From the NCBI GenBank assembly GCA_006383075.2, contig SMNH02000001.1, positions 310,001 to 374,000 on the forward strand: DNA of 64,000 nucleotides. Direction: 5' to 3'. The position numbers and the translations under genes are program-made. Source of the DNA: Kordia sp. TARA_039_SRF. GTDB taxonomy: Bacteria > Bacteroidota > Bacteroidia > Flavobacteriales > Flavobacteriaceae. How positions within the stretch are numbered: the first letter of the stretch is position 1; each line of letters opens with the position of its first letter. Below the pieces are notes generated by a model, which did no database searches, was not told where the DNA came from, and saw nothing but the letters and a program-made list of their open reading frames with translations. This document shows positions 1-64,000 of this stretch, piece after piece.

Positions 1-1
1 T

Positions 2-442
2 ATTGCCGTAGCACTTTTCGTGTTTTTGAGTTACGGACTCTACAAAGGCATCGAAATGGAAGATGATTATCCTTCTCTAAAAGGTTTTGATTTTAAAAAG
101 AGTATCAAAGAAAAGCTAGCTACGGGCGATTTTGTTTCAGGCGCAGGAGATGTGTCAGGTGATGGAATTAGCGGTATTATCTTTTCAATTGTGCTGTGGA
201 TTGTCTTTTCAATTGTCCTCACCTTTCTTTTGATTGTACTACAAACCGTCGTTTGGTTTTCCATTTTGCTAATGCTCGCCATGCTATATTGGGTATTTTT
301 TAGAGCGATGCGCTTGGTGTTTTCCAAAGGCACAGAAACAATTCGTAATTTGCAAAAGTCTATCATATATGCGTTTGGGTACACCATTTTCTATGTCGGA
401 TGGTTGTTTGGAATTGTATATTTGACGACACTTTTTAAATAA
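2..442 (+). CDS. Membrane protein, 5' end outside the window
   Basis: The frame is open to the left edge, so the gene very probably begins upstream; the GTG at 20 is unlikely to be its start. The visible part has a hydrophobic stretch at the edge, a soluble segment of about 45 residues rich in Asp, Gly and Lys, then a long hydrophobic region (about residues 50-95, two membrane segments) and a last one at the C-terminus. I do not recognise the family. The stop lies 8 bases before the next gene, so the two may be co-transcribed. Function unknown. Confidence 0.6.
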   Translation: MAVALFVFLSYGLYKGIEMEDDYPSLKGFDFKKSIKEKLATGDFVSGAGDVSGDGISGIIFSIVLWIVFSIVLTFLLIVLQTVVWFSILLMLAMLYWVFFRAMRLVFSKGTETIRNLQKSIIYAFGYTIFYVGWLFGIVYLTTLFK

Positions 443-450
443 ATTATCAC

Positions 451-873
451 ATGCAACCACGCGTAACTATCATCGGCTTAGGTGTGAAAAATCTAAAAGC
501 TGCTACTACATTTTACCAAGAAAAATTTGGCTGGAAGCTAACTGCTGCAAGCAACGAACATATTTCTTTTTTTCAACTGAATGGAATTTTATTGTCGCTC
601 TATCCAAGAGAAAAACTCGCAGAAGATGCTACTGTACATCATGAAGGAACTGGATTTAAAGGTTTTACACTCGCCTACAACACACGCACAAAAGAGGAAG
701 TTGATGAAATTTTTGCCGATTTAACTAGCAAAAATGTAAAAATCATCAAACAACCTGAACAGGTATTTTGGGGTGGCTATAGCGGTTATGTTGCCGATTT
801 GGACGATAATTTATGGGAAATCGCTTATAATCCTTTTATGGAATTGGACGAAGAGGGAAATGTGATAAAATAA
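451..873 (+). CDS. VOC-fold (glyoxalase/bleomycin-resistance-like) protein
   Basis: A 140-residue protein with the vicinal-oxygen-chelate pattern: an N-terminal strand with a GLGVKNL turn, then an ATTFYQEKFGWKL helix, and a C-terminal GYSGYVADLDDNLWEIAYNP segment typical of the second beta-alpha-beta-beta-beta module. One subunit carries two modules, the usual length for stand-alone members. Members include glyoxalases, dioxygenases and antibiotic-binding proteins, and the sequence does not decide among them. It follows the truncated membrane protein closely. Its stop abuts the stop of the convergent peptidase gene. Confidence 0.85.
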   Translation: MQPRVTIIGLGVKNLKAATTFYQEKFGWKLTAASNEHISFFQLNGILLSLYPREKLAEDATVHHEGTGFKGFTLAYNTRTKEEVDEIFADLTSKNVKIIKQPEQVFWGGYSGYVADLDDNLWEIAYNPFMELDEEGNVIK

Positions 874-1557
874 TTATAGCTGCAACAACAAATTCGGATC
901 TGGGCAATTTTTTTGATAAAAGGTAACATCTTTTTGCGAAGCCACACCTGGATAATCACCCGAATAATCTTGTATGTCTTTGATGATTTGAAAGTGTAAA
1001 TGCGGTGCGTAATCTCCGTTAACACTCGCATCGCCTAAAGTAGCAATCTGTTCGCCTTTTTGTATAATTTGACCAACGTGAATAGTTTCGATAGAAGCCA
1101 AACTTAAATGACCGTACAAGGTGTAAAATTCAACCGCATTGAGTACGTGTTTTAAAATAATCGTCGGACCGTAATCGCCAAAATTGGTGTTGTTTTGAAA
1201 ACTATGTACTTCGCCTGCTAACGGAGCGTAAATTGGCGTTTCTGCTTCAATCCACAAATCCAAGCCTAAATGAATAGTACGTTCGGTTTCTAGATTTTGC
1301 TGATTAAAATACGCACTTCGATTGTAAATTCCACGCTTTTCCAAATAACCGCCATATGCTACTTTTCCATTATTTATCGCAATGTGGCGATTAATATATT
1401 CGCCTAATTTAGAAGCAGAAGAAACATCTACTTTTTGTAACTCTTCGTTCGTCACCGATAAATCCAATGGCACATACGCAGACTTCGGAATGTTTCTATC
1501 TAACACATACAAAGATTCGTTTCCCAAATCTGTTAACAATTGCTGAAAAGAGGTCAT
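874..1557 (-). CDS. M23-family metallopeptidase (peptidoglycan hydrolase-like)
   Basis: A 227-residue protein with a C-terminal LytM/M23 domain. The metal and catalytic signature is visible: HLGLDLW (H-x3-D) and then APHLHFQI (H-x-H), separated by the usual glycine-rich strands with LYGHLS. Such enzymes cut peptide cross-links in peptidoglycan. No clear signal peptide is seen, so a cytosolic or non-classical location is possible. I start at the ATG at 1557; a TTG seven codons upstream is in frame but is the weaker choice. The upstream intergenic region carries the inverted repeat at 1619-1693. Confidence 0.82.
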   Translation of the reverse strand: MTSFQQLLTDLGNESLYVLDRNIPKSAYVPLDLSVTNEELQKVDVSSASKLGEYINRHIAINNGKVAYGGYLEKRGIYNRSAYFNQQNLETERTIHLGLDLWIEAETPIYAPLAGEVHSFQNNTNFGDYGPTIILKHVLNAVEFYTLYGHLSLASIETIHVGQIIQKGEQIATLGDASVNGDYAPHLHFQIIKDIQDYSGDYPGVASQKDVTFYQKNCPDPNLLLQL

Positions 1558-1618
1558 TTTTAGTAGATTTTGTTTCAAAAATACAGCATTTAACCCAAAT
1601 TCGATATAAGAAATTACT

Positions 1619-1693
1619 TGTCACTTCGAGCGCAGTCGAGAACACTTAGAAAAATAAAATTTCGATTGAATCTCGACTGCGCTCGATTTGACA
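1619..1693. repeat. REPIN-like inverted repeat doublet, copy 1
   Basis: Two arms of 23 bases, each with the core TCGAGCGCAGTCGAGA or its complement, face each other around a 29-base spacer, and both ends are TGTCA/TGACA. Near-identical doublets occur at 41547-41622 (opposite orientation) and 61373-61447 (same orientation). It lies between the M23 peptidase and ppk1 and encodes nothing. Confidence 0.85.
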
Positions 1694-1804
1694 TTTAGTG
1701 TAAACAACTCGTAGTCTACTATATATTAAAATTAATATGTCGAACTTATGGCATTTCCACCCAAAAAAGAAAGTCCAAATTCTTGACTCTTGATTCAAAA
1801 AAAA

Positions 1805-3823
1805 CTACCAATTCATCTCAGCCATTTGCGCTCTTGCCTTTTCTTGTGAATGGATGCTCTTTTTATCCGTAGGAACGTATTTGTTTTTTTGTTTGGCATC
1901 AATAATTCTCGCCTTTACGGAATCGTTTAACTGCCATCCAACAAATGTTCGCAGTTGTTCGTGCATTTCTTTGTCTAAAATTGGCGTAATCACTTCAATA
2001 CGATGATCCAAATTTCGTGTCATCCAATCGGCAGAACCTATATACATCTTTTCGTTGCCGCCATTGGCAAAAATATACACACGCGCATGCTCTAAAAACT
2101 GTCCCAACACACTTTTAATACGAATATGCTCGCTTTGTCCTTCAATACCTGGCACCAAACAGCAAATTCCGCGAATCACTAAGTCAATTTGTACGCCTGC
2201 ATTGTTGGCTTCGTACAGCGCCTCAATCATTCGTTTGTCTTGTAGGCTGTTCATTTTTAGCATAATATATGCTTCCTTTCCTGCTTTGGCATTTTTTATT
2301 TCCTCGTCTACCAATTCTAAAAAAGTACTTCGTGTGGTAAATGGAGAAATCAGTAGTTTTTTTGTTTTTGGGATGATAATTTCGCGCTCTAATACTTGAA
2401 ATACTTGCACCAATTCAGACGTAATTTTCTCTCGCTTGGTCATCAAGCAGAAATCTGTATAAACGGTAGCTGTTTTTTCGTTGAAATTTCCTGTGCCAAT
2501 ATAGCCGTAATGCACCGACTGATTGTTCTCTACACGCTCAATACAAAGCACTTTGGAATGCACTTTAATCCCTGGATAACTATAGATTACCTTTGCGCCG
2601 TTTTCCTCTAAAATTTTTCCCCATTTGATGTTGTTCTGCTCGTCAAAACGTGCTTTGGTTTCCATAAAAACCGTGACTTCTTTTCCCTTTTTCGTTGCCT
2701 CAATCAACGCATTGGTGACGCGTGATTCTTTCGCAATTCGGTACAACGTAATTTTAATCTTAGTCACCTTATCATCTGCAGCAGCTTCTTCCAGCAATTC
2801 CGATACATGGTCGTAGGATTCGTATGGAAAATAGAGCAATCTATCTTTGTCGGTAATGGCAGCAAACATGCTATCATACGCACTTAACGCTTTGTTTCGT
2901 GCTGGTACTATTTCGGGCAATGACAAGTCTTTTCCTGTAGGATTTGGAAAGCCGAAAAAGTCTTTAAAATTATGATACATTCCGCCCAAAACGACATCTG
3001 TATCGTTGACGTTCAATTCGTCTTTTAATTCATCTAATAAATCGTCGGAAGCAGCTTGGTCAATCAACATGCGCGTTACTTGTCCTGTGATTCGATTGCT
3101 GAGTGAGTTTTTAATTTTTTCCAGTAAATTGCCTGAATATTCGTTTTCAATATACAATTCGGCATCACGGGAAACTTTTAACGAATGAAAAGTTGTTTCA
3201 GGATATATTTCCGTAAAATGATGCTTTAAAATATCATCCACAAACGTGATGTAATGCAAATCATTTTCTGAAGGAAACACCACAAATCGTCCCGCAGCTA
3301 CAGGCACTTTAAACACTACTAATTCTCCATTGTAGAGCGCTGCCAAATAGGATTTTTCATTCTCAATAAAAAGCTCTTCGCGATTTTCTGTATTGATTTG
3401 AAGTGCCAATTTTGACGCCAAATTTTCCTCAAAATATGTCTTTGCGAATTGTTTTTGACTTTCTGAAAACTGTGTGTAATTAATAAGCAAAACACCTTCT
3501 TTTTCCAATTCGGGAATGATGTCTTCTCTAAAAATACGCCCAAATTCCTCTTGTTGTGAATGGACTTCTTTTTTTATTTTTCGAAGTAATTTGTTAGGCT
3601 TTGTGATTAATTTTTTACGCAGATTTTTCTCCAACGTTTTGATTTGACGAATGGCAGACACGCGCACTTTAAAGAATTCGTCCAAATTGGAAGAAAAAAT
3701 CGCCAAAAACTTGATGCGTTCGTACAGAGGATTTCGTTTGTCGGCAGCTTCTTGCAACACGCGATGATTGAAACGCAACCACGATAAATCTCTGTTGTAA
3801 AATTTGGTTGAAGTCAAAGACAT
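1805..3823 (-). CDS. ppk1: Polyphosphate kinase 1
   Basis: 672 residues, the usual PPK1 length. PPK1 reversibly makes inorganic polyphosphate from ATP. The N-terminal domain begins with the family signature YNRDLSWLRFNHRVLQEA and continues with SNLDEFFKVRVS. The catalytic phospholipase-D-like domains follow: GIKVHSKVLCIE carries the histidine that is phosphorylated, followed by GTGNFNEKTA, and a second half contains EHARVYIFANGG and GSADWMTRNLDHRIEV. It is a single gene, divergent from hemN. No partner exopolyphosphatase gene is adjacent. Identity is secure from the motifs. Confidence 0.97.
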   Translation of the reverse strand: MSLTSTKFYNRDLSWLRFNHRVLQEAADKRNPLYERIKFLAIFSSNLDEFFKVRVSAIRQIKTLEKNLRKKLITKPNKLLRKIKKEVHSQQEEFGRIFREDIIPELEKEGVLLINYTQFSESQKQFAKTYFEENLASKLALQINTENREELFIENEKSYLAALYNGELVVFKVPVAAGRFVVFPSENDLHYITFVDDILKHHFTEIYPETTFHSLKVSRDAELYIENEYSGNLLEKIKNSLSNRITGQVTRMLIDQAASDDLLDELKDELNVNDTDVVLGGMYHNFKDFFGFPNPTGKDLSLPEIVPARNKALSAYDSMFAAITDKDRLLYFPYESYDHVSELLEEAAADDKVTKIKITLYRIAKESRVTNALIEATKKGKEVTVFMETKARFDEQNNIKWGKILEENGAKVIYSYPGIKVHSKVLCIERVENNQSVHYGYIGTGNFNEKTATVYTDFCLMTKREKITSELVQVFQVLEREIIIPKTKKLLISPFTTRSTFLELVDEEIKNAKAGKEAYIMLKMNSLQDKRMIEALYEANNAGVQIDLVIRGICCLVPGIEGQSEHIRIKSVLGQFLEHARVYIFANGGNEKMYIGSADWMTRNLDHRIEVITPILDKEMHEQLRTFVGWQLNDSVKARIIDAKQKNKYVPTDKKSIHSQEKARAQMAEMNW

Positions 3824-3969
3824 TCTAAGGTGTTTTGGTGTAATTTTTTGCGAAAATAGCTATTATTTTGCGCATTAAACATATTTTTAAAAAAGGCTTA
3901 ACAATATGGTAATAAACGATTTGAAAAATACTAAGAAATGGCTTTACAACCGCCTTAAAATCTTCAAAC

Positions 3970-3983
3970 ATGACATAAATCAT
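3970..3983. promoter_or_regulatory. Candidate FNR/CRP-family operator upstream of hemN
   Basis: ATGACATAAATCAT is an inverted repeat of form ATGAY-N4-RTCAT. Its centre (3976.5) is 36.5 bases upstream of the last base of the TAATTTTG box at 4006-4013, which puts it near -40.5, the position for class II activation. The same palindrome occurs at 7711, 17274 and 19764. Binding by the regulator at 19814 is inference. Confidence 0.7.
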
Positions 3984-4005
3984 ATATTGCCTGCTGCTAG
4001 ATACC

Positions 4006-4013
4006 TAATTTTG
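4006..4013 (+). promoter_or_regulatory. -7 promoter element of hemN (TAATTTTG)
   Basis: An exact match to the Bacteroidota TAnnTTTG box. Transcription would start near 4017, leaving a leader of about 16 bases before the ATG at 4033. Confidence 0.65.
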
Positions 4014-4032
4014 AACTATAAGAAATTTAGGT

Positions 4033-5394
4033 ATGTGCAATTTAGTAAATAAATACAATGTAGCGGGACCGCGCTACACTAGTTATCCTACAGTTCCGTA
4101 TTGGAATATGGAAACGTTTTCCGTGAATACATGGAAAGATTCCGTTCAAAAATCATTCAAGGAAAGTAACGCTACAGAAGGCATTAGTTTGTATATACAT
4201 TTGCCGTTCTGTGAAAGTTTGTGTACATTCTGTGGATGCAATAAGCGTATTACAAAACGTCATGAAGTAGAGAAACCATATATTAAAACCTTGCTGAAAG
4301 AATGGGCATTGTATTGTGAATTTTTTGAGGAGAAGCCAATCATTAAAGAAATTCATTTGGGCGGCGGAACACCAACGTTTTTTTCACCAGAAAATTTACA
4401 AACCTTGATGGAAGGTATTTTGTTTCATGCCAAGGTCGCTGATGAACATGAGTTTAGCTTTGAAGGACATCCAAATAATACCACCGAAGCACATTTACAA
4501 ACATTGTACAATCTCGGATTTAGACGCGTGTGTTTTGGTGTGCAAGATTATAATGAAACGGTGCAAAAAGCAATTCACAGAGTGCAACCGTTTGAAAATG
4601 TACAACGCGTTACCGAACTCGCAAGAGAAATTGGCTATACCTCTGTGGGACATGATATTATCTTCGGATTGCCGTTTCAAACTACAGCACATGTGGAAGA
4701 AACCATCGCAAAAACAACCCTTTTAAAACCAGATAGAATTGCATTTTATAGTTACGCACACGTTCCTTGGATTAAAGGAAATGGACAACGCGGTTATAAA
4801 AATGAAGATTTGCCAACGGCAGCGGAAAAAACAGCGCAGTACAATTTGGGTAAAAAATTATTGCAAGAAGCCGATTATACGGATATCGGAATGGATCATT
4901 TTGCGTTGCCAACTGATGCTTTGTACACATCCATGATTGAAGATCGTTTGCATCGAAATTTTATGGGCTATACAGCGCAAAAAACGCAACTAATGATTGG
5001 TTTGGGCGTATCTTCTATTGGCGATAGTTGGTATGGATTTGCTCAAAATGTAAAGAATTTGGAAACTTATCATCATTTGGTCAACGAAGGCATGCTTCCG
5101 TTGGGAAAAGGACATATTTTAAATGAAGAAGATTTGTTAATTCGCAAGCATATTTTAAACTTAATGTGTACTTTTAAAACTTCATGGACGGCAGAAACGA
5201 CACAGATACCTGAATTGGCAAACATCACTGAAAAATTAACCGAATTTGAACGCGACGAACTAATTCAGATACAACATAATACACTTAGCATCACCAAAAA
5301 AGGAAAACCATTTGTGCGCAATATTTGCATGGCGTTTGATGTGTTATTACAACGAAAAAAGCCAGAAACACAATTGTTTTCTATGACTATTTAA
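4033..5394 (+). CDS. hemN: Oxygen-independent coproporphyrinogen III oxidase
   Basis: 453 residues, standard for HemN. This radical-SAM enzyme decarboxylates coproporphyrinogen III to protoporphyrinogen IX without oxygen. The N-terminus carries KYNVAGPRYTSYPTVPYW, which is characteristic of true HemN rather than HemW. The cluster motif follows in IHLPFCESLCTFCGCN (C-x3-C-x2-C plus the extra Cys), then HLGGGTPTF. The C-terminal HemN domain has MGYTAQ and LLIRKHILNLMC. It heads an operon with the stress-protein gene 18 bases downstream. The palindrome at 3970 argues for low-oxygen induction, fitting the oxygen-independent route. Confidence 0.96.
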   Translation: MCNLVNKYNVAGPRYTSYPTVPYWNMETFSVNTWKDSVQKSFKESNATEGISLYIHLPFCESLCTFCGCNKRITKRHEVEKPYIKTLLKEWALYCEFFEEKPIIKEIHLGGGTPTFFSPENLQTLMEGILFHAKVADEHEFSFEGHPNNTTEAHLQTLYNLGFRRVCFGVQDYNETVQKAIHRVQPFENVQRVTELAREIGYTSVGHDIIFGLPFQTTAHVEETIAKTTLLKPDRIAFYSYAHVPWIKGNGQRGYKNEDLPTAAEKTAQYNLGKKLLQEADYTDIGMDHFALPTDALYTSMIEDRLHRNFMGYTAQKTQLMIGLGVSSIGDSWYGFAQNVKNLETYHHLVNEGMLPLGKGHILNEEDLLIRKHILNLMCTFKTSWTAETTQIPELANITEKLTEFERDELIQIQHNTLSITKKGKPFVRNICMAFDVLLQRKKPETQLFSMTI

Positions 5395-5412
5395 CTTTAA
5401 ACTTCTAAAATT

Positions 5413-6249
5413 ATGATACAAAAAATTATTGTCCCAATAGATTTTTCAAAACATTCTGAATATGCATTGGAAGCAGCAGCTACCATAGCACAAAAACACA
5501 ATGCAGAAATTTTAGCATTGCACATGTTGGAATTGTCCAACGCGCTTATTTCCGAAACTGACAATTCCAAACAAGCGGAAGCAGTTTTCTACTTGAAATT
5601 GGCAGAGCAAAAGTTTATGGATTTCTTGGACAAACCTTTTCTAAAAGAGGTAAAAGTAACACCGATTGTAAAGCATTTTAAAGTCTTTAAAGAAGTAAAC
5701 GACGTAGCGCAAGAACACAATGCCGATTTGATTGTAATGGGCTCACATGGAACGAGCGGATTTAAAGAATTATTTGTCGGATCAAATACAGAAAAAGTAG
5801 TGCGTTATGCCGAAATTCCTGTGCTGGTGATTAAACATCATCCTATTTTGACCGATTTTGAAAAGGTAGTTTTTGCGTGTGATTTCTCGCGAGAAGCTAT
5901 CAAACCATACATCAACGCATCGCATTTATTTAAGTCGCTTGGCGCGAAATTACACTTAGTGTATGTCAATTTACCAGGAACAGGATTTAGCAGTTCTACC
6001 GAAATGGAAACCAAAGTAAGTGACTTTTTAAAGACGGCTGACGGAAATTTGGACAATCTGGAAAATGTGCATTACGTCAACGATTATTCCATTGAGCAAG
6101 GTGTCTTAAACTTTGCTAACAACAAAGGCGCTGACTTAATTGCTGTAGCGACACACGGTCGTAAAGGGTTGGCACATTTCTTTGAAGGAAGCATTTCGGA
6201 AGATATTGCCAATCACTCAGCATTGCCCGTGATGACATTTAAAATATAG
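5413..6249 (+). CDS. Tandem-domain universal stress protein (UspA family)
   Basis: 278 residues with two Usp domains in tandem. Both keep the ATP-binding G-x2-G-x9-G-S/T pattern: MGSHGTSGFKELFVGS near residue 112 and THGRKGLAHFFEGSIS near residue 248. Each starts with the usual strand (KIIVPIDFSKHSEYALEAA; KVVFACDFSREAIKP). Such proteins bind ATP and help survival under starvation or oxygen limitation; the exact role is unknown. It sits 18 bases after hemN, so it should share the FNR-type control of that promoter. A strong hairpin terminator follows. Confidence 0.92.
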   Translation: MIQKIIVPIDFSKHSEYALEAAATIAQKHNAEILALHMLELSNALISETDNSKQAEAVFYLKLAEQKFMDFLDKPFLKEVKVTPIVKHFKVFKEVNDVAQEHNADLIVMGSHGTSGFKELFVGSNTEKVVRYAEIPVLVIKHHPILTDFEKVVFACDFSREAIKPYINASHLFKSLGAKLHLVYVNLPGTGFSSSTEMETKVSDFLKTADGNLDNLENVHYVNDYSIEQGVLNFANNKGADLIAVATHGRKGLAHFFEGSISEDIANHSALPVMTFKI

Positions 6250-6281
6250 GCGATTTTTGAAGAAAATTGTGTAGTAATCGT

Positions 6282-6316
6282 AAAGCAGGAAATTTTTAGG
6301 GTTTCCTGCTTTTTTT
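6282..6316. terminator. Bidirectional Rho-independent terminator
   Basis: An 11-bp stem (AAAGCAGGAAA with its complement) and a 9-base loop, followed by a T run on the + strand and preceded by A-rich sequence. It lies between two convergent usp genes and could serve both. Confidence 0.75.
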
Positions 6317-6366
6317 AGACTATAATTTCTCTTAATACGAATAATTTAACTTGGGAAAAGATTCTC

Positions 6367-7191
6367 CTAAGGATGCACCACCAACAACGGTCGCTTTAAG
6401 GTTTTGCTAATTGCTGTTGTAGACGAATGCTTGAATAAACGCTCAAAGACGGATTCTTTCTGTACAATCAATCCAATCATATCGATTTCGTGCATTTGCA
6501 CGTATGTAGCTTTTACATGATCTAACGGAACATTTTCAATAACGTGATAGGTGTAATTGATGTCTTTGCAATGTTTCATTAAAAACGATTCGTCGTAACG
6601 ATTACCCGAAAATCCTTTTTCATACACGCGGATAACATGCGCATGAATATTTCGATGTTTGGCAACCGCAAGAATTTTTTGAAAAGCGTCACTTTCAATA
6701 TCATCTTTCGCATCAAGCGGAACTAAAATGTTTTTTGGACGGTGAAATTGTACATCTTCAGGAATGACCAAAGTATTGCAATTGATTCTTCTAATGATGC
6801 TGAGTGTGTGACTTCCAAAGAGAATTTCGGCAGCATTAGATACACCGTTAAAACCTGCAACGAGCAAGTCAATATTTTTTTCTTCAATAACCTTGTGTGT
6901 TGCGTCAACAAAGCTATTGTAATCTAAAATAACTTCAAATGAATGGTGTTCGTACGCCGAACTTTCCAATTCATCTTGCAGCTTTTGCAAACGCTCTTTT
7001 TCCGCTTTTAATACACTTTCATACACATTAGCAGTAGCGGAAGACATTAAATCATCTAGTGTAAAGCTTCCCGATTTATGCACGTGCATCACATAAAAAC
7101 AACAGGCTTGGTCTTTCAAGAAATTTGTAGCGTATTGTATGGCATTACGCGAACATGTTGAGAAATCGGTTAACACTAAAATATTTTTCAT
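6367..7191 (-). CDS. Universal stress protein (UspA family), second half degenerate
   Basis: 274 residues, two Usp-like domains. The first keeps the start ILVLTDFSTCSRNAIQYA and a recognisable nucleotide loop, AGFNGVSNAAEILFGSHT. The second begins NILVPLDAKDDIESDAF, but its loop region (LIVQKESVFERLFKHSST) has lost the glycines, so this half probably does not bind ATP in the standard way. It follows the CBS gene by 44 bases on the same strand and is probably transcribed with it from the promoter near 7681, under the operator at 7711. Confidence 0.85.
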   Translation of the reverse strand: MKNILVLTDFSTCSRNAIQYATNFLKDQACCFYVMHVHKSGSFTLDDLMSSATANVYESVLKAEKERLQKLQDELESSAYEHHSFEVILDYNSFVDATHKVIEEKNIDLLVAGFNGVSNAAEILFGSHTLSIIRRINCNTLVIPEDVQFHRPKNILVPLDAKDDIESDAFQKILAVAKHRNIHAHVIRVYEKGFSGNRYDESFLMKHCKDINYTYHVIENVPLDHVKATYVQMHEIDMIGLIVQKESVFERLFKHSSTTAISKTLKRPLLVVHP

Positions 7192-7235
7192 CTGGTATAG
7201 CTTTATAATGAGTTCCGCTACTGCGTCAGTAATTT

Positions 7236-7655
7236 TTAAAATTGATCCAAAAGATAATTAATTAAATCGGTAGTTGTCAAAATTCCGACTAATTTTCCAT
7301 CGTCTACTACAGGCAACGCGTGAAATTCTTTTTGTGCTAAAATTTCAGCCGCTTCTTTAATAGTGGTATCCGAACGAACACTTACCAAATTTTTTGCCAT
7401 CACTTGCTCAATGGTAAACATGTTGTATACAATCGTTTCTACAGATTCTTCCTCTTCAAAAGCAGCATCGGCAAAACTGATACGAAGTAAATCGGTGTAA
7501 CTCAACATTCCTTTAATTTCATCGCCACTCACAACAGGAATGTGACGAATGTTATTTGCTTTAAATAAACGCTCTGCGGTTTCTAAATTGTCTGTATGAT
7601 TTAACGTAATGACATTAGCCGTCATAATTGTAGATACTGGAGTTCTTTTTTTCAT
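7236..7655 (-). CDS. CBS-domain pair protein
   Basis: 139 residues that are almost entirely two CBS motifs: STIMTANVITLNHTDNLETAERLF...RHIPVVSGDEIKGMLSYTDLL in the first half and VMAKNLVSVRSDTTIKEAAEIL...HALPVVDDGKLVGILTTTDLI in the second. CBS pairs bind adenine nucleotides or SAM and act as energy sensors. No catalytic domain is attached. It is divergent from a larger protein that also ends in a CBS pair (7777), and the two share one operator palindrome midway between them. The target it regulates is unknown. Confidence 0.9.
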   Translation of the reverse strand: MKKRTPVSTIMTANVITLNHTDNLETAERLFKANNIRHIPVVSGDEIKGMLSYTDLLRISFADAAFEEEESVETIVYNMFTIEQVMAKNLVSVRSDTTIKEAAEILAQKEFHALPVVDDGKLVGILTTTDLINYLLDQF

Positions 7656-7680
7656 CTTATGTGTGTTTTAAATTCTAGTA

Positions 7681-7688
7681 TAAAGGTA
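7681..7688 (-). promoter_or_regulatory. -7-like element for the CBS-usp operon
   Basis: Read on the minus strand this is TACCTTTA, 7 of 8 to TAnnTTTG. Its last base lies exactly 36.5 bases from the centre of the palindrome at 7711-7724. Confidence 0.5.
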
Positions 7689-7710
7689 ACCACAAAGTGA
7701 AAAAACGACT

Positions 7711-7724
7711 ATGATATTTATCAT
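7711..7724. promoter_or_regulatory. Candidate FNR/CRP-family operator shared by divergent operons
   Basis: ATGATATTTATCAT, a near-perfect palindrome midway between genes starting at 7655 (-) and 7777 (+). On both sides a TAnnTTT-like box lies at the same 36.5-base distance, so one regulator dimer could activate both operons. Confidence 0.7.
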
Positions 7725-7746
7725 GTTACAAGCTAAAATATAATGG

Positions 7747-7754
7747 TATTTTTA
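7747..7754 (+). promoter_or_regulatory. -7-like element for the GCS2-CBS operon
   Basis: TATTTTTA, 7 of 8 to TAnnTTTG, 36.5 bases from the operator centre. Predicted leader about 19 bases. Confidence 0.5.
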
Positions 7755-7776
7755 AGCTATCAACACCTTATAAATT

Positions 7777-9642
7777 ATGGGATCACAATTAGTTAAAGCA
7801 ATTGATTCAGACGAATTGCAAAGAGAATTTACCAAACAATTATTGTACGATATTGAAGCCTTGTCTACCATGATTGAAAACAACGATTTTGAACAAGGAA
7901 TTCAACGTATTGGCGCCGAACAAGAAGTGTGCATTGTAGATGATTTTTATAGACCCTCTTTTAATGCGTTGGAAATTTTACAAGAAATCAACGATGCCCA
8001 TTTTACAACAGAATTAGGCTTGTTTAATATGGAAGCCAATTTGGATCCTATTGTTTTAAAAGGTAATTGCTTTTCACAACTTGAACACGATTTAACTTCA
8101 CTACTAGAAAAAGCACAAAAAGCGGCTGCGAAAATAAAAAATAACAAAATTGTCCTCGCAGGTATTTTACCAACATTTAAACGAAGCGATTTGGTGTTTG
8201 AAAACATGACGCCACACAAACGTTATAAAACGCTGAATGATATTATGAAGACAATCAAAGGAAACGATTTTAAACTGCAAATTAGAGGTGTTGACGAACT
8301 TATTTTGCATCATGAATCTATTTTGTTTGAAGCGTGTAACACGAGTTTTCAAGTGCATTTACAAATTGGTTTGGATGAAATTATTGATAAGTACAATTGG
8401 TCACAAGCCATTGCAGGACCTGTATTGTCTGCCATGACGAACGCGCCTATGTTGTTGGGAAGAGAGTTGTGGAGCGAAACACGTATTGCACTTTTTCAAC
8501 AAAGTATTGACTTGCGAAATACGTCACACTTATTGCGAGAACAAAAACCACGAGTTTCCTTTGGGAATGATTGGGCGCGAAATTCTATTTTAGAACTATT
8601 TACAGACGATATTACACGTTATAAAGCACTCGTTACTACCGAATTTGAAGGAAATTCTATGGACGATTTGGCCAATGATATCAAACCGAAATTGAAAGCG
8701 CTGAATTTACACAACGGAACCTTGTACAAATGGAATAGAGTCTGCTACGGCGTTGCCAAAAATATAGCACATTTGCGCATTGAAAATCGTTATATTCCTG
8801 CAGGACCAAGTATCAAAGATGAAATTGCCAATGCGCTGTTTTGGGTTGGTGTAATGCAAGGAATGCCAGACGATTATAAAAATATTTGGGAGAAAATGGA
8901 TTTTAAAGACGCGCGTGGTAACTTTATCAAAGCAGCTCGTACCGGAATTGACTCCTATTTTAATTGGTTTGGCGAAGGAATTTCTGCAAAAGAATTGATA
9001 CTAACAAAATTGATTCCGATGGCAAAAGAAGGATTAAAAAAATCGAACGTAAGTGATGCTGATAGCGATTACTATTTAAATATGATTGCAGAACGCATCC
9101 AGAAAAATACGACAGGAAGCAAGTGGCAAGTCCGCAGTTCTCGAAAGTTAAAAGCGGAAGTTGCTTCTGAAGAAGCGAATATAGTATTGACACATCATTT
9201 GTATAAAAATCAACAAAAAAATATTCCTGTTCACGAGTGGGAATTGGCGTCTACGCTTTGCGAAGAAGAAACCTATTCGCGCAATAAAGTGTATAAAGTA
9301 ATGACGAAAGAAGTATATGTAGTCAACGAAAATGATTTGATGTTGCTGATTGAAAAAATAATGCAGTGGAAAAATATTCATCACATTCCGGTTGTGAATG
9401 CTGCTAATAAAATTGTTGGTATAGTGTCTAGCAATAATTTGGATAAAAACCTGTCGCAAGATGCTTCTGTAAAAGACGTGATGCAACCGAATATCATTAC
9501 AGGAACTCCTGAAATGACCATTGCAGAAGCGGAAGAGCTCATGTCGTTACATACCATTGCGTGTTTGCCTATTTTAGACAACGATTATTTAGTGGGAATT
9601 TTTACAAAGAATGACCTTTTAAAAATTCAGAAGAACAATTAA
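7777..9642 (+). CDS. GCS2-type carboxylate-amine ligase fused to a CBS pair
   Basis: 621 residues. The first two thirds look like the glutamate-cysteine ligase type 2 / YbdK family: IGAEQEVCIVD near residue 46 and GLFNMEANLDPI near residue 82 are the glutamate-rich nucleotide and metal strands, and ISIKDEI-like and RIENRYIPAGPS segments follow. The last 130 residues are two CBS motifs (KVMTKEVYVVNENDL...; DVMQPNIITGTPEMT...). The enzyme should form an ATP-dependent amide bond, but the substrate cannot be read from sequence. The CBS pair implies control by adenine nucleotides. It is followed at 22 bases by an AstE-like gene. The operator at 7711 places it in the low-oxygen set. Confidence 0.8.
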   Translation: MGSQLVKAIDSDELQREFTKQLLYDIEALSTMIENNDFEQGIQRIGAEQEVCIVDDFYRPSFNALEILQEINDAHFTTELGLFNMEANLDPIVLKGNCFSQLEHDLTSLLEKAQKAAAKIKNNKIVLAGILPTFKRSDLVFENMTPHKRYKTLNDIMKTIKGNDFKLQIRGVDELILHHESILFEACNTSFQVHLQIGLDEIIDKYNWSQAIAGPVLSAMTNAPMLLGRELWSETRIALFQQSIDLRNTSHLLREQKPRVSFGNDWARNSILELFTDDITRYKALVTTEFEGNSMDDLANDIKPKLKALNLHNGTLYKWNRVCYGVAKNIAHLRIENRYIPAGPSIKDEIANALFWVGVMQGMPDDYKNIWEKMDFKDARGNFIKAARTGIDSYFNWFGEGISAKELILTKLIPMAKEGLKKSNVSDADSDYYLNMIAERIQKNTTGSKWQVRSSRKLKAEVASEEANIVLTHHLYKNQQKNIPVHEWELASTLCEEETYSRNKVYKVMTKEVYVVNENDLMLLIEKIMQWKNIHHIPVVNAANKIVGIVSSNNLDKNLSQDASVKDVMQPNIITGTPEMTIAEAEELMSLHTIACLPILDNDYLVGIFTKNDLLKIQKNN

Positions 9643-9663
9643 TTTAATTTTGGAATTAGAAAT

Positions 9664-10797
9664 ATGCCAAACGCTATTTTAGAGCTCAATCGTATTATTT
9701 ATCAACAAATCAATCCAGAAGCAACCACCACCTTAATTTTTATCGGCGGCATTCACGGCAACGAACCTGCTGGAATTCTTGGTCTGCATCGTGTTATTGA
9801 AACAATTCGCAATCGCGACTTAACATTGCACGGAAATTTTTATGCCTTAGCGGGAAATTTGAATGCGATTCAAAAAAATATTCGTTACGAATCTACCGAC
9901 CTTAACCGACTTTGGACGCATGAGAATATTCAAAAAATAACTACACAAGCGACGTTCAATTCGCAAGAAGAAAAAGAATTGGCAGAATTGCATCAGTGTA
10001 TAAACGACATTTTAAATACACATTCTGGACCGTTTATTTTTATAGATTTACATACGACTTCGGCAGACACCATTCCATTTGTCACTATTAGCGATTCGTT
10101 AAAAAATAGAGATTTTGTGTCTAATTTTCAACTGCCCATCATTTTAGGAATTGAAGAATATTTGGAAGGACCTTTGTTGACTTATATCAACGAATTTGGT
10201 CACGTCGCTTTAGGATTTGAAGCAGGACAACACGAAGAAATGCAAGCTATTGAAAATTGCGAAACATTTATTTGGCAAACACTTGTAGCGGCCAAAGTGA
10301 TTTCTAAAAAAACTATTGAGCAGTTAGATGTGCGTTTAGAAACCTTTCAAACATTAGACTCTAACAGTAATTTTTATCAAATCAGTCATCGTTATCAATT
10401 GGAAAAAGAGGAAAATTTCATCATGAAACCTGGTTTTGTCAATTTTGATACCATTCAAAAATCAGAAGTGTTGGCTACCAGTAATTCGGAAGCTGTAAAA
10501 GCCAGTGTTGGCGGGAAAATATTTATGCCTTTATACCAAAAACAAGGCGACGATGGTTTTTTTATTATTACTAAAATTTCAATGTTTTGGCTGAAACTTT
10601 CTAGCAGTATTCGAAAATTACGATTACATCACGTTTTACGAATATTACCAGGCGTTCGGAAAGACAAATTAAACAGTAATGCCTTGTTTGTCAATCCTAA
10701 AATTGCTGCTTTTTTAACAACAAAGATTTTCCACTTGTTTGGCTACCGAAAAAAAGTTTTGAAAGCAAATCAATGGTATTTTATTAAAAGAGATTAG
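9664..10797 (+). CDS. Succinylglutamate desuccinylase/aspartoacylase-like zinc hydrolase
   Basis: 377 residues. The N-terminal 220 or so match the M14-like AstE/AspA family: GGIHGNEPAG carries the zinc ligands His and Glu (H-x2-E), STDLNRLW follows, and IDLHTTSADT supplies the third ligand histidine. Family members hydrolyse N-acylated amino acids. The C-terminal 80 residues are basic with a hydrophobic patch (SSIRKLRLHHVLRILPG, and a phenylalanine-rich end), perhaps a membrane-associating tail; this is inference. It lies 22 bases after the ligase/CBS fusion, so the pair may make and break the same amide. That is a guess from context only. Confidence 0.82.
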   Translation: MPNAILELNRIIYQQINPEATTTLIFIGGIHGNEPAGILGLHRVIETIRNRDLTLHGNFYALAGNLNAIQKNIRYESTDLNRLWTHENIQKITTQATFNSQEEKELAELHQCINDILNTHSGPFIFIDLHTTSADTIPFVTISDSLKNRDFVSNFQLPIILGIEEYLEGPLLTYINEFGHVALGFEAGQHEEMQAIENCETFIWQTLVAAKVISKKTIEQLDVRLETFQTLDSNSNFYQISHRYQLEKEENFIMKPGFVNFDTIQKSEVLATSNSEAVKASVGGKIFMPLYQKQGDDGFFIITKISMFWLKLSSSIRKLRLHHVLRILPGVRKDKLNSNALFVNPKIAAFLTTKIFHLFGYRKKVLKANQWYFIKRD

Positions 10798-10815
10798 TTA
10801 TACATCTCTTTTTCT
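10787..10815. terminator. Weak terminator between convergent genes
   Basis: AGAGAT and ATCTCT form a 6-bp stem around the AstE-like stop codon, followed by TTTTTCTTTT on the + strand. The short stem makes this tentative. Confidence 0.4.
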
Positions 10816-10816
10816 T

Positions 10817-11518
10817 TTAGTGACAATTCATCGTATTAGTCACCATGCCAGCGTTGGGTTTTGGAGAAATATATGGAATGCCCAACCCTAATCCGCGAAG
10901 AATAAACAACATCCCGATAATCACCACAAATACAGGAATAGCTCTCTGAATGCGACGTTTGATAGAGCTATTTAAGAATTTTCCAATGTAAATTGCGGTT
11001 GTCATCAGTGGAATGGTTCCCATGCCAAAAAAGAGCATGTAAATACTTCCTTGCCACATGCTTCCTGTTGCCACAGCGCCAAAAACCGCCATATAGACCA
11101 ATCCGCAAGGTAAAAAGCCGTTTAAAAATCCGATGGTAAAAAAAGTGTCTAAGGTTTTCTTTTTAAACTGTTTCCCCAAACTCGATTTCACTTTGGAGAT
11201 AAGTCGATACATTGGTTTTGAAAAGTTATACTTGTTGAAAGTTTTGTACGGAATCAGAATCACCACAATCATCAAAATACCAATAGCAATAGACAATCGT
11301 TGTTGCATTCCGAAGATGTACAGACTTTTTCCGAGCAGTCCGAAAATAAATCCAATCGTTGCATACGACAACAAACGACCTGCATGATACAGCAAAATTT
11401 GCGCTGCTTTTTTGTAGGTATTTGAGCGATCAACAGGCAACATAAAAGCAATAGGACCGCACATTCCCACACAGTGAAAACTTCCTAATAAACCTAATAT
11501 AAAACCTGCTGCAATCAT
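10817..11518 (-). CDS. Sulfite exporter TauE/SafE-family membrane protein of the cbb3 cluster
   Basis: 233 residues with about six membrane segments. Two DsbD-like signatures are visible: GSFHCVGMCGPIAFMLP at the N-terminus and GFLPCGLVYMAV mid-protein. Genes of this type end cbb3 assembly clusters in many Bacteroidota and are thought to act in metal or thiol handling for the oxidase. I start at the ATG at 11518. The frame continues 17 codons upstream, but those lie in the dispersed repeat at 11535-11560 and give a non-membrane, Cys/Arg-rich tail, so they are not likely coding. It is 60 bases after ccoH. Confidence 0.82.
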   Translation of the reverse strand: MIAAGFILGLLGSFHCVGMCGPIAFMLPVDRSNTYKKAAQILLYHAGRLLSYATIGFIFGLLGKSLYIFGMQQRLSIAIGILMIVVILIPYKTFNKYNFSKPMYRLISKVKSSLGKQFKKKTLDTFFTIGFLNGFLPCGLVYMAVFGAVATGSMWQGSIYMLFFGMGTIPLMTTAIYIGKFLNSSIKRRIQRAIPVFVVIIGMLFILRGLGLGIPYISPKPNAGMVTNTMNCH

Positions 11519-11534
11519 TACAAAATTTATTTTT

Positions 11535-11560
11535 GTTATTCCGCACTTGATGCGGAATCT
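11535..11560. repeat. Dispersed palindrome, family C
   Basis: ATTCCGCA and TGCGGAAT flank a CTTGA-type centre. A second copy is at 36616-36641. It separates ccoH from the downstream safE-like gene. Confidence 0.7.
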
Positions 11561-11578
11561 ACTGAACATTCTATACGA

Positions 11579-12025
11579 TTAATATCTAATTTCTTTTTTA
11601 AACAAATATTCTGTCGTGCCATCATTCCAATCGATGGTTATGTTCCAACGACCACCCAACAAACGATTGTCAGGTATGAGCAATGTGTGGTGAGACAACG
11701 AAATAGGAATTTCGAAATCAAATTGTTTGTTTGATGGTCGATATAGGAACACTTTTCCTTTTATTTTGCTGCTGTCAAAGGTTTTTGGAAATTGAATTTC
11801 AATTCCTGATTTGGTTTGTGTCAAGCGTACGTTTTCTGGTAGTTTTTTTGCGTTGCGCTCTTTGTTGATATCTGATTGATATTTCAATTCTGCTTCATAA
11901 TAGTTGTCTGTCACCAAGTCGTGATCGTACTTTTCTTGAACATTCATATTTACCACAAAATACATGATAAAACTGATAAACGCTACAAACGCGATGACGA
12001 TTCCTGTTCCCCAATTTATTTTCAT
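11579..12025 (-). CDS. ccoH: cbb3 oxidase assembly protein CcoH/FixH
   Basis: 148 residues: a short cytoplasmic start (MKINWGTG), one membrane helix (about residues 9-27), then a periplasmic beta-rich domain ending in GGRWNITIDWNDG, the FixH signature. It is needed for stable assembly of cbb3 oxidase. It stands in the usual order after ccoG, 182 bases downstream of it. That gap contains two hairpins (12048-12065 and 12096-12116), so some internal termination or processing is possible. Confidence 0.9.
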   Translation of the reverse strand: MKINWGTGIVIAFVAFISFIMYFVVNMNVQEKYDHDLVTDNYYEAELKYQSDINKERNAKKLPENVRLTQTKSGIEIQFPKTFDSSKIKGKVFLYRPSNKQFDFEIPISLSHHTLLIPDNRLLGGRWNITIDWNDGTTEYLFKKEIRY

Positions 12026-12095
12026 TTGTTCTATTTTTTTGGCATTTCCACCATTTTGATGGTGGTCGGGCTTTTGGCAGTCGCTTTTGTTCGTT

Positions 12096-12116
12096 ATGCT
12101 GAATCAAGTTCAGCAT
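12096..12116. repeat. Dispersed palindrome, family D
   Basis: ATGCTGAA and TTCAGCAT around TCAAG. A related palindrome is at 63617-63637. It lies in the ccoG-ccoH gap beside a second hairpin at 12048-12065 (CCACCAT/ATGGTGG). Confidence 0.6.
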
Positions 12117-12207
12117 CTCACAAAGAGCTCCAACAATGCCGCAATCCCTAATGCAGTTTCATATTTATATTGTTTCAAACACCCAACACCTAAAACCTAA
12201 CACCCAA

Positions 12208-13632
12208 TTAATTATAACTCGATGGTCCTCTAAAATTTACCGAGGTAGTTTCTATTAACTTATCCTCACTGTACACGTCAATCGTTAGCTTTTTAGAGCC
12301 GTTTTCAATTTGATGTTCTGGTATTTCAATAAAGAGCGTTCCTTCTGCAATTCCTTGTTTTGGAATAATAAATTCGTTTGATGTGGACACTAATTTGATG
12401 GTTCCAGGTACTTTTCTGATTTTGAATTGTACATGTGGAATTTCTTCAGTGGTTTTATTGACTACTTTGTATGTAAATACATTGCTAATAATGTCGTTTG
12501 CCTTCTTTTCATATACTTGTCCACGTAATCGTAAAATATTAGCTTCTACATCATTTCGTAACAACAACATTCCTATTAGTACCGCAATTAAAATTCCTAA
12601 AACTGCCGTATATCCTTTTAATCGTGGTGTAAACTTGAATTTTTCTTTCTTTTCAATTCCAGCTTCACTTGCATAGCGAATCAAGCCTTTTGGCAGATTG
12701 ACTTTTTCCATGATGGTATCACATTCGTCAATACATGCTGTACAGTTGACACATTCTAGCTGTGTTCCGTTTCGGATGTCAATTCCTGTAGGACATACAT
12801 GTACACACTGAAAACAGTCAATACAATCGCCAAAACCAAGTTCAGCTCTATCTTCGTTTTTACGGAATTTTTTACGTCCATTTTCACCTTCTCCACGTTT
12901 ATGGTCATACGCAACTACGATTGATTTGTCATCTAGTAATACACCTTGTAATCTTCCGTAAGGACATGCAATAACACATACTTGCTCACGAAACCACGCA
13001 AAGACAAAGTAGAATACTGCTGTAAAAATGAGCAATGGAAATAAGGTTCCTAAGTGCTTTTGCGGTCCGTCTAAAATATCTTGAATAAGTTCATCGCCAC
13101 CTATTAGATACGCTAAAAATACATTGGCAATGATGAACGAGATTAACAAGAATACTGACCATTTTAAGACTCTTTTTTTAATTTTTTCTGCATTCCACGG
13201 TTGTTTGTCAAGGCGCATTTGTTTACCGCGATCACCTTCAATCCAGTATTCAATTCGTCGAAAGACCATTTCCATGAAAATGGTTTGCGGGCAAATCCAA
13301 CCACAAAATATACGTCCGAACGCCACCGTAAATAATGTCACAAATATGACTCCGATAATCATGGAAATAACTACCATGTGGAAGTCTTGTGGCCAAAACG
13401 GGAATCCGAAGATATTGAAACGGCGTTCTAGTACATTGAACAGTAAAAATTGATTGCCGTTAATTTTAACAAAAGGAGCAGCAAATAGGAAGAGTAGCAG
13501 GATATAACTAACAATTTTTCGCCACTCATAGTATTTGCCGCTTGGCTTTTTTGGATACACCCAAGCACGTTTTCCTTCCTCATTGATAGTTCCGATAGAA
13601 TCTCTGAATCTTTCGTTTTCTGGTGTTTCCAC
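12208..13632 (-). CDS. ccoG: CcoG polyferredoxin (cbb3 oxidase copper-maturation factor)
   Basis: 474 residues. Membrane segments near residues 40-60, 85-105, 155-180 and 195-215 surround ICPQTIFMEMVFRR and WFREQVCVIACPYGR. The cytoplasmic part has two ferredoxin 4Fe-4S motifs, GDCIDCFQCVHVCPTGI and CVNCTACIDECD. One more membrane helix (about 335-355) leads into a C-terminal immunoglobulin-like domain. CcoG reduces Cu(II) for insertion into the oxidase. The start appears to be a GTG at 13632, because no ATG occurs at the N-terminus. It is 18 bases downstream of ccoP in the operon. Confidence 0.95.
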   Translation of the reverse strand: METPENERFRDSIGTINEEGKRAWVYPKKPSGKYYEWRKIVSYILLLFLFAAPFVKINGNQFLLFNVLERRFNIFGFPFWPQDFHMVVISMIIGVIFVTLFTVAFGRIFCGWICPQTIFMEMVFRRIEYWIEGDRGKQMRLDKQPWNAEKIKKRVLKWSVFLLISFIIANVFLAYLIGGDELIQDILDGPQKHLGTLFPLLIFTAVFYFVFAWFREQVCVIACPYGRLQGVLLDDKSIVVAYDHKRGEGENGRKKFRKNEDRAELGFGDCIDCFQCVHVCPTGIDIRNGTQLECVNCTACIDECDTIMEKVNLPKGLIRYASEAGIEKKEKFKFTPRLKGYTAVLGILIAVLIGMLLLRNDVEANILRLRGQVYEKKANDIISNVFTYKVVNKTTEEIPHVQFKIRKVPGTIKLVSTSNEFIIPKQGIAEGTLFIEIPEHQIENGSKKLTIDVYSEDKLIETTSVNFRGPSSYN

Positions 13633-13650
13633 AATCGTTGTATTTACAGA

Positions 13651-14619
13651 TTATTTTATTTGTTCTTTTTGTAATTGAATCGTATCAATAATTTTGATGG
13701 TATCAATCAACTTTTCACCTTTTACGTGGTCTTCTGGTACTACCCAAATTTCTCCTTCAGCTGGCTTTGCATTGGGTCCTGGTGTTGTTCCTTGAAATGT
13801 AAGCACATAACTTGCTACTTGTTGTATTTGAGAAGCTTTCAGTCCTTTTCGTGTCCAAGATTCCATTCCTTTTCCTGGTCGTCCACCTTGTGAAATGGTT
13901 TTGAATACATTTTTAATTCCACCACCTAAAATCCAGTATTCGTCCGTTAGGTTGGCTCCAATTCCACCACCACCATCAATTCTGTGACAAGACACACAGT
14001 TTTTAACAAAAATCTGTTTCCCTGAACTAATATCAGAAGCATCTGTAAGCAATTCAACGGCATCGAAATCGATGACTTCTTTATCTTTATTAAGTGCTTT
14101 GTATCTATCAATTTTTACTTGCGCTTCTGCATATTGTTGTTTTAGTTCAACCAATTGTCCGTCACCATCAAACACATGATATTTAAACATATAGATAACT
14201 CCAAAGATGATACTTGCATAGAATCCATACAACCACCAAGGCGGCAAGTTGTTGTCTAATTCTTTAATTCCGTCATAGTTGTGATCAAGAATAATTTCTC
14301 CTTCTTCCTCAACAGGTTTAGAATCGACAAGTTTATGATATATCTTTTTAAGCTTTGTAAACTTAGGTGCTTTTGCTTTATTTTCCAGATAGCGTTCTTT
14401 TCCTTTTTCATCCAAGCTATTGAATAACACATTTTCAACAGCAGCGACAATTCCTTCAATAGCAATTAAGAAGAGTAACACTAGTAATAGGAACAGCATA
14501 ATCATAGGATTTTCTATAAATGCAGGTCTATCGCCAGATTCGATGAACAATTCAATTCCTATCATAATTAGGAAAAAGACGACGAGTACGCGTACCCAAG
14601 ATGGAATAGTATTTTTCAT
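13651..14619 (-). CDS. ccoP: cbb3 cytochrome oxidase subunit CcoP, with a single haem site
   Basis: 322 residues. There are two hydrophobic helices near the N-terminus (about 10-28 and 35-60), a third helix with PPWWLYGFYASIIFGVIYMF near residue 130 that is typical of CcoP, then a cytochrome c domain with CVSCH. Proteobacterial CcoP normally has two CxxCH sites and this protein shows only one. The C-terminus is short and charged. The ATG overlaps the end of ccoQ by 4 bases, implying coupled translation. It passes electrons from the quinol pathway to the CcoN binuclear centre. Confidence 0.92.
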   Translation of the reverse strand: MKNTIPSWVRVLVVFFLIMIGIELFIESGDRPAFIENPMIMLFLLLVLLFLIAIEGIVAAVENVLFNSLDEKGKERYLENKAKAPKFTKLKKIYHKLVDSKPVEEEGEIILDHNYDGIKELDNNLPPWWLYGFYASIIFGVIYMFKYHVFDGDGQLVELKQQYAEAQVKIDRYKALNKDKEVIDFDAVELLTDASDISSGKQIFVKNCVSCHRIDGGGGIGANLTDEYWILGGGIKNVFKTISQGGRPGKGMESWTRKGLKASQIQQVASYVLTFQGTTPGPNAKPAEGEIWVVPEDHVKGEKLIDTIKIIDTIQLQKEQIK

Positions 14620-14804
14620 GGTGTTTGGTTATTTTTAGGATTATCTAATGGGATGTTACTCACCTTCGTGATGTATTCTTTTTTGGCAGTTAAAACCCAC
14701 CAAAACAACACCACAAAAAAGGTAAAGAAGATGACAAGGGAAATCAGCGGGTAAATTTCTATACCCGTGATAGTTTCCATATGATTTTTTACAAATTTCA
14801 ACAT
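14616..14804 (-). CDS. ccoQ: cbb3 oxidase small subunit CcoQ/FixQ
   Basis: 62 residues: one membrane helix (PLISLVIFFTFFVVLFWWVL, about 19-38) followed by a charged tail with LDNPKNN. Size, position between CcoNO and CcoP, and topology match FixQ. It is thought to stabilise the interaction of CcoP with the core. It starts 5 bases after the ccoNO stop, and its end overlaps the ccoP start. Confidence 0.88.
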   Translation of the reverse strand: MLKFVKNHMETITGIEIYPLISLVIFFTFFVVLFWWVLTAKKEYITKVSNIPLDNPKNNQTP

Positions 14805-14809
14805 GATGA

Positions 14810-17029
14810 TTACTTTTTAGTTTGTGATGCTACTTCTTTTGAATCTTTTACTTGGATATCTGTTCCTAATCGTTGTAAGTACGCAATGAGTGCTACAATT
14901 TCACGATTTTTGATTTCGACAAATTCTCTTCCTTCATCAGCAGCTATTTTTCTACCTTTTTCAAACGACGCTAATAAGTCTGGGTCTTGTTTTAGGTTTT
15001 CAACAATTCCGATAGCTTGCTCGTCCATGTATTGCAATGCGTCTGCAATTTCTTGCTCTGTGTACGGCACACCAAGTGTTACCATAGCGCGCATTTTATC
15101 TTGTGTTCCAGACTTATCAAGTTCGTCTCGAATTAGCCATGGATATGCAGGCATGATAGACTTTTCTTCAATACCTCTTGGATTGTACATGTGTTTGTAA
15201 TGCCAAGCATCGTTTTTCTTCAAATCATCTGTTCCTTCACGGTGCAAGTCAGGTCCTGTACGTTTACTTCCCCAAAGGAATGGATGGTCGTATACAAATT
15301 CTCCTGCTTTTGAGTATTCTCCGTAGCGTTCTACCTCACTTCTAAATGGACGTACCATTTGCGAGTGACAGCTTACACAACCTTCTCGGATGTAGATGTC
15401 TCTACCTTCCAACTCTAGCGGTGTATATGGTTTTACTTCCGTAATGGTTGGAATGTTAGAATCAATCATAATGGTAGGTACAATTTGTACAATTCCTCCA
15501 ATTAGAATAGCAATGGTAGCATAGATGGTTAATTTAATTGGTTTACGCTCCAACCATGTATGCCATCCTTCACCTTTTACACGTCTTTTAGAAACACGTT
15601 GTAACGCTGGTGCTTCTGCTAATTCGTCTGTTACTTTATTTCTAGATCTAGCAATGGTAACAACAATATTGTAGGCTAGTAATAACATTCCTACTACATA
15701 TAGTGAACCTCCGATGGCACGCATCCAATACATTGGAATAATTTCCGTCACTGTTTCAATGAAGTTTGGATATAATAAGTCTTCGCCACTTGGCTCAAAT
15801 TGTTTCCACATAAAGGCTTGTGTAAATCCTGCTACGTACATTGGCAGTGCATACATTACAATTCCCAACGTTCCTATCCAGAAGTGTGCATTTGCCAAAC
15901 CTCTTGAGTATAGTTTTGTTTTGAATAGTCGTGGTACTAACCAATACACCATACCAAAGGTTAAGAATCCGTTCCAAGCCAAAGCTCCTACGTGAACGTG
16001 TGCAATAATCCAATCGGTAAAATGCGCAATGGCGTTTACATTTTTTAATGAAAGCATTGGTCCTTCAAAGGTTGCCATACCATATCCTGTGATTGCTACT
16101 ACCATAAATTTCAACACAGGATCGGTTCGTACTTTATCCCACGCACCACGCAAGGTGAGCAATCCGTTAATCATTCCTCCCCAAGAAGGCATGATTAACA
16201 TTACAGAGAAGGCAACACCTAAGTTTTGTGCCCATTCTGGCAATGCTGTATATAATAAGTGGTGTGGACCTGCCCAAATGTAGATAAAGATTAATGACCA
16301 GAAGTGGACAATAGATAGTCTATAGGAGTAAACAGGTCTGTTTGCTGCTTTTGGCACAAAGTAGTACATCAATCCTAAGAATGGTGTGGTAAGGAAGAAG
16401 GCTACCGCGTTGTGTCCGTACCACCATTGCACTAAGGCATCTTGTACACCTGCGTATACAGAGTAACTTTTTAATGCACTTACAGGCAATTCTAAACTGT
16501 TAAAGATGTGTAATACCGCAACAGTAACAAAAGTTGCCAAGTAGAACCAAATAGCAACATATAAATGACGCTGTCTTCTTTTTAATATAGTCCAAATCAT
16601 ATTGGCACCGAAGGCTACCCAAACTAAAGCAATGGCAATATCGAAAGGCCATTCGAGCTCTGCGTATTCTTTGGATGTGGTGTATCCTAATGGTAACGTT
16701 AGTGCGGCTCCTACAATGATAATTTGCCATCCCCAAAAGTTAACTTTACTTAAAAAGTCACTTGCCATTCTCGCTTTCAACAAACGTTGCAGTGAGTAGT
16801 AGACTCCTGCAAAAATGGCGTTTCCTACAAAGGCGAAAATCACGGCGTTGGTGTGCAATGGACGTAAACGACCAAAACTCAGCCAAGAAATTCCTTCTCC
16901 AAATGTTGGAAACATGAATAAGAATGCCAATAACAATCCTACTAACATTCCTACAATACCCCAAACTATGGTTGCATAGATGAAGTTTCTAACGATTTTA
17001 TTATCGTAATAAAATTGTTGCATTTCCAT
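14810..17029 (-). CDS. ccoNO: Fused cbb3 oxidase subunits I and II (CcoN-CcoO)
   Basis: 739 residues: residues 1 to about 480 are the 12-helix CcoN core, with RPLHTNAVIFAFVGN, YGHNAVAFFLTTP and IIAHVHVGALAWNG carrying haem and CuB ligands. After a charged linker and one helix (about 505-525) comes CcoO with REGCVSCHSQMVRPF (haem c) and GSKRTGPDLHREG. The enzyme reduces O2 to water with high affinity and pumps protons. CcoN and CcoO are separate proteins in Proteobacteria, and the fusion is characteristic of Bacteroidota. It lies 6 bases after ccoS, in one operon. Confidence 0.97.
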   Translation of the reverse strand: MEMQQFYYDNKIVRNFIYATIVWGIVGMLVGLLLAFLFMFPTFGEGISWLSFGRLRPLHTNAVIFAFVGNAIFAGVYYSLQRLLKARMASDFLSKVNFWGWQIIIVGAALTLPLGYTTSKEYAELEWPFDIAIALVWVAFGANMIWTILKRRQRHLYVAIWFYLATFVTVAVLHIFNSLELPVSALKSYSVYAGVQDALVQWWYGHNAVAFFLTTPFLGLMYYFVPKAANRPVYSYRLSIVHFWSLIFIYIWAGPHHLLYTALPEWAQNLGVAFSVMLIMPSWGGMINGLLTLRGAWDKVRTDPVLKFMVVAITGYGMATFEGPMLSLKNVNAIAHFTDWIIAHVHVGALAWNGFLTFGMVYWLVPRLFKTKLYSRGLANAHFWIGTLGIVMYALPMYVAGFTQAFMWKQFEPSGEDLLYPNFIETVTEIIPMYWMRAIGGSLYVVGMLLLAYNIVVTIARSRNKVTDELAEAPALQRVSKRRVKGEGWHTWLERKPIKLTIYATIAILIGGIVQIVPTIMIDSNIPTITEVKPYTPLELEGRDIYIREGCVSCHSQMVRPFRSEVERYGEYSKAGEFVYDHPFLWGSKRTGPDLHREGTDDLKKNDAWHYKHMYNPRGIEEKSIMPAYPWLIRDELDKSGTQDKMRAMVTLGVPYTEQEIADALQYMDEQAIGIVENLKQDPDLLASFEKGRKIAADEGREFVEIKNREIVALIAYLQRLGTDIQVKDSKEVASQTKK

Positions 17030-17035
17030 AATAAA

Positions 17036-17224
17036 CTATTTATTTGTCTTATTAGTTAGTTTAATTTTTGATTTTTCTTTCACCAATTCATCCTCAAATA
17101 GCATGCGCACTGATGGCGTATAACTATCGTCAAATTGTCCGTTTTTTACCGCCATGATAAAGGCGACAAAGAAGAGTATTGCGACCACAATACTAATGGT
17201 TAGTAAAACATATATAACACTCAT
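17036..17224 (-). CDS. ccoS: cbb3 oxidase maturation protein CcoS
   Basis: 62 residues with one N-terminal helix (about 4-25), then the short conserved tail AVKNGQFDD, the CcoS signature. It is required for cofactor insertion into cbb3 oxidase. It is the first gene of the structural operon. The promoter box at 17244-17251 and the operator at 17274-17287 lie directly upstream, in the spacing seen at hemN, leaving a leader of about 16 bases. Confidence 0.9.
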   Translation of the reverse strand: MSVIYVLLTISIVVAILFFVAFIMAVKNGQFDDSYTPSVRMLFEDELVKEKSKIKLTNKTNK

Positions 17225-17243
17225 ACCTATTGAAGTTATGATT

Positions 17244-17251
17244 CAAAAGTA
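17244..17251 (-). promoter_or_regulatory. -7 promoter element of the cco operon (TACTTTTG)
   Basis: An exact TAnnTTTG match on the minus strand. Predicted start of transcription near 17240, 16 bases before the ccoS ATG. Confidence 0.7.
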
Positions 17252-17273
17252 CTGTGACACGTGTTGCCAAAAA

Positions 17274-17287
17274 ATGACTTTTGTCAT
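17274..17287. promoter_or_regulatory. Candidate FNR/CRP-family operator of the cco operon
   Basis: ATGACTTTTGTCAT, a palindrome of form ATGAY-N4-RTCAT centred at 17280.5, 36.5 bases upstream of the end of the -7 box. Confidence 0.75.
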
Positions 17288-17318
17288 GTTTAGTACTTAT
17301 TTTTGATTGGAATTTAGT

Positions 17319-19721
17319 TTAGAATGATTCTTTGCTTACCTTGTTTAATCTTTTTCCTAAAAACGTTGTACAAACCGTCGTAAACACTACAATACTGATA
17401 GAACTCAACGGCATTAAAATAGCCGCAATGACAGGCGCTAATTGTCCAGTAACTGCAAAGTACAATCCGATAGTGTTATAGATAAACGACAACACAAAAC
17501 TCCATTTGATAATTTTAATTGCTGATTTGGTAGCGTTCATAAACTTGTCGAGCTGATTAAATTTTGAAGCGTCCAAAATAGCATCGCAGGCAGGCGAAAA
17601 CACATTCACATTTTCTGAGAGAGCAATACCCACATTGCTTTGCGCTAAAGCGCCTGCATCGTTCAATCCGTCACCGACCATGAGTACTTTGGCACCTTCT
17701 TTTTGATGATATTCTATATATTCAAGCTTGTCATGCGGCTTCTGATTGAAGATGAGTTTCGTTTTTGCTGGCAATAGCTTTTTCAAATTTTCACGTTCGC
17801 CTTCATTATCTCCCGAAAGGATTGCCAAATCAAAGTTCTTTTTTAAATTGTTGAAGAGCTTTGAGAGTCCTTTTCGATAGCTATTATAGAAGGTATATTT
17901 TCCTTTATAGGAATTATTCGCGCTAATGTGAACCGTTGTATTGAGAACTTTTGCATCTTCTTGATGTCCAACAAAAGTTGCCGCACCGACTTTGATATTG
18001 TTGTTATGATAACGCGCCGTCATGCCTTTTCCGATGTGTTCTTCAAAGTGGTCAAGCGTTACGATATTTTGTTCGTCTAAAATGTCATACAACGTTCTAC
18101 TTAACGGATGGTTGGAACCGCGCAAGGTACTTTTGAGTAAAGCGGATTCTTCCGAAGTCAGTTGTTCTCCTTCGTAATTTGCGGTACTTTTTTTGTTGGA
18201 TGTAATCGTTCCTGTTTTGTCAAAAATGATGGTGTTGATATGCGCTAATTGTTCTAAAACGCTGGCATTTTTCACATAAAATTTTAACTTTCCAAAAATT
18301 CGCAATAGGTTTCCAAAGGTAAATGGTGCTGCTAAAGCAATCGCGCACGGACACGCAATAATGAGTACTGCCGTAAAGACATTCATCGCTTTGGAAGCAT
18401 CTACAAATAGCCAGAAAGTGGTTGCAATTACTGCGATGGTTAATACTGTAATGGTAAAGTGTTTACTAATTTTATTGGTGAGATTGGTAAAGCCTTCTTC
18501 TTTGTTTTTTTCGAATACGTCATTGCTCCACAATTGAGTTAAGTAACTTTGCTCCACCGATTTGATGGCTTCTATTTCGATGATTCCTGAAGTTTGCTTT
18601 CCGCCAGCAAATACTTTATCGCCCGATTGTTTTTGAACCGTTTCCGATTCGCCTGTCACAAAACTGTAATCAATCGCGGCATTTCCATTGATGAGGATTC
18701 CATCTACAGGAATAAGTTCTTCGTTTCGAATGAGCAAACGATCACCTTTTTCGATATCGTAGACTTGAATTGGTGTTTCTTTTCCTTTCCAGATTTTGGT
18801 AACAGCAATAGGAAAGTACGATTTGTAATCGCGCTCAAAAGACAAGAATGTGTATGTTTTTTGCTGGAAAAATTTCCCGAGTAATAGAAAAAAGACCAAT
18901 CCCGTAAGGCTATCAAAAAATCCTGAACCTAGGTCAAAGATGATTTCCACAGAACTTCTTACAAATAAAACCAATATTCCCAACGCTATGGGCACATCAA
19001 TGTTGAGGAGTTTTGCGCGTAAACCTTTGTAAGCAGAGATAAAATAATCTTGCGCCGCGTAGAAAACCACAGGAAGTGAAAAGGCAAACATCAGCCAACG
19101 GAAGACGACTTTGTATTGTTCAATCCAAAAACCACTGACTTGAAAGTATTCAGGAAACGAGAGAAACATCACATTTCCAAAGGCAAAACCTGCAATTCCT
19201 AGTTTGTAAATTAGTGAGCGATTGACATTGCGATTTCCCGTTGTATAATCTTCCAAACTGATGTACGGTTCGTAGCCAATTCTACTCAACAACAACACCA
19301 CTTCTTTGAGTGAAAAATTGCTAGCATCGTAGGTGATGCGTACTGTTTTTTTTCCAAAATTTACTTGCGAATCGGTTATTTCAGCTTTGAGTTTGTGCAA
19401 GTTTTCCAAAATCCAAATACAGGAACTGCAATGAATGTGTGGAATGTATAAAGTTACTATTTGCTTGTTATCATCGTTAAATTCCAATAATTTATCAATG
19501 ATGTTTTGCTGTGTTAAAAAGTCGTATTTCCCTTCTATTTCTTTTGGCGTAGCGCCTGGCGCAGTTTCTAAGTCGTAATAGCACGCCAAATCGTTTTCCG
19601 AAAATAGTTCGTAAACCGTTTTGCATCCGTGACAACAAAAATATTTTTCGTCATGCTGAATGATTTCGTCACAGACATCACCACAGTGAAAACATGTAGT
19701 TTCGTTCATAATATTGCTCAT
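17319..19721 (-). CDS. ccoI: Copper-translocating P-type ATPase CcoI/FixI type
   Basis: 800 residues. The N-terminus is a Cys-rich metal-binding segment (TTCFHCGDVCDE, FCCHGCKTVYELF), followed by an HMA domain with HIHCSSCIWILENLH. Eight membrane helices include IIACPCAIALAAP with the transport CPC motif. The P-domain has IFDKTGTITS and GDGLNDAGALAQSNVGIAL. It exports copper to the periplasm for cbb3 assembly. The ATG at 19721 would leave a leader of only about 9 bases; a second ATG four codons later (19709) fits the predicted transcription start better. It is separated from ccoS by 94 bases holding a separate promoter. Confidence 0.95.
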   Translation of the reverse strand: MSNIMNETTCFHCGDVCDEIIQHDEKYFCCHGCKTVYELFSENDLACYYDLETAPGATPKEIEGKYDFLTQQNIIDKLLEFNDDNKQIVTLYIPHIHCSSCIWILENLHKLKAEITDSQVNFGKKTVRITYDASNFSLKEVVLLLSRIGYEPYISLEDYTTGNRNVNRSLIYKLGIAGFAFGNVMFLSFPEYFQVSGFWIEQYKVVFRWLMFAFSLPVVFYAAQDYFISAYKGLRAKLLNIDVPIALGILVLFVRSSVEIIFDLGSGFFDSLTGLVFFLLLGKFFQQKTYTFLSFERDYKSYFPIAVTKIWKGKETPIQVYDIEKGDRLLIRNEELIPVDGILINGNAAIDYSFVTGESETVQKQSGDKVFAGGKQTSGIIEIEAIKSVEQSYLTQLWSNDVFEKNKEEGFTNLTNKISKHFTITVLTIAVIATTFWLFVDASKAMNVFTAVLIIACPCAIALAAPFTFGNLLRIFGKLKFYVKNASVLEQLAHINTIIFDKTGTITSNKKSTANYEGEQLTSEESALLKSTLRGSNHPLSRTLYDILDEQNIVTLDHFEEHIGKGMTARYHNNNIKVGAATFVGHQEDAKVLNTTVHISANNSYKGKYTFYNSYRKGLSKLFNNLKKNFDLAILSGDNEGERENLKKLLPAKTKLIFNQKPHDKLEYIEYHQKEGAKVLMVGDGLNDAGALAQSNVGIALSENVNVFSPACDAILDASKFNQLDKFMNATKSAIKIIKWSFVLSFIYNTIGLYFAVTGQLAPVIAAILMPLSSISIVVFTTVCTTFLGKRLNKVSKESF

Positions 19722-19733
19722 TTATACCTGTAA

Positions 19734-19741
19734 CAAAGGTT
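19734..19741 (-). promoter_or_regulatory. -7-like element of ccoI
   Basis: Minus-strand AACCTTTG, 7 of 8 to TAnnTTTG, exactly 36.5 bases from the operator centre at 19770.5. Confidence 0.5.
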
Positions 19742-19763
19742 GCAAACGATTCCGATTTAAAAT

Positions 19764-19777
19764 ATGATATTTGTCAT
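19764..19777. promoter_or_regulatory. Candidate FNR/CRP-family operator between ccoI and the regulator gene
   Basis: ATGATATTTGTCAT. The spacing fits activation of ccoI. On the regulator side the nearest box (TACCTTTA at 19786-19793) would have the palindrome near -26, overlapping the -33 region, which suggests autorepression. Confidence 0.7.
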
Positions 19778-19813
19778 AGTTTAAGTACCTTTATCAACAC
19801 CTAATTTTCCACT

Positions 19814-20491
19814 ATGAGCAATTGTGAACAGTGTATTGTAAGACAGTTTAATTCTTTGAAATCTTTGACGAAAGAAGAACTGATTCGGATTTCTGGCTGT
19901 AAAACTTCTAAAACGATTAAAAAAGGGCAATTGATTTTTGACGAAGGCGAAAACGTAAATGGTGTGTATTGCATTCGTGAAGGTATTTGCAAGTTGACGA
20001 AGTTGAGTGCAAATGGTCGCGATCAAATTGTGAAATTGGTGGTAAAAGGAGATTTGATGGGACAACGCTCGTTGGTGAGTGAAGAAGTCACAAATTTAAG
20101 CGCTACCGCGTTGAGCGAGATGGAAGTGTGTTTTATTCCGAAGCATGAAATTATGGCGGATTTACACAAAAATTCCAACTTTACTTTTGATGTTTTACAA
20201 CACATGGCAAAAGATTTACGAGAAGCCGATAACGTGATTGTGAACATGGCGCAAAAATCGGTACGCCAACGTTTGGCAGAAGCTTTGATTTATATTCATC
20301 GTACTTTTGGCACTACAGACGAAGGCATGTTGCGCGTGATTCTTTCGCGAGAAGATTACGCCAATATTGTTGGAACGGCAACAGAATCGGTAATTCGAAT
20401 TTTATCGCAGTTTAAAAAAGACAACTTGATTACGACCAAAGGCAAACAAATTAGGATTGAAGATTTGGAGGCGTTAAAACATGTTTCTTAA
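19814..20491 (+). CDS. FNR/CRP-family transcriptional regulator
   Basis: 225 residues. The cyclic-nucleotide-binding-like beta roll covers about residues 25-125 (KKGQLIFDEGENVNGVYCIREG). A dimerisation helix follows, and then the winged helix with SREDYANIVGTATESVIRIL, where E and R align with the base-contacting Glu209 and Arg213 of E. coli FNR. Cysteines 4 and 7 form a CxxC at the N-terminus, and Cys106 sits in VCFIP like FNR Cys122 in VCEIP. The position of the FNR third N-terminal ligand is Asn here, although Cys29 is nearby. It is adjacent and divergent to ccoI. It probably controls the palindromes in this window. Whether it senses oxygen with an Fe-S cluster is open. Confidence 0.88.
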   Translation: MSNCEQCIVRQFNSLKSLTKEELIRISGCKTSKTIKKGQLIFDEGENVNGVYCIREGICKLTKLSANGRDQIVKLVVKGDLMGQRSLVSEEVTNLSATALSEMEVCFIPKHEIMADLHKNSNFTFDVLQHMAKDLREADNVIVNMAQKSVRQRLAEALIYIHRTFGTTDEGMLRVILSREDYANIVGTATESVIRILSQFKKDNLITTKGKQIRIEDLEALKHVS

Positions 20492-20498
20492 AAAATAG

Positions 20499-20531
20499 AA
20501 AGCCAGCAAATCTGTTTTTGCTGACTTTTTT
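20499..20531 (+). terminator. Terminator of the FNR-type regulator gene
   Basis: A stem built on CAGCAAA/TTTGCTG with one mismatch at its base, then CTTTTTT. It starts just after the stop codon. Confidence 0.6.
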
Positions 20532-20558
20532 AATTTTTACCTTTTTATAGAATCGTGA

Positions 20559-20798
20559 CTATAAAGTTTCAGGAATACAAGGTCCCATTTGTCCAGGATC
20601 TAATGTATGTGGATCGTCTGGCCAATCTGGGCAATCATTAAGTAGTCTAGTTCTAAGAATACAACCTAATCCTTCTGAATGACAATAATACCAAGAACCA
20701 TCGTCTGGTGCAGTAGTCTCAGCTCCCGCTTTTATACTGTTCAAGTTTGAGATTGTCTTTTTTTTAAGATTTAAATTTTTTAAACTCTTTTTTTTCAT
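20559..20798 (-). CDS. Orphan RiPP precursor (class I lanthipeptide-like leader)
   Basis: 79 residues. The leader KKKSLKNLNLKKKTISNLN matches the other precursors in this window (KK-L-x2-L-x-L-x-K-x2-I-S-x-L). The junction is KAGAET rather than GG. The putative core has four cysteines, several Ser/Thr, and an acidic Pro-rich end. In Bacteroidota such leaders are found on precursors of class I lanthipeptides and related modified peptides. No LanB, LanC or protease gene is near, so modification would need enzymes encoded elsewhere. It stands alone between a regulator and an unknown membrane protein. Family assignment rests on the leader only. Confidence 0.65.
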   Translation of the reverse strand: MKKKSLKNLNLKKKTISNLNSIKAGAETTAPDDGSWYYCHSEGLGCILRTRLLNDCPDWPDDPHTLDPGQMGPCIPETL

Positions 20799-20950
20799 GA
20801 TGTGGTAGATTTTGTTTTAAGCTAATACATTATATAAATGTAAATAAAAAAGTATATCTGTTTAAAAAAATTAACATAAAACTTGCTAAGTATCAGGGAT
20901 TTTCAATCTTTTCGTTACCTTTAGTCCGACCAACCTAACCGCAAATCAGT

Positions 20951-21658
20951 ATGGAAGCTGTTCAAAAGCAAAAATTAAAGGAAACTATTAGCATTATTGT
21001 AGTCGTTGTGATTTTAACTGCGATTGGTATTTTCTTTTTACGCAAACACGCCAACAAACAAGGAAAAGAATTGATGAGTTCTATGGACGAAGTGAGTCGT
21101 ATTTATGAAGAAGAAGGGATTAAAAATTGCGTTAATCTTACGGAAGTCCAATCCAAGCGCTTGTTTATTTTAAATAAAAGCCTACAGAAGTATAAAGAGC
21201 AGCACGAAATTACTTTTTTAAAGTTGTACACCTATCATTTTACGTCTACAACGTTGTTTTTATTTTTCTCGATTCTTTCCGCACTGACCATTTTTATAAT
21301 TACGCAAGAAGGTTGGAAAGGAACGTCACAAACGGTAAAAGTATTGTTTTTAGTCTTTACCGCACTTTCGTCTTTTTTCGGCTTGTCGGCAAGTACGTTT
21401 GACCAAGAAACAAGCATTCATCGAAATGGAAAAGCGTATATTAATTACGATAATTTACAGAAGAAATTAGGGAATTTTTGCGCAACTGGTTTGACCATTA
21501 CGGGCGATTCTATCTCGTTTAATGAACTACATTCAGAAATCATGAAAAAAGCTACCGAACTGCATGATTTTTATTTGGAATTTGACGAGCAGAACTTAGA
21601 TACACAAGGTATTTTTAAATTGATGAAAGAGGAAAAAGAAGAAGCTTCTGAAGAATAA
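20951..21658 (+). CDS. Unknown protein with three membrane helices
   Basis: 235 residues, family not recognised. Membrane segments are visible at about residues 12-30, 96-117 and 127-147. Between the first and second is a helical, charged region, and the C-terminal 85 residues are soluble and end in a Glu-rich tail (EEKEEASEE). This layout, with two closely spaced helices and a cytosolic helical tail, resembles small bacterial membrane sensors, but nothing diagnostic is present. It has its own terminator at 21669-21705. Confidence 0.7.
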   Translation: MEAVQKQKLKETISIIVVVVILTAIGIFFLRKHANKQGKELMSSMDEVSRIYEEEGIKNCVNLTEVQSKRLFILNKSLQKYKEQHEITFLKLYTYHFTSTTLFLFFSILSALTIFIITQEGWKGTSQTVKVLFLVFTALSSFFGLSASTFDQETSIHRNGKAYINYDNLQKKLGNFCATGLTITGDSISFNELHSEIMKKATELHDFYLEFDEQNLDTQGIFKLMKEEKEEASEE

Positions 21659-21668
21659 AAATATAAAA

Positions 21669-21705
21669 GAAATCTCAAGAAAGAGACTTCTTTCCTGAGA
21701 TTTTT
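21669..21705. terminator. Bidirectional terminator
   Basis: A stem of about 14 bp (AAATCTCA...TGAGATTT with one mismatch) and T runs on both strands. It lies between convergent genes ending at 21658 and 21746. Confidence 0.75.
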
Positions 21706-21745
21706 ACAGTATAAATTATATATCGTGCTTTTCTAAAACACGTAC

Positions 21746-21910
21746 TTATTTTTTCTTTTTCTTAGCTTGCGATACTAAAGAAGGTCCTTTTTTATTGGAC
21801 TTTGTCACGACAGCTTTTGCCTTCGCGTCTCTTACGGCTTTCTTTTTAGCTTTTAATGCTTCTGCCTTTTTCTTTGCATCGTTTGATTTGCTAATTTTTG
21901 CTACTCCCAT
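21746..21910 (-). CDS. Small Lys/Ala-rich basic protein, 54 residues
   Basis: An ATG at 21910 and stop TAA at 21748-21746 give 54 residues: MGVAKISKSND, then repeated Ala-Lys blocks (AKKKAEALKAKKKAV) and a C-terminal run of lysines. About a third of the residues are lysine, so it should bind nucleic acid or another polyanion, like histone-H1-type tails; this is inference from composition. Upstream, on its own strand, is the candidate ECF promoter at 21967-21990, which it would share with the secreted acidic protein at 23297. Its shortness makes it easy to miss. Confidence 0.65.
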   Translation of the reverse strand: MGVAKISKSNDAKKKAEALKAKKKAVRDAKAKAVVTKSNKKGPSLVSQAKKKKK

Positions 21911-21966
21911 TGTATGTTTGTTTTAATTGTTGGTTTAAATAATTTTTGTTTCAATTGTAATCTTAT

Positions 21967-21990
21967 GACACCAAAAAATAAAAAGGTCAC
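21967..21990 (-). promoter_or_regulatory. Candidate ECF-sigma promoter for the Lys-rich protein
   Basis: On the minus strand GTGACC, 15 bases, then GTC followed by ATAA. It matches 23203-23227 (GTGACC, 16 bases, GTC, CTAA). Both lie 55-75 bases before a start codon and flank the ECF sigma gene. Confidence 0.5.
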
Positions 21991-22167
21991 ATCAAAAGAT
22001 TATTTTTTTTGAAAATTTTTTTACTGTTTGTTACTTTAATGATTATCAGATTTTTAAATCTAGTTTGAATTTAAATCATGGTGCTTTCTATTCTAATTTT
22101 CTTGGTGATGATTGATCAAAAATTTATCTTTTTTGCGTAAATTCAATTCAGCGTAAAGTCGCGTGTT

Positions 22168-22782
22168 ATGAAAAAAATACTCCTCTTATTTAGTGCAACT
22201 CTTGGAAAGGATAAAAAGTCATTATCTGATGAAGAATTGGTGCAATTGATTGTTGAAACGAACGATTCTGCTCTTTTTGGAATTTTGTATGATCGGTACG
22301 GGAAAAAAATTTACAACAAATGCTATAGTTTTGTAAAAGACAAAGACGAAACTCAGGATTTGACACAAGATATTTTCCTAAAATTATTCATGCAACTTCA
22401 CAAATACCAAGGGCGTGCAAAGTTTTCAACTTGGTTGTATTCGTTTACCTATAACTTTTTAGTCAATTATAAAAAAAGAGATGCGAGCAAAAAACTGGGC
22501 GAACGCTGGGAAAATTTAAACAAAAATGAAAAGCACTTAACGCAAGTTGAAGACGTAGAAGAGGAAGATTTTTTTGAATTAAAAGTCTCAGGATTGGAAA
22601 AAGCCATTGATCTTATTGAACCTGCAGATAAAGCGTTATTATTGCTCAAATATCAAGATGATGTTTCTGTGAAAGATTTACAAACTCTTTTACACATCAA
22701 CGAAAGTGCTGTAAAAATGCGGTTGAAAAGAGCGCGTATCAAACTGATTTCAGTATATCAAAAACTACAAGAAAATGAGTGA
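22168..22782 (+). CDS. ECF-type RNA polymerase sigma factor
   Basis: 204 residues. Region 2 spans about 24-95, with ALFGILYDRYGKKIYNKCY, ETQDLTQDIFLKLF and KFSTWLYSFTYNFLVNYKK, the family's most conserved parts. Region 4 is at about 140-200 with DKALLLLKYQDDVSVKDL and ESAVKMRLKRARIKL. It directs RNA polymerase to a small set of promoters. No membrane anti-sigma gene follows. Instead the next gene, a 45-residue acidic protein, overlaps its stop by 8 bases. Candidate target promoters are at 21967-21990 and 23203-23227. Confidence 0.93.
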   Translation: MKKILLLFSATLGKDKKSLSDEELVQLIVETNDSALFGILYDRYGKKIYNKCYSFVKDKDETQDLTQDIFLKLFMQLHKYQGRAKFSTWLYSFTYNFLVNYKKRDASKKLGERWENLNKNEKHLTQVEDVEEEDFFELKVSGLEKAIDLIEPADKALLLLKYQDDVSVKDLQTLLHINESAVKMRLKRARIKLISVYQKLQENE

Positions 22783-22912
22783 GCAAAATCCTTTTAAAGA
22801 AATAGAACCTGAAATAAAACTTCCCGAAGAATTGAAAGAGGACATTCTTCAAGAAATCAAGGAAATTGTGGAAGAGCAACAAGATGATGCTTCTACAACT
22901 ACATCTAATTGA
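22775..22912 (+). CDS. Tiny acidic protein overlapping the sigma gene, 45 residues
   Basis: An ATG within the last codons of the sigma gene opens a 45-residue frame: NPFKEIEPEIKLPEELKEDI, a Glu-rich helix, then a short Ser/Thr tail. The overlap implies coupled translation. It has no membrane segment. The NPFK-x-I...PE-x-LK pattern is repeated in the next small gene (22984), so the two are related. A cytosolic anti-sigma or regulatory partner for the sigma factor is a reasonable inference, not shown by any known motif. Confidence 0.65.
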   Translation: MSEQNPFKEIEPEIKLPEELKEDILQEIKEIVEEQQDDASTTTSN

Positions 22913-22983
22913 CTTTTAAATTTGACAAAGTGACGCAATCTTATATTTCGTGTCTTATCATTGTAATGATTAATTTGAGCTAC

Positions 22984-23139
22984 ATGAAGCATAAGAATCC
23001 TTTTAAATGTATAGGAAAGCCGCTAAAAGAAGTCCCAGAAAACCTAAAACATGAAGTCATGACCAAAATTCACTGTGTTATGACATCAATTGACGCTTCT
23101 CTATTTGAAAATGACAAAGAGCGTTTTACTAAACAATAG
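22984..23139 (+). CDS. Second small protein related to the sigma-linked one, 51 residues
   Basis: I start at the ATG at 22984; an upstream in-frame extension is hydrophobic and lacks the conserved start. The protein begins MKHKNPFKCIGKPLKEVPEN and continues LKHEV, matching the 45-residue protein in NPFK, the PE/PEN turn and the LK-x2-V/I helix. Its tail differs (SIDASLFENDKERFTKQ). It is basic where its neighbour is acidic. 71 bases separate the two, with a TATATTTCG element between. Function unknown; probable duplicate of the sigma-linked gene. Confidence 0.6.
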   Translation: MKHKNPFKCIGKPLKEVPENLKHEVMTKIHCVMTSIDASLFENDKERFTKQ

Positions 23140-23202
23140 CTCTTTATAAATTACTTCCTGTATTCTCTTTTCTCTGTTGTGAACATAATTTAGATTAAAA
23201 AA

Positions 23203-23227
23203 GTGACCTTACTACCATTTTGGTGTC
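23203..23227 (+). promoter_or_regulatory. Candidate ECF-sigma promoter for the acidic secreted protein
   Basis: GTGACCTT, then TTTTGGTGTC and CTAA. The GTGACC to GTC spacing (16) fits -35/-10 elements of ECF promoters. The second copy lies at 21967-21990. Confidence 0.5.
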
Positions 23228-23296
23228 CTAATTATTGCTTTTGAAAAGCATTGAATTTAAAACCATATACACAACAAAACTTTTAAATTAAGAACA

Positions 23297-23668
23297 ATGA
23301 AAAAATTAAAATTAGTACCGTTATTTCTTTTTGCTTTTTTTGTAAGCTCCTACACATGTATCGCACAGGAAACTGAAGAAGCCGTTGAAGAAATAGAAGT
23401 AGATGAAGAGCCAGCTGTAATTATGGCAACGTACATTAGTATGGAAGATACCTCTTTTGTATTTACCTACATTGATGAAGATGATGAAGAAAGTGAAATC
23501 ACGTTTGAAAAAATAGCTCCTGAAGTGAAAAAATCATTCAATTTGGCGGATAAATCAATGATAGGAAAGAAATTCAAAATCACGTATACTACTGAAAACA
23601 TTACAGATGACGATGATGAAGATTCGTTAGTTAGCATTCGTGTCATCATTGCTTTGGAAAAGTTATAG
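23297..23668 (+). CDS. Secreted acidic protein of unknown function
   Basis: 123 residues. A signal peptide is clear: MKKLKLVPLFLFAFFVSSY and then TCIA before Gln, so cleavage is likely near residue 24, with a lipoprotein reading of the Cys less likely. The mature part is rich in Asp and Glu (EEAVEEIEVDEE, DEDDEESE, DDDDED) with short beta-strand-like stretches between, which might bind calcium or other cations; this is inference. It follows the sigma locus and has a matching candidate promoter. Family not recognised. Confidence 0.75.
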   Translation: MKKLKLVPLFLFAFFVSSYTCIAQETEEAVEEIEVDEEPAVIMATYISMEDTSFVFTYIDEDDEESEITFEKIAPEVKKSFNLADKSMIGKKFKITYTTENITDDDDEDSLVSIRVIIALEKL

Positions 23669-23714
23669 TCCATAGACTTACTTTATAAAATTTAGAGAAT
23701 TTATTAAAAGAGAG

Positions 23715-23746
23715 AGCCGTTTCAGCATAGAGTGAAGCGGCTTTTC
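23715..23746. terminator. Terminator between convergent genes
   Basis: AGCCGTTTCA and TGAAGCGGCT form a 10-bp stem with one G-T pair around an 8-base loop, followed by TTTTCTT. Confidence 0.65.
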
Positions 23747-23837
23747 TTATAGCGACAATTATCTTCTTAGGATTAAAATCTAATTCAACCACTTCAATAA
23801 TTTGATTTTGAATTTTCAGCTGACATTAGTTAAACAA

Positions 23838-24716
23838 TCACTTTCTTGTTTTACCAGTACCTTTACATTGAGAGCATTTAATCTTTCGATAATAATTGTC
23901 AGTTGTTTTTTTTGTTTTCTTATATAAGTAGATATCATCTTCCGAATATTCGACATAGGTATTGTTAACTTTTTTTGAGGTGTAAACGTGTCCATAACCT
24001 GCACATTTAGGACACTTTTTGGCTTTTTTAGCGCCAGCCCACGCTTTGTCTGTTTCTCTCTTGAGCGAATCTTGAAATCGTTTTATTTTAGCTTTTTCAC
24101 TAGCAGTTAAAGTTCTTTTAGATTTTGAAGAGTTAGAAGAGAAAATATTGACATCCGTATAGGTATCTTTCTTTGGTTTTTGGTTCGATTTAATTTTCGA
24201 TACCTCTATTCCTTTCACAATCTTAAGGGAATCTATATAATTGATTCCAAGTCGAAAATCTTCTTTGGTAAACTTTTCTTGTAAACAAGTTATAATTTCA
24301 TTAAGCATTTGTACATGCGACTCCATCTGTGGCTTGCTAAGAAATTTTTTAGGTTTGTAGTAAATAGCTGCTCGTGAGGTAAATTGAGGCATCGTTGTTT
24401 TTTTTGAAGACCAATAAACATCACTTTCATTTCCATCAATCTGTATCTCTAAATATGTGTATTCTTTCTTTAAATTTACGTGAATACGATCGACAGGAAA
24501 TCGAAAAACCTCACCATGTTTATTCTTAAAAAATAATAAGTTCTTTTCTATCCAGAAACTCCCCGCTTCATCTTTTAAAGTCATATCCATTTCTTTGTTA
24601 AAGCTATCAATCAACGATTCGCAATATTTTACTTTATTGATAGCTAAACTATTAATTTGACTAAATAGTGCTATTGGAATAAAAACAAATAAGAAAGTGA
24701 TGATTCTGATTTTCAT
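23838..24716 (-). CDS. Exported protein with a DnaJ-like Cys-rich C-terminus
   Basis: 292 residues. The signal peptide is MKIRIITFLFVFIPIALFSQ. The middle is a beta-rich domain of unknown family (about 30-190). The C-terminus has two CxxCxGxG-type knuckles: KCPKCAGYGHVY and KCSQCKGTGKT, about 45 residues apart, the spacing of a single DnaJ-type zinc hairpin. In DnaJ this fold binds zinc and unfolded protein; here it is attached to an exported protein without a J domain. No obvious operon partner. Function unknown. Confidence 0.75.
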   Translation of the reverse strand: MKIRIITFLFVFIPIALFSQINSLAINKVKYCESLIDSFNKEMDMTLKDEAGSFWIEKNLLFFKNKHGEVFRFPVDRIHVNLKKEYTYLEIQIDGNESDVYWSSKKTTMPQFTSRAAIYYKPKKFLSKPQMESHVQMLNEIITCLQEKFTKEDFRLGINYIDSLKIVKGIEVSKIKSNQKPKKDTYTDVNIFSSNSSKSKRTLTASEKAKIKRFQDSLKRETDKAWAGAKKAKKCPKCAGYGHVYTSKKVNNTYVEYSEDDIYLYKKTKKTTDNYYRKIKCSQCKGTGKTRK

Positions 24717-24811
24717 GTTCTTAAGAATTAAATATTATTTTTTAAATATAACGGAAATATTTTTTAGCCTATGAAGAACAGACTTAACTTATACCGTATT
24801 CGCTACAATTT

Positions 24812-25573
24812 TTACGTACTTAAATCCGTTTGATCCCAACTTACTCCTTTGGATAGCATCCATGTTAAAGAATGTCTTCGTTCGTGAATTACTCCGCCAT
24901 TTACCATTGGATCAAAACTACTTGGCACAGTATCTCTTCCTAATTGAGCACTTCTGACTGCATTATGTAGGCAATAAAACAAATCTTCCTTTTCCATTAC
25001 GATTTCTTCAGAAATAGTTTGTTTGTCTTTTACCCAATCTTCAATTTTTTCATCTAAAGGACAACTAAAATCTTGTAAGATTTCTTGCATCTGTTCTCCA
25101 GGCATCATTTGACCAGAGATTTCAGGTTCTTTATACCCAAAATACCAAGCTAATGACCAAGCATTTTCAAATTTCCAGCCAATAGAACTTCTTGCTTGCT
25201 CGTCGTCTCTAGGCATATTTAGAATTTCTTTTTCTTCTTCACTCATAAAGTCTTTAAGGTCATTTGTGTCAATAAAATTTAGAATCTTATTTGTTTCTAA
25301 ATTTTCTTCAGGAATCATTAACCAAAAAATAAGAGATTTGATTGCGTTCAGCCTCTGAGCAATTTCAACGGCTGGACGCAATTGTCTTTCAAATTCTGTC
25401 GGTAAAGAACTTACAGGTCTGAATCCTGCATCAAGACAAATGGAAATATTTTTAAGTCTTAAATCCGTCATCCAAGGCACTTTTTTAAAAGGCTCTAAAC
25501 TAGTTTTACTTGTGGCTCTTTGTTCAGATTTCTGTTCATTTTTAGAACCAAATATTTTCTTAAAAAAACTCAT
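24812..25573 (-). CDS. DUF4272-family protein
   Basis: 253 residues. After a basic start (MSFFKKIFGSKNEQ) the protein shows the DUF4272 pattern: RPVSSLPTEF, EIAQRLNAIKSLIFWLM, SSIGWKFENAWSLAWYFGY and a C-terminal RRHSLTWMLS. No biochemical role is known for this domain. It is found scattered in bacteria, often near polymorphic-toxin or hypothetical genes. The upstream gene on the same strand is 142 bases away, so it is probably separate. Domain assignment is from memory of its WxxENAW-type motif. Confidence 0.75.
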   Translation of the reverse strand: MSFFKKIFGSKNEQKSEQRATSKTSLEPFKKVPWMTDLRLKNISICLDAGFRPVSSLPTEFERQLRPAVEIAQRLNAIKSLIFWLMIPEENLETNKILNFIDTNDLKDFMSEEEKEILNMPRDDEQARSSIGWKFENAWSLAWYFGYKEPEISGQMMPGEQMQEILQDFSCPLDEKIEDWVKDKQTISEEIVMEKEDLFYCLHNAVRSAQLGRDTVPSSFDPMVNGGVIHERRHSLTWMLSKGVSWDQTDLST

Positions 25574-25715
25574 TATTATTTCTTTTTTATTGTAACCAAC
25601 GGTCTATCATAACCGTCAGTTATGGACTAAATTAACGATTATTTTCAGATTAAACGCTCACTTTAGCAAATCCAGATAGTTTTAGGTGTAGTCGAATCTG
25701 CCATAATTGGAATAA

Positions 25716-26228
25716 TTATATATTGTTGGCTTTGTTTTTTTCTAATGTCACGTTCAACTTCTTCTTCACAAAATCTATTGTATGTTTTGTATGTTTTTCG
25801 CCTTGACATTTCGCAACAATAATATAGTTATTTAATAATTCCTCCAAACGTTCAATAACTTTTTCAAGAATTTCAACCTCTAAATCAACTCCTAGTCCTA
25901 ATTCAGCGGCGAGATTATGTGTCAAATCTGATGCTTCTTCATCCAAGCAATGAATTAAGGCAAGACAATAAACTCTATTTTGTAAAACATAATCCAAGCT
26001 TTTCGACTTGTATTCCACAATTACTATTGCTAATCGATGTAGAATCTCAGATGCCCATAAATCTATGTTTTTCTCGAAATAATTCCAATCCTCGTCTTTT
26101 AGTTTGTCTATATGTTTTCCAAATGTTTCTAAAACGTAGTATTGAGAGTAAGTGAAGGCATTCCAGTCAAAATCATCAACTAAGTAGTTATATAATTCTT
26201 GTATCTTTCGATTTTTGAAATTGTGCAT
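25716..26228 (-). CDS. Unknown all-alpha cytosolic protein
   Basis: 170 residues, starting at the ATG at 26228 (a TTG one codon upstream is also in frame). It is predicted mostly helical and acidic, with no signal or membrane segment: FDWNAFTYSQYYVLETFG, LHRLAIVIVEYKSKSLDYV, LEKVIERLEELLNNYIIV. I do not recognise the family. Size and composition resemble immunity-type proteins of contact toxins, but no toxin gene is adjacent, so this is only a possibility. Confidence 0.6.
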   Translation of the reverse strand: MHNFKNRKIQELYNYLVDDFDWNAFTYSQYYVLETFGKHIDKLKDEDWNYFEKNIDLWASEILHRLAIVIVEYKSKSLDYVLQNRVYCLALIHCLDEEASDLTHNLAAELGLGVDLEVEILEKVIERLEELLNNYIIVAKCQGEKHTKHTIDFVKKKLNVTLEKNKANNI

Positions 26229-26423
26229 CAAATTAAAGCTAACATTTGTATATTAGGAATTCCCGTTTTTATCCTAAATAAGGTAAATAACGGAAGCTAA
26301 ATTACAAACAACTTTCCATTATTTCCTCATAAATGGAAACTAAACATAACAAACATACAATGCGATTTCCCCTTACAGCGTAAAAAGTCTTTTAATCTAA
26401 ACAATCACTAAAAAAGCAAATCT

Positions 26424-26831
26424 TCACTCAGAAGTTTTTGATAGAAAAACCAAATAAAAAATTTGCACTAGTAAAAGCAAAAAAGGAATTCCCGAGAGTA
26501 TTGATAAAATCCTGATATCTTCTTCACTAATCAAGACAGTACTTATATATGACACTAACAATAGTACGACTCCAATGATGGTACGCCGCTGTGTTTTTGA
26601 TGTATGTTTAAAGAATATACTTGAAAGAAGCAGTATTTTTCCGAAAACTGAGCTGAATATAGTGATAGGAATTAAACTAGTATCGTAATTAAATCGCAAT
26701 TCTCCCGAAAGGAAATACACAGGAAAGAAAACATCCAACATTCCCATAATACCATATCCGTGTCCGCCTGCAATAATTATAAATGCATGGAAGAATATAA
26801 CGAAAATCTTGGCGTAGAGCAGTTGCTTCAT
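26424..26831 (-). CDS. Unknown four-helix membrane protein
   Basis: 135 residues from the ATG at 26831; a TTG at 26843 is the alternative. Hydrophobic segments appear at about 5-25, 45-62, 80-97 and 105-128, linked by short basic loops (KHTSKTQRRT). No conserved catalytic residues stand out. The trhA stop lies 12 bases upstream, so the two genes are probably transcribed together. Function unknown. Confidence 0.6.
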   Translation of the reverse strand: MKQLLYAKIFVIFFHAFIIIAGGHGYGIMGMLDVFFPVYFLSGELRFNYDTSLIPITIFSSVFGKILLLSSIFFKHTSKTQRRTIIGVVLLLVSYISTVLISEEDIRILSILSGIPFLLLLVQIFYLVFLSKTSE

Positions 26832-26843
26832 TAAAGGATTCAA

Positions 26844-27521
26844 TTAAGCATTTGGCAACACATACGCATACACACTTACAAAGTGAAAAATACTTCCAGC
26901 CAACACAAACAAATGAAAAATAGCATGGTTTAACGGTAGTTTTTGAATGCTGTACAACACCGCGCCAATAGTGTAGGCAACGCCACCCGCGAGTAACCAA
27001 AATAAACCTTCACTTGAAAGATTATCAATCAATGGTTTCATGGCAATGACAATCATCCAGCCCATACACACATACATTGCTGTAGACAGTTTGTCATATC
27101 GTCCTGTAAAGAAGAGTTTTAAGATGATACCAATTAACGCAAATCCCCAAACGAGACCAAAAACAGTCCAGCCCCAAGCGCCTTCCAACGTCACTAAGGT
27201 AAAAGGTGTATACGTTCCTGCGATTAAAACATAAATAGCCGCATGATCAAAAATACGGAGACGTTTCCGAGCTTTTGGTTTCTTTGCTAAATGATACAAA
27301 GTAGACGCCAAGTACAATACAATAATACTTGTACCGTAAATGCTAAAACTCACAATATGTGAAGCAGTACCATTTTGCGACGCATGAATCACCAAAAATA
27401 CCAATGCTGCAATTCCTAAAACGACACCAATGGCATGCGAAATCACGTTGAGTTTTTCTTCAAAAGGAGAGTAGTAAAATGGAGTGTTTTCTGGTGTCAT
27501 AGAAAGTTTCAATTTTGTCAT
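26844..27521 (-). CDS. trhA: Hemolysin III/TrhA-family (PAQR) membrane protein
   Basis: 225 residues, seven membrane helices. Family motifs: EEKLNVISHAIGVVLG near the N-terminus, STLYHL with the conserved Ser and His, FDHAAIYVLIAGTYTPF, and a C-terminal HAIFHLFVLAGS. The histidines and aspartate form the PAQR metal site; TrhA homologues act in membrane-fluidity homeostasis. The first ATG (27521) falls in a dispersed repeat (27516-27563), so the second ATG (27500, MTPENTPF) may be the real start. The small membrane gene follows. Confidence 0.9.
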   Translation of the reverse strand: MTKLKLSMTPENTPFYYSPFEEKLNVISHAIGVVLGIAALVFLVIHASQNGTASHIVSFSIYGTSIIVLYLASTLYHLAKKPKARKRLRIFDHAAIYVLIAGTYTPFTLVTLEGAWGWTVFGLVWGFALIGIILKLFFTGRYDKLSTAMYVCMGWMIVIAMKPLIDNLSSEGLFWLLAGGVAYTIGAVLYSIQKLPLNHAIFHLFVLAGSIFHFVSVYAYVLPNA

Positions 27522-27563
27522 TCCTGCGACTTGTACTGAGTTTATCGAAGTAAGTCAGGAATC
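27516..27563. repeat. Dispersed inverted repeat family B, long-loop form
   Basis: TGTCATTCCTG and CAGGAATCC arms enclose a loop with ACTGAGTTTATCGAAGTA. It overlaps the annotated first codon of trhA. Confidence 0.7.
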
Positions 27564-27735
27564 CTTTGTGTATAATATCAATACAATTTTAGCATAATAA
27601 TGTGTAAAGATACAATTTCAAAATACCACAATCGATGACAAACGGTATTAAGGTTTTGCTAATTTTTTAATTAGGCGATTTGAAAAGGGGTGCTTTCGTA
27701 AATCTATTGAAACTTAGATAATTCAAGTGTGATGG

Positions 27736-27759
27736 ATTCCTGCCTACGCAGGAATGACA
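27736..27759. repeat. Dispersed palindrome, family B
   Basis: ATTCCTGCC and the complementary GCAGGAAT, ending in GACA. Other copies: 36657-36706, 52819-52843, 58138-58162, 62225-62250, 62347-62372. Confidence 0.75.
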
Positions 27760-27845
27760 GAATGCATCATAAAACCCTTATTCCGAAGGAATAAAAAATC
27801 TAAACCCCAAAAGCAACACTGAGGCTAGCCAAAGTAAACAATCCA

Positions 27846-27870
27846 GATTCTAATAGCGAAGCGGTCTAAA
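27846..27870. repeat. Dispersed repeat, family F
   Basis: On the minus strand TTTAGACCGCTTCG; the same unit occurs on the + strand at 63497-63520. Confidence 0.5.
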
Positions 27871-27872
27871 TC

Positions 27873-29765
27873 CTAATACAACACTCTAAACTTAATCGTA
27901 TGCTCCACATTTCGCAATGCAGACATCACTTTCTTATTATATTCCTTGTTCACGTCCACAATGACATAACCCACTTTGCTATCGGTAGATAAATATTGTC
28001 CAGTCACGTTCAATTCGTATTTGGCGAGGACTTTGTTGACTTTCGCCATGATGCCAGGCACGTTTTTGTGAATGTGCAAGAAACGATGCGCATTGGTTTG
28101 TCGCGGCAAGCGAATATTCGGGAAATTGACGGCATCAACCGTGTTTCCAGAGTTGACATATGCCATAATTTTGTTTGGAACGAAATCGGCAATATCGCGT
28201 TGTGCTTCTTCTGTGCTTCCGCCTACATGTGGAGTGAGAATGACGTTGTTTAATCCTTTTAGCGGCGTTTCAAATGCTCCGTTAGCTCTAGGCTCTACAG
28301 GATATACATCAACGGCAGCACCTGCAATTTTTCCGCTTTCTAGCGCAGCTTTCAACGCTTCAATGTCTACCACAAAACCTCTGGCTAAATTGACCAACAA
28401 CGCGCCATCTTTCATTTGAGCGAATTGTTCTGCTCCGAAGAAATTCTTGTTTGCAGGATTGTCATCTACGTGTAAAGAAACCACATCTGAAATCGCTAAT
28501 AATTCTTCAAGTGAATTGCATTTTTGCGCATTTCCAAGTGCGAGCCTATCTTCAATATCGTGATAAAAAACCTTCATTCCCATCGCTTCGGCTAAGACAG
28601 ATAATTGCTTTCCGATGTTTCCATACCCGACGATTCCCAAGTTTTTTCCACGCACTTCTCGTGAGCCTTTAGCGGTTTTATTCCACTGTCCGCTGTGCAA
28701 TTCGGTACTTCTTGGAAACACACTTCGCATCAGCATGATAATTTCACCAATTGCCAATTCTACCACCGAACGCGTATTGCTGTACGGTGCGTTAAACACC
28801 ACAATTCCGTGTTCTTTACAGGTTTCTAAGTCAATTTGTTTGGTTCCGATACAAAACGCGCCAACTACCAATAATTTTTTAGCAGCAGCAATCACTTTTG
28901 GTGTCACTTGTGTTTTGGAACGAATTCCCAGTACGTGAATGTCTTTTACTTTTTCGATTAAATCTTCTTCAGAAAGACTATGCGAGAGCATTTCCACACT
29001 AAAACCATCATCTGCCAAACGATCAAACGCGTCGGAGTGAATATTTTCTAGGAGGAGAATTTTAATTCTATTTTTTGGGTATGAAATGTTTCTCGGTAAT
29101 TTGTTGACAAACAGAAACTCATCTAAATTCGGCGTCACGTGGTCTGCTTTGGTTATGGCTTTTTCACGTTCAACGTTTTCTGTAAACGCGAAAAATTTAT
29201 CTGCTACACCAGCTTCACGCGTTACGTAATCACTGTATCCATCGCCAATTACTTGAATTTCACCTTCCAAGTTCATGTCTTTAATACACTGAATTTTCCC
29301 GTTGTGTTGCGAAAGGACATTTTCCGAGTCAAATCCGACAATATAGCCTTCATTATCAAATACAAACGTATTGGCATATACGCGATTGGCAGGAATATTA
29401 TACGCTTCCACAATTGGATCAATAAATTCTTTAAATCCGCACGAAACCACATAAATATCTTGTGAAAACTTTTCAAAAAACTCTTTATTACTTTCAATGG
29501 AAGACGATACTTGCAAGCGCAATTTTGCAATCAATTCTTCCAAATTGGACTGATGCGCATTGAGCAATGTAATACGTCGCTCCAACGATTCCGTAAAAGA
29601 AATTTCACCGTCAATTCCCAAATTCGTAATCTCTTGAATTTCATCAATAATAGCGTCTTTTTTAGGATTATTTGCCAACGTAATCTCTGCCAAAACATCC
29701 AAGGCTTCTACACTTGTCAGCGTGCTATCAAAATCGAAAATATAGTTTTTCTGAATCGTTTCCAT
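27873..29765 (-). CDS. serA: Fusion of phosphoserine phosphatase (SerB-like) and phosphoglycerate dehydrogenase (SerA)
   Basis: 630 residues. Residues 1 to about 225 are a HAD phosphatase of SerB type: FDFDSTLTSVEALDVLAE (DxDxT), VVSCGFKEF, and GDGYSDYVT with the metal Asp. Residues from about 235 are 3-phosphoglycerate dehydrogenase: GIRSKTQVTPKVI, the NAD loop VGYGNIGKQL, the catalytic region NLARGFVVDIEAL and LTPHVGGSTEEAQ. A C-terminal ACT domain (HRFLHIHKNVPGIMAKVN) follows, for serine feedback. One chain would thus perform the first and last steps of serine synthesis. SerC, the middle step, is not in the window. Confidence 0.9.
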   Translation of the reverse strand: METIQKNYIFDFDSTLTSVEALDVLAEITLANNPKKDAIIDEIQEITNLGIDGEISFTESLERRITLLNAHQSNLEELIAKLRLQVSSSIESNKEFFEKFSQDIYVVSCGFKEFIDPIVEAYNIPANRVYANTFVFDNEGYIVGFDSENVLSQHNGKIQCIKDMNLEGEIQVIGDGYSDYVTREAGVADKFFAFTENVEREKAITKADHVTPNLDEFLFVNKLPRNISYPKNRIKILLLENIHSDAFDRLADDGFSVEMLSHSLSEEDLIEKVKDIHVLGIRSKTQVTPKVIAAAKKLLVVGAFCIGTKQIDLETCKEHGIVVFNAPYSNTRSVVELAIGEIIMLMRSVFPRSTELHSGQWNKTAKGSREVRGKNLGIVGYGNIGKQLSVLAEAMGMKVFYHDIEDRLALGNAQKCNSLEELLAISDVVSLHVDDNPANKNFFGAEQFAQMKDGALLVNLARGFVVDIEALKAALESGKIAGAAVDVYPVEPRANGAFETPLKGLNNVILTPHVGGSTEEAQRDIADFVPNKIMAYVNSGNTVDAVNFPNIRLPRQTNAHRFLHIHKNVPGIMAKVNKVLAKYELNVTGQYLSTDSKVGYVIVDVNKEYNKKVMSALRNVEHTIKFRVLY

Positions 29766-29895
29766 GTTGTCATTTAAATGTCAAAAATAATTAAAATCAT
29801 TCTATAATTGCTATGAAAAACAGTGGATTCCATTAACAATTCTAACAGTTTTGTTGATAAAATATTTTTTAGCGTTTGGGTTAAAAGTTAATTTA

Positions 29896-30201
29896 TTATT
29901 TGAGACTTCTTTTAAGTTTTGAAGGATCCTGTCTATTATCAAAAAAAGCTATAATAAAGATTGTTTTTGCATCAAATTTATAAAACAGGGTTGTTTGTTT
30001 TGTTACAACACATTTATAAATTTTTGCATTCTTTTTTATTTCTGGAAACATCAAAGGATTAGAACGAATAAGGTTTATGGATGAATTAAGTTTTTTTATA
30101 AAATTTAATTGAACTTTTTTCGACCAATTCTCGATTAGGTAAATTAGGAGATTCTTAAGTTTTTCTTCGGCATTTTCTGAGATTTTTACTTCTCTACTCA
30201 T
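29896..30201 (-). CDS. RelE/ParE-family toxin
   Basis: 101 residues with the compact RelE/ParE fold pattern: a helical first half (AEEKLKNLLIYLIENWSKK, FIKKLNSSINLIRSNPLMFP) and strands KYKCVV-like, TTLFYKFD and IIAFFDNRQDP. Toxins of this group are mRNA interferases or gyrase poisons, and the sequence does not decide which. It overlaps the antitoxin gene by 4 bases, in antitoxin-toxin order, so translation is coupled. Confidence 0.85.
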   Translation of the reverse strand: MSREVKISENAEEKLKNLLIYLIENWSKKVQLNFIKKLNSSINLIRSNPLMFPEIKKNAKIYKCVVTKQTTLFYKFDAKTIFIIAFFDNRQDPSKLKRSLK

Positions 30202-30419
30202 TCCCTATATTTTGCTATAAATGAATCATAATCGGTAAAATTCCCATTTTCTACATTAGCAATTCCAAGTTGTATTTCTTCCTTCTCATCTTCAGTTAAA
30301 TTATCCCAAATAGAAGATTCTTCTTTTTCAAAGACTTGTTTGATTGATTGAATAATCTCAGGGTTGTTAGTATCTAACAATAACTTTAATAATGCTATTT
30401 TTTCTGCTTGAATGTTCAT
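30198..30419 (-). CDS. Antitoxin of the RelE/ParE pair
   Basis: 73 residues from the ATG at 30419; a TTG two codons upstream is weaker. It is acidic, with an N-terminal helix (EKIALLKLLLDTNNPEII), then SSIWDNLTEDEKEEIQLGI and FTDYDSFIAKYRE, the pattern of short antitoxins that wrap around RelE-like toxins. No DNA-binding domain is visible, so autoregulation may be weak. A TATTTTTG promoter box lies at 30446-30439. Confidence 0.8.
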   Translation of the reverse strand: MNIQAEKIALLKLLLDTNNPEIIQSIKQVFEKEESSIWDNLTEDEKEEIQLGIANVENGNFTDYDSFIAKYRE

Positions 30420-30438
30420 TATCAATCTTTTATTTACA

Positions 30439-30446
30439 CAAAAATA
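30439..30446 (-). promoter_or_regulatory. -7 promoter element of the toxin-antitoxin operon
   Basis: Minus-strand TATTTTTG, an exact TAnnTTTG match, 20 bases before the antitoxin ATG. Confidence 0.5.
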
Positions 30447-30483
30447 GAAAATCTTTTTTTCAGTTTGATAAAAGTTTATTAGA

Positions 30484-30516
30484 AAAAATTCCCTTTCCTA
30501 TGCAGTGAAAGGGAAT
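30484..30516 (-). terminator. Terminator of the leu operon
   Basis: ATTCCCTTTC and GAAAGGGAAT form a perfect 10-bp stem. On the minus strand it is followed by TTTTTTC. It lies 18 bases past the leuB stop. Confidence 0.8.
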
Positions 30517-30533
30517 GTAAGCACTCTAAAACA

Positions 30534-31649
30534 CTAAATAATAGTAGATTGTCCAACTCGAATATTGCCCGAGTTGATGTGCAAGGCATCTACATTTTCA
30601 ATAAATTCTTCAATAAATGTTCCTACGTTTTGGGTTGAATATCCTCCGTTTGCATTTAAATCAGGCGTACAAATTTCCAAATCAATAGCGCGTTCTACCG
30701 CTTCGCGAACTGTTTCTGCTTCTTCCGCTAATCCAAAATGATCGAGCAACATGGCTGCCGATAGGATAGAAGCAATCGGATTGGCAATACCTTTTCCTGT
30801 TGCTTGTGGATACGAACCGTGAATAGGCTCAAAAAGCGCATATTTTTCCCCAACAGAAGCAGAAGCCAACAATCCAATGGAGCCGCCAATAACACTAGCT
30901 TCGTCCGAAATGATGTCACCAAACATATTTTCAGTCAAAATCACGTCAAATTGGCTTGGATTGAGTACCATTTGCATGGCAGCATTATCTACAAATAAAA
31001 AGTCGAGTGCAACGTCTGGATATTGTGAAGCCATCGCCGTGACTACTTTTCGCCACAAACGCGAAGTTTCCAACACATTGGCTTTGTCTACCAACGTAAG
31101 TTTTTTGCGTCTAGTTTGTGCCGCTTTGAATGCCAAATGCGCTACACGCTCAATTTCTTCTTGGCTGTACGCACATAAATCGGACGCCGAAGTACCATCT
31201 TCGCTCTGCGTTTTTTTCCCAAAATAAATTCCGCCTGTCAATTCACGATAAATAGCGATGTCTGTATTTTTAATGATGTGTTTTTTGAGTGGTGATTTAT
31301 CCAATAACGTGTCATACGCTTTTACAGGACGAATGTTGGCAAACAATCCCAACGATTTGCGCAACGCCAACAATCCTTGCTCTGGGCGCACTTTGGCGTC
31401 TGGATTGTTATCGTATTTTGGATCGCCAATCGCACCGAATAAAACCGCATCCGCTTCCAAACATAGGTCTAATGTTTTTTGTGGCAACGGATTTCCAGTT
31501 TCGTCAATAGCAATTGCGCCTACGAGTGCATTTTCAAAGGTAAATGTATGTTGGAATTTTTCTGCAATCGCAGTTAATATTTTTATAGATTGCTCCGTGA
31601 CTTCGGGACCAATTCCATCGCCTGAAAGGACTGCAATGTGTAAGTTCAT
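30534..31649 (-). CDS. leuB: 3-isopropylmalate dehydrogenase
   Basis: 371 residues, standard length. It oxidises and decarboxylates 3-isopropylmalate to 2-oxoisocaproate with NAD. Motifs: VLSGDGIGPEVTEQS at the N-terminus, IYRELTGGIYFG carrying the substrate-binding arginine region, FVDNAAMQMVLNP, and NMFGDIISDEASVIGGSIGLL with the metal aspartates, then PIHGSYPQATGKGIANP for NAD. It is the last gene of leuACDB, 9 bases after leuD, and ends before a strong terminator. Confidence 0.97.
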   Translation of the reverse strand: MNLHIAVLSGDGIGPEVTEQSIKILTAIAEKFQHTFTFENALVGAIAIDETGNPLPQKTLDLCLEADAVLFGAIGDPKYDNNPDAKVRPEQGLLALRKSLGLFANIRPVKAYDTLLDKSPLKKHIIKNTDIAIYRELTGGIYFGKKTQSEDGTSASDLCAYSQEEIERVAHLAFKAAQTRRKKLTLVDKANVLETSRLWRKVVTAMASQYPDVALDFLFVDNAAMQMVLNPSQFDVILTENMFGDIISDEASVIGGSIGLLASASVGEKYALFEPIHGSYPQATGKGIANPIASILSAAMLLDHFGLAEEAETVREAVERAIDLEICTPDLNANGGYSTQNVGTFIEEFIENVDALHINSGNIRVGQSTII

Positions 31650-31658
31650 AGCTAATTT

Positions 31659-32243
31659 CTAGTATATATGTTGTTGTTCAAATGCTTCAATTTTGGATAA
31701 ATTACTGACTAAAAAGTCAATGTCGTCATATCCTTTTTGCAAGCACATTTTTTTATATGGATTAATGTCAAACGATGCTTTTTCATCTTCAAAAGCAATG
31801 GTTTGTGCTCCTAAATTGACTTCAATGTGTGTGTTTGGATTGTGTTGAATGGTTTGTAAAAGTTTCGCTAAAAATTCAGGAGAAACTTGAATCGGTAATA
31901 CATGATTGTTTAACGCATTTCCTTTAAAAATATCAGCAAAAAAGCTAGAAACTATCACGTTAAAACCAAAGTCTTTCAAAGCCCAAGCCGCATGTTCACG
32001 ACTCGATCCACAACCAAAATTATGTCCCGCTACCAAGATAGAACCACTATATTTTTCTTGATTTAAGACAAATTCTGAATGCACGTTTCCATCTTTGCGA
32101 AAGCGCCAATCTCTAAATAAATTTTCACCAAATCCTGCTCTGCTCGTCGCTTTTAAAAAACGCGCTGGAATAATTTGATCGGTATCTATATTTTCTACAG
32201 GCAACGGATATGCCGTAGATTTGAATGTGTTGAATGTACTCAT
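31659..32243 (-). CDS. leuD: 3-isopropylmalate dehydratase small subunit
   Basis: 194 residues, normal for LeuD. It carries the swivelling domain of the aconitase-like isomerase: [35 protein letters not shown], and the loop [11 protein letters not shown]. It works with LeuC to convert 2- to 3-isopropylmalate. The leuC stop is only 2 bases upstream, consistent with a stoichiometric complex. Confidence 0.97.
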
Positions 32244-32245
32244 AA

Positions 32246-33637
32246 CTAAACTTCTTCTAAGATTGGAACATTGACATCGACTATTTTTCCTGCAATGGCA
32301 GTCGCGGCTGCAACTAACGGACTCGCCAATAGCGTGCGCGAACCTTGTCCTTGGCGACCTTCAAAGTTTCTGTTGGATGTAGAAACGCAGTATTCGCCAT
32401 CAGGGATTTTATCATCGTTCATAGCCAAACATGCCGAACAACCTGGTTGACGTAGCTTGAAACCTGCTGCTTCAAATATTTTGTCCAATCCTTCTTCTTC
32501 AATTTGTTTTACGACTAGTTGTGAACCTGGCACCAACCAAGCATTGATGTTTGGAGCTTTTTGCTTGCCTTTTACATAGTTGGCTGCGACTCTAAAATCT
32601 TCAATACGTGAATTGGTACAACTTCCGATAAAGACATAATTTACTTGTTGTCCAATCAACGACGCGCCTTTTTCAAAGTTCATGTATTGCAATGATTTTT
32701 CAAGATTGGCGTCGTTTGCTGTCGGAATTTGCTCGTTGAGTGAAATTCCCATGCCTGGATTCGTTCCAAACGTAATCATCGGAGAAATATCTGCCGCGTC
32801 AAAAAAGTATTCTTTGTCAAATTCCGCACCAGCGTCCGATTGTAAGGTCTTCCAATAGGCAACTTTTTTGTCAAAATCAGCTTCTTTTGGCGCAAATTTT
32901 CGTCCTTTAATGTAGTTGAAAGTGGTTTCATCTGGCGCAATCATTCCGCCACGCGCGCCCATTTCAATACTCATATTACAAACCGTCATACGACCTTCCA
33001 TCGACATATTTTCAAACACATCGCCTGCAAATTCAATAAAATGCTCTGTGCCGCTATCGGTTCCCAATTGAGAAATGATGTACAGAATGACATCTTTAGG
33101 CAATACGTTTTGTCCTAGCGTTCCGTTTACGGTAATGCGCATTTTTTTCGGTTTGGTCAATAGCAACGATTGACTTGCAAAGACTTGCGCTACTTGACTG
33201 GTTCCGATTCCGAAAGCAATGGCTCCAAAAGCACCATGCGTTGAGGTATGACTATCGCCACAAACCATCGTCATTCCAGGTTGCGTGATGCCTAATTCGG
33301 GTGCCATTACGTGCACAATTCCGTTGTATTGATGACCAAGTGCATAGAGTTCAATATGGTGTTCGTCACAGTTTTGTTGAAGTTGTTGTAGTTGGTTTCG
33401 TGACAATTCATCTTTTACTGGCAAGTGCTGATTTACCGTTGGTGTATTATGGTCAGCAGTTGCTACAATTTGCTTTGGTCTGAAAACAGGAATGTTTCGT
33501 TTTTTTAATTCATTGAAGGCTTGCGGACTTGTGACTTCATGAATTAAATGTTTGTCTATATATAAAATTTGTGGTCCGTTAGGAATGCTATCCACCACAT
33601 GCGCGTCCCACACTTTATCAAATAAGGTCTTTTTCAT
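32246..33637 (-). CDS. leuC: 3-isopropylmalate dehydratase large subunit
   Basis: 463 residues. The 4Fe-4S ligands are visible: [12 protein letters not shown] and [12 protein letters not shown]. Other family parts: [11 protein letters not shown] at the start, [16 protein letters not shown], and the end [12 protein letters not shown]. It forms the catalytic large subunit of the isomerase. Third step enzyme in the operon order leuA-leuC-leuD-leuB; the gap to leuA is 20 bases. Confidence 0.97.
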
Positions 33638-33657
33638 CTTTTTTAGTTTTGCTGCGG

Positions 33658-34830
33658 TTATGCATACATAGGTTTTGCAGTAGTGCTCATTTTTACGATG
33701 TGATGAATGTCTGTATCGGTTACTTCTTTATGCTTGTCAGCAAAGTTTAAGAAATCGCTGTACACAGAATCCAATTCGCGTTTGGTGAGATTGTACCCAA
33801 CATTTTTAGCTCGGTATGCCAACGCTGCACGTCCGCTTCTTGCCGTCAACACAATGGAAGAAGTTTCTGCACCGACATCTTTCGGATTCATGATTTCGTA
33901 GGTTTCTCTGTTTTTGATGACACCATCTTGGTGAATTCCAGAGCTGTGTGCAAAGGCGTTGGTTCCTACAATGGCTTTGTTAGGTTGCACAGGCATTCCC
34001 ATGGTTTCAGATACCAACTGACTCATTTCTGTCAACATTTTGGAGTTGATGTTGGTGTTTAAGTCCAAATATGGATGCTGTTTTAGAATCATGGTCACTT
34101 CTTCCAACGACGTATTTCCAGCACGTTCGCCAATTCCGTTGATGGTACATTCTATTTGTCGCGCGCCGTTTAGGACACCTGCAATGGAGTTTGCTGTTGC
34201 CAAGCCTAAGTCGTTGTGACAATGGCAGGAAAGAATCGCTTTGTCGATTCCTGTGACGTTTTCTTTGAGATATTTTATTTTCTGTCCGTATTCTTCTGGT
34301 AAGCAATAGCCTGTCGTATCTGGAATATTCAACACAGTTGCGCCTGCTTTGATGACTGCTTCGCAGACTTTCGCTAAAAATTCATTGTCGCTTCGTCCTG
34401 CATCTTCTGCGTAAAATTCTACATCTTCAACAAACGATTTTGCATATGTTACAGCAGCAACTGCTCGTTCAATAATTTGCTCAGGCGTTGCTTTAAATTT
34501 ATATTTCATGTGCGATTCTGACGTTCCAATTCCTGTGTGGATTCGTGGGCGTTTTGCGTATCGCAAGGCTTCTGCCGCTACTTTGATGTCGTTTTGTACT
34601 GCTCTGGTTAATCCGCAAACGGTAGCATTTTTTACCAGTTTTGCAATCGCTTCTACCGATTGGAAATCGCCCGGACTTGACACGGGAAATCCAGCTTCAA
34701 TCACATCTACGCCTAAAATGTCTAATTTGGCAGCAATCATCAGCTTTTCTTCCGTATTGAGTTTGCAGCCTGGAACTTGCTCTCCGTCTCGCAATGTTGT
34801 ATCAAAAATATAGACTCGATTTGAACTCAT
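33658..34830 (-). CDS. leuA: 2-isopropylmalate synthase, short form without regulatory domain
   Basis: 390 residues. The TIM-barrel catalytic domain is complete: [43 protein letters not shown] with the metal histidines, and [16 protein letters not shown] subdomain follows to about residue 385 ([13 protein letters not shown]). The C-terminal LeuA_dimer domain that binds leucine in the roughly 500-residue enzymes is missing. The enzyme condenses acetyl-CoA with 2-oxoisovalerate. First gene of leuACDB; no leader peptide with leucine codons is evident in the 158 bases upstream. Confidence 0.95.
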
Positions 34831-34988
34831 ATATTAAAAATTTGAGTGTTTATTTCTTTTTATTCTTACGAATGTATACTTTGTATTTCCCAAAACGAAT
34901 GATGAAGCGTTGTTTTTTACAGTGCTAACTGTGTTTATTTTTGGTATAATTATTTGATAGTAAGTTAGTTATGCAATAATTTTTTACA

Positions 34989-36533
34989 ATGTCAAACTCG
35001 CAAAAGGAATCTTTATTTGTATTGATTAAATCGTTGTCAAAATCTGAAAAACGACAGTTTAAGTTGTATGTTGGACGATTTGAAGGGAACGTAAATTCAA
35101 AATTTTTGGCATTGTTTACCTTTTTAGACAAGAGTCAAACTTATGACGAAGAAGCGATTTTGAAGAAGAAAATCGTGACCAAACGGCAATTGTCCAACTT
35201 AAAAGCGAATTTATACAAGCAGATTTTAAAGAGTTTACGCTTAAATCCCGCACAACACAACATCCGAATTACGATTAGAGAACAACTCGATTACGCTACT
35301 ATTTTGTACAATAAAGGCTTGTACACGCAGAGTTTGAAATTGCTCGATAAAGCCAAAATCCTTGCCTTGGAACACGAAGAGAAAAATGTGGCGTACGAAA
35401 TTGTGGAACTAGAGAAAATTATTGAAACACAGTATATTACAAGAAGTATGTCGAGCCGAGCAGATGAACTTTCTGCGGAAGCGAAAATACTCAGCGAACA
35501 AAACGCCTTGGCGAGTAAATTATCGAATTTATCGCTAGAATTGTATGGTTTGCTATTGAAAGTTGGCTATGTAAAGAATGAAGAAGATTTTAATGAGGTC
35601 ACGTCGTATTTTAATGAGCGTTTGCCAGTTGTTGATTTGAACGAGTTAGGATTTCGGGAAAAGCTATGGTTTTACAAAGCACATTTGTGGTATAGTTTTT
35701 TGACGCAAGATTTTTTATCGAGTTATAAGTATTCTTCAAAATGGGTGGAATTGTTCAATCAGACTCCGAAAATGAAGGAGATTCATCCTGTTTTTTACTT
35801 GAAAGGCAGTCATTATTTATTGGAATCGCTGTTTTACATTAAACATGAAGTAAAATTTAAAGAAGTATTGCAACAATTAGAATACGATATTGAAAACGAA
35901 TTGGTGCCGCAAAATGATAATACGCAGGTATTGAGCTTTTTGTACGTGTATATGAACAAGTTGAATTATCACTTTTTAACAGGAACGTTTAGCGAAGGTT
36001 TGTATTTGATTGATGAAGTAAATACCCGAATTGAATTGTTTGAAAATCGAATTGACGAGCATCATGTGATGATTTTTTACTATAAAATCGCGTCCTTGTA
36101 TTTTGGCGCAGGTGATAATCGAAATTGTATTGCATATTTACAGAAAATCATTCGAAATAAGTCGTTGAAAGTGCGTGAAGATTTGTTGTGCTTTTCGCGA
36201 ATTTTGAATTTGGTAGCGCATTACGAATTGGGCTTGGATTATCATTTAGAAACTCAGCTAAAAAGTACGTACAAGTATTTGCTAAAGATGGACGATTTGC
36301 ACGAAGTTCAGAAGGAATTTATCAAGTTTTTACGAGGTTTGGGCAACATTTATCCGCATCAAGTAAAGAAAGCTTTTGAAACATTACACGCCAAATTAAA
36401 ACCTTTTGAGGACGATCCGTACGAACGCAGAGCGTTTTTGTATTTAGATATTTTGTCGTGGCTAGAAAGCAAGATAGAGAACAAGCCTGTTGCAGAGATT
36501 ATTCATGCGAAGGCGAAGTTGTTGGTGAGATAA
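34989..36533 (+). CDS. Unknown all-helical, TPR-like cytosolic protein
   Basis: 514 residues with no signal or membrane segment. The start SLFVLIKSLSKSEKRQFKLYV and FLDKSQTYDEEAILKK form a conserved N-terminal block. The rest is a chain of helix pairs (YATILYNKGLYTQSLKLLDKA is a clear TPR-like unit; ASLYFGAGDNRNCIAYLQKI another). This suggests an alpha-solenoid scaffold for protein contacts. It is divergent from leuA with 158 bases between. I cannot name the family. Confidence 0.7.
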   Translation: MSNSQKESLFVLIKSLSKSEKRQFKLYVGRFEGNVNSKFLALFTFLDKSQTYDEEAILKKKIVTKRQLSNLKANLYKQILKSLRLNPAQHNIRITIREQLDYATILYNKGLYTQSLKLLDKAKILALEHEEKNVAYEIVELEKIIETQYITRSMSSRADELSAEAKILSEQNALASKLSNLSLELYGLLLKVGYVKNEEDFNEVTSYFNERLPVVDLNELGFREKLWFYKAHLWYSFLTQDFLSSYKYSSKWVELFNQTPKMKEIHPVFYLKGSHYLLESLFYIKHEVKFKEVLQQLEYDIENELVPQNDNTQVLSFLYVYMNKLNYHFLTGTFSEGLYLIDEVNTRIELFENRIDEHHVMIFYYKIASLYFGAGDNRNCIAYLQKIIRNKSLKVREDLLCFSRILNLVAHYELGLDYHLETQLKSTYKYLLKMDDLHEVQKEFIKFLRGLGNIYPHQVKKAFETLHAKLKPFEDDPYERRAFLYLDILSWLESKIENKPVAEIIHAKAKLLVR

Positions 36534-36615
36534 GACTCGCTGACGCTCTTGGAATGTTAGTCACGCTTCACTTTTGTCGATTTGTCTAGACTCTTGACTC
36601 TTCATTTGAAACTCT

Positions 36616-36706
36616 TGTCATTCCGCACTTGATGCGGAATCTATTTTGAAGTAGAATGGATTCCTGCCTATACTTCAACACGCTCAGTAAACACGCAGGA
36701 ATGACA
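36616..36706. repeat. Composite repeat: family C next to a long-loop family B
   Basis: 36616-36641 is a TGTCATTCCGCA...TGCGGAATC palindrome. 36657-36706 has ATTCCTGCC and GCAGGAATGACA arms split by a loop whose complement contains ACTGAG...GAAGTA, as in the repeat at 27516. Confidence 0.7.
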
Positions 36707-36715
36707 AAATGCAAC

Positions 36716-36752
36716 AATAAAAAAAGCGACTGAAATATTTCCAATCGCTCTT
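36716..36752 (-). terminator. Terminator of the ferritin gene
   Basis: On the minus strand AGCGA...TCGCT with an internal AAATATTT stem, followed by TTTTTTTATT, about 28 bases after the stop. Confidence 0.65.
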
Positions 36753-36779
36753 CGTGTTTTGAGCTAGTTTGTGTTATAA

Positions 36780-37295
36780 TTACTCAGTAATATTGGTAGA
36801 GGCTTGTACGGTGATTGCTTGTACATCTCTGTCAAACAAGTACAATCCACCTTTGTCATCGCCAATCAGGTTGATTTTGTCTAAAATGGTACGTGCGAGT
36901 GCTTCTTCTTCAATTTGCTCAGCTACATACCATTGTAAAAAGTTGTGTGTAGCGTAATCTTGTTCTTGCAAACTGATGTGAACCAAGTCGTTGATACTTT
37001 TAGAAACTTTTACTTCGTGTTCAAAGAGTTTTTGAAACATTTCACGAAACGAACCAAATTCTTTTGGTGGCTCATTTAGTTCAGAAATCGTAGCATGTCC
37101 GCCGCGTTCGTTTACATACTTAATCAGTTTTAACATGTGCATACGCTCTTCATCAGAGTGCGAATACATAAACGAAGATACACCTTCAAAACCTTGCACT
37201 TCGGCAAAACTTGCCATGGCTAAATATACCTGTGAAGATTCTGCTTCTACTCGAATTTGTGCATTGAGAGCACTTTCCATATTTTTTGATAACAT
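36780..37295 (-). CDS. ftnA: Ferritin (iron storage)
   Basis: 171 residues, the size of bacterial non-haem ferritin. The four-helix bundle carries ferroxidase ligands: IRVEAESSQVYLAM, HSDEERMHMLKLI (E-x2-H pair), and TTHNF-type HNFLQWYVAEQIEEEALA. It oxidises Fe(II) and stores the mineral core in a 24-mer. Single gene with its own terminator. No Fur-type site was recognised by eye upstream. Confidence 0.95.
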   Translation of the reverse strand: MLSKNMESALNAQIRVEAESSQVYLAMASFAEVQGFEGVSSFMYSHSDEERMHMLKLIKYVNERGGHATISELNEPPKEFGSFREMFQKLFEHEVKVSKSINDLVHISLQEQDYATHNFLQWYVAEQIEEEALARTILDKINLIGDDKGGLYLFDRDVQAITVQASTNITE

Positions 37296-37436
37296 AGCGT
37301 TTTTCTTTTTTTATTAGTTAAAAAGTTTAAACAACTTTTATGTAAAAATACGGATAAAGCTTGAGTTTTAGCTGAACTCGGGGTAATTTTAATTTATTCT
37401 AACTAAAGGAATATTGATGAGTTGATATCGAACGAC

Positions 37437-37958
37437 TTACTTTTTCAATTCATAAACAATATTAGTAGTATTGTCTGCATCTTTTTTACCTTCAACTAAC
37501 CTAAATCCATTTCTTTTAAGGAGTGTTTTTGAACTTTCGTTTTGATAATGTGTATAGGCTTCAATTAGGTCTAAATTCAAATTTTGGAATCCAAACGCGA
37601 TTACATTTTGCAAAGCTTCACTCATAATGCCTTTTCCCTGATATTTTGGACTTAAATCGTATCCGACTTCGGCAGCTTTACGATCTTTAGAAAAGTTCCA
37701 TAAGCTGATAGCGCCAATCATTGTTGCGTTGCCTTTTTCTGTTATTTTCCAGTAATATGAATCTTGATTTTCTATATTTTTATGAATTCTTTCAATGAAT
37801 TGTAGCGCCTTTTCTTTGGTTTCTGCCGTTGGTCTTTGGATGAATTTATTCACGTTTTCATCGGTCCGCAAGAAAGAAACCATTTCCCAATCAGTCTTTT
37901 GCAACTTTGCTAGTAAGAGTCGTTCTGTTGCAATTTCTATAAAATTAGTTTTAGACAT
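37437..37958 (-). CDS. GNAT acetyltransferase, RimJ/RimL-like
   Basis: 173 residues. Typical RimJ/L start (ATERLLLAKLQKTDWEMV), GAISLWNFSKDRKAAEVGYDL, then the acetyl-CoA loop YQGKGIMSEALQNVIAF and the C-terminal NESSKTLLKRNGFRLVEG. Members acetylate protein N-termini or small molecules, and the substrate cannot be told. It follows metG by 34 bases on the same strand and may be co-transcribed. Confidence 0.87.
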   Translation of the reverse strand: MSKTNFIEIATERLLLAKLQKTDWEMVSFLRTDENVNKFIQRPTAETKEKALQFIERIHKNIENQDSYYWKITEKGNATMIGAISLWNFSKDRKAAEVGYDLSPKYQGKGIMSEALQNVIAFGFQNLNLDLIEAYTHYQNESSKTLLKRNGFRLVEGKKDADNTTNIVYELKK

Positions 37959-37992
37959 TTTTTAGTTTGAAGCTACGTTTCTATGAAAGTAC

Positions 37993-40041
37993 TTAGTTAA
38001 TCGTTTCCCCATTCATCACACCAGCTTCATCAGGATTGACAAAGACGAGTTTTCCGTCTGGTAATTCGGTCATTAAAATCATTCCTTGACTTTCCACTTT
38101 GGCAATCACTCTCGGTGCTAAGTTGGCTAGAACCGTTACTTTTTTTCCAATGATTTCTTCTGGCGAAAAACTTTCTGCAATTCCAGAAACAATAGTGCGT
38201 TTGTCCAAACCAGTGTCTACCAACAATTTTAAAAGCTTTTTCGTTTTACGAACTTTTTCAGCTTCCAAAATAGTTCCTACGCGTAAGTCTAATTTCGTAA
38301 AATCTTCAAACGTAGCGGTTTCTTTTTGTGGTGCTGGTTGTTTGTTCGCTGCTTCGTTGGCTTTTTTGGTAGCTTCTAGCTTGTCTAATTGTGCCTGAAT
38401 TTCCTTGTCGTCAATTTTTGCAAAGAGCAATTCCGCTTTGTTGATGGTATGATGTGTCGGAATTAAAATGTCTTTGGTTGAAATGTCACTCCAGCTCAAA
38501 TTTCCTTCTAACGCTAAAATATGTTTTAATTTTTTTGCCGTGAATGGTAAAAATGGTTCTGACAATACTGCAATAGCCGCGGCAATTTGCAACGCCACAT
38601 ACATAATGCCTTTTACAGTTTCTGGCTCTTCCTTAATTTTTTTCCAAGGTTCGTTCGCCTGTAAAAATTGATTTCCTAAACGTGCCAAGTTCATCAATTC
38701 CTGACTTGCCTCACGGAAACGGTAACGCTCGATTGAACTTCCAATCACACTAGGAAAATGCTTTACTTGCTCCAATTCTTCATAGTTTCCTGTGTATTCA
38801 GGAACCACGCCATTGTAATATTTATGCGTCAATACCACTACACGATTGATAAAGTTTCCTAAAATCGCAACCAATTCACTGTTGTTTCGCGTTTGGAAAT
38901 CTTTCCACGTAAAATCATTATCCTTGGTTTCTGGTGCATTTGCTGTTAATGCATAGCGCAATACGTCTTCTTTTCCAGAAAAATCTTGCAAATATTCGTG
39001 CAGCCAAACTGCCCAGTTTTTAGATGTGGAAAGTTTGTTGCCTTCTAAGTTTAAAAATTCGTTTGCTGGTACGTTGTCTGGCAAAATAAAATCGCCGTGT
39101 GCTTTTAGCATTGACGGGAAAATGATGCAGTGAAACACAATATTATCTTTCCCGATAAAGTGAACTAATTTTGTGTCTTTATCTTTCCAATACGGTTCCC
39201 AATCTTTTCCTTCGCGTGACGCCCATTCTTTCGTAGCTGAAATATATCCAATAGGCGCATCAAACCACACATAGAGTACTTTTCCTTCGGCGCCTTCAAC
39301 GGGCACAGGAATTCCCCAATCCAAATCGCGCGTCACGGCACGCGGACGCAAACCGTCATCAATCCACGATTTTACTTGTCCGTACACATTCGGTTTCCAA
39401 TCATTTTTATGACCTTCTACAATCCATTCGTTCAAGAAATCGCTGTATTTGTCTAAAGGTAAAAACCAGTGCTTTGTTTGTTTGAGAGTTGGTGTATTTC
39501 CTGTAATAGCCGATTTCGGATTGATTAATTCAGTTCCACTCAAAGAAGTTCCGCAGTTTTCACACTGATCGCCGTACGCTTCTTCGTAATTACATTTTGG
39601 ACACGTTCCAATCACGAAACGATCTGCCAAAAACTGATTAGCTTCTTCATCGTACAATTGCTCAGTCACTTCTTCAACAAATTCGCCTGCTTCATATAGC
39701 TTTTTAAAGAAATCGGAGGCGGTTTGGTGATGAATTTCCGCAGAAGTTCTAGAATAGTTATCAAAAGAAATTCCAAAATCTTCAAACGATTTTTTGATGA
39801 TTCCGTGGTATTTATCAATGATATCTTGTGGCGACACACCTTCTTTTTTGGCACGCATCGGAATGGCAACACCATGTTCGTCGCTTCCACACATAAACGC
39901 AACATCGTTGCCTGTTAATCGTAAATAACGTGCATAAATATCAGCAGGAACATACACGCCAGCCAAATGTCCAATATGAATAGGTCCGTTGGTATATGGC
40001 AATGCGGCGGTGATGGTATATCGTTGTGGGTGTTGACTCAT
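37993..40041 (-). CDS. metG: Methionyl-tRNA synthetase
   Basis: 682 residues, the long MetG form. It charges tRNA-Met. Motifs: [15 protein letters not shown] (HIGH), a zinc-binding insert with CPKC and [17 protein letters not shown] (the KMSKS loop in its family variant), and a C-terminal tRNA-binding domain of EMAP type ([17 protein letters not shown], about residues 575-682). A promoter box TATTTTTG on the minus strand at 40082-40075 gives a leader of about 30 bases. Confidence 0.98.
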
Positions 40042-40541
40042 TTTTGTTTTTCTTTAATAAATCGTTCTAGCTTGCAAAAATAGTTATTTAACATGAGCTC
40101 GACATAAATTTATTTCAAATTAAATATTGATATTCCTTTGATACTTTACAAAAAATAGAAAATTCTAGCTTCTTATTTTCGTTTTCTTTGCTCGCCCAAA
40201 GAAAAGAAACAAAAGAAAAGGCGCTTTTCCAGAGGTGTTTTTAGTTTTTCTTTTTTGGAAAAACTAAAACCGTACTAATTTTTCGAAACTCTGTATTCAT
40301 CAAGCTCTGTTTTTTAGTTTCAAAAAATAGAAAGTAATATTTCTCAAAAGGCTGAACATATTTCAACGAAAAATTAATACTACACTGCGGAAAAGAATAA
40401 CTCACTCTACTGTTTTCGTATATTTAGCAGTAGTATTTACAGTTATGATTCACAAAAACGATGATTTTTGCAACTTGTCTAAAAATGGATTTTGTTTTTC
40501 TTGAAAATGAAATACTGTATTTTTTCTATTATTTTTAAGTT
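40042..40541. other. 500-base gene-free region between metG and the S66 peptidase gene
   Basis: It holds the metG promoter box (40075-40082). At about 40170-40230 is a Lys-codon-like, A-rich tract with CTTTG...CAAAG symmetry. A hairpin, AGTTTTTC with its complement, lies at 40243-40265. The rest is A+T-rich with no frame that looks coding. The A-rich tract resembles degenerate repeats common in Bacteroidota genomes, but I cannot name it. Confidence 0.4.
40075..40082 (-). promoter_or_regulatory. -7 promoter element of metG (TATTTTTG)
   Basis: An exact TAnnTTTG match on the minus strand, 34 bases upstream of the metG ATG. Confidence 0.45.
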
Positions 40542-41432
40542 ATGAAACCACCAAAACCACTTCAAAAAGGTTCCACTGTAGGGATATTGTCTACCGCGCG
40601 AAAGATTTCGATTCCCGAAGTTGAAGCTGCGATTGAATTGTTGCACAGTTGGGATTTGAAAGTTGTTCTCGGCACTACAATTGCCCTAGAGGCTCATCAG
40701 TTTGCAGGAGATGATGCCGCACGAATTGAAAATTTTCAACAGTTTTTGGATGATGACGGAATTGATGCTATTTGGTGTGCGCGTGGTGGTTACGGAACGA
40801 TTCGTATGATTGATGGCATAGATTTTTCAAAATTTACACAACAACCCAAATGGATTATTGGCTATTCGGATGTTACGGTATTGCATAGCAAAGCACAACA
40901 ATTACAAGTTGAAAGTCTGCACGCTACTATGCCGATTAATGTTCCGAAAAATAGTACGGCTTCGTTGGAAAGTTTACGAAAAGTGCTTTTTGGGGAAAGT
41001 TTACAATATCTAATTCCATCTGTAAGTTATAACAGAAAAGGTGTAGCTTCGGGCGAATTGGTTGGTGGAAATTTGAGCATGTTATATAGCATGTTGGGTT
41101 CTGATTTGAGTTTGCAAACGAATGGAAAGATTCTGTTTTTAGAAGATTTAGACGAGTATTTGTATCATGTTGACCGAATGTTGATGAACTTGAAACGCAA
41201 TGGATATCTTGACAATCTAGCAGGTTTGATTGTTGGCGGTATGACCGATATGCACGATAATACGATTCCGTTTGGCAAAAATGCACATGAAATTATTTTG
41301 GAAATCACCTCCGAGTACGATTTTCCAATTTGTTTTAACTTTCCTGCGGGACATTTGGATGACAATCGCGCGTTGATTTTTGGTAGAAACGTAAGTTTAC
41401 AAATAACTTCTGAGGTACAACTGAGTTTTTAA
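40542..41432 (+). CDS. LD-carboxypeptidase (peptidase family S66)
   Basis: 296 residues. It removes the terminal D-alanine from tetrapeptides during cytosolic murein recycling. The catalytic triad is recognisable: Ser in WIIGYSDVTVL (about residue 109), Glu in FLEDLDEYLYHVDR, and His in FPAGHLDDNRALI. The N-terminal KPLQKGSTVGILSTARK strand and ARGGYGTIRM are standard for the family. Single gene. Confidence 0.93.
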   Translation: MKPPKPLQKGSTVGILSTARKISIPEVEAAIELLHSWDLKVVLGTTIALEAHQFAGDDAARIENFQQFLDDDGIDAIWCARGGYGTIRMIDGIDFSKFTQQPKWIIGYSDVTVLHSKAQQLQVESLHATMPINVPKNSTASLESLRKVLFGESLQYLIPSVSYNRKGVASGELVGGNLSMLYSMLGSDLSLQTNGKILFLEDLDEYLYHVDRMLMNLKRNGYLDNLAGLIVGGMTDMHDNTIPFGKNAHEIILEITSEYDFPICFNFPAGHLDDNRALIFGRNVSLQITSEVQLSF

Positions 41433-41546
41433 TGTTCAATACATTTCTATTTCGCTCAATCAATCATTGCGTAGTATATTTCTAAAATTAGTGGGAGTTT
41501 GATGTTATAATTCCAATATTTATGACTGTAAGTAAATTACGCTAAA

Positions 41547-41622
41547 TGTCAAATCGAGCGCAGTCGAGATTCAATTGAAACTTTAGTTTTTCTAAGTGTT
41601 CTCGACTGCGCTCGACCTGACA
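41547..41622. repeat. REPIN-like inverted repeat doublet, copy 2
   Basis: Same two-arm element as 1619-1693, in the opposite orientation: TGTCAAATCGAGCGCAGT at the left, CTGCGCTCGACCTGACA at the right. The spacer keeps CTAAGTGTT and TCAATTGAA of copy 1. Confidence 0.85.
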
Positions 41623-41686
41623 AGTATTTGTTTGCAAGTGATTTAAGTGTAAAATAGAAATCTCTTATATCGAATCCGCGTTAAAT

Positions 41687-42475
41687 TTATACTTCTTTTT
41701 GACTTAACAAAAACAGGTAATCACCTTTGCGGTTTTCGTAGCTTTTGATGATGTTGTCAATTTCTCCAGAAGCGATATCTTTTTCGAGCATTTTCAAGCC
41801 TTTTTGGACTTCTTCTTGATGTGCTAAGTGCGAAAAAGAGGAAATTCCGTTGCGAATGGAAGCATCTAAATATTTACGAGCATCGTGTTTGCCAACATAT
41901 AAAAAATGATCTTTTAAATCGGGTTGAATAAAGTAACGTTCCAAATACACATCGGGAAATCCAGCAGCACTCATCGCTTTGGTGATGTTTTCCAGTGAAG
42001 GCATTTGCTCAATAGACGCTTCCATCATTTTTGGAAAATAGTGATTGAGCCAATAGCCTTTCATTTGCTCAGGAGTTGCAGTGAAAAATACCACATTCGT
42101 ATAATTTTTCATCACGCGAAATAGTTCAGAAAACCCTTTTTCCAAATCGCTCCAATGATGCAAGGTTAGCGTTCCAACAACGCCTTCCACACTGTTATTT
42201 TCTAGCGGAATGTTTTCTGCTGTTCCTAGTTTCCATGTAATCTCTGGATAGGAATTTTGTGCTTTTTTAAGCATTTTTTCGGAAGGATCAATGCCAATAA
42301 AGTTTGCTTCTTTTGTATGTAGTTTGGATGTGTAATTTCCGGTGCCGCAACCAATGTCTAAATACCAACCTTTGTGAATCGGATTTAGATGATAGTATAA
42401 GCGCTCAAGCAAGTATGGGTCTGCTGTTCGCGTATCGTTATATCCTTTTCCAATGGCGTCGTACTTGGCGTTCAT
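41687..42475 (-). CDS. Class I SAM-dependent methyltransferase
   Basis: 262 residues. Motif I YLDIGCGTGNYTSKL near residue 40, acidic loop FIGIDPSEKMLKKA, and NSVEGVVGTLTLHHWSDL as motif II. It begins YDAIGKGYNDTRTADPYL, as in methyltransferases acting on small molecules or isoprenoid-like acceptors. Substrate unknown. It diverges from yraN, 79 bases apart. Confidence 0.88.
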   Translation of the reverse strand: MNAKYDAIGKGYNDTRTADPYLLERLYYHLNPIHKGWYLDIGCGTGNYTSKLHTKEANFIGIDPSEKMLKKAQNSYPEITWKLGTAENIPLENNSVEGVVGTLTLHHWSDLEKGFSELFRVMKNYTNVVFFTATPEQMKGYWLNHYFPKMMEASIEQMPSLENITKAMSAAGFPDVYLERYFIQPDLKDHFLYVGKHDARKYLDASIRNGISSFSHLAHQEEVQKGLKMLEKDIASGEIDNIIKSYENRKGDYLFLLSQKEV

Positions 42476-42554
42476 TTGTTGAAGATTTTAGGTGTTTTTG
42501 GTTGATTTGTAAATTTAAGATACGTATTTTATGTGAAATTTTACAAGCAACTGC

Positions 42555-42914
42555 ATGGCAACACACAACGAATTGGGTATTGAAGGCGAAAAATTAGCCG
42601 TTTCACATCTTACCAAAAAAGGATATACCATCTTGGAAACCAACTACCGATTTCAAAAAGCAGAAGTCGATATCATTGCTCAAAAAGCGCAAACTCTAGT
42701 CGTTGTAGAAGTAAAAACGAGAACGTCTGCTGATTTTGGAAATCCTGAAGAATTTGTGAGTAAAAAGAAGATTCAGTTGTTGGTGAAAGCAGTTGATTAT
42801 TACATCACTGAAAATGATTTGGACGTTGAAGTTCGCTTTGATGTTATTGCCATTTTAACTCAAAAAGCTAACATGTCTTTAAATCACATAAAAGACGCTT
42901 TTTATCATTTTTAA
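42555..42914 (+). CDS. yraN: YraN/UPF0102 nuclease-like protein
   Basis: 119 residues. The restriction-endonuclease-like fold signature is clear: NELGIEGEKLAVSHL, ILETNYRF, EVDIIAQKAQTLVVVEVKTR (the D...E-x-K core), and RFDVIAIL. Proposed roles are in DNA repair or recombination, but none is proven. Single gene close upstream of the ACT-domain gene. Confidence 0.92.
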   Translation: MATHNELGIEGEKLAVSHLTKKGYTILETNYRFQKAEVDIIAQKAQTLVVVEVKTRTSADFGNPEEFVSKKKIQLLVKAVDYYITENDLDVEVRFDVIAILTQKANMSLNHIKDAFYHF

Positions 42915-42922
42915 AAACCTAT

Positions 42923-42936
42923 GTTATAATTATAAC
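42923..42936. promoter_or_regulatory. Perfect 14-bp palindrome upstream of the ACT-domain gene
   Basis: GTTATAATTATAAC lies 7 bases before the -33 element of the promoter at 42944. It could be an operator or simply the 3' hairpin of yraN. Confidence 0.35.
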
Positions 42937-42943
42937 AATTTGT

Positions 42944-42974
42944 TTTGAAAATATATTTTGTGTTTGTACTTTTG
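42944..42974 (+). promoter_or_regulatory. Bacteroidota-type promoter of the ACT-domain gene
   Basis: TTTG at 42944-42947, a 19-base spacer, then TACTTTTG at 42967-42974, matching the -33/-7 consensus. Leader about 22 bases. Confidence 0.7.
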
Positions 42975-42999
42975 CAACGTTTATTAAATAATAGCGTTC

Positions 43000-43659
43000 A
43001 TGAAAACCATTTCATCTATTGTAGAAGAGTACATTAAAACCAAGCCATTTTTGTCGAGTGCTTTGTCGCAAGGTATTATCAATTTAACATCTTTATCACG
43101 ATTAATTAAGCCTGAAATAGAGCATCAATTGGGGAAAGAAGTGAAAAATGGTGCTATTGTAATGGCGTTAAAACGATTGTCATCAGAATTGGAGTTTCGT
43201 GTAACACATCGTGTGTTGAAATTTGTGCGCAATATTGGAGAAATTACCGTGCGTTCTTCACTAAATGATTATACGTTTAAAGTTTCAGAAACTTTATTGA
43301 AAAATCAGGCAAGTTTTATGTCGCAAATAGAAGGATTGAACACGGTTTTTTATACGTCTTCGCGTGGCGTGAACGAATCAAATATTGTAGTGAGCAGTGA
43401 GGTTGCCGAATTGGTAGCTTCTGCGTTTAAGAATGAAATTTTACTCGAAAAACAAGAAAATTTATCCTCTATCACAGTCAAGCTTCCTAAAGACAATGTG
43501 AATGTACCTGGCATTTATTATTTTATTTTTCAGCGACTTTCTTGGGAAGGTGTCAATATTTATGAAGTTATTTCTACTACCAACGAATTTACTATTTTAG
43601 TCAACGACGAACAGATTGACAAGGCATTTACGGTCATAAAAAATCTGAAATCACTTTAA
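43000..43659 (+). CDS. ACT-domain protein (aspartokinase-regulatory-like)
   Basis: 219 residues. The N-terminal 70 or so look like a small helical DNA- or protein-binding domain (SRLIKPEIEHQLGKEVKNGA). The C-terminal part has two ACT-like repeats: SSITVKLPKDNVNVPGIYYF and the strand INIYEVIST-like segment are close to the regulatory half of aspartokinases. There is no kinase domain. It probably senses an amino acid and regulates a partner or genes; this is inference. It has a strong promoter of its own. Confidence 0.7.
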   Translation: MKTISSIVEEYIKTKPFLSSALSQGIINLTSLSRLIKPEIEHQLGKEVKNGAIVMALKRLSSELEFRVTHRVLKFVRNIGEITVRSSLNDYTFKVSETLLKNQASFMSQIEGLNTVFYTSSRGVNESNIVVSSEVAELVASAFKNEILLEKQENLSSITVKLPKDNVNVPGIYYFIFQRLSWEGVNIYEVISTTNEFTILVNDEQIDKAFTVIKNLKSL

Positions 43660-44129
43660 GAGAATCCAATTAAAATCTCACAGACCTTTATAATTCACCA
43701 AAAAACAGGTGTTTTTACGCTGTTTTGGGTCAATTTTAATTCAGAAGTTTGTTTTGTAGTTGTATAATTTTGTACTTTGTATGTAAGTTTAACAGCGTAG
43801 CCACTGTTTAAAATACAATTTACAAGTGTACAACTGCACTTTGTGTTACCCCTAACCATCACCTTATCATCGATTCTTTAAGAGAATCATTATAGAAGAC
43901 AAATTACATTTCGGATTGCATTTACGCAGGCATTTTTCAGTGCTTTGTATATGGCATGCAGATACTAACATACTGTATTGACAGTATGTATAATAATATA
44001 TAAAAGTTTGCGTGGAAGAATTGACAATTTCTGTTTAGTAGGCAGATGCATCTTAGGGCAATTTCTTTATGAAAATTAGATGTATCAGTATTGAAATTAA
44101 ACTTCTTTGCGTAATTTTAGTTTTACGAG

Positions 44130-44160
44130 AAATCCCGCTCCTTATCAGAGCGGGATTTTA
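44130..44160 (+). terminator. Strong Rho-independent terminator without an upstream gene
   Basis: A perfect 11-bp stem (AAATCCCGCTC with its complement), a 7-base loop CTTATCA, then TTTTA. The nearest + strand stop is 470 bases upstream. Confidence 0.8.
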
Positions 44161-44270
44161 TATATGTACAGGTTGGTTTTTAGTGAAATAACCCATTCAA
44201 AAAAGTTATTACATTCCTATACATAGAGAGAAAATTGTAATGCAATACCTAGAAAGTACTTTTACGATGA

Positions 44271-44296
44271 AAAAAATATGCGAGCTCTGCCCGCAT
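44271..44296 (-). terminator. Terminator of the RiPP precursor operon
   Basis: On the minus strand ATGCGGGC, loop AGA, GCTCGCAT (one G-T pair), then A and seven Ts. 28 bases after the last precursor stop. Confidence 0.75.
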
Positions 44297-44323
44297 ACCT
44301 TTTATTATCTTTTTTATGATTAA

Positions 44324-44563
44324 TTAACCAGAAACAGGTTCGCAATCAGGACCTACTTTCGTGATAAAGTCACAAGATGCACCTCCATGGGCTCTTGAAC
44401 AATCACGTGTACAATTTGTTTTAGTGCAGTTCCAATACGATCCAAAAATACCGCATCCGTCTGTACAACCACCTGTTGCGGCAGCACCTTTAACGGCTTC
44501 TGGATTTAATTCTGAAATGGATTGTTTGTTAAGCTTTAAGCTTATGAGATTCTTTTTTTTCAT
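44324..44563 (-). CDS. RiPP precursor 3 of the tandem array
   Basis: 79 residues. Leader: MKKKNLISLKLNKQSISELN, then a short Ala/Gly stretch (VKGAAATGG). The core carries the pattern C-x3-C-x8-C-x4-C-x3-C in CTDGCGIFGSYWNC and TKTNCTRDCS, then two more cysteines. The same five-Cys pattern is in the next precursor upstream, so the two are recent duplicates. A Ser/Thr-rich, Cys-rich core after this leader fits a class I lanthipeptide-like or otherwise thiol-modified peptide. Modification and export genes are not in the window. Confidence 0.75.
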   Translation of the reverse strand: MKKKNLISLKLNKQSISELNPEAVKGAAATGGCTDGCGIFGSYWNCTKTNCTRDCSRAHGGASCDFITKVGPDCEPVSG

Positions 44564-44594
44564 AATATAATATAGTTTTAAGGTTACTATTTGG

Positions 44595-44816
44595 TTAACA
44601 AGTACAGCTATTTAAAAGACCTGTATATGGTCCACAAGTAGCTCTGGAAGTACAATCTTGCGAACAATTTTCTCTTGTGCAGTTGAGCCATGTTTGAAAA
44701 ATACCGCATCCATCAGAGCATCCGCCACTGTAGGCTCCACCAGCAATAGCTTCATGATTCAGTTCTGAAATTGTATGCTTGTGTAGTGTGAGATTTTTAA
44801 TTTTTTGTTTTTTCAT
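44595..44816 (-). CDS. RiPP precursor 2 of the tandem array
   Basis: 73 residues from the internal ATG at 44816. The frame is open further upstream, but that part runs back into the preceding gene and lacks a leader. Leader: KKQKIKNLTLHKHTISELN, then AIAGG as a double-glycine cleavage site. The core AYSGGCSDGCGIFQTWLNC followed by TRENCSQDC matches precursor 3 in all five cysteine spacings. It ends in a CTC tail. It lies 13 bases after precursor 1 and 31 before precursor 3. Confidence 0.75.
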   Translation of the reverse strand: MKKQKIKNLTLHKHTISELNHEAIAGGAYSGGCSDGCGIFQTWLNCTRENCSQDCTSRATCGPYTGLLNSCTC

Positions 44817-44829
44817 TCGTATCTTGTTT

Positions 44830-45045
44830 TTAGTTATCAGGTCTAATACATGGTGGCTGTCCACAAATTGTAACTGTTTTAGGACAGTAAAAAGTTTGCA
44901 TAATTGTTGGAACCCAACAATCTCCATCTTGTTTTGTGTCTTTGTAGCATAAAGGGCCAGTTGCGCCTCCATGCATAGATGTTTTTCCTAAATCAGAAAT
45001 TGATTTCTTGTTAAGCTTTAGGCTTTTTAAATTCTTTTTTTTCAT
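44830..45045 (-). CDS. RiPP precursor 1 of the tandem array
   Basis: 71 residues. The leader MKKKNLKSLKLNKKSISDLG ends in SMHGG, a clear double-glycine site. The core is different from precursors 2 and 3: GPLCYKDTKQDGDCW, FYCPKTVTICGQPPC, five cysteines and several Thr. It is the first gene of the array, divergent from the TPR/AraC regulator, with a direct-repeat operator candidate in the 204 bases between. Confidence 0.75.
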   Translation of the reverse strand: MKKKNLKSLKLNKKSISDLGKTSMHGGATGPLCYKDTKQDGDCWVPTIMQTFYCPKTVTICGQPPCIRPDN

Positions 45046-45143
45046 ACATAATCAGTTTTAATGAGTATTAAGTTTTTTGTAATTATGATTACACCAACAA
45101 ATCAATGATTAAATTGAGTATCAGTCAACTAAAGCAATTGATG

Positions 45144-45178
45144 ATTCCATGAATTGTAATCGTAATTCCGTGAATTGT
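45144..45178. promoter_or_regulatory. Direct repeat ATTC-N3-GAATTGT, two copies at 21-base period
   Basis: Copies at 45144-45157 and 45165-45178 are identical except one base of the N3 centre. A period of two helical turns is typical of AraC-family binding sites. A third copy is at 46941-46954. Confidence 0.6.
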
Positions 45179-45224
45179 GGGAAAGCTTGTAGTAAAAACG
45201 AATAGGTTCAAGATGCTTTTCGGT

Positions 45225-45232
45225 TATATTTG
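45225..45232 (+). promoter_or_regulatory. -7 promoter element of the TPR/AraC regulator (TATATTTG)
   Basis: An exact TAnnTTTG match. It overlaps the upstream GTG of the open frame, so the ATG at 45250 must be the true start; leader about 14 bases. Confidence 0.6.
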
Positions 45233-45249
45233 TGGAAATTCCTTTATAT

Positions 45250-46941
45250 ATGAAGAAACGTTTAGTGCATATTTATTTGTTTATTTTCAGCGTTTTTGCC
45301 TTTGCGCAACAGCAAGAAAATCTGCTAGAAGCGTTTAAAACACTTAGAATTCAACTTCGAGACACAAGTGTAAGTTCGGAGAAAGCAAAACTACTTGCGT
45401 TGGAATACTTGAAAAAAGCGAAGAAAACCAATGATAAAAAGTTAATAGGACGCGGATATTATTTAATTGCTGCAAAAAACTTTGCTTATGAGGAACGACT
45501 TCATTATTTGGATAGTGCTGTAATGCTTACAGAAAATCTTGAGAATGACGCTCTGTTTCCGTTGCTACCATATATGATGAGAGCTAGTACTTTTTACAAG
45601 CTAAGAAATTACCCTGAAGCTTTAAATAATTATTTGTTGGCGGAATCTGTTGCCAAATCAAAAGGAAATATCACCTACGAATACGATATGAAGAATAATA
45701 TTGCGGTGTTAAAACGTATTTCTGGCGATTATGAAGAAGCCGCGGAACTCTTAAAAGAGTGTCTGGTCCATGAAAAACAACGAGAAACATTTCGCGTAAA
45801 CATTTATTTATACACTTTACTTCAATTGTCGTCGGTATATTATGAATCTGAACAGACAAAAAAAGCAGCTTCTACCAATAAAGAAGGCATTCAGTTAGCG
45901 TTGCAATATAATAAAGAAAAATTGTACTATCATTTTTTAGTGAATGAAGGAATCAATCAAAATGTAAAAGGAAACTATCAAAAATCTATTGATAGTATTA
46001 CAAAAGGATTTCCTCATTTGGAAAAGAATGATCAATTGGTGGCTGAATTTTATTTGGGAAAAAACTATTATGCTTTAAATGACAAACCGAAAGCTATTGA
46101 CTATTTTAAGAAGATTGATAATTTTTATAATGAAAATAAAGATTTATTTCCGCCTTTGCGAGAAGCATATGTGTATCTCATCAATTATTACAGAGCAAAA
46201 GATAACCCTAAAAAGGAACTGAAATATACCAAGCAACTTTTAGAAATTGATAGTACCATACACGCAGATTATAGATATTTATCCAAAAATATTACCAAGA
46301 AATATGACATTCCAGCGTATGTTGCTAGTAAAGAAAGGTTGATAGATAAATTACAAGGTCAAAAACAACAAATAATTAGCGAACGAAACTGGATTATCAT
46401 AGGAAGTGGCGCTATCAGTTTGGTTGGTGTTTTTATGTTGGTTTATTATTACAGACAGAAAAAATCATACGAAAAACGTTATCATGAGATTATGTCAAAA
46501 TCTACTGCTAGTGTTGAAGAAAAAATTTCTGTTCAAGATGCGCAACATCGACCAATATCTTTAGAAATAGATTCAACAATTGTGGAAGAAGTTTTACAAT
46601 CGTTAGAATCATTTGAAGCGAGTAATGCATATTTGGAAAATCAAATTTCGCTAAAAGATGTCGCCAAACTTGTCAACACAAATTCAAAGTATTTATCTAA
46701 AATTGTGAACTCGTACAAAGAGAAAAATTTTACTACGTATATCAATGATATGCGAATTGAGTATTTAATCAATCATCTACAGACGGAAACCAAATATCAA
46801 AAATATACCATTCGTGCTATTGCAGAAGAAATTGGCTTTTCAAATCCAGAAGGATTTTCACGTGCTTTTCAAAAGAAAACAGGATTAAAACCTTCTTATT
46901 TTATTAAAAAAGTGAGAGAAGCTACTCAAAAAAAACAATAA
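45250..46941 (+). CDS. Membrane-anchored TPR / AraC-type transcriptional regulator
   Basis: 563 residues. A signal sequence (VHIYLFIFSVFAFA) leads to a periplasmic region of TPR-like repeats (about 25-340). One membrane helix, WIIIGSGAISLVGVFMLVYYY, lies near residue 385. The cytoplasmic end is an AraC/XylS helix-turn-helix pair: LKDVAKLVNTNSKYLSKIVN and IRAIAEEIGFSNPEGFSRAF, then KTGLKPSYFIKK. Such one-component sensors are typical of Bacteroidota. It lies between RiPP precursor genes on both sides and is the natural candidate to control them through the ATTC-N3-GAATTGT sites. Confidence 0.88.
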   Translation: MKKRLVHIYLFIFSVFAFAQQQENLLEAFKTLRIQLRDTSVSSEKAKLLALEYLKKAKKTNDKKLIGRGYYLIAAKNFAYEERLHYLDSAVMLTENLENDALFPLLPYMMRASTFYKLRNYPEALNNYLLAESVAKSKGNITYEYDMKNNIAVLKRISGDYEEAAELLKECLVHEKQRETFRVNIYLYTLLQLSSVYYESEQTKKAASTNKEGIQLALQYNKEKLYYHFLVNEGINQNVKGNYQKSIDSITKGFPHLEKNDQLVAEFYLGKNYYALNDKPKAIDYFKKIDNFYNENKDLFPPLREAYVYLINYYRAKDNPKKELKYTKQLLEIDSTIHADYRYLSKNITKKYDIPAYVASKERLIDKLQGQKQQIISERNWIIIGSGAISLVGVFMLVYYYRQKKSYEKRYHEIMSKSTASVEEKISVQDAQHRPISLEIDSTIVEEVLQSLESFEASNAYLENQISLKDVAKLVNTNSKYLSKIVNSYKEKNFTTYINDMRIEYLINHLQTETKYQKYTIRAIAEEIGFSNPEGFSRAFQKKTGLKPSYFIKKVREATQKKQ

Positions 46942-46954
46942 TTCACGGAATTGT
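46941..46954. promoter_or_regulatory. Third ATTC-N3-GAATTGT copy, upstream of the fourth precursor
   Basis: ATTCACGGAATTGT matches the two copies at 45144 and 45165 outside the central three bases, in the same orientation. It lies 86 bases upstream of the precursor ATG at 47040 and overlaps the end of the regulator gene. Confidence 0.5.
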
Positions 46955-47039
46955 AGTTTTTATAATATTGATTTTCAGTGCATTTTAAAAATCAATTCAT
47001 AGGTTTGAACACATTCAATATTTTAAAAATTTAGTAAAG

Positions 47040-47321
47040 ATGAGAGAACAAAAAAAAGTATTACGGTTGAAAAAATTCAAAGTAGCAAAATTGAATTCAA
47101 ACTATATTATTGGTGGTACAGGTGATCCAGTAAATAACACAGACACTACAACAGGAACGCATCGACAAACAGAAACGCAACAAGATTATTATTGTCCTAG
47201 TGTACCACAAATAACTTGTACAACTATAAGCGAAGTAAGAACAGAACTTAAGAACGGATGCACGGATGGATTTGATAATGCTACGCAATTGGGTAATCCA
47301 ACAGAACAAAACTGTCCGTAA
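47040..47321 (+). CDS. RiPP-like precursor, Thr-rich, on the opposite strand
   Basis: 93 residues. The leader LRLKKFKVAKLNSNYIIGG ends in a double glycine, with the same hydrophobic spacing as the array precursors though the KKK start is replaced by REQKK. The core is rich in Thr, Asn and Gln at first, then has four cysteines (YYCPSVPQITC, NGCTDGF, QNCP). It lies directly after the TPR/AraC regulator, same strand, and has its own terminator. It differs enough from the others to be a separate product. Confidence 0.65.
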   Translation: MREQKKVLRLKKFKVAKLNSNYIIGGTGDPVNNTDTTTGTHRQTETQQDYYCPSVPQITCTTISEVRTELKNGCTDGFDNATQLGNPTEQNCP

Positions 47322-47380
47322 TAGTTAACTACTTTGGGGCAAGCCCACGAAGCATCAAGTAAATTGAAATCACAAAAAAA

Positions 47381-47427
47381 CTATCTAAAAAATGATTGAA
47401 GTGTCCTCTTTTTTAGATAGCTTTTTT
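47381..47427. terminator. Terminator after the fourth precursor
   Basis: A perfect 12-bp stem, CTATCTAAAAAA with TTTTTTAGATAG, followed by CTTTTTT on the + strand and preceded by seven As, so it can also serve the convergent thioredoxin-like gene. Confidence 0.75.
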
Positions 47428-47442
47428 ATATTCTAATAGTAC

Positions 47443-48768
47443 TTATTTCTGCAAATAAAACTCTTTCAACTCCTTTACACCATACGGTTTTGCAATGATG
47501 CGTTTGTCTTTATCTAACACAAAAAATGTTGGAGTTGATGAAACATCGTATAAATTTCCAATCTCATTGTCCCACTTATCCAATCCTAAAATGTGGATGA
47601 ACTCTGGATAGAATGAACTTTCATTCGCCCAACTTTCGCGTTCGTCTTCCAAACCAATAGCAATAACTTTAAGCATTCCTTTTTCTTTCGAATTGACAAA
47701 GGTTTTAAGTTTTGGCATTTCCATCAAACAATGCGAACATCCGCTACTCCAAAACACAACAATATAGTTTTCTGCGGAATTGAGCTCGCTTAATTTGTAT
47801 GTTTTATTGTCTTTTGTCCACGAAATTTCAGGTGCTTTTTGTCCAATAGCCAATCGCTCGTACACGTTCACTCTTTCCACAATCACCTCATCGTTGAGTT
47901 GTTTGGCAATTGGTTTTAAATAGGTATTTCCGATGTGAATGGCAACTTCTTGATTTTCCACAATCACCATTTGTTCCCACAACACGTACAATAAGGTTTT
48001 TTTGTAATCTGCAGGAACGGCTTGCATTTTTTCAACAACAGTAGCAATATTTTCTTTGTACAAAGCAACCAATTCCGCTCCTGTAAACTCTTTCATCGGC
48101 AATGCTGTAAACACATAATTGGATACTTTTTCAGAAATAAAATCAGAGTTTTGCAACACAGGATTGGTAAAATCTACGTGGTCAAAATAGTGTTTTTTAA
48201 TATTGGCAACCATCGTTTGCGGCGTTTCATAACTTGTTGGAATGTATGTGCGACTCGCTTTGATAAAGTTGTATGCAATAGTTCCTTTAGCTTCTTTCTC
48301 AAAGGTTTCTTGCAGTGTATTGATGGATTTAAAAATCTCTAAAAACGATTCTTTATTTGTGTCACCACTTTGGTAATAGGCATTAATCATGCGTTTTGCT
48401 TCGTTGATATTGGTGAAATACGAAGTATATAATTTATTCTCTTTGGAAGCGGTAAAATTGAGTTGCTCATCAGTAAAATTAAACACAATATCTTCTTCAC
48501 CGTTGTAGATAAAATCAAAGTTTTTTTCTTCCTGTGGCAAACCGTACACCAAACGATACATGCCTTTTTCGGCAGTAGGTTTAAAAGTATGTTGGAGCTT
48601 TCCTTCGGTAATTTTACCATTCGCAACATATTCTTGGCGCGTTGTTTTAAGCTTATAGATAATATACCACTTAAAATCTTCAGCAGGAGCAAATGTCCCA
48701 GTCATGGTTTTTTGCGCTTGCAAGCACAACGGAATTAAGAAGAGAAAACAAAGTATTTTTTTTATCAT
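47443..48768 (-). CDS. Periplasmic TlpA-like thioredoxin-fold protein
   Basis: 441 residues. The signal peptide is MIKKILCFLFLIPLCLQAQ. A helical and beta-rich N-terminal domain of unknown family (about 20-300) is followed by a thioredoxin/AhpC-TSA-like domain with FWSSGCSHCLMEMPKL (CxxC active site) and the cis-proline STPTFFVLD. Such proteins reduce disulfides or cytochrome c thiols in the periplasm. It lies next to the RiPP locus, convergent with the last precursor. A role in disulfide handling of those peptides is only a contextual guess. Confidence 0.85.
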   Translation of the reverse strand: MIKKILCFLFLIPLCLQAQKTMTGTFAPAEDFKWYIIYKLKTTRQEYVANGKITEGKLQHTFKPTAEKGMYRLVYGLPQEEKNFDFIYNGEEDIVFNFTDEQLNFTASKENKLYTSYFTNINEAKRMINAYYQSGDTNKESFLEIFKSINTLQETFEKEAKGTIAYNFIKASRTYIPTSYETPQTMVANIKKHYFDHVDFTNPVLQNSDFISEKVSNYVFTALPMKEFTGAELVALYKENIATVVEKMQAVPADYKKTLLYVLWEQMVIVENQEVAIHIGNTYLKPIAKQLNDEVIVERVNVYERLAIGQKAPEISWTKDNKTYKLSELNSAENYIVVFWSSGCSHCLMEMPKLKTFVNSKEKGMLKVIAIGLEDERESWANESSFYPEFIHILGLDKWDNEIGNLYDVSSTPTFFVLDKDKRIIAKPYGVKELKEFYLQK

Positions 48769-48812
48769 AATGTTTTTTTTCTGTGTCTGTCCAATAATTA
48801 AGCCAAAGCAAA

Positions 48813-51800
48813 TTACACTATTTTTTCCAATGCTTGTAGTGCCTTTTTTGCTGAGGTAATTTTCTCAAAAGTAAGCAATAAGCGCAAGCCATTACGTGTT
48901 TGCTTTTCTTTCATTTTACAAAGATGTGGGTTTTTTTGCACAAATTGTAAGACTCTAGTAAAGTTTTCACTTTGGTAGAATGCCGATTGTTGGTCGGAAA
49001 TAAAATAGCACACCATTTTGCCTTTCTTCATGATGATTTTCTCCAAGCCAAATCGTGTTGCGATCCATTTGATACGAACTGAATCTAACAATGCAACGGC
49101 TGGTTTTGGCAACGAACCAAATCTGTCAATCAGTTCTTTTTCAAAAGTTTGGAGTTCTTCTTCTGTTTTAAGGTCGCTCAGTTTGTTATACAATACCAAA
49201 CGTTCTGTAACCGTGTTGATGTAGGCATCAGGGAACAACAATTCAAAATCACTATCAATCTGTGTTTCTTTTAAAAACACCTTATCTTTCTTACTTTCTT
49301 GCGATTCATACAAGTCCTTAAACTCGTTTTCTTTGAGTTCTTCAATAGTTTCGTTCAAGATTTTTTGATAGGTATCAAAACCAATTTCATTGATAAATCC
49401 GCTCTGTTCACCGCCTAACAAATCACCAGCGCCACGAATTTCCAAATCTTTCATCGCAATATTAAATCCGCTTCCCAACGCAGAAAATTGCACCAATGCA
49501 TTGATACGTTTGCGCGCATCTTGTGTCATGACTGAATCTGGCGGCGTAATGAAATAGCAAAAGGCTTTTTTGTTGCTTCGTCCTACACGACCGCGCATTT
49601 GGTGTAAATCGCTCAGTCCAAAATTATTAGCGTTGTTGATAAAAATGGTATTTGCATTCGGCACATCCAAACCACTTTCAATAATAGTGGTAGAAACTAA
49701 CACGTCAAATTCACCATTCATAAACGACAACATGAGTTTTTCCAGTTTCTTTCCGTCCATTTGTCCGTGACCGATTCCGATTTTGGCATCTGGCACCAAA
49801 CGCTGAATCATCCCCGCAACTTCTTTGATGTTTTCTATGCGATTGTGAATAAAAAACACTTGCCCACCACGCTGAATTTCATAACTCACCGCATCACGAA
49901 TGGTTTCTTCTTGAAAACGAATTACATGCGATTCAATTGGATACCGATTTGGCGGTGGCGTAGTAATTACAGATAAATCGCGCGCTGCCATCAAACTGAA
50001 TTGTAATGTTCGCGGAATGGGTGTTGCTGTCAATGTCAGTGTATCTACATTCTCTTTGATGGTTTTTAGCTTGTCTTTTACTGCAACGCCAAATTTCTGT
50101 TCTTCATCAACAATCAGTAAGCCCAAATCTTTAAACTTCACGGCTTTGTTTACCAATTGATGTGTTCCAATAACGATGTCTACACTTCCGTTTTCCAGTC
50201 CTTTCAACACTTCATTGCGTTGTTTGGTCGTTCGGAAACGATTCAAATAATCTACCGTTACAGGCATATCTTCCAAACGCTCGCTAAAGGTTTTAAAATG
50301 TTGAAACGCCAAAATGGTGGTTGGTACCAACACCGCCACTTGTTTTCCATTGTCCACTGCTTTAAATGCAGCTCTGATGGCGACTTCCGTTTTTCCAAAA
50401 CCAACATCACCACACACCAATCTATCCATTGGTCGCTCGCTTTCCATATCAGCTTTAACATCTTGTGTCGCTTTCGATTGGTCGGGCGTATCTTCATAAA
50501 TAAACGAAGCTTCCAACTCGTGTTGCATGTACGTATCTGGTCCGTACTGAATGCCTTTTTGCATGCGTCGTTTTGCGTATAATTCAATTAAATTATAAGC
50601 AATATGCTTCACGCGCGCTTTGGTTTTTTGCTTTAATTTTTTCCAAGCTCCTGAACCAAGTTTGTATATTTTTGGTGGTTTTCCGTCTTTTCCGTTGTAT
50701 TTTGAAATTTTATGTAGCGAATGAATGCTGAGGTATAAAATATCGCGTTCGCCGTAAATCAGTTTGATAGCTTCTTGCTTTTTGCCTTCTACATCAATCT
50801 TTTTTAAACCACCAAATTTCCCAATTCCGTGATCGATATGCGTTACGTAATCGCCAATTTCTAAATTGGTCAATTCTTTCAGCGTGATGGCTTGCTTTTT
50901 GGCATAGCCATTCTTTAAGTGAAACTTGTGATAACGCTCAAAAATTTGATGATCGGTGTAGCACACGATTTTCTGTTGATGATCCACAAAACCCTGATAG
51001 AGTGGAAGTACGACAGTTTCATAATGCACTTTTTGCCCTACATCTTTAAAAATATCGTCAAAGCGTTTGGCTTGTTGTTCGCTGGTACACGTGATGTAAT
51101 TGGTATAACCGTTTTCACGATTTTCATCTAAATTTTCAATCAGCAAATCAAATTGGCGATTGAATGATGGTTGCGGCGTTGTGTTAAAATTGATAAATGT
51201 ATCTGCTTTCAACAACGGATTCGCGGTCATTTCCACCATTGTATATTCTGAAAATTGCTGTTGCAAAAGGTGTTTTGTGCAGAATAATTCTTCTGGCGTG
51301 TTGTGTTTGATGTCTTCCGATAATTCCGCGAAAGCGTCCGTAGCTTTTTTAAATAATTTATCAATTCGCGCTAAGAGCAACTCCGTATTTTTCGCTAAGA
51401 CAATCGTTTTTCCTGGAATGTATTTTAAGAAGCTTTCGCGCGATTCTTGCAATGCTTTGTTTTCTACATTTGGAATGATGCTAATCTTTTTTACCTTTTC
51501 GGTAGAAAGTTGCGTTTCCACATCAAACGTACGAATGCTGTCTACTTCATCACCAAAAAACTCAATTCGGTACGGTTCGTCGTTGGAGAAGGAATACACA
51601 TCTACAATACCACCACGCACTGAAAATTCGCCTGGTTCTGTGACAAAATCTACGCGATGAAAGTTATATTCAAACAAGGTTTCGTTGACAAAATCAATCG
51701 ATAATTTATCGTTGAGCGAGATTTTTAGGGTATTTTTTTCCAATTCTTTTCGCGTCACTACTTTTTCAAACAACGCATCAGGATAGGTGACTATCAACGA

Positions 51801-52154
51801 TGGTTTTTTTCGCGAATTGATACGGTTTAATACTTCTGCGCGAAGCAACACATTAGCATTGTCCGTTTCCTCAATTTGATACGGTCGGCGATAGCTTCCA
51901 GGATAAAAAAGCACGTCTTTATCATTCAGCAAATGTTCTAAATCGTTCAAATGATACGCGGCTTCTTCTTTATCGTCCAAAATAAGTAAAAAAGGCAAAT
52001 CGCTTTGTTTGAATGTTTCTGAAATAACAAATGAAACACTAGAGCCTGTTAAGCCTTTAAGATGTATTTTTTCTTGATTTTTGACAATAGCTTCCCGCAA
52101 TTTCCCGAGTTCGGGAGATTGTGAAAAATGCTGCGAGATTTTGGATATACTCAC
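48813..52154 (-). CDS. mfd: Transcription-repair coupling factor Mfd
   Basis: 1113 residues. Mfd removes stalled RNA polymerase at DNA lesions and recruits UvrA. Domains in order: a UvrB-like N-terminus, a CarD-like RNA-polymerase-interaction domain (LEIGDYVTHIDHGIGKFGGL), a translocase with VCGDVGFGKTEVAIRAAF (Walker A), VDEEQKFGV (DExx box) and QMRGRVGRSNK, and a C-terminal TRCF domain. A GTG at 52154 is the best start, because the promoter box TATATTTG (52182-52175, minus) lies upstream. An upstream TTG at 52193 would precede the transcription start. Confidence 0.96.
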   Translation of the reverse strand: MSISKISQHFSQSPELGKLREAIVKNQEKIHLKGLTGSSVSFVISETFKQSDLPFLLILDDKEEAAYHLNDLEHLLNDKDVLFYPGSYRRPYQIEETDNANVLLRAEVLNRINSRKKPSLIVTYPDALFEKVVTRKELEKNTLKISLNDKLSIDFVNETLFEYNFHRVDFVTEPGEFSVRGGIVDVYSFSNDEPYRIEFFGDEVDSIRTFDVETQLSTEKVKKISIIPNVENKALQESRESFLKYIPGKTIVLAKNTELLLARIDKLFKKATDAFAELSEDIKHNTPEELFCTKHLLQQQFSEYTMVEMTANPLLKADTFINFNTTPQPSFNRQFDLLIENLDENRENGYTNYITCTSEQQAKRFDDIFKDVGQKVHYETVVLPLYQGFVDHQQKIVCYTDHQIFERYHKFHLKNGYAKKQAITLKELTNLEIGDYVTHIDHGIGKFGGLKKIDVEGKKQEAIKLIYGERDILYLSIHSLHKISKYNGKDGKPPKIYKLGSGAWKKLKQKTKARVKHIAYNLIELYAKRRMQKGIQYGPDTYMQHELEASFIYEDTPDQSKATQDVKADMESERPMDRLVCGDVGFGKTEVAIRAAFKAVDNGKQVAVLVPTTILAFQHFKTFSERLEDMPVTVDYLNRFRTTKQRNEVLKGLENGSVDIVIGTHQLVNKAVKFKDLGLLIVDEEQKFGVAVKDKLKTIKENVDTLTLTATPIPRTLQFSLMAARDLSVITTPPPNRYPIESHVIRFQEETIRDAVSYEIQRGGQVFFIHNRIENIKEVAGMIQRLVPDAKIGIGHGQMDGKKLEKLMLSFMNGEFDVLVSTTIIESGLDVPNANTIFINNANNFGLSDLHQMRGRVGRSNKKAFCYFITPPDSVMTQDARKRINALVQFSALGSGFNIAMKDLEIRGAGDLLGGEQSGFINEIGFDTYQKILNETIEELKENEFKDLYESQESKKDKVFLKETQIDSDFELLFPDAYINTVTERLVLYNKLSDLKTEEELQTFEKELIDRFGSLPKPAVALLDSVRIKWIATRFGLEKIIMKKGKMVCYFISDQQSAFYQSENFTRVLQFVQKNPHLCKMKEKQTRNGLRLLLTFEKITSAKKALQALEKIV

Positions 52155-52174
52155 GGTAGTAAAAAATTTAGTTG

Positions 52175-52182
52175 CAAATATA
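52175..52182 (-). promoter_or_regulatory. -7 promoter element of mfd (TATATTTG)
   Basis: An exact TAnnTTTG match on the minus strand, about 21 bases before the GTG at 52154. It decides the start choice for mfd. Confidence 0.6.
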
Positions 52183-52221
52183 CTGAACTCCAAAGAATCC
52201 CTAGAAAATCACGCGAAAATT

Positions 52222-52254
52222 TTGTTTAAAAAGACAACAGAATAACTATATTTG
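52222..52254 (+). promoter_or_regulatory. Promoter of the TerB-like gene
   Basis: TTG at 52222-52224, a 22-base spacer, TATATTTG at 52247-52254. Predicted leader about 16 bases to the ATG at 52274. Confidence 0.6.
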
Positions 52255-52273
52255 CAGGACAAAATATTAAGAA

Positions 52274-52705
52274 ATGTCTATATCAGATTTATATTCAAGT
52301 GGATTTCGCGAAAGAAATCAAGACCACTTTGCAGCCATTGTTCGTGTGGCAATGAGTGACGGCGTTATAACAGACGAAGAAAAAGCTTTTTTAGATAGAA
52401 TGGCAAATAATTTGGATATCTCCGAAAGCGATTATAAAGAGATTTTGAAAGATTACAAATCGCATCCAATTAATCCACCAACTATGTACAGCGAGCGTTT
52501 GGATCGTTTGTACGATTTGACACGTATGGTATATGCAGACCACGAATTGGGACCAAAGCAAACGGTTATGTTAGAACGTTTGGGCATCGGATTAGGATTT
52601 TCTCCTGAAAATGTTGCGTACATCGTACATAAAGCATTAATGCTAGTTGGAAAAGGTGTCGACAGCGAAGATTTTAAAGATGAGATTAGAAATATGAATC
52701 GTTAG
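52274..52705 (+). CDS. TerB-like protein
   Basis: 143 residues. All-helical, with two copies of the TerB/DjlA-type acidic metal motif: AIVRVAMSDGVITDEEKAFL and TRMVYADHELGPKQTVML. TerB domains bind divalent metal and occur in tellurite and phage resistance and in stress proteins; a stand-alone copy has no fixed role. It is divergent from mfd with promoters back to back. A strong terminator follows. Confidence 0.85.
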   Translation: MSISDLYSSGFRERNQDHFAAIVRVAMSDGVITDEEKAFLDRMANNLDISESDYKEILKDYKSHPINPPTMYSERLDRLYDLTRMVYADHELGPKQTVMLERLGIGLGFSPENVAYIVHKALMLVGKGVDSEDFKDEIRNMNR

Positions 52706-52731
52706 TTTGAAACGATTTTGTAAGTAATAGA

Positions 52732-52761
52732 AAAACCGAACTTTTTTGAGTTCGGTTTTTT
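52732..52761 (+). terminator. Terminator of the TerB-like gene
   Basis: AAAACCGAAC and GTTCGGTTTT, a perfect 10-bp stem with an 8-base loop and a T run. Confidence 0.85.
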
Positions 52762-52818
52762 TGGTTTATGAGATAAGATTATAGAAATAATGTCATTTTG
52801 CGTAAAGAGTAAATATTG

Positions 52819-52843
52819 GATTCCTGCCTACGCTGGAATGACA
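52819..52843. repeat. Dispersed palindrome, family B
   Basis: GGATTCCTGCC and GGAATGACA around TACGCT, one mismatch from the consensus arm. Confidence 0.65.
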
Positions 52844-52985
52844 TTTGAAACTAAGAAAGAAAGTACTCAGAGTTCAAAAATCAGCCATCTAAAATCGTCA
52901 ATCGTATATCAAAAATATCATATCGAGCGCAGCTCAAGAGATAACTTCAAATTCGAGTTCAGATTCAATTTCAAGATCGTAAAGT

Positions 52986-54524
52986 TTATTTCAAATACTT
53001 GTACACTTTTTTCAACAACGTACTTTCGTCAAATGGTTTTTCGATGATGTCGGTCATACCCATTTTTTTGTAGCGTTTTTTGTCTGTGTCGTATAAATTC
53101 GCGGTCAACGCCAAAATTGGAATGGTTTTGCAATTGTCTACCGGCAACGAGCGAATCATTTTGGTAAGTTCGTCACCGTGCGTTCCTGGCATGCGGATGT
53201 CCATCAAAATTAGGTCGTATTCGTTGTGAATAACGCTTTCAATTACATCTTCGCCATTGGTAATAATGTCTAAAAAGAAATTTCCTTCTTGTGCTAAAAT
53301 CTTCAAAACTGCCATTTGCGCCAATTCCGAATCTTCCGCGAGTAACACACTGTATTTTTCTTTGGAGAGAAAGTTTTTCTTTTCAATTTCTGATTTTTTA
53401 TCTAAAGACGTCTGCTCTTGATTGATAGGATATTTCAAATTCATGTTGATTTTGAAAGTAGTTCCTTTTCCTTCGTCACTTTCTACAACAATTTTTCCAT
53501 CCATCAATTCCACCAATCCTTTTACAATAGACAAACCAAGTCCTGTACCTTTGAATTTTTTTGAATTGTTGAGTTGGGTGAAACTGTGAAAAATCACATC
53601 GAGTTTGTCGGCAGGAATTCCAATTCCCGTATCTTTAATGGTAATATTTACATTTACTTTGCGCGCTCTTTTTTGATTGGCTTGCATAGAAAACGTGACT
53701 TTTCCTGAGCTTGTAAATTTCAGCGCATTTTCAATCAGGTTTTCCAATATTTGCTTGATGCGTGTTTTGTCAGCTTCAATATATTTTGGAATTTTTTTGT
53801 CAAAATCGACTTCAAATTCTAAATTTTTCTGCTTGGCTTTTACGCTATAGGTAAACTCCAACATTTCAATAAGTTCATGAAAGTTGAAGAGTTCTTCGTT
53901 GAGTGCTAATTTCCCAACTTCAATTTTGGATACTTCCAAAATATCGCCAATCATGTTTTTTAAATGATCTGCGGACGATTTGATGACTTCTACATAATCT
54001 TGCTGCTCTAGCGTCATGTCCGTTTTTTGCAATACCGAACAAAAAGCCGTTACGCCTGTTAGCGGATTGCGCAATTCGTGACTAAAATTTGCGATGAACG
54101 TATTTTTAAAATCTTCTTTTTCTTTAAGATATTTATTCTTTAACTCTAAAATTTGCGAGTTGATCACTGATTCATTTCTGCTCTGTGCAACTTCTTGATA
54201 GTATTTGTAATGATCGGAAAAATCGTGAATAATAATCAGCGTTGGTTTGGTAGCATCTGCAAAGGTTTTAAATTCAATATCGCAAGTATATTCGCGTTTG
54301 TTTTGATCTTCCAGATGTACACAGGTAAACTTGATATCGTTGTCTTCTTCCGCTTCAAAATACGCAGAAAGACCTTCAAAAAAAGCACTAATAGTGCTGA
54401 TATCTTCTCCTTTCGTTACAGGAAAAAGAATATCATCGCTTTCAAGGACATTTCCTGATGCATCAATAGTTATAAATTGCGTTCTCGGATGAAAATAAGT
54501 TCCTCTATAGGTTTCTAACATCAT
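52986..54524 (-). CDS. Hybrid histidine kinase with C-terminal receiver
   Basis: 512 residues, cytosolic. A PAS-like sensor covers about 1-105 (THPRTQ-like start, TIDASGNVLESDD). A coiled helix leads to the dimerisation/phospho-acceptor domain with NFSHELRNPL (His149). The ATPase domain has ENLIENALKF, KDTGIGIPADKL and KGTGLGLSIVKGLVEL. The receiver (about 390-510) keeps Asp442 in LILMDIRMPG. No output domain follows. It is the last gene of the GTPase operon, 2 bases after the GTPase stop, so the kinase and GTPase are probably functionally coupled. Confidence 0.94.
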   Translation of the reverse strand: MMLETYRGTYFHPRTQFITIDASGNVLESDDILFPVTKGEDISTISAFFEGLSAYFEAEEDNDIKFTCVHLEDQNKREYTCDIEFKTFADATKPTLIIIHDFSDHYKYYQEVAQSRNESVINSQILELKNKYLKEKEDFKNTFIANFSHELRNPLTGVTAFCSVLQKTDMTLEQQDYVEVIKSSADHLKNMIGDILEVSKIEVGKLALNEELFNFHELIEMLEFTYSVKAKQKNLEFEVDFDKKIPKYIEADKTRIKQILENLIENALKFTSSGKVTFSMQANQKRARKVNVNITIKDTGIGIPADKLDVIFHSFTQLNNSKKFKGTGLGLSIVKGLVELMDGKIVVESDEGKGTTFKINMNLKYPINQEQTSLDKKSEIEKKNFLSKEKYSVLLAEDSELAQMAVLKILAQEGNFFLDIITNGEDVIESVIHNEYDLILMDIRMPGTHGDELTKMIRSLPVDNCKTIPILALTANLYDTDKKRYKKMGMTDIIEKPFDESTLLKKVYKYLK

Positions 54525-54526
54525 AA

Positions 54527-55021
54527 TTATTTCACAAGTTCTTTAGCAAGGGCGATGAACATATCGTCTACTTTATCACCTGTTTTTGCACTTGTAAAAA
54601 AGTCAGGCGCCACAGCAAACATGTCTTTGTTTTCTTTTAAATACGTTTTGGTAACCAAGTCAGCTTTGTTTCCCACAATTTTTAGTGGCGTGTTGGCGTA
54701 TTGGTTGGTTAGGTAGGTTATGTCGTCTTTCAGATTTTCGAAGGTTGCGGGGCGCGTTACGTCAAACACATAAATAAAACCGTGTGTACCTAGTAGGTAG
54801 GAGGCTCTGGTTTTTCTAATGTCATCGTATCCTTCTAAATCCCAAATAATTAGTGAAACGGTTTCTTCTGGCGAAATTTTCACTTCTTTTTTTAGGATAT
54901 GAACTCCAATAGTAACTTTGTAATCGGTTGTAAAAGTATTTTCCACAAACTGTCGTATCAAGGATGATTTCCCGACACCAAAGTGACCTAATAGGATTAT
55001 TTTTTTAGAGGCTTTCTTCAT
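54527..55021 (-). CDS. Rab/Ras-like small GTPase
   Basis: 164 residues, a single GTPase domain. G1 GHFGVGKSS (12-20), switch I YKVTIGV with Thr37, G3 WDLEGYDD (60-67), G4 NKAD (118-121), G5 SAK (144-146). The residue that would be the catalytic Gln after DxxG is Tyr65, so intrinsic hydrolysis is probably low and may depend on a partner. No lipid-attachment cysteine is seen at the C-terminus. Its start overlaps the adaptor gene upstream by 17 bases. MglA of Myxococcus is the best-known bacterial relative in concept; this protein belongs to a different group. Confidence 0.92.
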   Translation of the reverse strand: MKKASKKIILLGHFGVGKSSLIRQFVENTFTTDYKVTIGVHILKKEVKISPEETVSLIIWDLEGYDDIRKTRASYLLGTHGFIYVFDVTRPATFENLKDDITYLTNQYANTPLKIVGNKADLVTKTYLKENKDMFAVAPDFFTSAKTGDKVDDMFIALAKELVK

Positions 55022-55841
55022 TCGTACTAAAGTAGAATTCTAATTCGTTAGTAATATCTTCTTCTTTAATTTCATTTAAATCGCTAAATAAACTTAAAAA
55101 GTTATCGGTAAAATTAAAGATTATATCTTGTATTTTATTCTTAAAGATAAGATTATATTCTCCAGAAATAACAACTGCCACGTAATAAGATACAAAGCTT
55201 TGAATATGAATATGATACAATTCGTACTCAATCAATTCTAAGTTTTGACTTTTCCCCTGAAAGGCATCTTCTACAAAACTTTTTATAGCAGTTAACATTC
55301 CAGAAACCATATCTTTGTCTATAGTTTCCGTTTTGGCGTATTGTCCAATCAGTACACCAGAATTTTTTTCTACAACCAGCACTTGTTCTACTTGCGAAAT
55401 AGAGGATAATTGACTCAGTAGCAATTCTTCTTCACGAACGCCGCCAAACCACGACCTGAATTTTCGCTTCCAGCTTTTGGCAGAAAAACTATCTTCCAAT
55501 TGCTTGTTGATGCGCTCTGTAAGCAAGTTAATTTCCTGCGAAATATACTTCTTAATCATCTTTCCCATAATGGGATACAACGCTTCCACCACTTGGTCTT
55601 TAGAATTTTTAATCTGCTCCGCTAACGCTTCTGTAATGGTAGGACCGAGCGTTTCTGGAATTTCTTCAATAAATTCTTCCAATCGCTCATCAATAATAGG
55701 ATCAACCTTGTTGGAAAGCTTTTTTTGCTCATTGATAATTGCTTCGAGCGCCTCGATTTTTTTGTGTATAGATTCCGCATACGCACGATCGTCCGTGAGT
55801 AATAAATCTTTTAATAACGTTAATTTATCAGCTTCCGTCAT
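55005..55841 (-). CDS. Adaptor protein with helical N-terminus and probable roadblock/longin-like domain
   Basis: 278 residues. The helical first half (LLKDLLLTDDRAYAESIHKK, ETLGPTITEALAEQIK, ALYPIMGKMIKKYISQEIN) resembles the cytosolic N-terminal region of long OmpA-related proteins of other phyla, including the kink FRSWFGG. The second half (VEQVLVVEKNSGVLIGQYA and YYVAVVISGEYN strands) has the alternating pattern of roadblock/LC7 or longin domains, which act as GTPase partners. It overlaps the GTPase gene by 17 bases, so it is a likely activator or scaffold for that GTPase. Family similarity is recalled, not computed. Confidence 0.6.
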   Translation of the reverse strand: MTEADKLTLLKDLLLTDDRAYAESIHKKIEALEAIINEQKKLSNKVDPIIDERLEEFIEEIPETLGPTITEALAEQIKNSKDQVVEALYPIMGKMIKKYISQEINLLTERINKQLEDSFSAKSWKRKFRSWFGGVREEELLLSQLSSISQVEQVLVVEKNSGVLIGQYAKTETIDKDMVSGMLTAIKSFVEDAFQGKSQNLELIEYELYHIHIQSFVSYYVAVVISGEYNLIFKNKIQDIIFNFTDNFLSLFSDLNEIKEEDITNELEFYFSTNEESL

Positions 55842-55868
55842 AAATACACATAAGAAAAATGTAGCGGG

Positions 55869-56240
55869 TTATTCTTTCCCAATCTTCTCACCAAGGTTGA
55901 TGAGTAACTGCCCTAATTGTCTACGATCGACTTTCTTTTCGTCCAAATCGTCCAACTTGTTTTCCATATTCGTTTCCAATTCGGTAATGCGAATATTTAA
56001 GTCAGTGCTCAGATTGTCAATGTTTTGAATCAATTCTGAACGCACTTCTTCAATCAAATTTTCAAGTGCTTGTTTTTTGGCAAGGATATCATTTTTGATG
56101 TTGTCAAACTCAGAATTGTAGGCTTGAATATTCTCTCCAAAAATTAAATTCTTAATCGCCTCAATCTTAGTAGATGGATCGGTCATGCTAGGATTTGCTT
56201 GACCAGCATCACTATTGGTATTTTCACCTTTTGTAGCCAT
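55869..56240 (-). CDS. Coiled-coil protein of the GTPase operon
   Basis: 123 residues. A flexible Ser/Asn/Asp-rich start (about 1-25) is followed by a long heptad-patterned helix (KNDILAKKQALENLIEEVRS, ELETNMENKLDDLDEK). No catalytic or membrane feature. Its short C-terminal block (RRQLGQLLINLGEKIGKE) may be a docking element. It is the first gene of the operon, 27 bases before the adaptor. I do not know the family; a dimeric scaffold is the simplest reading. Confidence 0.65.
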   Translation of the reverse strand: MATKGENTNSDAGQANPSMTDPSTKIEAIKNLIFGENIQAYNSEFDNIKNDILAKKQALENLIEEVRSELIQNIDNLSTDLNIRITELETNMENKLDDLDEKKVDRRQLGQLLINLGEKIGKE

Positions 56241-56307
56241 GTAGAAGTTATTTAGTGTTCTTCAGTAAGCACAAATGTAGTAATTTTTGGCAAAGTGCAT
56301 ACCTTTC

Positions 56308-57312
56308 CTACGAGTTCTTCATAAACTCTTCTGCTTTTTCTACCATTTTACGACTTCCACAAAAGATAGGAACGCGTTGATGTAGCGCTGTCGGATGAAT
56401 GTCCATAATACGTTGAAAACCATCAGAAGCCAATCCGTTAGCTTGCTCGGCTAAAAATGCCATCGGATTACATTCGTATAACAAACGTAGTTTTCCATTG
56501 GGCGCTTTGGAAGTTTGCGGATATATGTAAATACCACCTTTAATTAAATTTCTATGGAAGTCAGAAACCAACGAACCAATATAACGTGATGTGTACGGAC
56601 GATCTTCTTTTTCTTCCTGACAATATTTGATATAACTTTTTACGCCTTGCGGGAAATGCGCATAATTCCCTTCGTTAATGGAATAAATATTTCCTGTTTC
56701 GGGAAATTGCATAATAGGATGCGATAAGTAAAACGTCCCAATAGCAGGATTTAGCGTAAAACCATTCACACCGTGTCCTGTTGTGTACACTAACATGGTT
56801 GAGGTTCCGTAAATCACATAACCTGCGGCTACTTGCTTGTTGCCTTCTTGCAGGAAATCATCAATCGTTACTGGTGTTCCCACAGGCGTCACTCTACGGT
56901 AGATTGAAAAAATAGTTCCCACAGAAACATTCACATCAATATTAGAAGAACCATCAAGCGGATCAATCAGCACCACATATTTATTTTGATTGTTTTCGTC
57001 CAAACTATTAATCGCGATAAAATCATCGTTCTCTTCAGAGCCAATTCCGCACACAATATTACGATTGCTCAAGGTTTGGATAAACTTTTCATTGGCATAC
57101 ACATCAAGCTTTTGCTGGTCTTCTCCTTGAATATTAGTATCGCCAGCAGCTCCGATAATATCTACCAATCCCGCTTTATTTACTTCGTGATTTACCACCT
57201 TTGCGGCGAGTCGGATAGAATTGATCAATCGGGAAAGTTCTCCAGAAGAATATTTGAATTCAGCTTGGTTTTCAATAATAAATTCTCCTAAAGTTTGATT
57301 TTTTTTAGCCAT
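56308..57312 (-). CDS. fbp: Fructose-1,6-bisphosphatase, class I
   Basis: 334 residues from the ATG at 57312 ([11 protein letters not shown]), the family's usual length. A GTG nine codons upstream is in frame but overlaps a GATATTTG promoter-like element. Motifs: [15 protein letters not shown], the metal site [18 protein letters not shown], the substrate region [15 protein letters not shown], and [12 protein letters not shown]. It dephosphorylates fructose 1,6-bisphosphate in gluconeogenesis. Single gene, divergent from the acetyltransferase. Confidence 0.97.
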
Positions 57313-57399
57313 GTTGTCCTGAGTTGTTTCTGAAATCACAAATATCGATAATTTTGTAAAACTATAACGTTTTCGTAAAAAATATAATTTTTGGCTTGT

Positions 57400-57407
57400 T
57401 ACCTTTG
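57400..57407 (+). promoter_or_regulatory. -7 promoter element of the acetyltransferase gene (TACCTTTG)
   Basis: An exact TAnnTTTG match 20 bases before the ATG at 57427; it rules out the upstream TTG at 57391. Confidence 0.55.
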
Positions 57408-57426
57408 TGTAAATATTTTGAAGCTT

Positions 57427-57909
57427 ATGAATTTTACCATCCGAAAAGCCGTTGCAACCGATGTTGATGCTATTTTTAGACTTATCAACGAATTGGCAAT
57501 TTTTGAAAAAGAAGCTGATGCCGTCATCATTACGCCAGAAGATTTACGAAAAGATGGTTTTGGCACGCATCCAAAATTTCATTGCTTTGTAGCAGAAACC
57601 ACCGAAGAAGTGCTCGGCATTGCGTTGGTGTACATGCGTTATTCTACTTGGAAAGGTGAAGTATTGCATTTGGAAGATTTAATCGTGAGCGAAAAAGCAC
57701 GAGGCAAAGGAATTGGCGGCGCACTGTTAACCGAAGTTATTAAGTTTGGAAACGACTTAGGCGTAAAACGAATTAGTTGGGAAGTGTTGGATTGGAACAC
57801 GCCTGCGATAGAATTTTACGAACACATCGGAGCCAATGTCATGCGCGATTGGCATGTAGTACAGTTAGATGAAGCGGGAATTGCGGAGTATTTAGCGAAT
57901 AAGTTGTGA
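57427..57909 (+). CDS. GNAT acetyltransferase, diamine-acetyltransferase-like
   Basis: 160 residues. [20 protein letters not shown] is the standard first strand and helix, [19 protein letters not shown] resembles the spermidine/spermine acetyltransferase group, and [18 protein letters not shown] is the acetyl-CoA loop. The end [21 protein letters not shown] is typical. Substrates are polyamines or related amines by similarity, not proven. Start chosen by the promoter at 57400. Confidence 0.88.
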
Positions 57910-57930
57910 TTTGAGATTTTATTGAATTCA

Positions 57931-58080
57931 AAGCTGTTCTCGATACACCAAATCACAGATTTGGCACTCGAACTGACGTTTGATGTTTCAAGTTCAATTT
58001 CAAAACCGTCACTTCGAGTGATTTTTCGTGTCATTGAGCTTGCCGAAATGCAGAAAAATAGTATCGAGAAGTGCTGTGAA
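57931..58080. repeat. Dispersed repeat family E cluster
   Basis: TGTTCTCGATAC on the left and GTATCGAGAAGTGCTG on the right enclose CACTCGAACTGACG and GTCACTTCGAGTG units. The element at 63675-63750 repeats TTCTCGATAC, GTATCGAGAA and GTCAGTTCGAGTG in another order. Confidence 0.6.
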
Positions 58081-58137
58081 ACTAAACATTAAAAATCATA
58101 CGTCGTAAATCAAAAATTAACAATCGAAAATAATATA

Positions 58138-58162
58138 GATTCCTGCCTTCGCAGGAATGACA
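58138..58162. repeat. Dispersed palindrome, family B
   Basis: GATTCCTGCC and GCAGGAATGACA, 17 bases before the aspartokinase ATG. Confidence 0.7.
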
Positions 58163-58178
58163 AAGAAAATAGAATTAC

Positions 58179-59429
58179 ATGAAAATATTCAAATTTGGTG
58201 GTGCGTCTGTAAAAGATGCCAATGGAGTGAAAAACTTGGTGAATGTACTGCAACAAGTAGGGTATGACAATACGCTAATTGTGATTTCTGCGATGGGAAA
58301 AACCACAAACGCCATTGAAGTTGTCATCAAAAACTATTTTGAGAAAAATGACGAATTGCAAGCGTCGATTCAAGAAATTGCGAAATACCACAATGAAATT
58401 CTGTTGGAGTTGTTTCCCAACGAAAGTCATCCAATTTTTGGAAAAGTAAAGCAGTTTTTTGAAGAAATGCAAGGCTTTTTAGGACGTAACAAATCGCCAG
58501 ATTATAACTATGTGTACGACCAATTGGTGTCGTATGGAGAACTGATTTCCACCACAATTGTCAGTACATATTTAAACAGTGTTTCTATTGAAAACTCATG
58601 GTTGGATGCTCGTGAAATGATCAAAACTGATACATACTATCGCGATGCCAAAGTCGATTGGGAATTGACGCAGGAAAACATTAAACAGAAAGTAAATCGC
58701 AACAAACTCAACATTACACAAGGATTTATTGGAAGCGATCCAAACAACTTTACCACAACACTCGGACGAGAAGGTTCGGATTATACAGCAGCTATTTTTG
58801 CGTATTGCTTAAATGCTGAAAGCGTGACGATTTGGAAAGATGTGCCTGGCGTACTAAATGCCGATCCGCGTTATTTTGAAAATGCGCAATTATTACATCA
58901 TATTTCATACAGGGAAGCGATTGAGCTGGCATTTTATGGCGCATCAGTAATTCACCCAAAAACATTACAGCCGTTGCAACGAAAGGAAATTCCGTTGTAT
59001 GTAAAATCATTTTTAAACCCGAAAGCGGATGGAACTGCGGTAAAAAAAGGTGCTGGAATCACGCCAAATGTGCCGTGTTTTATTGTGAAAAAAAATCAGG
59101 TGTTGATTTCCTTGTCTTCGTTAGATTTCTCATTTTTTGTAGAAAATAACATTAGCGAAATCTTCAAATTGTTGCACGATTACAAAATGAAAGTAGACGT
59201 AATTCAAAACTCAGCGATTAGTTTTTCGGTGTGTATCGATAATAAGTTTAATAATTTAGAAAAATTACTCAAAACATTGCGTTCAAAATTTAAGGTAACA
59301 CACCATGAAAACGTGTCTTTATATACCATTCGGCACTTTACAGAAGCGGCGATTGAAGGTTTGCAAAAAGACAAAGAAATTTTATTAGAACAACGTGCCG
59401 ATCAAACGATTCAGCTAGTTGTGAAATAA
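58179..59429 (+). CDS. Aspartate kinase
   Basis: 416 residues, monofunctional. The kinase domain has KIFKFGGASVKDANGVKNL, VISAMGKTTNAIE, QLVSYGELISTTI and TLGREGSDYTAAI, then DPRYFENAQLL. The C-terminal part has ACT-like strands (FIVKKNQVLISLSSLDF...; VDVIQNSAISFSVCID), shorter than in lysine-sensitive forms. It phosphorylates aspartate toward lysine, threonine and methionine. Single gene. Its ACT part is related in pattern to the stand-alone protein at 43000. Confidence 0.93.
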   Translation: MKIFKFGGASVKDANGVKNLVNVLQQVGYDNTLIVISAMGKTTNAIEVVIKNYFEKNDELQASIQEIAKYHNEILLELFPNESHPIFGKVKQFFEEMQGFLGRNKSPDYNYVYDQLVSYGELISTTIVSTYLNSVSIENSWLDAREMIKTDTYYRDAKVDWELTQENIKQKVNRNKLNITQGFIGSDPNNFTTTLGREGSDYTAAIFAYCLNAESVTIWKDVPGVLNADPRYFENAQLLHHISYREAIELAFYGASVIHPKTLQPLQRKEIPLYVKSFLNPKADGTAVKKGAGITPNVPCFIVKKNQVLISLSSLDFSFFVENNISEIFKLLHDYKMKVDVIQNSAISFSVCIDNKFNNLEKLLKTLRSKFKVTHHENVSLYTIRHFTEAAIEGLQKDKEILLEQRADQTIQLVVK

Positions 59430-59454
59430 ATGGTTTAAATTAAGGTTGTTTTCC

Positions 59455-59462
59455 TATATTTG
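59455..59462 (+). promoter_or_regulatory. -7 promoter element of the OlsF-like gene (TATATTTG)
   Basis: An exact TAnnTTTG match, 22 bases before the ATG. Confidence 0.55.
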
Positions 59463-59484
59463 TAATTCGCGTTAAAGTAAGTAT

Positions 59485-61299
59485 ATGGGATTGGTAACTG
59501 CAAAAGAAGTTGCAAAAGCGATCAAACTAGATAAATACGGCTTCATCGGAACCTTTATAGGTTGGATATTGATGAAGGTTTTGCGTATCTCTGATTTGAA
59601 TAAAATTTACGACAAACACAAACATTTAGACGATCTTGAATTTCTAAATGCATTGTTGGACGAATTTCAAATTAAGTTTGAGATTCCTGAGGAAGATTTA
59701 AAGCGTCTTCCCAAAGATGGCGCGTACGTCACTATTTCCAATCATCCTTTGGGCGGAATTGACGGTATTTTGCTATTGAAACTCATGATTGAGCAACGCC
59801 CAGATTATAAAATCATTGCCAACTTCTTATTACACAGAATTGATCCGTTAAAACCATACGTAATGCCCGTGAATCCTTTTGAAGATCACAAAGAAGCAAA
59901 ATCGAGCATTGCAGGTTTTAAACAATCTATTAAACACTTACGTGAAGGAAAACCTTTAGGGATTTTCCCTGCGGGAGAAGTGTCAACCTATAAAGATGGG
60001 CGCTTAATTGTAGACAAACCTTGGGAAGAAGCTGCAATGAAACTGGTGCAAAAAGCCAAAGTGCCTGTTGTTCCCATTTATTTTCACGCTAAAAACAGTC
60101 GTATCTTTTATCGTTTATCTCGAATCAGTGACACATTTCGTACGGCAAAATTACCTTCTGAACTATTAACACAAAAAAATAGAGTCATTAAAGTGCGCAT
60201 CGGGAAACCAATTCCTGTAAAAGCGCAAGATGAACATGAGAGTCTGGCAGACTTTACCGAATTTTTACGCAAAAAAACATACATGTTGTCCAACACGTAT
60301 GAAAAGAAAAACTTATTGAGCAAAGTAAGCAAAGTGCCTACATCGCTCAAAATTCCGAAGTCACCGAAGGAGATTATAACGCCTGTTTCGCAAAACGTAT
60401 TAGAAGAAGAAGTTGCCAATCTAACCAAAAAACACCATTTACTTACCAGTAAAAACTATCAGGTGTTTTTGGCAGAAGCTACTGAAATTCCAAATATTTT
60501 ACGTGAATTAGGACGCTTGCGCGAGATTACTTTTCGCGAAATTGGTGAAGGAACCAACAAAGCCATCGATTTAGATACGTTTGATCACTATTATCATCAC
60601 ATGTTTTTGTGGGATAGTGATGCAAAATGTATTGTAGGCGCATACCGAATGGGCTTAGGAAATCAAATTTTTGCCAATCACGGAATTGACGGTTTTTATC
60701 TGCAAGATTTATTCCGATTTGAGCCAGAATTACACAAAATGATGAGCGAATCTATTGAAATGGGAAGAGCGTTCATCATCAAAGAATATCAGCAAAAACC
60801 AATGCCATTATTCCTCTTGTGGAAAGGAATTGTACATACAACGCTGCGTTATCCAGAACACAAATATTTAATTGGTGGCGTAAGTATCAGTAATCAGTTT
60901 TCAAACTTTTCCAAATCGTTGATGATTGAGTTTATGAAATCGCATTACTACGATCCGTATGTTGCGCAATACATTCATCCGAAAAAAGAATTCAAAGTCA
61001 AGCTAAAAGATGCGGATAAAGACTTTATTTTTGACGAAACGGAAGCAGATTTAAACAAATTTGATAAAATCATTGACGAGCTCGAACCAGGAAGTTTGCG
61101 TTTACCAGTTTTAATTAAAAAATACGTAAAGCAAAATGCCAAAGTGGTAGCGTTTAATGTAGATCCGTTATTTAATAATTCTGTGGATGGTTTAATGTAC
61201 ATTCGCATTGCTGATTTGCCAGAAAGCACGGTAAAACCTGTGATGGAAGAATTTCAAGCAGAACTTGAGCGCCAACTGAACAATACTGAAGAAGAATAA
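59485..61299 (+). CDS. olsF: Bifunctional ornithine-lipid synthase, OlsF type
   Basis: 604 residues with two acyltransferases. Residues to about 280 are a PlsC/OlsA-like O-acyltransferase: TISNHPLGGIDGILL (H-x5-D variant), LLHRIDPLKPY, FPAGEVST, and VVPIYFHAKNS. From about 315 follows an OlsB-like N-acyltransferase of GNAT fold: YQVFLAEATEIPNILRELGRL, RLREITFREIGEG, SIEMGRAFI, and GGVSISNQFSN. OlsF fusions, with O-acyltransferase N-terminal, are known from Serratia and Flavobacteria, and make phosphorus-free ornithine or glycine-type lipids. The amino-acid acceptor here is not decided by sequence. Confidence 0.88.
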   Translation: MGLVTAKEVAKAIKLDKYGFIGTFIGWILMKVLRISDLNKIYDKHKHLDDLEFLNALLDEFQIKFEIPEEDLKRLPKDGAYVTISNHPLGGIDGILLLKLMIEQRPDYKIIANFLLHRIDPLKPYVMPVNPFEDHKEAKSSIAGFKQSIKHLREGKPLGIFPAGEVSTYKDGRLIVDKPWEEAAMKLVQKAKVPVVPIYFHAKNSRIFYRLSRISDTFRTAKLPSELLTQKNRVIKVRIGKPIPVKAQDEHESLADFTEFLRKKTYMLSNTYEKKNLLSKVSKVPTSLKIPKSPKEIITPVSQNVLEEEVANLTKKHHLLTSKNYQVFLAEATEIPNILRELGRLREITFREIGEGTNKAIDLDTFDHYYHHMFLWDSDAKCIVGAYRMGLGNQIFANHGIDGFYLQDLFRFEPELHKMMSESIEMGRAFIIKEYQQKPMPLFLLWKGIVHTTLRYPEHKYLIGGVSISNQFSNFSKSLMIEFMKSHYYDPYVAQYIHPKKEFKVKLKDADKDFIFDETEADLNKFDKIIDELEPGSLRLPVLIKKYVKQNAKVVAFNVDPLFNNSVDGLMYIRIADLPESTVKPVMEEFQAELERQLNNTEEE

Positions 61300-61372
61300 A
61301 AATATTTGATGTGAATTCTATTCTGTAAGAAATCACAAAAAAAACAATCTAGAGGTCAAAAAATTAAATATA

Positions 61373-61447
61373 TGTCAATTCGAGCGCAGTCGAGAATATT
61401 CAATAAACTATAACTTCAATTGAATCTCGACTGCACTTGATTTGACA
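61373..61447. repeat. REPIN-like inverted repeat doublet, copy 3
   Basis: TGTCAATTCGAGCGCAGT at the left arm, TCTCGACTGCACTTGATTTGACA-type right arm with two base changes in its core; same orientation as copy 1. The spacer keeps TTGAATCTCGA. Confidence 0.85.
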
Positions 61448-61460
61448 TCACTCAAATTAC

Positions 61461-62222
61461 ATGAAAATAATATCGTATAACGTAAACGGAATTCGCGCCG
61501 CCATCAAAAAAGGATTTCTTGAATGGCTGCAACAAGCAAATCCCGACGTACTTTGCATTCAAGAAACAAAAGCACACAAAGAACAACTCGATTTGGAAGC
61601 GTTTGAAGAAGCGGGTTATCCATACCACTATTGGTTCAGCGCACAAAAAAAAGGCTATAGTGGCGTGGCAATTCTCTGTAAAGAAAAACCCAATCATGTA
61701 GCATACGGAACAGGCATTGAAACGATGGATTTTGAAGGTCGTAATTTGCGTGTCGATTATGACAATATCTCAGTCATGAGTATGTATTTGCCATCGGGAA
61801 CCAACGATGCTCGATTGAGTTTTAAATTTCAATACATGGACGAAATCAAGGAATATTTGACCAATTTACGCAAAGAAATTCCAAACTTGGTCGTGTGCGG
61901 CGATTACAATATCTGTCATCAAGAAATTGACATTCACAACCCAAAAATGAAAGGTGTTTCAGGATTTTTACCCGAAGAACGCGAATGGATTGGAAGTTTT
62001 ATTGACAGCGGATTTATTGATTCGTTTCGTCACTTAAACAAAGAGCCGCATCATTACAGTTGGTGGAGTTATCGTGCCAATGCGCGTGCCAACAACAAAG
62101 GTTGGCGCATTGATTACAATATGGTTGGTGAAGCCTTAAAAGATAACATTACCAGAGCAACTATTCTGCCAGAAGCCAAACATTCTGACCATTGTCCGAT
62201 TTTGGTAGAAATCGACACATAA
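61461..62222 (+). CDS. xth: Exodeoxyribonuclease III
   Basis: 253 residues. Endonuclease/exonuclease/phosphatase fold with all family motifs: KIISYNVNGIRAAIKKG, CIQETKAH with the metal Glu, GYSGVAILCK, GDYNICHQEIDIHNPK with active-site Asp and Asn, and the end EAKHSDHCPILVEI with the catalytic His. It cuts at abasic sites in base-excision repair. Single gene; flanking repeats on both sides. Confidence 0.96.
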   Translation: MKIISYNVNGIRAAIKKGFLEWLQQANPDVLCIQETKAHKEQLDLEAFEEAGYPYHYWFSAQKKGYSGVAILCKEKPNHVAYGTGIETMDFEGRNLRVDYDNISVMSMYLPSGTNDARLSFKFQYMDEIKEYLTNLRKEIPNLVVCGDYNICHQEIDIHNPKMKGVSGFLPEEREWIGSFIDSGFIDSFRHLNKEPHHYSWWSYRANARANNKGWRIDYNMVGEALKDNITRATILPEAKHSDHCPILVEIDT

Positions 62223-62224
62223 TT

Positions 62225-62250
62225 TGTCATTTCTGCAAAGGCAGGAATCC
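62225..62250. repeat. Dispersed palindrome, family B
   Basis: TGTCATTTCTGC and GCAGGAATCC, one base from symmetry. Confidence 0.65.
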
Positions 62251-62346
62251 AAAAGAAAAAAGATTGAAGTTTATAATATAAGTAATTCTAGGGCATTTCC
62301 TTCGACAAATCGAAGGTCAGGCTTTCACTACTCGCTTTTTTAAAAC

Positions 62347-62372
62347 TGTCATTCCTGCGAAGGCAGGAATCC
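62347..62372. repeat. Dispersed palindrome, family B
   Basis: TGTCATTCCTGC and GCAGGAATCCA, a perfect consensus copy; a second B copy lies 97 bases upstream. Confidence 0.75.
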
Positions 62373-62459
62373 ATTTTTAAAAAGAGCTCAAACAAACCGT
62401 TCAATCCTTAATGCAATATCAAATAAAAGCTAAAGATTAAAAAACCGAAAAAGAAAACT

Positions 62460-63494
62460 ATGAAATACTCTAAAATTCCACATACCGATATAGAAGTCAG
62501 CAAAATTTGCTTAGGAACCATGACTTGGGGAAATCAAAATAGCGAAGCCGAAGGTCATGAACAAATGGATTATGCATTGGAACAAGGTGTGAACTTTTTT
62601 GATACTGCCGAATTGTATCCTGTGCCTGCAACTGCAGAAACTTATGCAGAAACCGAACGAATTATCGGAACATGGTTTAAAAAAACTGGAAATCGTGATA
62701 AGGTTGTATTAGCGACTAAAATTGCAGGGCCAGGGGATTATACAGCACACATCAGAACCAATGGTTTTGCGCCAGCTGCTATTAAAGATGCGGTGGAAAA
62801 CAGCTTAAAACGCTTACAAACCGATTATATAGATTTATATCAATTGCACTGGCCAGAACGTACCACAAATACCTTTGGGCAGCGTATTTACCAACACAAT
62901 CCGAACGATGCTTGGGAATACAATTTCCATGAAATTTTAGCCACGTTGGACGAATTAATCAAAGAAGGGAAAATTCGCCAAGTGGGAATTTCCAATGAAA
63001 CACCTTGGGGAACCATGCGTTATTTGGAAGAAGCTAAAAAAGGCGCACCACGCATGGTCACGATTCAAAATGCGTATTCGTTACTATGTAGAGGTTTTGA
63101 TTCAGGATTGTCCGAAATCGCAATGCACGAAGGCGTTGGATTATTAGCGTATTCACCAATGGCGTTTGGTGTGTTATCTGGAAAATATCTAGGCGGAAAA
63201 TCACCAAAAGATGCACGTTTAACTTTATTTCCAAGATTTGCTCGTTACAGTAGTGAAGAAGCAACAAAAGCCACTGAAAAGTACTTAGCATTGGCTCAAA
63301 AATACGGTTTAAGCTTGGCGCAAATGTCCTTAGCATTCGTCAATCAGCAGCCATTTGTCACGGGAAATATCATCGGAGCAACCAAAATGGAGCAACTCAA
63401 AGAAAACATTGCCAGTATTGATGTAGAGTTATCACAAGAAATTTTGGACGAGATTAACGCAATTCATAACAGTATTCCGAATCCAGCGTCTTAG
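62460..63494 (+). CDS. NADP-dependent aldo/keto reductase (Tas-like)
   Basis: 344 residues. The (alpha/beta)8 reductase signature is complete: LGTMTWGNQNSEAEGHEQMD, FFDTAELYPV (Asp and Tyr), VLATKIAG (Lys) and LYQLHWPER (His), then the cofactor loop GVGLLAYSPMAFGVLSGKYL and a C-terminal IIGATKMEQLKENI. Residue order and the PVPATAETYAETE insert resemble E. coli Tas. The physiological substrate is unknown. Confidence 0.93.
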   Translation: MKYSKIPHTDIEVSKICLGTMTWGNQNSEAEGHEQMDYALEQGVNFFDTAELYPVPATAETYAETERIIGTWFKKTGNRDKVVLATKIAGPGDYTAHIRTNGFAPAAIKDAVENSLKRLQTDYIDLYQLHWPERTTNTFGQRIYQHNPNDAWEYNFHEILATLDELIKEGKIRQVGISNETPWGTMRYLEEAKKGAPRMVTIQNAYSLLCRGFDSGLSEIAMHEGVGLLAYSPMAFGVLSGKYLGGKSPKDARLTLFPRFARYSSEEATKATEKYLALAQKYGLSLAQMSLAFVNQQPFVTGNIIGATKMEQLKENIASIDVELSQEILDEINAIHNSIPNPAS

Positions 63495-63616
63495 ATTTTT
63501 AGACCGCTTCGTTACTAGAGCCTAGCTTGCTTACGTTACTAGAATATAGACTTTTGCTAAACGTTAGCGTGAGTTTACAACTCTTGCTAACGTTGTAATT
63601 TTTGTTGCTTTATGGG

Positions 63617-63637
63617 AAGCTGAATCGAGTTCAGCTT
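63617..63637. repeat. Dispersed palindrome, family D
   Basis: AAGCTGAA and TTCAGCTT around TCGAG; compare 12096-12116. Confidence 0.6.
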
Positions 63638-63674
63638 GACGAACATATATTAACAAATTGATACATTGAAAAAA

Positions 63675-63750
63675 GCGTCAGTTCGAGTGAAATTCTGAAA
63701 GAATTTTGTATCGAGAACAGCTATGATTTCAAAGCTATTCTCGATACAAT
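63675..63750. repeat. Dispersed repeat, family E
   Basis: GTCAGTTCGAGTG, then GTATCGAGAACAGCT and its inverted partner AGCTATTCTCGATAC. Related cluster at 57931-58080. Confidence 0.65.
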
Positions 63751-63868
63751 TTTCCAAACGTTGGCGCGAGTTTCCAACCCGCGCTATTTAGAAAAGTAAG
63801 ATTTTAAGCATTTTAGGGTACAATCCGTGTATTTACTTTGTATTCAGCTCTATTTAAAGCACAATTTT

Positions 63869-64000
63869 ATGCATATTTTAGAGTTAATTAAAAAAAATGA
63901 ATACGAAACTGCATACGATTTGAAAAAATTAAAGCAATTTTCAGAACCGAAAATCTACACAGGAAAAGGCGACCTTTCTAAACGTTGGTACGTGTATTTC
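63869..64000 (+). CDS. Probable tyrosine recombinase/integrase, N-terminus only
   Basis: 44 codons, cut by the window end. After a short helix (MHILELIKKNEYETAYDLKK) comes FSEPKIYTGKGDLSKRWYVYF. The EPKIYTG and LSKRWYVYF elements are typical of the arm-type DNA-binding start of Bacteroidota phage-integrase-like recombinases. The catalytic domain is beyond the edge. If correct, a mobile element or invertible locus may begin here. Confidence 0.5.
   Translation, partial: MHILELIKKNEYETAYDLKKLKQFSEPKIYTGKGDLSKRWYVYF

Follow-up and report, generated by a model that had tools for sequence, protein, structure and literature searches.

A probable Group 1 Rup module in Kordia combines a Ras/Rab-like GTPase and a predicted longin-like adaptor with a hybrid histidine kinase

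Results

Organisation and conservation of the gene cluster

The window, i.e. the whole stretch of 64,000 nucleotides of Kordia sp. TARA_039_SRF DNA that was analysed, contains a cluster of four minus-strand genes, encoding a coiled-coil protein, an adaptor, a Ras/Rab-like GTPase and a hybrid histidine kinase. The following features are found at the locus, the four genes of the cluster being open reading frame calls:

56308..57339, minus strand: fbp, a conserved neighbour on the same strand, 67 bases upstream of the module
55869..56240, minus strand: coiled-coil protein, 123 amino acids
55005..55841, minus strand: adaptor, 278 amino acids
54527..55021, minus strand: Rab/Ras-like GTPase, 164 amino acids
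52986..54524, minus strand: hybrid histidine kinase, 512 amino acids
52731..52760, minus strand: terminator-like stem-loop 3' of the kinase gene, before the convergent terB; a consensus match only

A consensus search for stem-loops around the module yielded five, against 3.0 expected in shuffled sequences. The reading frames of the adaptor and the GTPase overlap by 17 bases (55005-55021), and 2 bases separate the GTPase gene from the kinase gene. These calls agree with the initial annotation in gene content, coordinates and spacing, and the operon it proposed is borne out by the tight spacing and by conserved synteny in relatives. The adaptor is present in 28 of 120 genomes of the family, this one included, and 25 of the other 27 were fetched. 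Leaving aside two fragments (L060 and L061) and two weak matches (L035 and L036), the gene order is intact in all 23 unbroken loci of the family. Insertions are present in four of these (L046, L049, L050 and L051), and L044 has a second kinase; the conserved arrangement of the module is therefore not due to chance. All 80 named loci share the order too; as the best 80 of 554 relatives, they are a set biased towards close ones. L107 and L118 have a split kinase frame, and L108 and L139 a short one. The two sets have eight loci in common and together comprise 95 distinct adaptors. The overlap of adaptor and GTPase recurs in 67 of the 77 named loci (out of 80) with a placeable start, measuring 14 bases in 57 of these, and the gap from the GTPase to the next gene is 10 bases or less in 74 of the 80. 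The expectation that relatives keep the kinase beside the GTPase held within the family, but in one other order a sigma-54 activator is found there instead.

Among the named loci, fbp lies just upstream of the module in 44 of 80, and further genes are kept at this address: lysC (44), terB (42), a GNAT gene (40) and mfd (30). In 16 of 30 fbp loci examined, the module is missing and fbp directly adjoins terB. Because other neighbours are kept as well, and because fbp and terB can adjoin without the module, fbp reads as an address and not as functional evidence. A functional tie to fbp metabolism was rejected, as lysC, terB, the GNAT gene and mfd are also part of the address; the fbp neighbourhood is probably positional. 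Judged from sequence, the module keeps its place on the chromosome, and decay is visible at least once.

The GTPase

The GTPase matches Pfam Ras (4e-32) and has Rab1 as its best relatives in the PDB (4.3e-24), which upholds its assignment as Rab/Ras-like. Its motifs are GHFGVGKS (G1), DLEGYD (G3), NKAD (G4) and SAK (G5). The catalytic glutamine is absent from G3, where the Kordia protein has a tyrosine; at the position that we take to be equivalent to Ras Gln61, glutamine is found in just six of 111 distinct GTPases, and at the presumed equivalent of Ras Gly12 a phenylalanine occupies 115 of 123 alignment rows. Both features would impair classical hydrolysis, as expected of a GTPase that does not cycle and serves as a constitutively GTP-bound scaffold, localising the kinase together with the adaptor and the coiled coil. 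We consider such a scaffold rather improbable: the G1, G3, G4 and G5 elements are kept, as is the switch I threonine (T or S in 122 of 123 rows), a conservation that suggests selection for cycling, and a near-invariant glutamine is on offer in the partner.

The adaptor and the coiled-coil protein

The adaptor consists of a long, helical N-terminal part (residues 1-145) and a domain (about 150-273) that is longin/roadblock-like in the predicted model, with a bb-a-bbb-a-a core. The model is moderate (pLDDT 81, pTM 0.50); compared with PDB structures, its best E-value is 6.3e-5 and the target-normalised TM-scores of the first 17 rows are around 0.3-0.6. The best 50 of 764 matches all come from entries with what we take to be longin or roadblock chains, and the matches include MglB, Mon1-Ccz1 and CPLANE. 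The roadblock/longin-like fold of the initial annotation is present in this moderate model, which suggests that the adaptor holds such a fold, with the bb-a-bbb-a core of solved members. Neither the adaptor nor the coiled-coil protein matches a Pfam family above the cut-off. Fuz_longin_1 is weakly matched by three of 83 members of the adaptor alignment (best E 0.0009), and a profile search of PDB sequences gave a best E of 0.083, taken as chance. L060, L085 and L086 were left out of alignment A3. The Kordia adaptor ends after its domain, with neither an OmpA part nor a hydrophobic segment, while the homologous adaptors L076, L081 and L083 have a hydrophobic segment and PF00691 (three of three scanned).

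A longin/roadblock fold adjoining a Ras-like GTPase, with MglB among the structure matches, recalls MglA/MglB. That likeness, drawn in the initial annotation, may stand as a functional analogy only, a small GTPase being paired in both cases with a partner of the longin/roadblock superfamily. The G3 motif of MglA, given as TVPGQ or GTPGQ in PMC4316618, is replaced by DLEGYD in the Kordia GTPase, and membership is ruled out on motifs. Robl_LC7 does not match the Kordia adaptor at E-values up to 1 and is missing from the families listed for the 83 aligned adaptors (25 of 119). The Kordia adaptor is also longer and slightly more longin-like, and occurs in only 28 of the 120 family genomes. No link to motility or gliding was seen: in the 22 listed clusters of neighbouring genes, none was recognised by inspection as having a role in motility. 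A polarity system of this type for gliding, already disfavoured, is very improbable indeed.

The coiled-coil protein, whose character was judged by inspection and from weak Pfam matches to coiled proteins, has a family member in 80 of 80 named loci. Its C-terminal half is very conserved, the pattern R-h-x-x-h-E occurring in 93 of 94 distinct family sequences versus 3.6% of shuffled ones. An N-terminal motif common to this protein and the adaptor, similar by eye, was rejected (hhalign probability 5, E 0.0074).

The hybrid kinase and its N-terminal domain

The kinase contains, in Pfam terms, HisKA (8.9e-19), HATPase_c (3.9e-29) and Response_reg (6.9e-22), arranged as an N-domain (around residues 1-102), a helix into HisKA (with His149), HATPase_c and the receiver (with Asp442). 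Its sequence has neither a hydrophobic segment nor LPxR; the top 19-residue Kyte-Doolittle mean is 1.37, none being higher in the other three module proteins, in agreement with its description as cytosolic. The N-domain model (pLDDT 90) has PAS/LOV-kinase structures as its matches, and the N-terminus is predicted to be a PAS domain from which one helix runs into the phospho-acceptor domain. A PAS family is missing among the 25 listed of 50 Pfam families for 104 aligned members. In its own genome, the whole N-domain is matched at one place; 15 of the 16 other matches to the N-domain model comprise linker and HisKA only, and one spans positions 25-205 (47 bits). Two glutamines stand out, Q16 in 111 and Q114 in 110 of 113 distinct N-domains (alignment A4 leaves out the short row L123).

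Of 103 distinct kinases examined, 101 keep the phospho-acceptor histidine. Four have no residue at the position of the receiver phospho-aspartate, and 30 of the other 99 carry a different residue. From the alignment, the aspartate is lost in several lineages. Since it is often replaced while the histidine is kept, the receiver is not the general output.

Swapped outputs and duplicated N-domains

Behind a constant GTPase/adaptor core lies a hybrid kinase, a kinase with an NtrC-type regulator, or a sigma-54 activator. Scans of output proteins from other orders identified a kinase in 12 of 12, an NtrC-type regulator in 8 of 8 and, in one order, a sigma-54 activator in 6 of 6. The N-domain of the sigma-54 activators matches that of the kinase (hhalign probability 72, E 3.4e-5, 111 of 130 columns), and the N-termini of the other-order kinases show no sequence relation to the Kordia-type N-domain (hhalign probability 3). 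At the Q16 position the sigma-54 outputs have glutamate (five of six) or valine (one of six), which weakens the idea of a glutamine supplied in trans through Q16; Q114 is kept across outputs where Q16 is not (L086 is unreadable at this position).

Stand-alone N-domains, devoid of a kinase, occur beside an extra GTPase. In trees, all 7 distinct GTPase1 copies group together (7 of 7, support 1.0), and the stand-alone N-domains make up a clade of their own (11 of 11, support 0.975); the second GTPase copies form no clean clade (support 0.49, with eight single-GTPase loci inside), and L050, L136 and L156 have a stand-alone N-domain yet a single GTPase. The co-duplication of GTPase and N-domain is probably one event, and for this reason counts once as evidence. 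In L079, L080, L084 and L221, adaptor and coiled coil are present without an adjacent GTPase. Distances of GTPase and N-domain gave the highest partial correlation of 15 pairs tested (0.64, 38 loci), but the test is weak because the control, terB, presumed unrelated, is high as well: its partial r reaches 0.47 for the N-domain and 0.59 for the kinase core.

Because the GTPase/adaptor core is constant while the output protein changes between lineages, the GTPase would act upstream, with the kinase as output. The wiring may instead be reversed: the kinase would be upstream and sense through its PAS domain, and phosphorylation, or the PAS domain acting as a GAP, would set the GTPase as the real output. 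The frequent loss of the receiver aspartate beside a kept histidine and the existence of N-domains without a kinase are consistent with this, and the GTPase is suggested as output by the authors on conservons (PMC4316618, PMC13343842). We regard reversed wiring as unlikely, since sigma-54 activators as swapped outputs would not phosphorylate a GTPase and the constancy of the core beside varying outputs suggests an upstream place for it.

Discussion

Comparison with known systems

By its make-up, the Kordia cluster is a Group 1 Rup module. Neighbourhoods of this make-up were described in 2014 by Wuichet and Sogaard-Andersen and called uncharacterised. According to their paper (PMC4316618), Group 1 Rup systems comprise a coiled coil, a conserved-domain protein and a GTPase, with a histidine kinase or c-di-GMP signalling as output; Bacteroidetes are among the named carriers, Group 1 Rup proteins closely resemble Rab, Ran, Ras and Rho proteins, and no Rup member had at that time been experimentally characterised. 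The Kordia module shares the single-domain small GTPase (150-240 residues; 164 here) with Ras/Rab-like G1-G5 and no catalytic glutamine in G3, the neighbouring coiled-coil gene, and the output N-terminal region with an invariant glutamine (near-invariant at Q16 and Q114 in the Kordia family). It also shares the conserved-domain protein, whose equivalence to the adaptor domain we infer via the homologues L076, L081 and L083; that protein often continues into a membrane helix and an OmpA part, whereas the Kordia adaptor is without both. The initial annotation rightly placed a GTPase gene beside a two-component kinase gene, but in naming no standard pathway for the pair it overstated the novelty, given the 2014 description and the Streptomyces conservons, which pair another GTPase with another kinase (PMC13343842).

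Actinobacterial conservons (AGPS, CvnA-D) likewise join a histidine kinase, a small GTPase and a roadblock-type protein in one operon (PMC13343842). Their own features, according to PMC4316618, are CvnC, a CvnB of MglB type, a GTPase of the MglA family and a membrane kinase carrying LPxR at its C-terminus; no CvnC or CvnB Pfam family was found in the four Kordia proteins, and the likeness is best regarded as an analogy. Eukaryotic Rabs with longin-domain exchange factors (Mon1-Ccz1, CPLANE) share the Rab-like GTPase beside a longin-like fold, but the Kordia adaptor model has a single longin-like domain and no tandem arrangement.

The predicted longin and PAS folds, the use of sigma-54 activators as outputs, the decay of the receiver and the duplicated N-domains go beyond the Group 1 Rup description in the portions of PMC4316618 consulted. 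Among the matches listed from the open-access literature there was no experimental Rup study and no longin or PAS assignment for Rup, which is no proof of absence. As far as these searches show, the following are new: the predicted longin and PAS fold assignments, the swapped outputs behind a constant core, the retention of Q114 across outputs, unlike Q16, the receiver-aspartate loss, and the fixed chromosomal address with decay.

A proposed mechanism

We think it fairly probable that in the Group 1 Rup module the longin adaptor loads or scaffolds the GTPase, the GTP form of which sets the kinase via its PAS domain. The adaptor, which probably dimerises and whose helical stalk the coiled-coil protein would hold, would be the platform for the GTPase and possibly its exchange factor, much as longin proteins serve eukaryotic Rabs. 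GTP-bound GTPase would bind the PAS domain, and the helix from PAS to HisKA would relay the effect to the kinase core. A further role of the PAS domain may be to end the cycle by supplying the glutamine missing from the GTPase. Phosphate would travel from His149 to, in Kordia, the receiver of the kinase, and on to an Hpt protein and a regulator; two Hpt-like proteins were recognised that may take part. Counted for this mechanism are the synteny, the overlap and short gap, both fold models, the stand-alone N-domains, the output swaps and the GTPase/N-domain distance correlation; counted against it are the high terB control, the moderate adaptor model, the unrelated N-termini of other-order kinases, the single-GTPase loci with stand-alone N-domains, the unclean second-GTPase clade and the loci without an adjacent GTPase.

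More tentatively, the module may be a bacterial Rab-longin pair, in which a longin exchange platform loads the GTPase and the PAS domain, by reading the GTP form and supplying the missing catalytic glutamine through Q114 rather than Q16, is both effector and GAP, turning the switch into kinase or sigma-54 output. If true, the GTPase-longin pairing of eukaryotic trafficking would also serve signalling in bacteria, and the two might share an origin.

A longin-like constant partner and a PAS-fold output, as predicted here, give the Group 1 Rup class a testable mechanism, and named cultured strains of Flavobacteriaceae carry the module. The finding is relevant to the coupling of GTPase switches with two-component signalling, and to the question of where the Rab-longin pairing came from.

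Composition of the module

The module had been described as four genes, with a 17-base overlap between adaptor and GTPase and a 2-base gap between GTPase and kinase, and all of this is borne out by the open reading frames:

55869-56240, minus strand, coiled-coil protein
55005-55841, minus strand, adaptor
54527-55021, minus strand, small GTPase
52986-54524, minus strand, hybrid histidine kinase
52274-52705 and 56308-59429, flanking address genes terB, fbp, GNAT and lysC, outside the module

The adaptor shares 97% identity with its Kordia periserrulae counterpart; judged from the sequence, the host is Kordia or a near relative. Pfam assigns the GTPase to Ras and HisKA, HATPase_c and receiver domains to the kinase, with no family above cut-off for the adaptor or the coiled-coil protein. 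NCBIfam gave no specific model above cut-off for the module proteins except a general small-GTPase domain (for the kinase, among the best 25 matches listed). All four proteins lack a membrane-like hydrophobic segment, the highest 19-residue mean being 1.37, whereas the long adaptors of three relatives (L076, L081, L083) reach 2.29-2.34. These three, the only adaptors of other orders scanned, all run on into OmpA. The coiled-coil protein (55869-56240) carries a near-invariant pattern, R-h-x-x-h-E (93 of 94 distinct sequences), which we take to be a trimer signature.

Conservation of gene order

The adaptor is present in 28 of 120 Flavobacteriaceae genomes (a count that takes in the Kordia genome itself and four fragments or weak matches) and in 22 of 100 good-quality genomes of the family. 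Twenty-five family loci were fetched; in all 23 intact ones the order coiled coil, adaptor, GTPase, kinase is kept, with insertions in four and a second kinase in one. The same order is found in 80/80 named loci, the best 80 of 554 relatives in the genome collection; the two sets have eight loci in common, and their union comprises 95 distinct adaptors. Among the named loci, 67 of the 77 with a placeable start retain the adaptor-GTPase overlap, and in 74 of 80 no more than 10 bases separate the GTPase from the next gene.

Variants in the named set are a second kinase in tandem (6/80), an extra GTPase with one or two stand-alone copies of the kinase N-terminal domain (N-domain) between (6/80), a stand-alone N-domain with a single GTPase (2/80) and a split kinase frame (2/80). 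Loci with an extra GTPase and stand-alone N-domains inside the operon are L046, L049, L051, L120, L123, L140, L142, L144 and L167. Since L046 and L142 have the same adaptor, as do L051 and L167, each pair probably represents one genome. The GTPase1 copies form one clade and the stand-alone N-domains another.

Chromosomal address and loss

In 44 of the 80 named loci fbp lies directly upstream of the module on the same strand, and lysC, a GNAT gene, terB and mfd surround it in 30 to 44, giving a fixed address, lysC-GNAT-fbp-module-terB-mfd. The fbp gene was detected in 107 of the 120 genomes of the family. In the best 30 fbp loci, the module is present in four, terB adjoins fbp without it in 16 and neither is found in nine; the remaining one (L240, genome G062) retains a broken adaptor remnant between fbp and terB, the one visible decay of the module. 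We infer vertical inheritance at this address, with repeated loss. Movement also occurs: at L239 the address is empty, though the module sits elsewhere in that genome.

Adaptor and GTPase

The AlphaFold2 model of the adaptor (83-sequence alignment; pLDDT 81, pTM 0.50) has long helices to residue 145, followed by two strands and a helix and then by three strands and two helices. Foldseek against the PDB gave a best E of 6.3e-5, with 17 of 764 matches at E ≤0.001; those listed include AP-1/AP-2, Rag/Ragulator, Mon1-Ccz1, CPLANE, the Ykt6 longin domain, dynein roadblock and MglB, the matching chains presumably being those suggested by entry titles. Three of the 83 adaptor sequences weakly match the FUZ/MON1/HPS1 longin model (best E 0.0009), amid many other weak matches; the 25 Pfam families listed of 119 do not include Robl_LC7. 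A longin domain is slightly favoured over a roadblock domain, and the adaptor may act as an exchange factor.

The closest solved relatives of the GTPase are Rab1 proteins. In Ras numbering, the Gln61 place in 111 distinct GTPases holds Thr (36), Asn (31), His (9), Tyr (8), Phe (7), Gln (6), Glu (6), Ser (4) or one of four single others, and the Gly12 place is Phe in 115 of 123 GTPase rows. Because both places are altered, classical GTP hydrolysis without help is unlikely.

Kinase N-domain and its glutamines

The N-domain model (104-sequence alignment; pLDDT 90, pTM 0.64) shows a PAS arrangement, then a single helix into HisKA. The eight best-ranked PDB entries comprise a blue-light photoreceptor and chimeric LOV-histidine kinases; rmsd across the whole length is high. 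One place in the Kordia genome matches the whole N-domain; of 16 further matches, 15 cover linker and HisKA only and one, weak, covers model positions 25-205.

Gln16 is conserved in 111 of 113 distinct N-domains (the exceptions being one His and one alignment gap) and Gln114 in 110 of 113. Certain sigma-54 activators carry a homologous N-domain (hhalign probability 72, E 3.4e-5); read from the alignment, their Gln16 place is Glu in 5/6 and Val in 1/6, and their Gln114 place is Gln in 6/6. Fifteen kinases of another order have an N-terminus without detectable sequence relation to the N-domain (hhalign probability 3), and in this weak alignment Gln occupies the Gln114 place in the 14 rows reaching it. 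The lending of a glutamine to the GTPase was a speculation of the 2014 authors (PMC4316618); if it takes place, conservation would make Gln114 the better candidate.

Outputs and signalling direction

The HisKA His is kept in 101 of 103 distinct kinases. The receiver Asp is kept in 69; another residue takes its place in 30, and in four it is missing from the alignment. Both residues are present in the Kordia kinase. Lys, Ser, Asn, Ala or Thr replaces the Asp in these 30/99 (for example L045-L047, L049-L052, L057, L125 and L133). Asn marks second tandem kinases (one clade, 6/6 distinct), Lys occurs in loci with extra GTPases or N-domains plus some single ones, and Ser, Ala and Thr occur in further kinases. 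Inspection of the 22 listed clusters of recurrent neighbours picked out no regulator. The Kordia genome encodes two small Hpt-like proteins (G000:C1:611325-611552 and G000:C1:29050-29265; one just over the cut-off, one below), which could be phosphate carriers for hybrid kinases.

In other orders, a kinase follows the GTPase in 12/12 cases scanned, and an NtrC-type regulator comes next after the GTPase-adjoining kinase in 8/8 such genes scanned. In one other order the sigma-54 activator directly follows the GTPase (6/6 confirmed by Pfam; L076-L078, L210-L212), and its PAS-like N-domain apparently wires the G-protein switch to sigma-54 transcription. Four of 28 distant loci (L079, L080, L084, L221) pair a long adaptor with the coiled-coil gene but have no GTPase next to them; the GTPase may lie elsewhere in the genome.

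The core is constant while the output changes, which favours a GTPase acting upstream of the output. The occurrence of stand-alone N-domains beside an extra GTPase suggests that the kinase faces the GTPase through its N-domain. Against this pairing, however, three loci have a stand-alone N-domain but one GTPase, and the second GTPases do not form a clean clade (support 0.49). Tree-distance partial correlations over 38 loci (GTPase/N-domain 0.64; adaptor/coiled coil 0.63) point weakly to the same pairing, since the terB control is also high (0.59 with the kinase core, 0.47 with the N-domain).

Relation to known systems

Group 1 Rup, a bacterial Rab-like class whose carriers include Bacteroidetes, combines a GTPase, a coiled-coil protein and a conserved-domain protein that frequently terminates in OmpA, with a histidine kinase or c-di-GMP enzyme bearing an N-terminal invariant Gln as output; according to that description, experimental characterisation was lacking for every Rup member as of 2014 (PMC4316618). 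Conservons are the nearest system with data in the literature examined (PMC13343842). We assign the module to Group 1 Rup, by features rather than by tree placement. Its gene content, synteny, conserved motifs and predicted folds are results of the analysis; contacts between the proteins, nucleotide exchange by the adaptor, the lending of a glutamine and the signalling direction are proposals built on them. The class has already been described; the structural and evolutionary detail presented here is new as far as the literature examined shows.
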